Origin: a virus
IMG/VR virus record: IMGVR_UViG_3300006637_000024
Coordinates: 1 to 27,033 of that record
Length of the DNA: 27,033 nt
Strand: one strand, 5' to 3'
Numbering within the stretch: position 1 is the first letter of the stretch; the number at the start of each line of letters is the position of its first letter. Shown here one piece after another: positions 1-27,033 of the stretch. Under the pieces are notes generated by a model. It had not been told where the DNA came from. It saw only the letters and a list, made by a program, of their open reading frames with translations, and searched no databases. The position numbers and the translations under genes are program-made.

Positions 1-615
1 GAGCAGGGTGCCACTATGACACTGGCTGCTGAGCATGGAAATATTGGCAGGAGTACTTTGTACAAGTGGATTAAGATGGGCAATGATGCCAGAGCAAAAG
101 AGCCTTACAAGACTTTTGCCAATGATGTCAGACGAGCTGAGAGCCAGAGTGCATTACAAGCTCTGTCCACAATCAATACTGCAATAGCGGATGGAGATGT
201 AAAGGCAGCTATGTGGCTATTGCACAGAAGGCATAACTATAAAACAGATGCCACACACAGCATAGAAGAGGTCCCCAAAGAGGAGAGCACACAGACTCCA
301 GTGCAAGATGACTACAGGACCATGCTACAGACTCAGATAGCAGAGCTCAAGATCAGCATGAACAAAGCTAAGGACAGTGGTAGCTGGCAGGCTTATGCAG
401 CTCTGCAGAGACAGATGGTTACTCTCATGCAGGAGATCAGAGCTCTAGATGCAGAAGAGGGTGCCACAGATGCACACGAGCGAATGACAGATGAACAGCT
501 ACTCGCTGAGATAGTCAATACCATCATAGCACTGCCACCAATGCTGAGACAGAGAGTGCAATCTGATCTTCACAGCTTGGTAGGCTCCAATGTAGTGGCA
601 CTTAAGAAGGTGTAA
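1..615 (+). CDS. Terminase small subunit, 5'-truncated by window edge
   Basis: This gene probably encodes the DNA-recognition subunit of the packaging motor. The frame is open from base 1: five codons (EQGAT) precede the first ATG at 16, and they join smoothly onto a helix-turn-helix (TLAAEHGNIGRSTLYKWIKMG), so the true start most likely lies upstream. The HTH is followed by a segment containing GDVKAAMWLLHRRH, which resembles the GD-x-x-AA-x-W-x-L-x-R-R pattern seen after the HTH in many phage small terminases. The rest is mostly helical and polar (residues 95-165 from the ATG). It stands two small genes upstream of the large terminase, the usual position. The function is inferred from the HTH, that motif and context; a generic phage HTH protein is the alternative. 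Confidence 0.72.
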   Translation, partial: EQGATMTLAAEHGNIGRSTLYKWIKMGNDARAKEPYKTFANDVRRAESQSALQALSTINTAIADGDVKAAMWLLHRRHNYKTDATHSIEEVPKEESTQTPVQDDYRTMLQTQIAELKISMNKAKDSGSWQAYAALQRQMVTLMQEIRALDAEEGATDAHERMTDEQLLAEIVNTIIALPPMLRQRVQSDLHSLVGSNVVALKKV

Positions 616-616
616 C

Positions 617-928
617 ATGAAGAATGCAGACTTAGACCAGGCAATGATAGAAGGCAGAATCTTATACTACATAGACAGAGTGTACAAAGGTAGTAGGATA
701 CTCAATAACCTATCCGCAGAGCTGGAGAATAACCGCATAAGGCTAAGACTGCTTATTGATGCCTACAGAGAGACTTATGGACAGACAGCAGTAGAGGACT
801 TGGTAGCAGCCATCATAAAAGATGGTGCATTACCCACAGACGAGATAATGTTTGTCTGCTCTTTTGATGAGGAGAGCTTTAAACAATGCATCCAGAACAT
901 AAACATCAGAAACCAGAGCAAAAGATGA
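617..928 (+). CDS. Hypothetical protein, 103 aa
   Basis: I do not recognise this family. It starts one base after the stop of the small terminase gene, with a purine-rich AAGGTG just upstream as a ribosome binding site, and its TGA overlaps the start of the next gene in an ATGA. The product is soluble and mostly helical, with an acidic middle and no membrane segment. Its codon use (AGA, ACA, GCA, CAG) matches the flanking packaging genes. The location between the two terminase genes suggests a packaging-associated or accessory role, but nothing in the sequence proves it. Confidence 0.7.
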   Translation: MKNADLDQAMIEGRILYYIDRVYKGSRILNNLSAELENNRIRLRLLIDAYRETYGQTAVEDLVAAIIKDGALPTDEIMFVCSFDEESFKQCIQNINIRNQSKR

Positions 929-1296
929 TAGAGATAGGTTTACTTATTGGTGGATTGATACTCGGAGCTGGTGGTACCTTTTTTGCCATGAATGCCAGTA
1001 AGAAACCCACAGACGATAAAACCAGCCAGACCCAGCAGGAAGTAATAAAACAGCTTACTGATCTGGACATCATAAAGGACATCTGCCAGCCAGAGCAGAT
1101 AACAGATGCAGAGAATAGACTATTGTGCAGAGAGCTTACATGCTTGATATATTCCAGAGGCATAGACAGCCAGACATCTGGACAGACATGTGAGCAGATC
1201 AGTAACATAGCCAATACCATCAGCATGATAGAGTACTGTAAAGAGAACACCACAGAAGGTAGTCTGTGTTATGAGCTCTTTTGGAGACGTAAATGA
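925..1296 (+). CDS. Membrane-anchored cysteine-rich small protein
   Basis: A longer reading is possible from 886, but the ATG at 925 forms an ATGA overlap with the preceding stop and places a hydrophobic segment directly at the N-terminus, so 925 is preferred (123 aa). Residues 2-21 (IGLLIGGLILGAGGTFFAM) form one membrane span. The remaining part carries six cysteines (DIC, LLC, LTC, QTC, EYC, SLC) spread over roughly 65 residues, which suggests disulfides and an extracytoplasmic domain. The TGA at 1294-1296 overlaps the large-terminase start. No lipobox is obvious. The function is unknown; an envelope or lysis-related role would fit a cysteine-rich anchored protein, but its place between terminase genes is odd for that. 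Confidence 0.7.
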   Translation: MIEIGLLIGGLILGAGGTFFAMNASKKPTDDKTSQTQQEVIKQLTDLDIIKDICQPEQITDAENRLLCRELTCLIYSRGIDSQTSGQTCEQISNIANTISMIEYCKENTTEGSLCYELFWRRK

Positions 1297-2714
1297 GCAG
1301 CTTATGTGGCATGGCACAGAGACTATCTTGGCTGAGGAAGAAGGCAGAGCATGACCCACTGCGCTACTTTTCCCCTACTCCACCACAGCAGAAGTACCTA
1401 GCAGACAAGGCACCAATTAAAGCTCTTATTGGTGGTAATCAAGTCGGTAAAACCCTTGCTACATGTGCTCTGCTGCTGTATCACTGCCTTGGCAGACATC
1501 CGTACTATAAAACAGACCCACCACCAATAGAAGCATGGCTCATCACACACAGTCATGAGCAGAGCAGGACTATCCAGCAGAAGCTGTACGACATGATACC
1601 CAAAGCAGAGCTGGACCCTACTTGCGAATTTGTAAGAGGTAAGGGATTCAGAGGATTGGCTCCACTGGTAAAATTTCGCAATGGTAGCATCATAAGAATA
1701 AAGACAGCCAACCAAGGACTCGGTCTAGCATCTGCCACAGCTAATCTAGTCTGTATAGATGAGCCTGTAGATCAGAGCACCTTTAACGAGCTTGTAGCCA
1801 GAACATCTAGAGGTGGAGCTGGTGGCAAAAGAGGTACAGTAGCCATATCTCTTACACCAGTGGGTGGAGTAGACGTTACCTACATAAAAGAGATGATAGA
1901 GAAGGGACTGATATCAGCACACAGAGCTCCACTTACAGTAGAGGCTACTACTCCACTGGGACTGCCACAGGGTTATCTGCTGGACCAAGAACAGATAGAC
2001 AAGATTACAGAGGCATATTTACCGTATGATAGAGAGGCTCGTATCAATGGCTCTTTTGATGTGGCACCAATTGGTGTGGTCTTCGAAAACTTTGAAGAGG
2101 ACATGATATCAGCTCAGCCAGTACCCAAAGGTGGAGACTATAGATTCTGTGTAGGTATAGACCATGGTAGCAACCCTGGCTCGCAAGTCGCTATACTCTC
2201 TTGTGTGGATATGAGAGATGCACAGCATCCTCGAGTATATGTACTTGGTGAGTACACCAGTGGACAAGCTCCACCAGAGCACCATGCCCAAGCCATCTTA
2301 GAGATGCTGAGAAAGCATGGTGTAGATCCAAAGCTCTGCAAGTGGACAGGAGATGGTGAGCACAGAGGCAGAGACCAGTACAGAATGAGTAACATAATGC
2401 TGATGAGAGCACTAGAGAGTATCTTAGGCTATCCACCACGTAATCTTCCATTTACAGTAAGACGAGCTCGTAAAGGTAGACACTCAGTATATGTAGGTGC
2501 CAGTATTTTACATGCTATAATGAGCAGGAGACACTTCTGGATTAGACCAGAATGCACACAGACAGTAAAGAGTATCCAAAGCTGGACAATGAAAAGAACA
2601 CAATCAGCACGAAGTAGAGACCCGTATGGACATTGTATAGATGCACTGCGTTATGGGTTATTACCACTGCTAGATACTAACCCAATAATACCACAGCAGA
2701 TTAAGGTGTACTAA
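1293..2714 (+). CDS. terL: Terminase large subunit (packaging ATPase/nuclease)
   Basis: This is the motor ATPase and headful/cos nuclease that pumps DNA into the procapsid. The N-terminal ATPase domain has the Walker A loop GGNQVGKT (residues 47-54), Walker B LVCIDEP (152-158, with D156 and catalytic E157) and a coupling-type SLTPVGG (186-192). The C-terminal RNase H-like nuclease has GIDHGS (D290), TGDGE (D354) and IDALRYG (D450), the expected acidic triad. The length of 473 residues is normal for the family. Translation starts in an ATGA overlap with the previous gene; an in-frame ATG at residue 7 is an alternative. The stop overlaps the portal start (TAATG), showing tight translational coupling. 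Confidence 0.96.
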   Translation: MSSLCGMAQRLSWLRKKAEHDPLRYFSPTPPQQKYLADKAPIKALIGGNQVGKTLATCALLLYHCLGRHPYYKTDPPPIEAWLITHSHEQSRTIQQKLYDMIPKAELDPTCEFVRGKGFRGLAPLVKFRNGSIIRIKTANQGLGLASATANLVCIDEPVDQSTFNELVARTSRGGAGGKRGTVAISLTPVGGVDVTYIKEMIEKGLISAHRAPLTVEATTPLGLPQGYLLDQEQIDKITEAYLPYDREARINGSFDVAPIGVVFENFEEDMISAQPVPKGGDYRFCVGIDHGSNPGSQVAILSCVDMRDAQHPRVYVLGEYTSGQAPPEHHAQAILEMLRKHGVDPKLCKWTGDGEHRGRDQYRMSNIMLMRALESILGYPPRNLPFTVRRARKGRHSVYVGASILHAIMSRRHFWIRPECTQTVKSIQSWTMKRTQSARSRDPYGHCIDALRYGLLPLLDTNPIIPQQIKVY

Positions 2715-4168
2715 TGTATGATAATTTCCCCCCCAAGCCAAGCGGACCCACTACAGCAGATGAAGAGAGATGGCGACACTCAGCACTGAGAAGAAGATTA
2801 CTTACTGGACTGTGGGAGCAAGACTTAGAAGAAGAGCTGCTACGACATCTGCCCACAGACAGACGTGATGCACTCGGACCCAGTGACATGTCTAGCTGTG
2901 CAATTGAGCAGGTTACTAGACAGCTCGCTATGCTGTACCATTCTCAGCCCAAGGTATCCAATGAAGGAGACATCTCAGAGCTGGTAGGCAGAGAAGGGTA
3001 TGTCACCACTGCTGGCTATTTCCAGCTTATGCAACGTGTCCAGCAGATGACACTGGGCATTAGAGAGATGTTTGTACGAGTGGATGTAGCTCCACATGCT
3101 GAGAATGGAATATCTAGAGTACCAGGTCTCTGCTACAGATCAGTTACTCCAGACTTTGTAGTGGCAGCAGCTTCTGAGGATGCACCAGATGTACCACTGT
3201 ATTATCAAGAGCTGCGTGTACGAATGAATCCAGATTCAGCAGAGCCAATATGGGTATATGACATCCTCGATATCAGAGATGAGAATAATCCACTGTTTGG
3301 TATGTTTGCTGCCAATCCAGATGGCTCGATAGGTAAGGACATGTCTGAGATTTATATGGGACATCCTACCATGCAGGGAGAAGCATACCCCTACAGAGCT
3401 GCAGATGGTACACCATTTCTGCCAGTGGTTCTGTACCATGCTGAAAAGACAGGACATCTGTTTAATGCCTTCGATGCAGCCCAGCTCGCTTATGGTTCTC
3501 TTACTGCTGCTGTGCTCTTTTCGTTTTATGTGCATTGTGTCAGAGACAATAGCTGGCCACAGAAATATGTAGCAGGTCTCTCTCTAGCTGGATTGTCTCA
3601 GCTCGATAATGATTTACTGGGCAGAAGATCAGCTATATCCACAGACCCATCCAGCATTCTGATGTTCCAAGGAGACCCAGATGCCAGTGGGCAGCCAATG
3701 ATAGGCAGTTTCTCTTATGCAGATCCAGAGAAGCTACTGGACAGCATCAGCAAGTACGAATACAGAGTAGCCACAGCAGCAGGTATCTCCAGTGAGGTAC
3801 TGAGACAGAGTGGAGACCCAAGAAGCGGATATGCTTTGTCTATCTCTAGAGATGGACAGAGAGAAGCACAGAGACGTTATGCACCGATATTTAGACGAGC
3901 AGATGAGGAGATGATGGCTAAAAGTGCCATGCTGGCTAATCGTTATTTGAGTGCATCATTACCAGAGACAGGATACAGAGTACAATACACTCCACTGGCA
4001 CTATCTCCAGAGGAGATGAGAGCACAGAGAGAGGATATACTCGCCAAGATGACTGCAGGACTTATATCACCAGTGGATGCTATGCTCATGATGCACCCAG
4101 ACATGGACATGATGGAAGCCAAAAGAGAGCTGGAGAGAATAAGAGCTGAAAGAGCACAATACCTATAA
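2714..4168 (+). CDS. Portal protein
   Basis: The portal is the dodecameric ring at the head vertex through which DNA enters and leaves and on which the terminase docks. The 484-residue product follows the large terminase directly with a one-base TAATG overlap. Residues around 345-400 carry a typical portal helix region (TAAGISSEVLRQSGDPRSG, then a long amphipathic helix with REAQRRYAPIFRRADEEM), and the C-terminus has a GLISPVDAMLMMHPDM turn like the end of SPP1/gp6-type portals. The N-terminal 60 residues are charged and helical. The assignment rests on these features, length and position; a different connector protein would be unexpected here. Confidence 0.88.
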   Translation: MYDNFPPKPSGPTTADEERWRHSALRRRLLTGLWEQDLEEELLRHLPTDRRDALGPSDMSSCAIEQVTRQLAMLYHSQPKVSNEGDISELVGREGYVTTAGYFQLMQRVQQMTLGIREMFVRVDVAPHAENGISRVPGLCYRSVTPDFVVAAASEDAPDVPLYYQELRVRMNPDSAEPIWVYDILDIRDENNPLFGMFAANPDGSIGKDMSEIYMGHPTMQGEAYPYRAADGTPFLPVVLYHAEKTGHLFNAFDAAQLAYGSLTAAVLFSFYVHCVRDNSWPQKYVAGLSLAGLSQLDNDLLGRRSAISTDPSSILMFQGDPDASGQPMIGSFSYADPEKLLDSISKYEYRVATAAGISSEVLRQSGDPRSGYALSISRDGQREAQRRYAPIFRRADEEMMAKSAMLANRYLSASLPETGYRVQYTPLALSPEEMRAQREDILAKMTAGLISPVDAMLMMHPDMDMMEAKRELERIRAERAQYL

Positions 4169-4187
4169 CCCCCAAGGAGACTACACA

Positions 4188-4862
4188 ATGAACGAGATAG
4201 AACACGATGGTAAAACCTATGTCTTAAAGCAGGATATAGAGAGCATCATAAAAGAGCGAATAGGAAAAGTAGCTGCACGAGCCACTAGTGCAGAGAATGC
4301 ACTGGCAGAAGCTGAGAGAAGGCTGGAGAAGGCAGAGAAGGCTATGAGCTCTGTGGACATTTTAAACCAGCAGCTGGCAGAGATGCAGACCAAGCTACAG
4401 ACCAGTGAAAACAGATTCAATCGATATCAGAGCATAAGTAAGCATGGACTTACAGACCCAGACCTGGTAGAGGCAATCGAGTGGTCCTATGAAAGAAGCC
4501 AGAAGAATGCAGCAGATAAAGATAAGAAGACTTTATCGGAATGGCTAGACAGTGTGGTGGACAATCCAGACACAGCACCAATAACCATCAGACCACACCT
4601 ACAAGCTCTCAAGATGGTAGATGATACTCCAGCTCAAGCTGCAGAGACACAGACCAATGTAACAGAGATGCCACCAGCAGATACTTACTCTCAGCTTGCA
4701 TCATTGGAACAAGCCAGAGCCCCACGAGCGAATGCTCAAGCGATGCCCACACCAGAGAGTGCAGACTTTATGGACAGAGCTCTGAGAGATCCAGAGTTTT
4801 ATGCTCAGAATAGAGACAAGGTGGTATCTGCATGGAAGAATCGCAATAGAAGACAGGTTTAA
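4188..4862 (+). CDS. Scaffolding protein (coiled-coil)
   Basis: This is a probable internal scaffold guiding assembly of the capsid shell. Residues 33-82 form a strongly predicted coiled coil rich in Ala, Glu, Leu and Lys (AENALAEAERRLEKAEKAM and onward), followed by a helical middle and a disordered Pro/Ala/Gln segment. The C-terminus ends in a compact basic element (DPEFYAQNRDKVVSAWKNR), like the coat-binding tails of phage scaffolds. It sits right after the portal, with a strong AAGGAGACTAC leader at 4175-4185. The capsid gene, normally next, is displaced by about 2.8 kb here. No protease domain is visible. A minor structural protein is the alternative. Confidence 0.75.
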   Translation: MNEIEHDGKTYVLKQDIESIIKERIGKVAARATSAENALAEAERRLEKAEKAMSSVDILNQQLAEMQTKLQTSENRFNRYQSISKHGLTDPDLVEAIEWSYERSQKNAADKDKKTLSEWLDSVVDNPDTAPITIRPHLQALKMVDDTPAQAAETQTNVTEMPPADTYSQLASLEQARAPRANAQAMPTPESADFMDRALRDPEFYAQNRDKVVSAWKNRNRRQV

Positions 4863-4867
4863 AGATT

Positions 4868-5131
4868 ATGGCTTTTCGATTTGCATTTATTATACCAGAT
4901 GGAGTAGGCTCAGATATGGAACAGGCAGACCTAACCAGCCAAATAGACGGTAGTAAGACCACTTTTAACATACCAGAAAATTATCAGACAGGTAGTATAA
5001 GAGTGTACTATAATGGCATCAGACAGGTAAAGAGTGACCATTTTACAGAGCCCAATCAGACACAGATAAATCTGCTGTTTACACCACAGGTGGGTGATTT
5101 TTTGACAGTAGACTATATTCCAACGTCATAA
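4868..5131 (+). CDS. Small virion-associated beta protein, 87 aa
   Basis: The protein looks like one compact beta-sandwich: SKTTFNIPENYQTGSIRVYY, then NGIRQVKSDHF, then LLFTPQVGDFLTVDYIP. This arrangement (a TTFxIP strand, a SIRVYxNGxR hairpin and a final GDxLTVDYI strand) is common in C-terminal modules of phage fibers and adhesins, and a related module ends the fiber encoded at 5512-7236 (VLVFKNGLSL ... GDGIMIWYW). It starts five bases after the scaffold stop. It is probably a fiber-tip, attachment or capsid-decoration subunit. The role is inferred from the fold-like pattern and from lying next to the fiber; the exact virion location is unknown. Confidence 0.65.
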   Translation: MAFRFAFIIPDGVGSDMEQADLTSQIDGSKTTFNIPENYQTGSIRVYYNGIRQVKSDHFTEPNQTQINLLFTPQVGDFLTVDYIPTS

Positions 5132-5141
5132 GGAGACTGTT

Positions 5142-5456
5142 ATGGCTCAAGATTTACGGAGTTTAAACGTGTATCCAGCATTTAAGACATTTACCATAGC
5201 AGACAACGCATGTACAGAGATACAGCTACCCAGTGCTGCCAATCAAGTGTCTATCGGATGTGAGGGTACCAAGATTTATATGGCTCAAAATGGATATACA
5301 GAAGGCGATGATATAGACACAGACGACAATGCGTTTATACCAGCTAGTAACTTTCTCATTATCAAGCTGGGGAAGGGGAAGAACAGAGCTTCTTCTATCT
5401 TTGTGCAATCCAGCAGTGGTAATGTAAAGTGCCATGTTATTCTAGAAGAAGTTTAA
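5142..5456 (+). CDS. Small virion-associated protein, 104 aa
   Basis: I do not recognise a named family. The product is predicted to be all-beta: FKTFTIADNACTEIQLPS, then VSIGCEGTKIYMA, an acidic loop with EGDDIDTDDN (around residues 54-63) that might bind a cation, and a terminal strand pair (SSIFVQSSSGNVKCHVILEE). It has no signal peptide and no membrane span. An AGGAGACTG leader stands upstream. Similar small beta proteins commonly decorate phage heads or tails. It sits between the previous 87-residue protein and the fiber and probably forms one surface module with them. The function is an inference. Confidence 0.62.
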   Translation: MAQDLRSLNVYPAFKTFTIADNACTEIQLPSAANQVSIGCEGTKIYMAQNGYTEGDDIDTDDNAFIPASNFLIIKLGKGKNRASSIFVQSSSGNVKCHVILEEV

Positions 5457-5511
5457 GATTTACTGGAGACTACAAGTAAACATGTTTATTATTTATTGGA
5501 GATAAAGACCT

Positions 5512-7236
5512 ATGGGTTCTGTTCAAATTAAAGGCGATCAGATTATCGATGCAGCGATTGTAGCTGCTAAGATTGCTTCTGATGCTATTACCACTGTAAA
5601 AATACAAGATGCTGCCATTACATCTGGCAAGCTCGGTACATCTGCTGTACTTACTGCAGCTCTTAATGATGGAGCTGTTACTGCTGTAAAGCTGGGTGCT
5701 GCTGCTGTAGAGACTGCCAAGATTGCTGATGATGCTGTCACCAGTGCTAAGATTGGTGCTGGAGCTGTAGATGCTACTGCACTTGGCTCTCTGGCTGTTA
5801 CCACTGCCAAGCTCAATGACTTAGCTGTTACTGCTGCTAAGATTGCCTCTTCTGCTGTAGAGACTGCTAAAATCAATGATTTGGCTGTTACTACTGGTAA
5901 GATTGCTGCTAATGCTGTAGATGCTTCTAAACTTGACCTTACAGACACTTATGACTTTTCATCTGGTGTTCTGCAGGTAGGCACTCCATCCAATGCCAAC
6001 GATGTACCCAATAAGAGCTATGTTGATAATGTAGCTGCTGGATTGTCTGTAAAGGACAATGTAAAAGTAGCCACAGAGAGCAATGTAGACATTACTAATC
6101 TTCCAGCTAACATTGATTCTGTGGCTATGAGTAATGGAGACCGCTTCTTACTCCTTAATCAGTCAGATGCTACAGAAAATGGTGTGTATGTTTACTCTTC
6201 ATCTGGTAGCTCTGCTTCTCGATCTTCGGACATGGATGCTGGCTCAGATTTCCCTGGTGCATTCCTTTTTGTATTGCAAGGTACCTATGCAGAGCAAGGT
6301 TATGTATGCTCTAATGATTCTGTTACATTGGGCTCCACTTCTATCTCATTCCAAAGATTTACTGGTACTGGGCAGATAACCGTATCTGGCGGACTTGCTA
6401 AAGATGGAAATGATTTGTCCATAGCAGACTCTGGAGTGACCACAGCTAAATTAAATGATGCTGCTGTCACCAGTGCCAAGATTGCTGATGCTGCTGTACT
6501 ATCTGCCAAGATTGCAGACAATGCTATTAGTAATGCCAAGATGGCAGACGATTCTGTCGGTGCTAATGAGCTTATAGATGGCTCTGTAGGTACTGCTGCT
6601 CTGGCTGATGCTGCTATCACCAGTGCCAAGCTGTCAGATGATTCTGTAGCTACTGCCAAGATTCAAGACTCAGCCATTACAGCAGCCAAGCTCGGTGCCT
6701 CTGCAGTAGAGACAGCCAAGATTAATGATGCTGCTGTTACTGCTGCTAAGCTGGGTGCTTCTGCTGTAGAGACTGCTAAAATCAATGACTTAGCTGTTAC
6801 CACTGCCAAGATAGCTAATGCTGCTGTAGATGCAGACAAGCTCGCATCTGCATCTGTTACATCTGCTAAAATCTCAGCAGGTGCTGTAGGTACATCTGCT
6901 CTGGCTGCTACATCTGTCACCAGTGCCAAGCTGGCAGACTCTTCTGTTACTGCTGCCAAGCTGGGTATTACTTTTGCACAGGAAGGTGCAGAGATTTCTG
7001 GTGGCTCCACCACTACCATAGACTTGGGTCAGACTCTTCCATCTGGAGCTGTTAACTCTGTACTTGTCTTTAAAAATGGTTTGTCTCTGCGTAACATGAC
7101 TGCATTGGGCGATACTGCTGGAGATAATGATGAGTTCCAAGTTTCTGCCAATGGTGGAGCTGCTGGTGTGGCTCGTCTTACATTCGGTGCAGCTCTCTCT
7201 GATGGAGATGGCATTATGATTTGGTACTGGTACTAA
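5512..7236 (+). CDS. Repetitive phage fiber with decapeptide repeats
   Basis: This is a fibrous virion protein of 574 residues. Residues 15-144 contain thirteen consecutive ten-residue repeats of the type AVTTAKIADD. A globular domain of about 160 residues follows (NVDITNLPANIDSVAMSNGDRFLLLNQ split over two strands, then NGVYVYSSSG), of a type common in tail fibers. A second array of about eighteen decapeptides spans roughly 309-486, and an 88-residue beta tip (VLVFKNGLSL ... GIMIWYWY) ends the chain. Such repeats typically form trimeric beta-helical shafts. The gene is richer in GCT and GTT codons than its neighbours. Its place between the scaffold and capsid genes, not with the tail genes, suggests a head fiber as well as a tail fiber. 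A terminator follows. Confidence 0.85.
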   Translation: MGSVQIKGDQIIDAAIVAAKIASDAITTVKIQDAAITSGKLGTSAVLTAALNDGAVTAVKLGAAAVETAKIADDAVTSAKIGAGAVDATALGSLAVTTAKLNDLAVTAAKIASSAVETAKINDLAVTTGKIAANAVDASKLDLTDTYDFSSGVLQVGTPSNANDVPNKSYVDNVAAGLSVKDNVKVATESNVDITNLPANIDSVAMSNGDRFLLLNQSDATENGVYVYSSSGSSASRSSDMDAGSDFPGAFLFVLQGTYAEQGYVCSNDSVTLGSTSISFQRFTGTGQITVSGGLAKDGNDLSIADSGVTTAKLNDAAVTSAKIADAAVLSAKIADNAISNAKMADDSVGANELIDGSVGTAALADAAITSAKLSDDSVATAKIQDSAITAAKLGASAVETAKINDAAVTAAKLGASAVETAKINDLAVTTAKIANAAVDADKLASASVTSAKISAGAVGTSALAATSVTSAKLADSSVTAAKLGITFAQEGAEISGGSTTTIDLGQTLPSGAVNSVLVFKNGLSLRNMTALGDTAGDNDEFQVSANGGAAGVARLTFGAALSDGDGIMIWYWY

Positions 7237-7267
7237 GAGCTCCTAGTTTTTTATATTCTCCTACGCA

Positions 7268-7303
7268 TGAGCCCACAGTATCTCTACAGTGGGCTCTCTT
7301 TTT
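7268..7303 (+). terminator. Intrinsic terminator after the fiber gene
   Basis: An 8-bp perfect stem GAGCCCAC (7269-7276) with GTGGGCTC (7289-7296) encloses a 12-nt loop and is followed by TCTTTTT. It closes the packaging/fiber transcription unit 32 bases after the fiber stop. Confidence 0.82.
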
Positions 7304-7306
7304 AAA

Positions 7307-7406
7307 GTTATACACAGGTTATACACAAGTTATTCACAGCCTATGAATAACCTATGAATAAAGTTATACACAAGTTATTCACAGCCTATGAATAACCTAT
7401 GAATAA
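7307..7406. repeat. 11-bp iteron array with five DnaA-type boxes
   Basis: The 100 bases split into nine 11-bp units: GTTATACACAG, GTTATACACAA, GTTATTCACAG, CCTATGAATAA twice, one spacer A, then GTTATACACAA, GTTATTCACAG and CCTATGAATAA twice. The block 7318-7361 is repeated exactly at 7363-7406 (44 bp, period 45). Five TTATNCACA boxes (7308, 7319, 7330, 7364, 7375) all point the same way. The CCTATGAATAA units read TTATTCATAGG on the other strand, one base from the box, so GTTATTCA/TGAATAAC can also form hairpins. The spacing is one helical turn. It could be a replication origin or a regulator-binding array; the DnaA resemblance is seen directly, while the role is inferred. Confidence 0.7.
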
Positions 7407-7534
7407 CTTTTTTTATTGAGAAACTCACATGCCTCCCTCTGACGGTCCCTCACTTTTTGAGAGGCTCCTCTCATAGGTTTAGGCTCAAAAAATGGCACAC
7501 CATCGATAATTCGGGCTCGGATCTCTATAATCAT
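7397..7534 (-). CDS. Small basic protein, 45 aa, antisense
   Basis: This is a short gene on the opposite strand to its neighbours. It begins at the ATG complementary to 7532-7534, with a well-spaced ribosome binding site (GAGGAGTCCGCA before the ATG, complement of 7535-7546), and ends with TAG inside the 11-bp repeat array. The product begins MIIEIRARIIDGVPFFEPKP, continues with a basic stretch (GASQKVRDRQREACEF) and is soluble. Codon choice (CGA, GCC, CTC, GAG) resembles the capsid-side genes, not the fiber. I recognise no family; a small DNA- or RNA-binding regulator would fit its basic character. The reading frame and binding site support a real gene, but its shortness leaves doubt. Confidence 0.5.
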   Translation of the reverse strand: MIIEIRARIIDGVPFFEPKPMRGASQKVRDRQREACEFLNKKSYS

Positions 7535-7551
7535 TGCGGACTCCTCAGATA

Positions 7552-7560
7552 TGATATAAT
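7552..7560 (+). promoter_or_regulatory. Extended -10 promoter for the capsid gene
   Basis: The sequence TGATATAAT is a perfect TGn extended -10 followed by a consensus TATAAT (7555-7560); a second overlapping TATAAT lies at 7560-7565. No good -35 is present, which extended -10 promoters tolerate. Initiation near 7567 would give a leader of about 77 nt before the capsid start. Confidence 0.6.
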
Positions 7561-7643
7561 ATAATGGTTAGAGGGTACGGTCGCACCGGTAAACAGCAGA
7601 GGAGCCCCAGTCGCAAAAAACCCTTTTTACATAGGAGCATCAA

Positions 7644-8612
7644 ATGGCAGATGCAGTTAATCCGATCCGTTTTGCGAATACGGTCGGCAATCAGCTCGAG
7701 GGAGTCGTCCGTCTCTCAGCAATGATCTCTCAGGAGATAAATTTACTACTCAAAGATTCCTCAAATCTCCGCAATAGTGGACTTATAAGCTATCAGGGGA
7801 GCATTAACGGCCTCGGAAGTGACACTGTACGTGTACGCTTGGCAGGTTTAGATGGTTATGATAGCATGGCAGCCGCTACAAATGAGATCTCCGACGAGTC
7901 AGGAAATACGACAGCCCTCACCATCGACTCTGCGGATCTCGTAGCTGCGAGACAGTACATCATATATGAGATGTCGGATCTTTCTTCTATGACCGGCTTG
8001 GCAGGCTCTCAGGACATCGATCCCTTCCGAATTGCTCGCTCAATTAGTCAATCCTATGAGACTCGATTTGCAGAGCTCACAGGAGCCGCAGCCGCTAATT
8101 TTACAACCTCAGTCGGACTCAATACTACGACTCTCTCAGTAGACGACTTTTTTGACGCAATATTCGCAATTGAACAAGCCGCAGACGTCGGAGCCGCAGG
8201 TCCCTACGCAGCCGTCCTCTCGCCTAAGGCCTTGACAGAGCTTCAGGACAGTCTCCGCAATGAGACAGGAAACGCAGTAAGTCGTATGCAATCCTCACAG
8301 GAGATGCTTATGGCTAAAGGTGCGAATTTTGCCGGTAATCTATTTGGTGTCGATGTATATCGCTCAGGTCATGTAAATGAGAATGCCTCCTCTGGCTATG
8401 ATAACTATCTCCTATCGCCAATGGCTCTCGGATATGTTGACGGTATCCCCGCAAACATCCCCGGATCCTCTGACTTAATGTCTATGGGTAAGGTAGTTGT
8501 CGAATTTGATCGTCAAGCTATGAGTGCAAAAACTTACATCGTAGGACATGCGTATCTCGGCCTCGGTATCATTCAAGATGACAAGGGTGTAAAAATCCTC
8601 TCAGCACGATAA
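7644..8612 (+). CDS. Major capsid protein, HK97-fold
   Basis: This is the shell subunit of the head. The 322-residue length, the N-terminal helical segment (LEGVVRLSAMISQEINLLLKD), the acidic beta extension, the long spine-like helix region around 105-150 and the C-terminal P-domain-like strands (NLFGVDVYRSGHVNE, KVVVEFDRQAMSAKTYIVG) all fit a minimal HK97-type capsid protein with no long delta domain. An AGGAG site (7633-7637) sits six bases before the ATG. The gene has its own promoter and is followed by a strong terminator, so it can be made in excess of downstream proteins. No maturation protease gene is seen nearby; assembly probably relies on the separate scaffold. Confidence 0.88.
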   Translation: MADAVNPIRFANTVGNQLEGVVRLSAMISQEINLLLKDSSNLRNSGLISYQGSINGLGSDTVRVRLAGLDGYDSMAAATNEISDESGNTTALTIDSADLVAARQYIIYEMSDLSSMTGLAGSQDIDPFRIARSISQSYETRFAELTGAAAANFTTSVGLNTTTLSVDDFFDAIFAIEQAADVGAAGPYAAVLSPKALTELQDSLRNETGNAVSRMQSSQEMLMAKGANFAGNLFGVDVYRSGHVNENASSGYDNYLLSPMALGYVDGIPANIPGSSDLMSMGKVVVEFDRQAMSAKTYIVGHAYLGLGIIQDDKGVKILSAR

Positions 8613-8683
8613 CCGGATCATGATTTTGTCGGAGATTGTGACTTGTCGTAGTCTCCTCGTCATGATCTCCGGCCCTTTTTTTT
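8613..8683 (+). terminator. Structured terminator with embedded anti-RBS
   Basis: The outer stem pairs CCGGA+TCATGA (8613-8623) with TCATGA (8660-8665) and TCCGG (8668-8672), leaving a two-base bulge; an inner GGAGA (8631-8635) can pair with TCTCC (8652-8656). CCC and T8 (8676-8683) follow. The loop segment GTAGTCTCCT (8648-8657) is the exact complement of the next gene's AGGAGACTAC (8686-8695). Confidence 0.82.
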
Positions 8684-8696
8684 ATAGGAGACTACA

Positions 8697-9350
8697 ATGA
8701 CAACATATGAGAAATATTCTCAGCCTTGGGAGGAGGCTCAGCATACAGAGACTCGCATCCCAAAAAAGAAAAACCCTCGCTTCTTTTTTGCGCACCATCC
8801 CGAGAATTGGGAGCTAGTAATTTTTGAGACATACGACAGCTCAGACGACAAGCGTAAAAAAATCAGCACTCCTCTATTACTCCCCATCCTGAGCTCGATA
8901 CAAGAGGAGCCGGGGGTAAATGGTACGAGAGCTGTCGGAGGGAGATTAGACTCCTCAATCATGAGGACCTCCCTGAGCGATCGGGATTGGGCTATAATCG
9001 ATCCCAAAAAACACGATTATCTCCGAGTCTATCCCGCGCACAAAGGCAATTATCACACATCGAGATGGATAAAACTCGAAAAGATAGGACGCAGGATTAT
9101 CGAGCATTTCGATCAGAAAGGATTTGACGAGTGGAGACGATCTCTGATTGCGGAGGGACATCTCAATCCTCCCCATCCTCAGATCGCAGAGCTCCGTCTG
9201 ATATCGATGAATCGAGCCATGTCACGACTCGAGAGAGATCAGCACATCCCCGAGGTCGCTACACGACTAAAGAGCAAACAAGAAGAATTTAAACAGACAA
9301 AAAAAGCGATAGCCCTCATCTCTAAATTAGGGAGGGATGCCTATGTCTAA
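8697..9350 (+). CDS. Conserved-looking phage protein, 217 aa, unknown function
   Basis: The function is unknown. The product is soluble and basic at its N-terminus (RIPKKKNPRFFFAHHPENWEL). It then has a PLLLPILSSIQEEPGVNG turn, an RTSLSDRDWAIIDPKKHDYLRVYPAHKGNYH segment split around a conserved-looking YPA, and a long C-terminal helical part (ELRLISMNRAMSRLERDQH ... KSKQEEFKQTKKAIALI). From memory, similar proteins with a GVNG motif and a YPA-x-x-G-x-Y segment occur next to capsid genes in other uncultured phages; this was not checked by search. It is translated from an AGGAGACTAC leader at 8686-8695 and is separated from the capsid gene by the terminator. A head-completion or capsid-associated role is a guess from position. 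Confidence 0.68.
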   Translation: MTTYEKYSQPWEEAQHTETRIPKKKNPRFFFAHHPENWELVIFETYDSSDDKRKKISTPLLLPILSSIQEEPGVNGTRAVGGRLDSSIMRTSLSDRDWAIIDPKKHDYLRVYPAHKGNYHTSRWIKLEKIGRRIIEHFDQKGFDEWRRSLIAEGHLNPPHPQIAELRLISMNRAMSRLERDQHIPEVATRLKSKQEEFKQTKKAIALISKLGRDAYV

Positions 9351-9486
9351 TGATGATAAAAAAACCGCAGCTTTCCACAGGATAGCCTCTCAGATCGTGA
9401 GGAGCAATCCCTCACTCACTCATGATGAGGCATGTCGTAAATTAGCCAAACATCTCGAAAGAGCACAACGTAAAAAGGAGCGATAA
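9343..9486 (+). CDS. Small basic protein, 47 aa
   Basis: The ATG at 9343 overlaps the end of the preceding gene by eight bases and is preceded by GGGAGGG (9331-9337). The product starts MSNDDKKTAAFHRIASQIVR and ends in a very basic helix (KLAKHLERAQRKKER); it has no hydrophobic segment. The stop at 9484-9486 is one base before the next start, so it is embedded in the same translational chain, which supports it being a real gene. I recognise no family. A small helical nucleic-acid-binding or scaffold-like protein would fit. Confidence 0.6.
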   Translation: MSNDDKKTAAFHRIASQIVRSNPSLTHDEACRKLAKHLERAQRKKER

Positions 9487-9487
9487 G

Positions 9488-9829
9488 ATGGCCTTTACAG
9501 ATAAACAAGAATTTAAAATTCCCCGACATATCATTCAGCCCGGGGGAGTGAATATTGAAACCATAACAGCAGATAAAGATCTAAACTATAAAGATGCTCA
9601 GTATCAAGTCATCACAAATAATAAAGGATCCTCTGCTACCATTAAGGTCCCAGCCAAGAAGGATGGGGTGTGGTTTTGGTTTAAAAATAGCGCATCCAGT
9701 GGTCACTCTTTTGTTTTACAAGATGCTGATGGTAATCCTATCATTGGGGGAGCTGGACTCGCAGCGGGTAAGGCGGCTCTATTAGTTTGTGATGGCTCAG
9801 CTTGGGCCGTAGTATTCCAGCAAGCATAA
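9488..9829 (+). CDS. Capsid decoration or head-fiber-like protein, 113 aa
   Basis: This is a small all-beta protein. The pattern (YQVITNNKGSSATIKVPAKK, then GVWFWFKNSASSGHSFVLQD, DGNPIIGG, then AALLVCDGSAWAVVFQ) resembles a repeated-strand domain found in phage surface proteins, with an aromatic WFWFKN strand and a terminal CDGSAW strand. It has no signal peptide. It follows the 47-residue gene with one base between. Its position between the capsid gene and the connector suggests decoration of the head surface. The assignment is by pattern and location only. Confidence 0.62.
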   Translation: MAFTDKQEFKIPRHIIQPGGVNIETITADKDLNYKDAQYQVITNNKGSSATIKVPAKKDGVWFWFKNSASSGHSFVLQDADGNPIIGGAGLAAGKAALLVCDGSAWAVVFQQA

Positions 9830-9830
9830 T

Positions 9831-10601
9831 ATGTCCTTATCCACTCCCTACGCAGCGCAGATTAGGACCGTCGAGTTACTCGAGAGAGGACGAGCTCAGA
9901 CGACAGAGATTCGTTTTTATCGGGATGGCTCTCAGGTCATCCCGACAGATGCTCTCTATACTCTCATAAAACCGACAGGAGCCGATCTCCTCACCGGAGC
10001 GACTGCGATAATTGCGGGGAGTGGGACTGTCTCATACAATCACACAGCAGATCAGCTCGCAGATACAGAGCTCCTCGGAGAGGGATACATCCAAGAATGG
10101 ACAGTCACGATTGAGGGAGAGGATTTTATTTATCGCAGGATGGCGGCTCTCGTCCGTAAAAGATTATATCCTGTCGTCTCTGACATCGATCTTACTGCGA
10201 CATATAGCGATCTCAACAATCTCAGACCCTCCTCTCTGACATCATATCAACAATACATAGATGATGCGTGGTTTCAGATCCTGAGACGTATCCGCAATCA
10301 GGGGATGGGCTATGAGTATCTCATGATGTCTCCCGAGGCATTTTTTGAGGTCCATAGACATCTCAGTCTATATCTCATATTTAGAGATTTCCATAGCTCC
10401 CTCGGGCAATCAAACGGCAGATACCTCGATCTCGCAAATGAACACTACAAGCTCTATAGAGACGAATTTGATCAGATCAATTTTGTATATGACGAAGATC
10501 ACGATGGAAAAGCAGACGACGCAGACAAACGGACGAGAGGACAGCCGACAATCTATCTCACTCGCCCCGGGATCAATCATTATAGACGTCGGAGATACTA
10601 A
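9831..10601 (+). CDS. Head-tail connector (adaptor) protein
   Basis: This is a probable neck protein that bridges portal and tail. Residues 1-118 form a beta domain (VELLERGRAQTTEIRFYRDG ... IYRRMAALVRKRLYPVVSD), and from about 120 the chain is helical like phage head-tail adaptors (DLNNLRPSSLTSYQQYIDDA, AWFQILRRIRNQG, DLANEHYKLYRDEFDQ). The C-terminus contains DEDHDGKADDADK (encoded near 10493-10531), which matches the DxDxDGxxDDxD calcium-binding loop of EF-hand/thrombospondin type 3 repeats, then a very basic tail (HYRRRRY). The stop overlaps the next start (TAATG). The family assignment is moderately secure from size, helical pattern and gene order. Confidence 0.65.
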   Translation: MSLSTPYAAQIRTVELLERGRAQTTEIRFYRDGSQVIPTDALYTLIKPTGADLLTGATAIIAGSGTVSYNHTADQLADTELLGEGYIQEWTVTIEGEDFIYRRMAALVRKRLYPVVSDIDLTATYSDLNNLRPSSLTSYQQYIDDAWFQILRRIRNQGMGYEYLMMSPEAFFEVHRHLSLYLIFRDFHSSLGQSNGRYLDLANEHYKLYRDEFDQINFVYDEDHDGKADDADKRTRGQPTIYLTRPGINHYRRRRY

Positions 10602-11032
10602 TGGCTGTCTCCGTCTCTCAGGTCAGATCTGCGATCGCTCAAAATATATCCGACCTCTCAGGCTTTAGGGAGGTCAGGATGCTCCCTGAGTATTTTGGCA
10701 GGTCTCAAAATACACTCGGACATCTGGGTTTTACTGTCGAGATGTCTGCGACAAATGCAGCTAATGAGAGACAGAGGAATTCGATAGGGTGCTATGTCGA
10801 GTCGCTTGTGCGAGTCAGATTTGCGTATCGGATACGACCTCATGATGTCGTGTTAGATTATGGCAATGCACTCGATAAAGAGCAGGAAGTGATCGGAGCT
10901 GTGATGGCTCGAGACTTTAATCGAGCTATAGAGATACGATTTGTCAGATCTTCTCGTCGATCTCCTGACTCTCAGGAGTATATTATATCTGAGATTGAAT
11001 TCTCAGCACTACACACCTTTATATTATCATAG
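10601..11032 (+). CDS. Tail completion / tail terminator-like protein
   Basis: A 143-residue alpha-beta protein stands in the slot between the connector and the tail tube where phages encode the tail terminator or neck stopper. Features are an N-terminal helix (SVSQVRSAIAQNISDLSGF), a central strand pair with YVESLVRVRFAYRIRPHD, a helix (ALDKEQEVIGAVMARDF), then IEIRFVRSSRRSPDS and a final strand (YIISEIEFSALHTFIL). This order of one long helix packed on strands is typical of the terminator fold. It starts in a TAATG overlap with the connector. The call rests on position and pattern, not a motif. Confidence 0.58.
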   Translation: MAVSVSQVRSAIAQNISDLSGFREVRMLPEYFGRSQNTLGHLGFTVEMSATNAANERQRNSIGCYVESLVRVRFAYRIRPHDVVLDYGNALDKEQEVIGAVMARDFNRAIEIRFVRSSRRSPDSQEYIISEIEFSALHTFILS

Positions 11033-11041
11033 GAGATTATT

Positions 11042-11554
11042 GTGGCCTATTCTACTTTACCAAAAACACGTCGAGATGGTGTAATCACACTATCTGACGC
11101 AACCGGCACACCGGTAACCCTCGAGATCGCATATGAAGAGGGAAATGTAACATTTGACACTCCCAAGGCGGCTCAGACTGTGATCAGAGACAGAGGGACG
11201 ATCACGACAGTCAGAAAGGGGGATGATGAGCCCTCAGCGACAGGATCTTTCTCCGCATATTTCCGACAGTTTACAGATGGAGCCGAGGCCGGTAGTATTC
11301 TCGACTTTATCAATAAGACAGGACATTACTCCTCAAACGTCTCGACAGGCAATTCGGGGACTCCTTATGTCGAGTTTTATTGTATCGACATACAATATCA
11401 GGTCGATGCGACAGCCCTCACAGATACAGAGACACACGAGGCGACTCTCTCTAAATGCGTGTGCACTGCTTCCTTCACTGAGGGAGATCCGTCCTCATTT
11501 ACAATAAACTTTACATGCTACGGAGGAGTCACTTACACAGCGACTACTCCCTAA
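11042..11554 (+). CDS. Major tail tube protein
   Basis: This is the probable subunit of the non-contractile tail tube. The start codon is GTG at 11042, chosen because an AGGAGATTAT site precedes it. The 170-residue all-beta product begins AYSTLPKTRRDGVITLSDAT, continues with LEIAYEEGNVTF, an RGTITTVRKGDDEPSATGSFS strand-loop region split over two lines, and ends with a C-terminal sandwich (TFTCYGGVTYTAT-like: INFTCYGGVTYTA). The DExxATGSFS-like segment is the kind of motif seen in tube proteins. It lies directly before the tail chaperones and tape measure, as expected. Confidence 0.78.
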   Translation: MAYSTLPKTRRDGVITLSDATGTPVTLEIAYEEGNVTFDTPKAAQTVIRDRGTITTVRKGDDEPSATGSFSAYFRQFTDGAEAGSILDFINKTGHYSSNVSTGNSGTPYVEFYCIDIQYQVDATALTDTETHEATLSKCVCTASFTEGDPSSFTINFTCYGGVTYTATTP

Positions 11555-11572
11555 TAGATATCAGGAGACTAC

Positions 11573-11950
11573 ATGAAAATATCTATCCGCAAATGGGGAG
11601 GGGAGATCGATCTGACGACTCCCTCCCTTGCTACATCTTTTGAATTTGTCTCTCTGTGGACATCTGAGAGTGACAACGCACGTCTCGCTCGTCTCTGCGC
11701 AGGTGCGCTCGGAGTCTGTCTCGATCACGTCCGCAAATTGCCAAAATACAGACCCGGCAAATCATCCCCTCTCGAGTACGGACACACATGTCTCGATAGA
11801 CTCCTGAGCGAGGGGATTGTGGCATCTGTCATTTATGAGGAGGGAGTGAAGGCTCTGTCATTTATGGCGACAAAAATCCCGACCGAGAAAGAGGTCGACG
11901 AAAAGGCAAATTTTACGCATTCCATAAATTCGGACATCTCGACAGATTAG
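11573..11950 (+). CDS. Tail assembly chaperone, short form (gpG-like)
   Basis: This encodes the short tail chaperone that coats the tape measure during tail assembly. The 125-residue protein has an N-terminal beta element (MKISIRKWGGEIDLTTPSLA) and a helical body (NARLARLCAGALGVCLDHV, RLLSEGIVASVIYEEGVKAL). It lies between the tail tube and the tape measure, the standard place for the G/T pair, with a strong CAGGAGACTAC leader. The zero-frame product ends FTHSINSDISTD at 11950. A slippery heptamer at 11908-11914 lets a fraction of ribosomes move to the -1 frame and extend the protein. Confidence 0.78.
   Translation: MKISIRKWGGEIDLTTPSLATSFEFVSLWTSESDNARLARLCAGALGVCLDHVRKLPKYRPGKSSPLEYGHTCLDRLLSEGIVASVIYEEGVKALSFMATKIPTEKEVDEKANFTHSINSDISTD
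11908..11914 (+). other. Programmed -1 frameshift slippery site A_AAT_TTT
   Basis: In the zero frame the codons read GCA AAT TTT ACG, so the heptamer A AAT TTT has the canonical X_XXY_YYZ form (AAA, then TTT). After slipping, the -1 frame is open to 12130, while the zero frame stops at 11948-11950. The -1 frame upstream is blocked by TGA at 11836-11838, so the site lies inside the required window. Confidence 0.8.
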
Positions 11951-12132
11951 AGCTCCTCATGAGTCGCAGATGGGGGAGAGATCCGGATTGGTTCCGCTCC
12001 CTCGATCCTGACACTCAGACCTCCCTAATTGCCGACTATATCCTCGAGACTGAGACACAAAAACAGAGAGAGGAGAGAAAAACTCGCTATAATAGAGAGC
12101 AGATACACAGGATGAGGAATAGAGATGGCTAA
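11914..12132 (+). CDS. Frameshift extension of tail chaperone (gpT-like domain)
   Basis: Read in the -1 frame after the slip, this adds 72 residues beginning YAFHKFGHLDRLELLM and continuing SRRWGRDPDWFRSLDPDT, LIADYILETETQKQREE. The W-G-x-x-P-x-W-F-x-x-L-x-P-x-T-x-x-x-L-I-A-x-Y pattern is characteristic of T-domain extensions of tail assembly chaperones that recruit the tape measure. The fusion would be 186 residues. An internal ATG at 11959 could give a 57-residue free form, but no good ribosome binding site precedes it, so frameshift expression is favoured. The last eight bases overlap the next gene. Confidence 0.78.
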   Translation, partial: YAFHKFGHLDRLELLMSRRWGRDPDWFRSLDPDTQTSLIADYILETETQKQREERKTRYNREQIHRMRNRDG

Positions 12133-12688
12133 AGTTTTTATCAAGCAGGGAAACGCTGCGATCGGAGTATCTGACGAATTAGAGAGGATGGTCAACAATC
12201 TATTAGACCAGCTCCCCCTTATCCGTCAGATCTTCGAGAATGAGATGACTGAGATATATGAGGAGGCCTATCGACAATGGCCTGTGAGGACGCAGAGACC
12301 TCGCACAGCAGACGAGAAGAAGGCGGCTATATTTGGAGCCCTCAAACGACAGAAAGGCACTCAGGAGGCCTCTGCTATCATGAGAGAGATTGACGAGTCA
12401 GGACGTATAAAAGATGATCCCATCCCTGTCAGAGTGTCTCCTAAATCTCAGGACTCAAAAAATAGACTACAAAAAGGGATCCTTATAGAGGGAGAGGATA
12501 TTGTCGCATTTGTGCGCAATGATGCCCCTTATGCGTGGGCTATCACGACAGGAGAGTACACACTAAACGATCTCGCATTTGGGACTCGCACAGCGGACGA
12601 GCTCCTCTGGAAACCTACGAAGCGAGCCGCATCGAAACTTGTTAATGTAATTGCGGACGACCTCATGAGAGGAGGCAAAAAGAAATAA
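12125..12688 (+). CDS. Minor tail protein, HK97 gp10-like
   Basis: A 187-residue helical protein lies between the chaperones and the tape measure. It begins with a helical stretch (SDELERMVNNLLDQLPLIRQ), then EIYEEAYRQWPVRTQRP. The segment EGEDIVAFVRNDAPYAWAI resembles the V-x-N-x-A-P-Y-A-x-x-x-E region of HK97 gp10-like tail/neck proteins, and the end (LLWKPTKRAASKLVNVI, basic GGKKK) resembles their C-termini. The start overlaps the T-domain frame by eight bases. The position is slightly later than usual for gp10, so it could be another minor tail component; the family call is moderate. Confidence 0.55.
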   Translation: MAKVFIKQGNAAIGVSDELERMVNNLLDQLPLIRQIFENEMTEIYEEAYRQWPVRTQRPRTADEKKAAIFGALKRQKGTQEASAIMREIDESGRIKDDPIPVRVSPKSQDSKNRLQKGILIEGEDIVAFVRNDAPYAWAITTGEYTLNDLAFGTRTADELLWKPTKRAASKLVNVIADDLMRGGKKK

Positions 12689-12689
12689 A

Positions 12690-15035
12690 ATGGCAGATGT
12701 GAATAAAAGCGTCGAGATTAGTCTCAGAGCCAATCTCAAACAATTGCAGGACTCCCTCGGTCAGATCCCGGGGATGACAAAAAAAGAGGCTCAGGCTATG
12801 ACGAGAGCCCTAGCCTCTGAATTTAACAAGGCACAAAAAGCGGCTCAGAAAGCGGCTCAGGAGAGCAAAAAAGCCGCTCGTGAGACGACAAAAAGTTATC
12901 AGGCCTCCTCTGCGAAAATACAGCAATCATTTAGAGATCAGGCAGATCAGGCTCAAAAATCCTCTAAGCAGATAGGGAGATCTTTTGACCTAGCAGGGGA
13001 CCGCATAAAACAGACTCGCAGACAAACAAGAGATTTTGGTGCGGCTATGGGTAGCCTCGAGGATGTGGTCGGATTTATCAATCCTGAGCTCGCAGCGATG
13101 GCAGGGGAGATTGGGATGGTCGGCTCGGCTGCGAGATCCATGTCGAGATCACTAGCGACAGGCAATCTCGTCATGATAGGGGTTGTGGGGACCCTCGGGC
13201 TCGCTGCGGGTGCTTATACTCTATTTACGCACAACCAAAAAAAGGCAAAAGAGGAATTCGACAAATTTAAAACCGGCCTATCAGAGGGACGGAAGGAGAT
13301 CGAGAGATTGGGACAGGAGCTCAGGGGACTCTCTGAGGATCTCGATCTCGGATTTGACATAAACGCAATAGAGCAGAGGAGGGAATTATCTCGACTCGAT
13401 AATGAGAGATTGTTGGCATTAGGACAGATCTCTCAGAAAGAATTCGACATAAGAGAAGCCAAAAAGAAACAGACAGAGGAGACCTCTAAATTATACACGA
13501 GGATGCAAGATCTCGAGAAAACAGCGACAGAGAGAGTCAAAACAGCACAGGCACAGATTGATCTCTTACAAGCCGAGAGAGTCCAGATGTACGAAGTCCA
13601 AAAAGGGCTCGCTATGAATAGTAAAGAGAGACTCGAGATTAGCAAAATGATCTCAGAGAGCCGAGATAAAGAGGAAGATCTGAAAAAGATTATTGCGGAT
13701 AAAAAAATAATTCTGCGAGATATATGGGGAGAGTATAGCGCAGCAAAAGATCAGACAGAAAAGATCCTAGCTGCGGAGATCGCAGTCATAGAGGCAAAAG
13801 ACAAACAAAAACGACAAGCCGAGGCGACTCAGAGAGCAGAGGAGCGCAGATTAAAAATCATACAAATAACCTCAGGACTCACAGATCAGATAAACGCCCT
13901 CGAGGCTCAAAATGCGGAGATGTCTCTGTCTATGCTCTCCGACTCTGAGCAGATCAGCAGAAGCGCACAGGCTCGCAGAGATGCACTCGACGATCAATTA
14001 TCTCTAATGCAGGCTCAGATTATAGAGCTCGAGACGACAGCTCAGACAGAGGCAGAGAGACTCGGATTAGAGGAGGCTCGAGAGGAGGTCGAGAGAGCAT
14101 CCTCATTAGTCGCAGAGCAAAAGGCACTCATTACACAGAAAGAAAAAATAGACTTAGAGGAGATCAATCAAAAATTAGATGAGCAGATCGACAAACAGGA
14201 GAGCCTCTCTCAAATCGCTCAGGTCAGAGGAGATCTCGAGAGAGTCGCTCTAATGGCAATGTTAGATTCTCTTCCTGCCTCTGATGAATTATTTGCAAAT
14301 GAGGCAAAGCTCGCACTACAAAAGAGGGACACAATAGACAAGATTAACGAAGCGACAGAGGCCACAATCAAACAGGCTAAGACTCAGGAGGAGATCGACA
14401 AGGCAAACGAAGATCGACAAAAAGCCCTCAGAGCTGCCGAGTTTAATCATGAGATAGCACTACAAAAGATCAGAGATGACGCAGAGCAAAAAAGGCAAGC
14501 TCAGATAGCCTCGGGGACATCTGCGATACTACAATCTCTCTCTACTGTCACGACAGCCTCTCTCGAGCTATTGCAAAAATCCGGAAATAAGAACAAAAAA
14601 TTACTCGTCGCTCTCTTTACGGCTCAGAAGGTCGCTGCGCTCGGTGAGATCGCAATGAATACAGCAAAAAGCATAACAGCCGCCCCAGCTCAGTTCGGTC
14701 CTCTCGCCCCTGCGGCTATTGCGGGATACATAGCCACAGCCGCAGCACAAGCCGCTATTGTCATGTCACAACAACCTCCGCAATTCCACATGGGGGGTAT
14801 GATTGAGAGGACTCCTGACGAGTCGACAATCATTGTCAAGAGAGGAGAGGCAGTTCTCGACCGGGCGACAGTCAATAGACTCGGGGGAGAGCAGGGAGTA
14901 AACAGATTACAAAACGGACAGACAATCTCTCCTCAGGTGATAGTCATGAATCCTTACAAACATTATGATAGATTTATGTCAGATCGTCAGAGGATGGGAC
15001 TGTCAGACGCACGAAACGCTCGGAGGGGATACTAA
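12690..15035 (+). CDS. Tape measure protein
   Basis: This protein sets tail length and is ejected with the DNA. It has 781 residues, most of them charged heptad-rich coiled coil with Gln, Ala, Glu and Lys. A hydrophobic segment (TGNLVMIGVVGTLGLAAGAY, around residues 157-176) could cross a host membrane during injection. The C-terminal third has a second Ala-rich hydrophobic region (PLAPAAIAGYIATAAAQAA) and ends with the common tape-measure ending FHMGGMIERTPDES, VKRGEAVLDRATVNRLGG. By the usual rule of about 0.15 nm per residue, the tail would be near 117 nm. No lysozyme or peptidase domain was recognised. The stop overlaps the next start. Confidence 0.92.
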   Translation: MADVNKSVEISLRANLKQLQDSLGQIPGMTKKEAQAMTRALASEFNKAQKAAQKAAQESKKAARETTKSYQASSAKIQQSFRDQADQAQKSSKQIGRSFDLAGDRIKQTRRQTRDFGAAMGSLEDVVGFINPELAAMAGEIGMVGSAARSMSRSLATGNLVMIGVVGTLGLAAGAYTLFTHNQKKAKEEFDKFKTGLSEGRKEIERLGQELRGLSEDLDLGFDINAIEQRRELSRLDNERLLALGQISQKEFDIREAKKKQTEETSKLYTRMQDLEKTATERVKTAQAQIDLLQAERVQMYEVQKGLAMNSKERLEISKMISESRDKEEDLKKIIADKKIILRDIWGEYSAAKDQTEKILAAEIAVIEAKDKQKRQAEATQRAEERRLKIIQITSGLTDQINALEAQNAEMSLSMLSDSEQISRSAQARRDALDDQLSLMQAQIIELETTAQTEAERLGLEEAREEVERASSLVAEQKALITQKEKIDLEEINQKLDEQIDKQESLSQIAQVRGDLERVALMAMLDSLPASDELFANEAKLALQKRDTIDKINEATEATIKQAKTQEEIDKANEDRQKALRAAEFNHEIALQKIRDDAEQKRQAQIASGTSAILQSLSTVTTASLELLQKSGNKNKKLLVALFTAQKVAALGEIAMNTAKSITAAPAQFGPLAPAAIAGYIATAAAQAAIVMSQQPPQFHMGGMIERTPDESTIIVKRGEAVLDRATVNRLGGEQGVNRLQNGQTISPQVIVMNPYKHYDRFMSDRQRMGLSDARNARRGY

Positions 15036-18000
15036 TGCCTAATGTTACACCGGACTATCTGAGAGGGTTTCTCGTCCCTCTGGGACTCAATAATAATAAT
15101 CTATGGCTCGCTCAATCGTCTTTTACGGTCGGAGATAGTATCGCAGGAGATCCCATCCCTACCGGATACGGACCTATGAGACTAATAGCGACAGGCAATC
15201 AGACGACAGGCTCAGATCTCACAATAAAAACTCAAAAATCAGGATACGCAGGATACGGAGCCGGATTTATATTTGAGGACAATCAAACCTCTGTCAATTA
15301 CGGACGAGATCCTCAAAACACAATCTCGAGGTTTAAAAATCTATACTTTTCGAGATTGTCGAGCACAGTCTATTCTTTTCCCTCAGGACTCGACACAGGA
15401 GAGGGAGATCTCCTCATATCATACGCACGAGATACGACCTCAAACCGCACAGTCAGAGTTACGACATTAAAGATAGATGATACCAGCTCAGATGTCTCTA
15501 TATACTCAGAGAGTACGACTCTGAGATATGCTCTCCTCTCCGGGATGTGTAAACTCTCAGACGGCTCCTATTTACTTGCCCATCTCGCAGGGGATGACGA
15601 GACAGTCAATCTCCGCACATATCACTCGACAGATGGGACGACTTGGACACTCCGCACTCGCAGAGCTCTCCCCGAGGCTCTCAATATAGGGACCCTCACC
15701 GGATCGGGAGCAGCATATCAGAACCACAATCCGCAGAGGCTCCGGATCGCAGAGGCTCTCGGAGTGGTTATGATTATGATTGAGACCATCTGGAATGATA
15801 CCTCAGCGACTAAGCGCAATCGATTATTACAATATGCCTCCTCAGATATGGGGGGATCTTTCTCCCTCGTCACGACAAGCGCAGAAATAGACGATCACTC
15901 ATTCAGATCTATCTCCCTCTACTCTCACGAGGGAGTATTTCGATTCTGTTATGCAGGTGCGACAAACGAAATTCATTACATGACAATCCCCTCCGCTTAT
16001 ATCTCTGCGCATAGACTCAGAGACTCAGGAGGCTATCATGTTATCTCTCAGACTGTCACAGGAGGGACGAGTAATGTCATGACAGGAGGGGACATCTCGG
16101 CGTGGACAGATGAGGGAGCCTCTCATCATATCTCCGCACGTCGGCAGGCAGGGGGAGGAGACTATCGGATCTATTGGTCTCAGGATGCGATCTCATTTAG
16201 GGAGATGGGGAGAGACCAAAACGGAGCGGGGAGATTAATCCGCACAGGAGACGACAGCTCTCAGATCGAGAATTCATTTGGGTTGACGTGGTCAGGGAGA
16301 TCAATCATCCTCTGCGAGCCTGTGTCGACTGCGGCAAATTACTCGATCTCGATGTTATATCTCGGGGGATACTCCTCTGTAACCCTCCCCTCTGCATATT
16401 ACTCGACAGATCAGGATGCGGAGTGGAATAGATTATCATTTGCATATAATTACCCCGGTCTCGATCTATATAGTAATTTTACAGGAGTCACGACAGCCGG
16501 AGCGGGGACTGAGAGTCTCGACTCAGGAGGAGTCCGTATTGATCGGCTCAAAAACTACACAGTCTCCCCCTCTATGGTAGGGATAGCGACATCAGAGATT
16601 ATCCCTAAAGGGATGATTGTGAGGGCTCGTATCTCCTCAATGATAGGAGGGGATAATGTTAATGATATACGAGGGATCCGGATAAAAACAGACGACACGA
16701 CGGATAATTATGATGCAGAGCTCCGAGTCTCTCCCTCTGCGATTGTATTGGTCGACAATATAGCCGCTTCAAATGTCTTTACTATCTCAGGACTCTCTCT
16801 GTCAGATATTGATCTCCTGATTGCGCTCTCAGGTGATGACATAACAGTCTATTATCGAGATATAGACTCAATCAACAATAAACGCAGATGGACGACAGCA
16901 GGGACAGGGACTCTCTCCTCAGGAGGGGGAGGAGCATCAAATCTAAACGAGGTCAAGTGGGGACATCTGGCTTGGTCGGGAGGTCCTGCGGCCTTCGAGA
17001 CAATTTGGAGTGATATAAACTTTTCACGAGCTCCTCAGATAGGAGATGATCATCTCGTCTCATTCTCCTCTCCGGGGGACCTATTTCAGAGAGCATATCC
17101 TCCGACCGGCAATTATGCGTATGTCTCCGACAATGTCAGGATCTCAGGGACAGACGGAGCGACCTATGAGGGAGATCAATTCTCGATCACTCCGACATCA
17201 AATTTTAAAATTGAGAATGTCCTCTATGACATATCTCCGACTCGTCGAGTTTATTGGAGATCTGAGAGTGTTATCTCAGGAAATGTCCCCGAGCAATTTA
17301 TCGCATTTAAACTCGATCCGGATACCTCCGTCCATATAGACGAGTCTCTCCCTAATGACTACGTGGGTTTACATCTGCAGAATTATAATTTTATCACAGG
17401 CAAGCTCGAGTATTATAGCTCGGGGACGTGGACTGTCTTAGACACCTTCTCAGGGAGTATCTCGTCAGAATGTCTCGTTCAAGGGAGGACTGTGAGGGGA
17501 GCAAATACAGCCCCCAATCAGCCCTACTTTAGATATAACGAGTGCGCAGGATGGCGGGTGAGGATTGAGACAGGAGAGGAGTCCTATGTATGGCGGACAG
17601 TCGTCTCTAATAGTGAGGGGAGATTCGGAGGGACTACGACAGGCACGAAACAAGCGGTTTTATTACTTGACGAGAGTCTGACAGGATTATCTCCCTCAGA
17701 GATTGAGCTTATCCCTAATAGCATGACACTAATTGTCAATCTAAACGGTTTACGACTCGAGGCTCTCGGTCTCAGGATCCCAGCTCAGACGACTCTCGAG
17801 AATTATGCTCAGATAGGGATCCTCCATCTCGGCTCGGTCCTCATACCAGGTAAACAATATCAGAGAGGACGCACCATCTCGATTGACTCAGGGACAGTCT
17901 CCTCAGAGACTCAGGATGGGATTGTATACACAAAAAATAACAGACCATCTCGAAGGACATTCCGGATCGCTTGGACTGAGGGAGTCGACCTGTCAGATTT

Positions 18001-18316
18001 GCAGGGAGATAACCCAGATCCGAATTACTGGATAGGGAGCTCCTCAGGGGGAGCGGAGCCGATCGCCATCGCTAATGATGTCCCCTATCTATTGCAGGGA
18101 CTCCTCAAATATTTGCAGGGAGAGAAAACACCAATTGTCTATCTCCCTCTCATAGATAAAACCACAGATCAAAAGGAGCTACATCGAGATTATGAACAGG
18201 CTCTCGTATCTGTGCAGGGTGAGATTGAGGTCGAGAATATACTCGGAGACGAGAATGTCTCAGAGTCAGGAGAGCTCGTCAGAATTGCGACTATGACACT
18301 CAGGGAGATCTTATGA
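15035..18316 (+). CDS. Large distal tail protein with sialidase-like propeller repeats
   Basis: This protein of 1093 residues begins in a TAATG overlap with the tape measure. The first 400 residues look like beta-propeller blades: Asp-box-like turns occur at YHSTDGTTWTL (196-206), YASSDMGGSFSLV (267-279) and IYWSQDAISFREM (379-391), with repeating strand pairs between. The middle (about 420-680) resembles a jelly-roll/LamG-like sandwich (VRIDRLKNYTVSPSMVG, IRIKTDDTTDNYDAEL), and a C-terminal part of about 230 residues (RTFRIAWTEGVDLSDLQG, VPYLLQGLLKYLQGE) may attach to the tail. The position just after the tape measure is that of the distal tail protein. It probably binds a surface glycan; enzyme activity cannot be claimed. 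Confidence 0.7.
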   Translation: MPNVTPDYLRGFLVPLGLNNNNLWLAQSSFTVGDSIAGDPIPTGYGPMRLIATGNQTTGSDLTIKTQKSGYAGYGAGFIFEDNQTSVNYGRDPQNTISRFKNLYFSRLSSTVYSFPSGLDTGEGDLLISYARDTTSNRTVRVTTLKIDDTSSDVSIYSESTTLRYALLSGMCKLSDGSYLLAHLAGDDETVNLRTYHSTDGTTWTLRTRRALPEALNIGTLTGSGAAYQNHNPQRLRIAEALGVVMIMIETIWNDTSATKRNRLLQYASSDMGGSFSLVTTSAEIDDHSFRSISLYSHEGVFRFCYAGATNEIHYMTIPSAYISAHRLRDSGGYHVISQTVTGGTSNVMTGGDISAWTDEGASHHISARRQAGGGDYRIYWSQDAISFREMGRDQNGAGRLIRTGDDSSQIENSFGLTWSGRSIILCEPVSTAANYSISMLYLGGYSSVTLPSAYYSTDQDAEWNRLSFAYNYPGLDLYSNFTGVTTAGAGTESLDSGGVRIDRLKNYTVSPSMVGIATSEIIPKGMIVRARISSMIGGDNVNDIRGIRIKTDDTTDNYDAELRVSPSAIVLVDNIAASNVFTISGLSLSDIDLLIALSGDDITVYYRDIDSINNKRRWTTAGTGTLSSGGGGASNLNEVKWGHLAWSGGPAAFETIWSDINFSRAPQIGDDHLVSFSSPGDLFQRAYPPTGNYAYVSDNVRISGTDGATYEGDQFSITPTSNFKIENVLYDISPTRRVYWRSESVISGNVPEQFIAFKLDPDTSVHIDESLPNDYVGLHLQNYNFITGKLEYYSSGTWTVLDTFSGSISSECLVQGRTVRGANTAPNQPYFRYNECAGWRVRIETGEESYVWRTVVSNSEGRFGGTTTGTKQAVLLLDESLTGLSPSEIELIPNSMTLIVNLNGLRLEALGLRIPAQTTLENYAQIGILHLGSVLIPGKQYQRGRTISIDSGTVSSETQDGIVYTKNNRPSRRTFRIAWTEGVDLSDLQGDNPDPNYWIGSSSGGAEPIAIANDVPYLLQGLLKYLQGEKTPIVYLPLIDKTTDQKELHRDYEQALVSVQGEIEVENILGDENVSESGELVRIATMTLREIL

Positions 18317-20040
18317 GGACATACTCGGCATATGATTATCTCAGTACTGAGATTTGCTTTTTATTAGAGATCGACATAGCAGGGAGAACATATAGATTCT
18401 CGACATATCCCGTCCAATTTGACGAGGGAGGGGAGAGTGTATTGTATGAAGGGAAACTCGACAATCCAGATTTCTCGCTCTCATTAGAGGAGGTCGGAAA
18501 AGTCAAATTCTCTCAGTCTGCTATCTCGATGGCGATATTTCTCCCTTTTGACGTCTCAGATATGCAATTGCAGGGGAGGGGGATTGATAGGAGCCCGGCT
18601 CGGTTTTACTATGTCACAGTCAAGAGAGGAGAGATACAACAATCCTATGATGAGCGGATCTCCCTATTCTCAGGAGTCGTCTCCTCTCCGATATACGGCC
18701 ATCCCGACATGCCGAGCGGATATGTCGAGTTCTCTGTCGAGAATGAGATTGAGCTCTCAGATCAATCCCTCCTGAGGAGAGTAGTCGGAGAAAATGCGTT
18801 TCTCTCTGCGACTCAATTCTCTCAGGAGTCCTATCGGACTAATGCAGTCGCTCCTCCTGTCGATCCGGATGGTATCACAGAAGTTATCCGACCGCACCTC
18901 GGCAAATCATCCCCAGTCGTGATTGGATCCCCGGGGAGTATCACAGATGAGCTCGGAGACAGCTATGGATTCCCCTCTACCCCTGCGTATCAAATAGCAT
19001 TTCAGAATTCCGGATCTTTTCCGGCTTGGTATGTCATAGCCGGTCATCCGGTAAAGGCTTCGACTGTCGACATATACGACAATCAGGGAAATGTCGACAC
19101 CAATGTCCCTGTCTATAGTCAAGTAGGGAGTAAGGGACAGGTCTACTCGTTTATCAATTTGCAGGCCTCCTCTCCTATCGATCAATCATTTGTCGTCAAT
19201 ACAGATTATGAGTATTGGATTAGATGGGATGATGGGGGAGGTCTCCTCTCTCCCTATGACACAGGACAAGCCCTCGAGGGAGGGGGAGATCTAATTGTCT
19301 ATCTTTTGGACTCCTCAGGGATTACCTATGACAGACAGGCGATGTCCTCAGTCCGATCTCTCCTCAATAAATACAAATTCGCAGGATACATTAACGACCC
19401 CGAGATCAGGTGCTACGATTTTTTACAGAGATATATCGTCTCATATTTGCCAATTGCACTCGTAGCGGGTCCCTCAGGATTGTATCCTGTCATAGATCAC
19501 AGATTAGACGACACAATCAACAATCCCAGAGTCGAGATAACAGCAGATGAGACATTTAGACGGATTGAGCCGATCTCCCCTCGGAGGTCTGAGATTATCA
19601 ATGATTTGACTGTGAGATTTGCTCCCCAGGGGACGGCATCGAATGCAGAGGATGCATATAGAGGAGTCGCAGTCATTAGAGCACAGAGGCTCGAGGGAGT
19701 GAATGCTCAATATGAGATAGTCTCTCCCTATGCGATAGTCTCACAGCAAAGATATGGACGCAGAGAGCAGACCATCTCGCTCGATTATGTATACGACAGA
19801 GAGACAGCAATTCGGATTGGGATGGATTATCTCATACGCAGAGCCCTCCCTGAAAAAATCACGACCTACCGAGCGAGTTTTGAGTGGGGATATTTAGATA
19901 TAGGAGACATCATCTCCCTCTCAGACTCTGAGATCTCCCTCTCTCAGTATAGGGTTATGATCATTGGGAAACGATACGATGGCGCATCATGGTTATATGA
20001 TATACTCATACAGGAGAACCCTATATTACAGGAGAGATAA
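18313..20040 (+). CDS. Tail hub / tail-associated protein (gp27-like)
   Basis: This 575-residue protein starts in an ATGA overlap with the 1093-residue protein. The N-terminal part has the strand pattern of hub proteins (STEICFLLEIDIAGRTYRF, DNPDFSLSLEEVGKVKFS). The C-terminal 130 residues match the end of many phage hub proteins: SEIINDLTVRFAPQG, EIVSPYAIVSQQRYGRRE, a MDYLIRRALPEKITTYRAS strand-helix unit, WGYLDIGDIISLSDSE, and YRVMIIGKRYDGASWLYDI. These form the tube-continuation ring at the tail tip. A central insertion (about 190-330) is Gly/Asp/Ser-rich. The stop overlaps the next start (TAATG). Confidence 0.72.
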   Translation: MRTYSAYDYLSTEICFLLEIDIAGRTYRFSTYPVQFDEGGESVLYEGKLDNPDFSLSLEEVGKVKFSQSAISMAIFLPFDVSDMQLQGRGIDRSPARFYYVTVKRGEIQQSYDERISLFSGVVSSPIYGHPDMPSGYVEFSVENEIELSDQSLLRRVVGENAFLSATQFSQESYRTNAVAPPVDPDGITEVIRPHLGKSSPVVIGSPGSITDELGDSYGFPSTPAYQIAFQNSGSFPAWYVIAGHPVKASTVDIYDNQGNVDTNVPVYSQVGSKGQVYSFINLQASSPIDQSFVVNTDYEYWIRWDDGGGLLSPYDTGQALEGGGDLIVYLLDSSGITYDRQAMSSVRSLLNKYKFAGYINDPEIRCYDFLQRYIVSYLPIALVAGPSGLYPVIDHRLDDTINNPRVEITADETFRRIEPISPRRSEIINDLTVRFAPQGTASNAEDAYRGVAVIRAQRLEGVNAQYEIVSPYAIVSQQRYGRREQTISLDYVYDRETAIRIGMDYLIRRALPEKITTYRASFEWGYLDIGDIISLSDSEISLSQYRVMIIGKRYDGASWLYDILIQENPILQER

Positions 20041-20639
20041 TGAGAATTAGAGTATATCCCCGGGATGAGCGACCTCCGATATTACAGAGAGTCAGAGATC
20101 TCGGATATGTAACATTTGAGGATAAAGAGCACGATCTCAATTTGATAGGAGTCAGAGCTGCGGAGCGCAGACCCGGCAAATTTGACGATAAATTTCATGT
20201 CGTATATTTAGAGGGGGGATTGTGGATTCATGAGACGTATATATGCACAGTCGACCCCTCAAAAGAGCAACATCTCGACCCTACAAATCCGAAGGGAGTC
20301 GCCATCCTAAAGGCAGGCCAATATCGAGGATGTTGGAAATTAGATCTACACAGAGGAAAATATCTCGCCCTCTGTCAGAGAGAGGGAGTCGTGACTGTAT
20401 ACAGAGATAATACTGAGGATGGGACGTCAGATCACATTAGAGAGGAGTCGGGCATGTTTGGGATAAATATCCATCGAGCTCATGAGACAAAAATTGTCGA
20501 CAGCACGAGATATTACTCCGCAGGATGCACAGCTATTCGACATCCTGCGGACTTTGCTCGTCTGATTGCTCTGTGCATAATGCAAACGAGACATGGATCC
20601 GGATATGATAAATTTAGTTATACACTATTGGAGGACTAG
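20040..20639 (+). CDS. YkuD-like cell-wall enzyme, candidate endolysin
   Basis: The 199-residue protein carries GINIHRA (H145) and YYSAGCTAI (S160, C163), matching the H ... S-x-G-C catalytic signature of L,D-transpeptidase/YkuD-like enzymes, which work on peptidoglycan peptide stems. The C-terminus (DFARLIALCIMQ, HGSGYDKFSYTLLE) is a helix followed by a final strand. There is no signal peptide, so release would rely on the holin encoded next. From memory, similar proteins with the NIHRA and SAGC motifs sit beside holins in other phages. The enzyme class is inferred from the motif and the direct neighbour; the exact reaction (cutting or crosslinking) is unknown. Confidence 0.6.
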   Translation: MRIRVYPRDERPPILQRVRDLGYVTFEDKEHDLNLIGVRAAERRPGKFDDKFHVVYLEGGLWIHETYICTVDPSKEQHLDPTNPKGVAILKAGQYRGCWKLDLHRGKYLALCQREGVVTVYRDNTEDGTSDHIREESGMFGINIHRAHETKIVDSTRYYSAGCTAIRHPADFARLIALCIMQTRHGSGYDKFSYTLLED

Positions 20640-20641
20640 AG

Positions 20642-21007
20642 ATGGATCCGCAAACAGTGACGCAAATTTGGCTCGATCTGGCTACAAATGCCCCCTTTCT
20701 CGGCTTCCTTCTATATCAATATTGGGACCAAAGAAAAACCAATAAAGAACAACAACAAGAGATGAGGGAGATCCGACTCGAGGCTCGGGCTAATGAGGAC
20801 GCAGTAAGGGAGAGATTTGAGAGAGTCGTCTCCGATCTCAATAAAGACAGAGATCAATTGATTGACGGATTCTCCTCTCGCATAGACTCCCTCGAGAAGG
20901 GACAGAAAAAACTATTTGCCATCCTCGAGCCTCTTAAAGAGCAGATACACGAGATGAGGCTAAAAGAGCAGATAAAAGAGAGCATAAAGGGAGAAGCCGC
21001 TATATAA
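20642..21007 (+). CDS. Holin-like protein, one membrane span plus coiled coil
   Basis: The 121-residue product has one membrane segment near the N-terminus (residues 9-27, IWLDLATNAPFLGFLLYQY), followed by a long charged coiled coil (NKEQQQEMREIRLEARAN ... DLNKDRDQLIDGFSSRIDSL ... KKLFAILEPLKEQIHEM). The arrangement resembles BhlA/UviB-type holins. It follows the candidate endolysin by two bases and ends the late transcription unit. It could instead be an i-spanin-like protein, but no partner outer spanin is seen. It would permeabilise the inner membrane to release the lysin. Confidence 0.65.
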   Translation: MDPQTVTQIWLDLATNAPFLGFLLYQYWDQRKTNKEQQQEMREIRLEARANEDAVRERFERVVSDLNKDRDQLIDGFSSRIDSLEKGQKKLFAILEPLKEQIHEMRLKEQIKESIKGEAAI

Positions 21008-21015
21008 TTATCATG

Positions 21016-21087
21016 TTCTGAGGTCGTCTCAGGACCGATGAAAAGTTACGGCAGAGAGGGATTATAATCTCTCTCTCCTATTTTTTC
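21016..21087 (+). terminator. Tandem hairpins ending the late operon
   Basis: A first hairpin pairs TTCTGAG (21016-21022) with CTCAGGA (21028-21034). A second, GAGAGGGATT with AATCTCTCTC (about 21054-21075), is followed after CTA by a run of six T. The second is a good intrinsic terminator; the first may add stability. Confidence 0.75.
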
Positions 21088-21099
21088 TTAATTATTATG

Positions 21100-21128
21100 T
21101 TGACACTCTGAAAACAATAAGATAATAT
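21100..21128 (+). promoter_or_regulatory. Sigma-70-like promoter upstream of the 90-aa gene
   Basis: A perfect TTGACA -35 (21100-21105) is followed after 17 bp by TAATAT (21123-21128), or after 15 bp by GATAAT (21121-21126). It lies directly upstream of the start at 21160 and just after the late terminator. Confidence 0.62.
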
Positions 21129-21159
21129 ATAAGTATCAACAACAACCGGAGACTACATC

Positions 21160-21432
21160 ATGACACTAAAGACAATCGAACAAAAAATGGTATCAATCCT
21201 CACAAAAGAACTCAACATCAAAGCAGACGATTTCTCAATCAGATTCTTAGACAATGATGCATCCTTTAACGTGACTCTGTACACAGAGGACAATCAAGAT
21301 CAAGACATGCAAAATATGAGCAATCTCAAATCATACTTTTTGAATCTCGGCTCTCGTATAACTTACGACATAGATGTCTATATCTGCGATGAGGATGGAT
21401 ATATCGGGACATTCATGACAGTAAAGAAATAA
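21160..21432 (+). CDS. Hypothetical acidic protein, 90 aa
   Basis: I do not recognise this family. A CGGAGACTACATC leader and a strong promoter precede the gene, which is a separate unit bounded by terminators. The protein is acidic, with a helical start (TIEQKMVSILTKELNIKADD), a strand (FSIRFLDNDASFNVTLY), a helix (MQNMSNLKSYFLNLGSRI) and a second strand pair (TYDIDVYICDEDGYIGTFM). This compact alpha-beta pattern and acidic charge could suit an early host-takeover, DNA-mimic or anti-defence protein, but that is speculation. It converges with the exonuclease gene. Confidence 0.68.
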   Translation: MTLKTIEQKMVSILTKELNIKADDFSIRFLDNDASFNVTLYTEDNQDQDMQNMSNLKSYFLNLGSRITYDIDVYICDEDGYIGTFMTVKK

Positions 21433-21459
21433 CAACCCTCTCCCTCTCAAGTCAATCTC

Positions 21460-21484
21460 CCCTCTCTCATGAGAGGGTTTTTTT
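21460..21484 (+). terminator. Terminator between convergent genes
   Basis: CCCTCTC (21460-21466) pairs with GAGAGGG (21471-21477) across a four-base loop, and T7 (21478-21484) follows. It terminates the + strand gene and overlaps the 3' end of the - strand exonuclease. Confidence 0.85.
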
Positions 21485-22036
21485 ATTCTTGATATACCAA
21501 TATTTGAGCCGCCACAGGAGCCTCGAGAATGCACTAGCTCGATTGAGTCTGTTATATATCCATCTCATGTCCTCACAGTCTTTCTCGGCTCTGTGCGCTC
21601 CTATCAGAGACAATCCAAAAAAGGCTCGCAGAGTCGATAGAGAGTGAGATGGCAGGAAGGGGAGATGTTCCATCGATAGGACGACTGTGTCGATCTTCTT
21701 TCTACTCGCTAGATAGGGGACTCCGTTTTGATGACAGAATTCTCGCAGATACTCGACGTCGAAGGACACGTTATGTCCCACAGGATGGGCATTCATCATA
21801 AATGAGGAGATCTTTTGAGCGACATATTTAGCCTCGGGCGCATCCTGCCACTCCTCCGGATTGTAGCCGTTGACTTTCAGAGCTCCGGGATCTGCATGGT
21901 GTATCCTCTGAGGTTTTATTTTGGTCGTATATCGGATCTCGATATTATCCTGACATCGGATCATCGAGATCTCGATGATCTCTCCTATCGCAGGATTTAG
22001 ATGCGTCGTCTCTATATCTATAAATACCAATTTCAT
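21467..22036 (-). CDS. DEDDh 3'-5' exonuclease, DnaQ-like
   Basis: The 189-residue protein has all five signature residues of the DnaQ/DEDDh family: FIDIET (D7, E9; ExoI), GHNVSFDVEYL (D93; ExoII) and HRAEKDCEDM (H148, D153; ExoIII). The length is normal for a stand-alone epsilon-like proofreading or nucleic-acid-trimming enzyme; no polymerase domain is fused. It is one of only two - strand genes and is divergent from the early operon. An AAGGAG site precedes its ATG and a promoter (22072-22100) lies upstream. It could proofread for a borrowed host polymerase, process recombination ends or degrade host nucleic acid; the substrate cannot be read from sequence. Confidence 0.93.
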   Translation of the reverse strand: MKLVFIDIETTHLNPAIGEIIEISMIRCQDNIEIRYTTKIKPQRIHHADPGALKVNGYNPEEWQDAPEAKYVAQKISSFMMNAHPVGHNVSFDVEYLREFCHQNGVPYLASRKKIDTVVLSMEHLPFLPSHSLSTLRAFFGLSLIGAHRAEKDCEDMRWIYNRLNRASAFSRLLWRLKYWYIKNKKTLS

Positions 22037-22051
22037 TTTTATCTCCTTTTA

Positions 22052-22079
22052 TTGATTGCATATCGTCAACATTTATATT
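22052..22079 (+). promoter_or_regulatory. Promoter candidate for the early operon
   Basis: TTGATT (22052-22057) and TATATT (22074-22079), separated by 16 bp, resemble a sigma-70 promoter facing the HTH gene. Its -10 overlaps the -10 of the opposing promoter at 22072-22100, so the two polymerases would compete. Confidence 0.45.
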
Positions 22080-22100
22080 ATCATTTGGAGACATAATCAA
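22072..22100 (-). promoter_or_regulatory. Promoter candidate for the exonuclease gene
   Basis: On the - strand, TTGATT (complement of 22095-22100), a 17-bp spacer and TATAAA (complement of 22072-22077) form a good sigma-70 promoter reading into the exonuclease gene. Confidence 0.55.
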
Positions 22101-22118
22101 AACACAGGAGATTACACT

Positions 22119-22403
22119 ATGACAGATTATGTCCCTCAGGATGCCATCGGGTTTGCTCAATGGCTCAATAACATACTCGATAAATACAATCTAAGCGGCT
22201 CGGAATTCGCTCGTCAAATAGACGTCAATCGCTCGACCGTCTCTCTATATCGCTCAGGATCTCGTCTCCCTACTTGTGAGATTATCACTCAGATCGCTCA
22301 GTATCTCGTCTCACTCGGAGAGGATGGGTTTCACTCCCTCGTCAGGGAGATCCTCTATAGTGTGCATGTCTCACAGATGCGCAAATCAGAGGAGGGCAAA
22401 TGA
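22119..22403 (+). CDS. XRE-family HTH regulator
   Basis: This 94-residue protein is a Cro/CI-like DNA-binding regulator. The frame is open upstream to 22056, but the ATG at 22119 has an AGGAG site (22106-22110) and begins just before the domain. Residues 11-65 (FAQWLNNILDKYNLSGSEFA, RQIDVNRSTVSLYRSGSRLP) form the five-helix HTH, with the recognition helix around VNRSTVSLYRSG. The C-terminus is a short helix and a charged tail, with no oligomerisation or cleavage domain as in CI. Being the first gene after overlapping divergent promoters, it may control them. The stop overlaps the next ATG (ATGA). Confidence 0.85.
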   Translation: MTDYVPQDAIGFAQWLNNILDKYNLSGSEFARQIDVNRSTVSLYRSGSRLPTCEIITQIAQYLVSLGEDGFHSLVREILYSVHVSQMRKSEEGK

Positions 22404-22744
22404 GGAGATCTTTTGATAAAAATATCCTTCCTCAGGAGCCTCCCCCCTCTCAGTCACGATCCCCAAAAAAGGAGAAGATCCCCGACCCCCTTCGATGTCC
22501 TGAGCTCGGGATATTACTGACAAAATATAGGACTCAGGTCGGAGACAGATTCTCACTTCCTGAGCTGGCTCGGCTCTGCGGAGTAAAGCTCAATACTGCT
22601 AAAAAATGGTTTTATGGATATATCCCCTCTCATCTCGTCTATTGGATAATCGCTCGCTATTTTGAGAGACATCTCGACATAAAAGCAGACCTCATAAAAG
22701 AGGAGATCGACACCACAATCACAGCATGGAGGGAGAGCAAATGA
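22400..22744 (+). CDS. Second HTH DNA-binding protein
   Basis: The 114-residue protein has a basic, proline-rich start (QEPPPSQSRSPKKEKIPDP) followed by a helical DNA-binding domain: LGILLTKYRTQVGDRFSLPE, LARLCGVKLNTAKKWFYGYI (a helix-turn-helix in which NTAKKWFYG is the recognition helix) and VYWIIARYFERHL. It is coupled through ATGA overlaps to the regulator before it and the methyltransferase after it. It could be a second transcription factor or a replication/recombination accessory. The fold is visible; the target is unknown. Confidence 0.72.
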   Translation: MRRSFDKNILPQEPPPSQSRSPKKEKIPDPLRCPELGILLTKYRTQVGDRFSLPELARLCGVKLNTAKKWFYGYIPSHLVYWIIARYFERHLDIKADLIKEEIDTTITAWRESK

Positions 22745-23868
22745 TAAAAATCGGCTCCCTTTTTGCAGGGATAGGGGGATTTGAGCTCGGATTAGAGAGA
22801 GCCATCCCCAATAGCGAGACCATCTGGCAGGTCGAACAAGATAAATTCTGTCAGAGGGTACTCCGGAAACATTGGCCACAATCAAAAATATATAACGACG
22901 TCAGGGAGGTCTCCTCTCATAATTTGGAGCCTGTCGATCTACTCTGCGGAGGATTCCCCTGTCAGGACATATCAATCGCAGGAAAAGGAGAGGGATTACA
23001 TGGGAAAAAATCGGGTCTTTGGTGGGAAATGCACAGAATTATCAGGGATATACGACCTCGAGTTATCGTGCTGGAAAACGTCTCAGCTGTCACTTTTCGA
23101 GGGGGATTATCAGTTATTGGATCGCTTACCGAACTCGGGTATAGCTGCGAATGGGGAATTATATCCGCTCGTCAATTCGGAGCCCCTCATCTCAGAAAGA
23201 GATGGTTCTGTGTTGCCTACTCCGAGGACATCTCAGGACTACAAAAAGATCAGGAGACTCTCTCCGAGCGAGAGGGATGGGCGACATGGTGCGACATTAG
23301 TCGGAGCCATCGGGGAGATGATGCTCCCCACTCCGACAGCGATGGGAGACATAAACAGCCCCGAGAGGACAGAGAGAGCGATCTCATTAGCAAAACAGAA
23401 CAAGCCCCTCTACACTCGAAGGATAGTAAACGGGAAAAAGATCCCAGACAAGCGCACATTTGGGATAAAGGATGCGATCCTTTACAATATGATGCTCCCC
23501 ACTCCGACAGCAGAGGATGCCGCTCATACTCCGACAGCTCCGACAATCCAAAAATACAACGGAGGGAGATCTCTAAACGCATTTGTAGGGAGGATGCTCC
23601 CGACTCCGACGGTCGACACATCAAAAAACAATTTCTCGCCCAGCCAATTAAAGAGAGACAACAATCTTCCCAAAACAATATCGGATCTGTGTCAATCTCA
23701 GGGTTCGGCTATTGGGAAAGATGCCCGGCTCCGTCCCCAATTTGTCGAGTGGATGATGGGATTCCCCATCGGGTGGCTAAACTTAGAGCTTTAGGGAATG
23801 CAATTGTCCCTCAATGCTCTGAGCATATAGGGAGATTGATACATGAGTCAGGAGTCCTCTATGGGTAA
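22741..23868 (+). CDS. DNA (cytosine-5) methyltransferase
   Basis: This enzyme adds a methyl group to cytosine C5 in DNA, probably to protect phage DNA from host restriction. The start at 22741 forms an ATGA overlap and places motif I at the N-terminus: IGSLFAGIGGFELGLERA (4-21). Motif IV is GGFPCQDIS with catalytic C74, motif VI is LENV (111-114), motif VIII is ARQFGAPHLRKRWF (143-156), and motif X is RALGNAIVPQ (349-358). Between VIII and X, the target-recognition part is unusual: it is hydrophilic and low in complexity, with repeated DAPHSDS/DAPDSD segments. A different protein is encoded in the +1 frame across residues 87-351. No restriction endonuclease partner is seen. Confidence 0.95.
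   Translation: MIKIGSLFAGIGGFELGLERAIPNSETIWQVEQDKFCQRVLRKHWPQSKIYNDVREVSSHNLEPVDLLCGGFPCQDISIAGKGEGLHGKKSGLWWEMHRIIRDIRPRVIVLENVSAVTFRGGLSVIGSLTELGYSCEWGIISARQFGAPHLRKRWFCVAYSEDISGLQKDQETLSEREGWATWCDISRSHRGDDAPHSDSDGRHKQPREDRESDLISKTEQAPLHSKDSKREKDPRQAHIWDKGCDPLQYDAPHSDSRGCRSYSDSSDNPKIQRREISKRICREDAPDSDGRHIKKQFLAQPIKERQQSSQNNIGSVSISGFGYWERCPAPSPICRVDDGIPHRVAKLRALGNAIVPQCSEHIGRLIHESGVLYG
23000..23794 (+). CDS. Nested +1-frame protein inside the methyltransferase gene
   Basis: A 264-residue frame lies entirely inside the methyltransferase gene, offset by +1. It has its own AGGAG site (22986-22990) nine bases before the ATG. The product looks like a recognisable phage family: CWKTSQLSLFEGDYQLLDRL, then PNSGIAANGELYPL, then four LPTP repeats (VLPTPRTSQDY, MLPTPTAMGD, MLPTPTAEDA, MLPTPTVDTS) and an ending RLRPQFVEWMMGFPIGWLNL. 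From memory, stand-alone phage proteins share the WKTSQ, SGM-x-x-NG, LPTP and FVEWMMGFP-x-GW elements; their function is unknown and no search was run. The LPTP repeats are the same bases that give DAPHSDS in the methyltransferase. Dual coding is strongly suggested but needs a conservation test. Confidence 0.72.
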   Translation: MGKNRVFGGKCTELSGIYDLELSCWKTSQLSLFEGDYQLLDRLPNSGIAANGELYPLVNSEPLISERDGSVLPTPRTSQDYKKIRRLSPSERDGRHGATLVGAIGEMMLPTPTAMGDINSPERTERAISLAKQNKPLYTRRIVNGKKIPDKRTFGIKDAILYNMMLPTPTAEDAAHTPTAPTIQKYNGGRSLNAFVGRMLPTPTVDTSKNNFSPSQLKRDNNLPKTISDLCQSQGSAIGKDARLRPQFVEWMMGFPIGWLNLEL

Positions 23869-24172
23869 CGTCTCACGACATATTATAGATGCCTCTGAGG
23901 ACGTCGAGATCATCAATCTCGACTCTCAGGGGAGGGAGATCAACGGAGAGCTATATCTCGTCATAGCTGCGGATGTCGTCTCAAAAGACAGAGGAGTCTA
24001 TCGCTGTCTCATATATCGCTCAAAATACTCAGGGAGAGATTGGAGCTCGTGTAATTGCTCAGGATTCTATTATACGTCTATGTGTAAACATCTTTATCAT
24101 TTAGAGGAGAGAGAACACAATCCCATCACACGAGAGTCCTATCGGAGATCAAAAAATGATACTAATGATTGA
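23843..24172 (+). CDS. SWIM-type zinc-finger protein, 109 aa
   Basis: The central segment WSSCNCSGFYYTSMCKHLYHL has the C-x-C ... C-x-H arrangement of a SWIM zinc finger, a domain that binds DNA or protein partners. Before it are strands (VEIINLDSQGREINGELYLV, GVYRCLIYRSKYSG). It overlaps the methyltransferase end by 26 bases, with GGGAG upstream of the ATG; an alternative start at residue 7 exists. The whole gene is essentially one small domain plus a charged tail, shorter than typical SWIM proteins. It may assist the recombination/replication genes beside it, such as the resolvase; that is an inference. Confidence 0.75.
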   Translation: MSQESSMGNVSRHIIDASEDVEIINLDSQGREINGELYLVIAADVVSKDRGVYRCLIYRSKYSGRDWSSCNCSGFYYTSMCKHLYHLEEREHNPITRESYRRSKNDTND

Positions 24173-24527
24173 GCCTCGAGCCTGTCCCAGACCTCGAGTG
24201 ACTCGGGGAGGGGGAGTGTATTATCCCAAAAAATATCAGGAGTGGGTTAGAGAGTGTGCGAGCCTCCTCTCTCAGATCTCTCTCCCCGAGGGACCTCTGC
24301 ATATTGAGATTGTATTTGTATTTCACCGAGTCGGAAGGCTCCCTCGATACGGAGGGAGAGTGATACACGACAGGAGACCCGATCTCGATAACTGCGTAAA
24401 GAGTTTACTCGATGCGCTCCCTCTGAAGGACGACAAAGTGATCTCATCACTATATGCACGTAAATATTATGCGAGCTCAGAGGAGACTCCTCATATCGAG
24501 CTCAAAATACGACCACACAACCAATAA
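24156..24527 (+). CDS. rusA: RusA-family Holliday junction resolvase
   Basis: The 123-residue protein has the RusA layout: CPRPRVTRGGGVYYPKKYQEW near the N-terminus is seen as PRPRVTRGGGVYYPKKYQE, a strand LHIEIVFVFHR, the acidic motif RPDLDNCVKSLLDALPL (D76, D78, K82) and KDDKVISSLYARKYYA (D92/D93). These acidic residues and the lysine match the metal-dependent active site. It cuts four-way junctions in recombination intermediates or branched replicating DNA before packaging. It overlaps the SWIM gene by 17 bases. An internal ATG at residue 4 is an alternative start. Confidence 0.93.
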   Translation: MILMIEPRACPRPRVTRGGGVYYPKKYQEWVRECASLLSQISLPEGPLHIEIVFVFHRVGRLPRYGGRVIHDRRPDLDNCVKSLLDALPLKDDKVISSLYARKYYASSEETPHIELKIRPHNQ

Positions 24528-24558
24528 AAAAAGGGAGGGAGTGACACTCTCCCTCCCT
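24526..24558 (-). terminator. Strong terminator facing the - strand
   Basis: AGGGAGGGAG (24532-24541) pairs perfectly with CTCCCTCCCT (24549-24558) across a seven-base loop. On the - strand the stem is followed by T7 (complement of 24526-24532); on the + strand no T run follows. No - strand gene is visible to its right in this window. Confidence 0.7.
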
Positions 24559-24595
24559 AAGCAACTTACAAACAATAAGGAGATGATAAAACATC

Positions 24596-25567
24596 ATGTT
24601 TAATATAACATTATTACCCAAAATATATCAACCTGAGCGATTTGAGACACACAAATTATCATTTACTCAGGTCTATGATATTGTCACTCAGGAGAGACCC
24701 CTATTACCCAAAAAACAGCAAGTTTGCTGGAGCCCCTGCATATTTAAAAAGGGGACTAAAAAGGGGAATGAAAACGCAATTGAGCTCTCTCTGATGGTTC
24801 TCGATATCGATGATTACTATCGATTTGATGAGGTACACGACATTCTAGTATTTTTAAAATTGTCGTTTTTTATACACACATCCTACTCTCACGACGAGAA
24901 AGTAAAAGATAAATTCAGAGTCGTGTTTCCTATGAGAGATCCTGTCCCTGCGGAGCTGTGGCGTTTTTATTTTGATGGGATGATGGACTGGTTTAGGGAG
25001 CATGTCACCATCCCGATCGTCTCTAAATATGGCACTCTGCAGGGGAAAGATCTCAAATGGCTTAAACTCGATACCTCAGTAAACGACCCCGGGCGAGCCT
25101 ACTATACGATGACACACAAGCCCCTCTCTCGTCGAGTATTGTACGAGTCAGGAGAGATAGTCGATTGGGAGATGTACGCAGATCGAGCCCGCTACGCATA
25201 CGAAGCGAAATTGGACGAGAAACGCAGACTCGCAGAGGAGGAGAGGGAGCGCAGAGAGGCACATCTCAAAAATCTCGAGGGACGCAGAGTCTCACACTCT
25301 GACAGACGCAAATATTATTATCATATGCTCAGTACACAGATGAGCTGGAGACAGAGACTCGCAGATAGACTCGGATGTGAGATCCGGATGTCCTCAGGAG
25401 GAGATCGAGCTCAGGGATTCTCCTGTCCCTCCTGTCAGAGGACGGATTGTAGTTATTTCTATATCGACCCCATCCGCAATAGCCATCTCGCTCGATGTGG
25501 ACATCTCAAATCCTGCGGATGGTCGGCATCTGTCGGATACCTCGCAGAAATAAACAATTTTATATAG
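24596..25567 (+). CDS. Primase-polymerase-like protein with C-terminal zinc ribbon
   Basis: This 323-residue protein is a probable replication primase. It shows the archaeo-eukaryotic primase motifs: LMVLDID (D70, D72), HTSYSH (94-99) and WLKLDTS (D159), followed by a P-G-R-A-Y-Y stretch (165-170) like plasmid and phage prim-pols. A charged coiled coil (residues 200-230) links to a C-terminal cysteine cluster with C277, C280, C285, C301, H303 and C307 (CPSCQRTDC ... ARCGHLKSCGW), probably a zinc ribbon for DNA binding. The gene directly precedes the VirE-like helicase, a common primase plus helicase pair. An AAGGAG site lies 13 bases upstream, rather far. Confidence 0.78.
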   Translation: MFNITLLPKIYQPERFETHKLSFTQVYDIVTQERPLLPKKQQVCWSPCIFKKGTKKGNENAIELSLMVLDIDDYYRFDEVHDILVFLKLSFFIHTSYSHDEKVKDKFRVVFPMRDPVPAELWRFYFDGMMDWFREHVTIPIVSKYGTLQGKDLKWLKLDTSVNDPGRAYYTMTHKPLSRRVLYESGEIVDWEMYADRARYAYEAKLDEKRRLAEEERERREAHLKNLEGRRVSHSDRRKYYYHMLSTQMSWRQRLADRLGCEIRMSSGGDRAQGFSCPSCQRTDCSYFYIDPIRNSHLARCGHLKSCGWSASVGYLAEINNFI

Positions 25568-25575
25568 GAGACGAC

Positions 25576-26928
25576 ATGACTAGACCAAACATTACAGAGA
25601 TACACAGCACAGATGGACGGATACAAGCCCTTCTCAATCTCGGATTCGAGCTCAGAGTCAGACGCACAGATAACGGAGACTATATCAAACCCTCCCTGTT
25701 TAATATTGTCCAATTACTCCGCAATCATCCCCTCCTCAGAGGGAGACTCACTCAGGATGGCTTCTCAAACATCATATTTTGGAAAGACGAGAATGAAAAG
25801 GAGGTCAGATTCTCCGATAAATCTCATGTCCCTGAGCTGCGCTTTTTGTGTGAGGATCGATGGGGAGTATCATTTAAAAAAGAGGAGGTCCTCTCTGCAG
25901 TCCAGATCGTCTCGTCGGAGAATATTATCAATCCTCTACACGACCATCTCGACTCCCTGAGAGGTCTCTGGAATCCTGAGCGAGACAAACCTGAGGCATA
26001 CAAACTATTACACTATCTCGGATCTCCTGACTCTGCTAAGAAGGGAGAGCCGGGCTATATGGCTCGAGTCTACTCTCACAGATGGCTCCTGTCTGTTATC
26101 GCTCGTGCGTATGCGACCCTCGACAATCTCGTAAAAGCGGATCCCTGCCTCCTATTGTACGGACATCAGAGGATAGGTAAATCACGAGCCCTCGAGACTA
26201 TCTGTTTTTATGATGCGCTCGGACGTCGATATTTTGGAGACAATGAACTCGACATGTCAGACTATCCGGATGCCGTTATGCAGATCAGAGGCAAGCTCAT
26301 CTATGAATTACAAGAGATGGCAGGCAGACCAAAGGACGCAAAGATCGAGAAGCGATTTTTATCTATACAGAAGGATGATTGTCGGTTTGTATATGGGAAA
26401 TTTAATGAGGAGGTCCCGAGACGGACTGTATTTGCATACACGACCAATAAAAAAAACGTCCTGACAGATGCCTCAGGGAACTCTCGTCTATGGTGTGTCG
26501 ATCTCGGCAGTAAAAAAATAGACATCCCCCGGCTCAGGGATAGGATGCCTTATATTTGGTCAGAGATCCTCTATAGATATGATGAGTATATGAGAGATCC
26601 CAAAAATCCCAAAAAAGCGCACCTCGGCCAATGGTGGCTCACGAATGAGGAGGAGATTGAGCATATAGGGGAGAGCTCGGCATTTGAGCAAACCCATCCT
26701 ATGACAGAGAGGGTTGAGGAGATTATCGCAGAGACAGAAGATCTCCCCATCTCAGTCGCTCAGATCCTGAGACAATTGAGAGAGGAGCTCTCCCCCTTCC
26801 TCGAGTCAGGAGTCCGAGCGAATAGTCAGATAATCTCCGATATACTACAACGTAATCGATACGAGTATGACAGACGGAGACCTCCTGAGGGAGGAGACAG
26901 AGTCCGAGGATGGTGGCCTCCCTCATAG
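25576..26928 (+). CDS. VirE-like replicative helicase/ATPase
   Basis: The frame is open from 25495, but the ATG at 25576 has a TAGGAG site five bases upstream and removes overlap with the primase gene, so the product is 450 residues. The ATPase core has Walker A GHQRIGKS (196-203), a Walker B-like KLIYELQEM (240-248), FAYTTNK (286-292, sensor Asn) and GNSRLW (301-306, arginine). This is the pattern of the virulence-associated E family, superfamily 3-like helicases that partner with prim-pols. The N-terminal 130 residues resemble the usual substrate-binding region; the C-terminal 110 are helical and acidic. It probably unwinds DNA during phage replication. A terminator follows. Confidence 0.87.
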   Translation: MTRPNITEIHSTDGRIQALLNLGFELRVRRTDNGDYIKPSLFNIVQLLRNHPLLRGRLTQDGFSNIIFWKDENEKEVRFSDKSHVPELRFLCEDRWGVSFKKEEVLSAVQIVSSENIINPLHDHLDSLRGLWNPERDKPEAYKLLHYLGSPDSAKKGEPGYMARVYSHRWLLSVIARAYATLDNLVKADPCLLLYGHQRIGKSRALETICFYDALGRRYFGDNELDMSDYPDAVMQIRGKLIYELQEMAGRPKDAKIEKRFLSIQKDDCRFVYGKFNEEVPRRTVFAYTTNKKNVLTDASGNSRLWCVDLGSKKIDIPRLRDRMPYIWSEILYRYDEYMRDPKNPKKAHLGQWWLTNEEEIEHIGESSAFEQTHPMTERVEEIIAETEDLPISVAQILRQLREELSPFLESGVRANSQIISDILQRNRYEYDRRRPPEGGDRVRGWWPPS

Positions 26929-26962
26929 GAGTCTCCCTCCCCTCAGAGCAGATAATTAACGT

Positions 26963-26984
26963 GGCCACGAATTCGTGGCCTTTT
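26963..26984 (+). terminator. Palindromic terminator after the helicase gene
   Basis: GGCCACGAATTCGTGGCC (26963-26980) is a perfect palindrome with a 7-bp stem and AATT loop, followed by TTTT and then T-rich sequence. It ends the early operon. Confidence 0.82.
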
Positions 26985-27033
26985 CTATATTTATTATATT
27001 TATACTTTTTAATAAAAAATATATAAAATATCT

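Follow-up and report, generated by a model that had tools for sequence, protein, structure and literature searches.

The 27,033-nucleotide stretch of viral DNA analysed here (IMG/VR record IMGVR_UViG_3300006637_000024, positions 1 to 27,033, hereafter the window) contains a locus that quite probably encodes both subunits of a naturally split C5-cytosine methyltransferase (MTase) in two reading frames of the same DNA. Frame 0 would provide the catalytic subunit, with SAM binding and catalysis (motifs I-VIII) plus motif X, and with a low-complexity linker in place of the target-recognition region. The +1 frame would provide the second subunit, translated from its own ribosome-binding site and ATG within the first gene and composed of a conserved N-terminal half (N-half), LPTP units that vary in number, and motif IX (LxPQFVEWMMGFPxGW). 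On a model taken from M.EcoHK31I (motif IX) and M.AquI (IX with X), the second subunit would assemble with the catalytic one, most likely by docking on it, supply motif IX in trans and take part in methylation; it probably also gives a variable recognition or DNA-reading surface in trans. Both frames are under selection, motif IX lies in +1 and not in cis, and relatives carry the same module in cis.

The MTase occupies 22741..23868 of the plus strand (375 aa, starting with the ATG at 22741). It matches PF00145 (5e-48, residues 3-221), TIGR00675 (4e-41) and PHROG 363 (9e-72), and the catalytic core with motifs I-VIII is present, GGFPCQDIS and ENV being legible in frame 0. Wholly inside this gene and on the same strand lies a PHROG 1008-like, motif IX-bearing ORF of 264 aa (23000..23794, ATG at 23000, stop at 23792-23794) that overlies MTase codons 87-351 and is preceded, 9 nt upstream of its ATG, by an AGGAG that reads as a Shine-Dalgarno-like site (22986..22990, plus strand). 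An ATG stands at the aligned nested start or one codon earlier in 30 of 48 cluster representatives. A first-pass annotation made from the letters had reported a 264-codon +1 frame with AGGAG inside MTase codons 87-351, and its coordinates are exact; the motif overlays that it listed (MTase LENVSAVTF with nested WKTSQLSLF, each DAPxSDx with an LPTPTx, and DDGIPHRV with MMGFPIGW) are likewise present. An identical copy of both frames (100% identity; the IMG/VR copy is labelled L004) is found in IMG/VR contig IMGVR_UViG_3300025630_000043.

All parts of the two proteins lie on the plus strand. The conserved N-half of the nested protein (VFGGKC...WKTSQLSLF...LPNSGIAANGELYPL, 23015..23170), delineated by an N-half HMM scored against synonymous permutations, sits above MTase motifs VI-VIII, and the motif VIII region of the enzyme, GAPHLRKRWFCVAY (23179..23220), is placed by sequence and by alignment to HhaI. 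There follow four repeat blocks in the nested frame, namely LPTPRT (23213..23230), LPTPTA over MTase APHSDS (23324..23341), a second LPTPTA over APHSDS (23495..23512) and LPTPTV over APDSDG (23597..23614), recognised from sequence and from the free third positions of LxTPT words across loci. The putative motif IX, FVEWMMGFPIGW, overlies MTase CRVDDGIPHRVA at 23741..23776, and motif X of the enzyme (LRALGNAIVPQ, 23782..23814) is kept in cis in frame 0, within a C-terminal region whose helix 355-370 is modelled confidently. The other window genes have phage-family matches, among them terminase, tape measure, endolysin, RusA, helicase and primase. Two further features of the window may be recorded here: a repeat-rich AVTTAKL-type protein with a tail fibre family match at 5512-7236, which has long antisense open frames above it, and primase-like and helicase-like ORFs at 24596-26928 that share 73 nt in different frames.

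The enzyme frame is incomplete by comparison with a one-chain MTase. Its match to HhaI covers residues 6-165 alone, and its match to class A MTases, which are described below, spans motifs I-VIII in the one alignment reported. The AlphaFold2 model is confident at residues 1-165 and in the C-terminal helix, with about 179-351 mostly below pLDDT 50, and its superposition on HhaI aligns 194 of 327 HhaI residues (Z 23.6, rmsd 2.3). Sequence, HhaI match and model thus reveal neither a recognisable motif IX nor a confidently modelled recognition domain in the window's MTase chain, and motif X, as noted above, is present.

The nested protein matches PHROG 1008 ('DNA methyltransferase') at 1.4e-20 in a profile search; Pfam and NCBIfam give it no name, a profile search against solved structures returned two chance-level matches alone (E 1.4 and 1.9), and AlphaFold2 applied to the protein by itself gave a pLDDT of 54.8 and a pTM of 0.21, with no fold match. 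Its C-terminus (RPQFVEWMMGFPIGW) is taken as motif IX of C5-methyltransferases, since the corresponding motif of class A enzymes aligns both with the nested profile (hhalign, 98.2% probability, E 3.5e-14) and with HhaI residues 270-307 (RKLHPRECARVMGYPDSY...FGNSVV); the latter alignment, made with class A member L074, scores 2 bits for the stretch alone and is colinear with a strong match. By the same sequence comparisons the nested protein is homologous to a C-terminal module that other MTases carry in frame. The first-pass annotation had spoken of a second protein family nested in the enzyme, and this holds insofar as the protein has a gene of its own, but it is not an unrelated family, ending as it seems to in motif IX and resembling the in-frame module of other MTases. 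The statement that LPTP proteins ending in FVEWMMGFP-x-GW are common in phages is borne out by PHROG 1008 and by tblastn, where five queries found matches in 8, 64, 115, 337 and 52 phage records; on plasmids matches were few, in 3 and 8 records.

The nested +1 ORF is a real second coding frame under dual protein-level selection, and codon resampling and substitution positions both reveal independent purifying selection on the two frames. In L004 the +1 frame is open for 332 codons; when the codons of this gene were permuted synonymously 2000 times, the open run averaged 129 codons and never exceeded 263. With L002, L069 and L074 left out of 52 clusters for this open-run test (and L001 also for resampling and start-codon counts), the run reached P<0.05 in 45 of 49 cluster representatives, 20 of which had no equally long run among 2000 permutations. 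The four that miss are L092 and the GC-rich L001, L021 and L063, in which long open frames are to be expected. Two-way resampling, in which one protein was held fixed, the codons were shuffled and the other frame was scored for each locus pair, placed the nested frame above all 60 nulls in 47/47 pairs with the window's copy and in 110/110 random pairs, and the MTase frame likewise (47/47 and 110/110), with the qualification that permutation also erases shared ancestry, so that close pairs are inflated. As a frame control, +1 scored above every one of 40 nulls in 119 of 120 pairs, with a median z of 9.9; +2 did so in 42, and the three antisense frames in 81, 16 and 84, with median z of 0.6-4.7 over these four, an excess that we read as spill-over because the same bases are held by two frames. 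In the non-overlapping N-terminal part of the MTase the +1 frame is at chance (7 of 57 above all nulls, median z 0.08). A spurious ORF is ruled out by codon permutation together with two-way resampling.

The positions of the substitutions tell the same story. Other nested proteins are 26-51% identical to that of the window in our alignment (A1), and within their LxTPT words the codon third positions vary freely, with differing MTase words above them (VAYSN, APHSD, ATNTN and others); third positions of VEWMMGFPxxW codons are also free where the code permits. Since third positions vary, a DNA-level repeat is ruled out. Substitutions at MTase third positions, any of which changes the nested protein where the two frames overlap, make up 67% of the total in the non-overlapping part versus 33% in the overlap, where 54% fall at MTase first positions, which are the nested third positions (3142, 795 and 1907 substitutions at positions 1, 2 and 3 in 37416 codons; 291 pairs from 42 loci, many from one cluster). 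When one pair is taken per cluster, L047/L076 being left out as contigs cut at the gene, the third-position share is down in the overlap in all 12 usable clusters of 13. The overlap is more variable overall than the non-overlapping part in this comparison, and the absolute MTase third-position rate is lower there in 7 clusters, equal in 1 and higher in 4; being lower in just 7 of 12, these positions are not frozen. The earlier proposal that the low-complexity region is constrained by the second gene is thus upheld by resampling, by the free LxTPT third positions and by the third-position share. Its companion, that changes synonymous for the MTase should not freely alter the nested protein, fares well on relative share (12/12 clusters) and less well on absolute rate, given the five clusters in which that rate is equal or higher. 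Apparent stops inside the nested frames of L200 and L202 were found to lie beyond the nested-frame end.

Among the first 102 loci, 96 were matched by both proteins on one strand, the nested match lying in +1 in 94 and in the MTase frame in 2. Because loci fetched with the nested protein are biased, a separate sample was fetched, consisting of the best 80 of 582 relatives, chosen with the patterns CGG[FY]PCQ (motif IV) and [DS]LFSGIGG (motif I), both of which precede the nested start. The sample comprises phage MTases and is weighted to the clade from which its query was drawn; three loci are truncated, leaving 77. In 69 of these 77 the N-half exceeds all 100 permutations, and the canonical motif IX pattern occurs in the enzyme frame of none (0/77). 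A residue pattern for the nested-type motif IX placed it in +1 in 49/77 loci and in neither frame in 28; with a profile built from nested sequences and a 5-bit cut, the best match fell in +1 at 75 of 76 assessable loci and in the enzyme frame at none, the exception being L289 with too weak a score. L310, whose frame could not be set, is outside this last count and is counted as a miss among the 77. For the best 80 of 582 relatives, then, a nested-type motif IX occurs where no canonical one was found in cis. In a further set of 26 loci, fetched with the window's MTase, the nested ORF is seen in 20; L097 is cut off, L098 ends early, and L099-L102 have a canonical motif IX in the enzyme frame.

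Ordinary MTases behave differently. For the best-scoring 30 from Bacillota, 29 of which were scored (L248 has no catalytic-domain match), the longest +1 runs are 29-165 codons, the N-half null is exceeded in 0/29, and the nested-type motif IX profile finds no match in any frame. The canonical motif IX pattern is present in 17/29 of the same set; as the nested-type profile is blind to a canonical motif IX, the statement that the clade is without one in cis depends on this pattern, with its 17/29 sensitivity, and on the structural model. Of 66 clade loci, 53 (among them most of class A) have an N-half score above all 100 permutations, as against 0 of 5 canonical loci; of the other 13 clade loci, L140, L148 and L152 have the N-half in another frame. 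Homologous MTases were expected on the first reading to carry routine +1 stops if the nested gene were illusory. Within the clade the frame is open far beyond chance, and stops occur in ordinary MTases.

The window's locus and its relatives fall into five layouts. In that of the window (B), motifs I-VIII and X are in frame 0 and the N-half, LPTP units and motif IX in +1; an E. coli (L218) and a Pseudomonas phage (L215) locus of this kind have a +1 frame that is already open where the MTase begins. In the actinophages Lilbooboo, Samy, Float294, Jarcob, Jamun, Ovechkin and Ryadel (S), ORF1 ends past motif VIII and an overlapping ORF2 in +1 carries the N-half, whole or in part, the LPTP units and motifs IX and X; Jarcob is an exception in that ORF1 ends before motif VIII, which is in ORF2. 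The module copy of phage Samy is annotated 'DNA methyltransferase domain protein' (phrog_1008). Class A loci (A), mainly actinobacterial (L069, L074, L103, L113, L119, L121 and others), have motifs IX and X, and sometimes LPTP units, in the MTase frame, with LxPxFVEWMMGxPxGW directly before motif X, and the N-half still in +1. At three loci from the Bombiscardovia family (F) the MTase frame continues past motif VIII into an N-half and LPTP units: in Bombiscardovia coagulans the entire protein is a single frame of 690 codons, in a second genome the N-half scores 12.5 bits in the MTase frame, with weaker +1 matches too, and a stop follows, and in a third, where the frame shifts before motif IX, alignment with the first genome (39% identity, E 3e-19) reveals the N-half. 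Canonical MTases without a nested frame make up the last layout (C). Four loci (L140, L148, L170 and L179) in which an indel-like frame change fuses the N-terminal part of the MTase with the nested frame or disrupts both frames look like indel frameshifts and were excluded as natural fusions.

Several individual loci deserve mention. In a human-gut phage (L002:572-2650) the MTase is broken directly after GGFPC, at the catalytic cysteine, by an intein-like segment that begins CFDGDTLVLTSKGLKPIREI and ends VVHN ahead of CQPFSVAG; a stop also splits the frame in this record. Gordonia phage Hans (L163:1040-3226) has a LAGLIDADG endonuclease (annotated 1533-1988) in +1 within a long open MTase frame, so that a homing endonuclease also overlaps the MTase there. 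In L201, on the reverse strand with the MTase beginning near position 801 of the reversed locus, two consecutive MTase stops follow directly on PCQ and the nested frame is open. What is annotated in Pseudomonas phage VB_PaD_phPA-G (L215:1785-2513) as a hypothetical protein is the nested frame (MSWLYS...WRTHRCLFEE...FEEWMMGWPTGW); an open MTase frame runs alongside it and is unannotated. An Acinetobacter plasmid MTase (L213, 2308-3033) and two E. coli chromosomal copies that adjoin phage genes (L217, whose MTase is flagged with an internal stop, and L218) share 79-83% DNA identity at their ends around a middle that cannot be aligned, a pattern compatible with swapping of a recognition part.

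In a tree of 116 catalytic domains one branch (SH-aLRT 98) separates the 22 canonical rows from all 94 nested-bearing rows. Twelve changes of layout are required on this quick tree, in which 41 of 113 inner branches are open, and gain and loss of a layout cannot be told apart because the root was not inferred. Within the order that contains Bombiscardovia, 18 of 297 genomes are matched by the nested profile, and within the phylum that contains Croceifilum 4 of 299, each count taking in the centre genome. Record titles of the 50 genome loci name, among others, Streptomyces and other actinobacteria, Croceifilum, Bacteroidetes, Bdellovibrionales, Planctomycetota, Omnitrophota, Parcubacteria, Desulfocapsaceae and Methyloceanibacter. 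We lean, by a narrow balance of probability, towards a wider reading in which this is among the oldest and most widespread same-strand overlapping gene pairs in bacteria and phages, with a single origin at the base of a large clade of C5-MTases, the +1 product being a detachable specificity subunit and the module having since switched several times among nested +1 frame, separate overlapping gene and cis fusion. Repeated switching of this kind would mean that the same DNA serves as motif IX in one frame and as a different conserved enzyme motif in the other.

That the two proteins may work together had been suggested at the outset, and joint working is indeed likely because the nested end corresponds to motif IX and the window's MTase is without it; the complementarity of motif IX carries the suggestion this far, as an inference. 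Several points weigh against our account, among them the poor model of the nested protein, the 13 clade loci that do not exceed the N-half null and the limited sensitivity of the canonical motif IX pattern. For M.EcoHK31I, moreover, PMC3404938 assigns the predicted recognition domain to the large subunit and not to the small one. Furthermore, the N-half remains selected in +1 in class A loci though motif IX is there fused to the enzyme, and it must therefore do more than carry motif IX. The persistence of the N-half, in loci where IX and X are both in the enzyme, is equally what would be expected if the nested protein were real but had a separate job, as an MTase regulator, an anti-restriction protein or a DNA-binding protein, and were no subunit at all, and the want of a fold match suits this too. 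We nevertheless hold a separate job to be unlikely, given that the nested C-terminus corresponds to motif IX, that a canonical cis motif IX was not found where the nested one is present, and that three loci carry N-half and LPTP units in cis.

Somewhat less probable still is that the +1 frame is expressed mainly by programmed frameshifting, which would join MTase motifs I-VIII to the LPTP units and motif IX with no separate protein made. The split forms of actinophages do resemble two joinable ORFs, and class A proteins display that very order in one chain, but the +1 frame is conserved for ~70 codons ahead of the junction, over motifs VI-VIII, the ATG position is conserved in 30/48 representatives, and a fusion in the window would be without the motif X that frame 0 keeps. 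That the +1 frame is no gene but arises incidentally from MTase coding or from a repeat at the DNA level is disfavoured and seems to us very improbable indeed. Permuted MTase sequences do already yield some N-half score, and the +2 and antisense frames partly exceed their null (in 16 to 84 of 120 pairs), as expected if the bases are doubly held; yet residues of LxTPT and VEWMMG are kept with free third positions, the +1 median z is about 10 against 0.6-4.7 in the other frames, and ordinary MTases have none of these features.

If the locus does encode a split MTase in two frames, many of the phage and plasmid genes annotated as 'DNA cytosine methyltransferase' probably specify an enzyme of two subunits, the second of which is unannotated. 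In at least one phage (L215) gene calling retained the nested frame and discarded the enzyme. On the split-enzyme reading, a protein expressed from the annotated frame alone would be dead or nonspecific, and the recognition part would be overlooked when motifs are assigned. The family would also form a natural series of nested, split and fused versions in which to follow the movement of a protein module between reading frames, and a compact source of split MTases for targeted methylation.

The relation to known systems is closest for two split enzymes. The small subunit of M.EcoHK31I is reportedly read from an alternative frame inside the large gene. According to PMC3404938, motifs I-VIII and X and the predicted recognition domain of this enzyme (YGGCCR) are on the large subunit and motif IX alone on the small one, and PMC3439449 terms it 'naturally split'. 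The window resembles it in having I-VIII and X on the large polypeptide and, by sequence, a putative motif IX on the second, a likeness of published motif distribution; it differs in that no recognition domain is confidently modelled in its large subunit, and in belonging to a broad phage and bacterial family whereas M.EcoHK31I is a single enzyme. M.AquI (CYCGRG, alpha/beta split), as described in PMC3404938, has the distal part of the variable region and motifs IX-X on its small subunit. The window shares with it a second polypeptide that carries motif IX, but has motif X on the large subunit and its second gene wholly inside the first, in +1; the seven actinophage loci (L157-L162 and L167), with both IX and X in ORF2, are the closest to M.AquI and have its arrangement. 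With M.HhaI the window's MTase shares the catalytic fold and motifs I-VIII and X, although M.HhaI is one chain with a recognition domain and motif IX of its own.

Among annotated proteins, PHROG 1008 is matched by the window's nested protein, by Paenibacillus phage Lily gp63, by Samy gp50 and by class A MTases, and its label gives no hint that MTase genes encode many of its members in their +1 frame. In Lily (KP296792) gp63 is this family's nested ORF, annotated as 'g62 internal gene', a hypothetical protein, and a table in PMC6070908, in a column read as Lily from its gene numbers, lists gp62 and gp63 each as DNA-cytosine methyltransferase; these are annotations, and the passages on the pair give neither its function nor its generality. 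In Tadhana, gp54 and gp55 each carry the annotation DNA methyltransferase. A search of the open-licence literature found no account of this family as one with overlapping MTase genes or dual coding, of its breadth or of frame switching. Split C5-MTases are already known as a kind, and what is new is the breadth of this family, its place on a single branch of the tree and the way in which motif IX switches frames.
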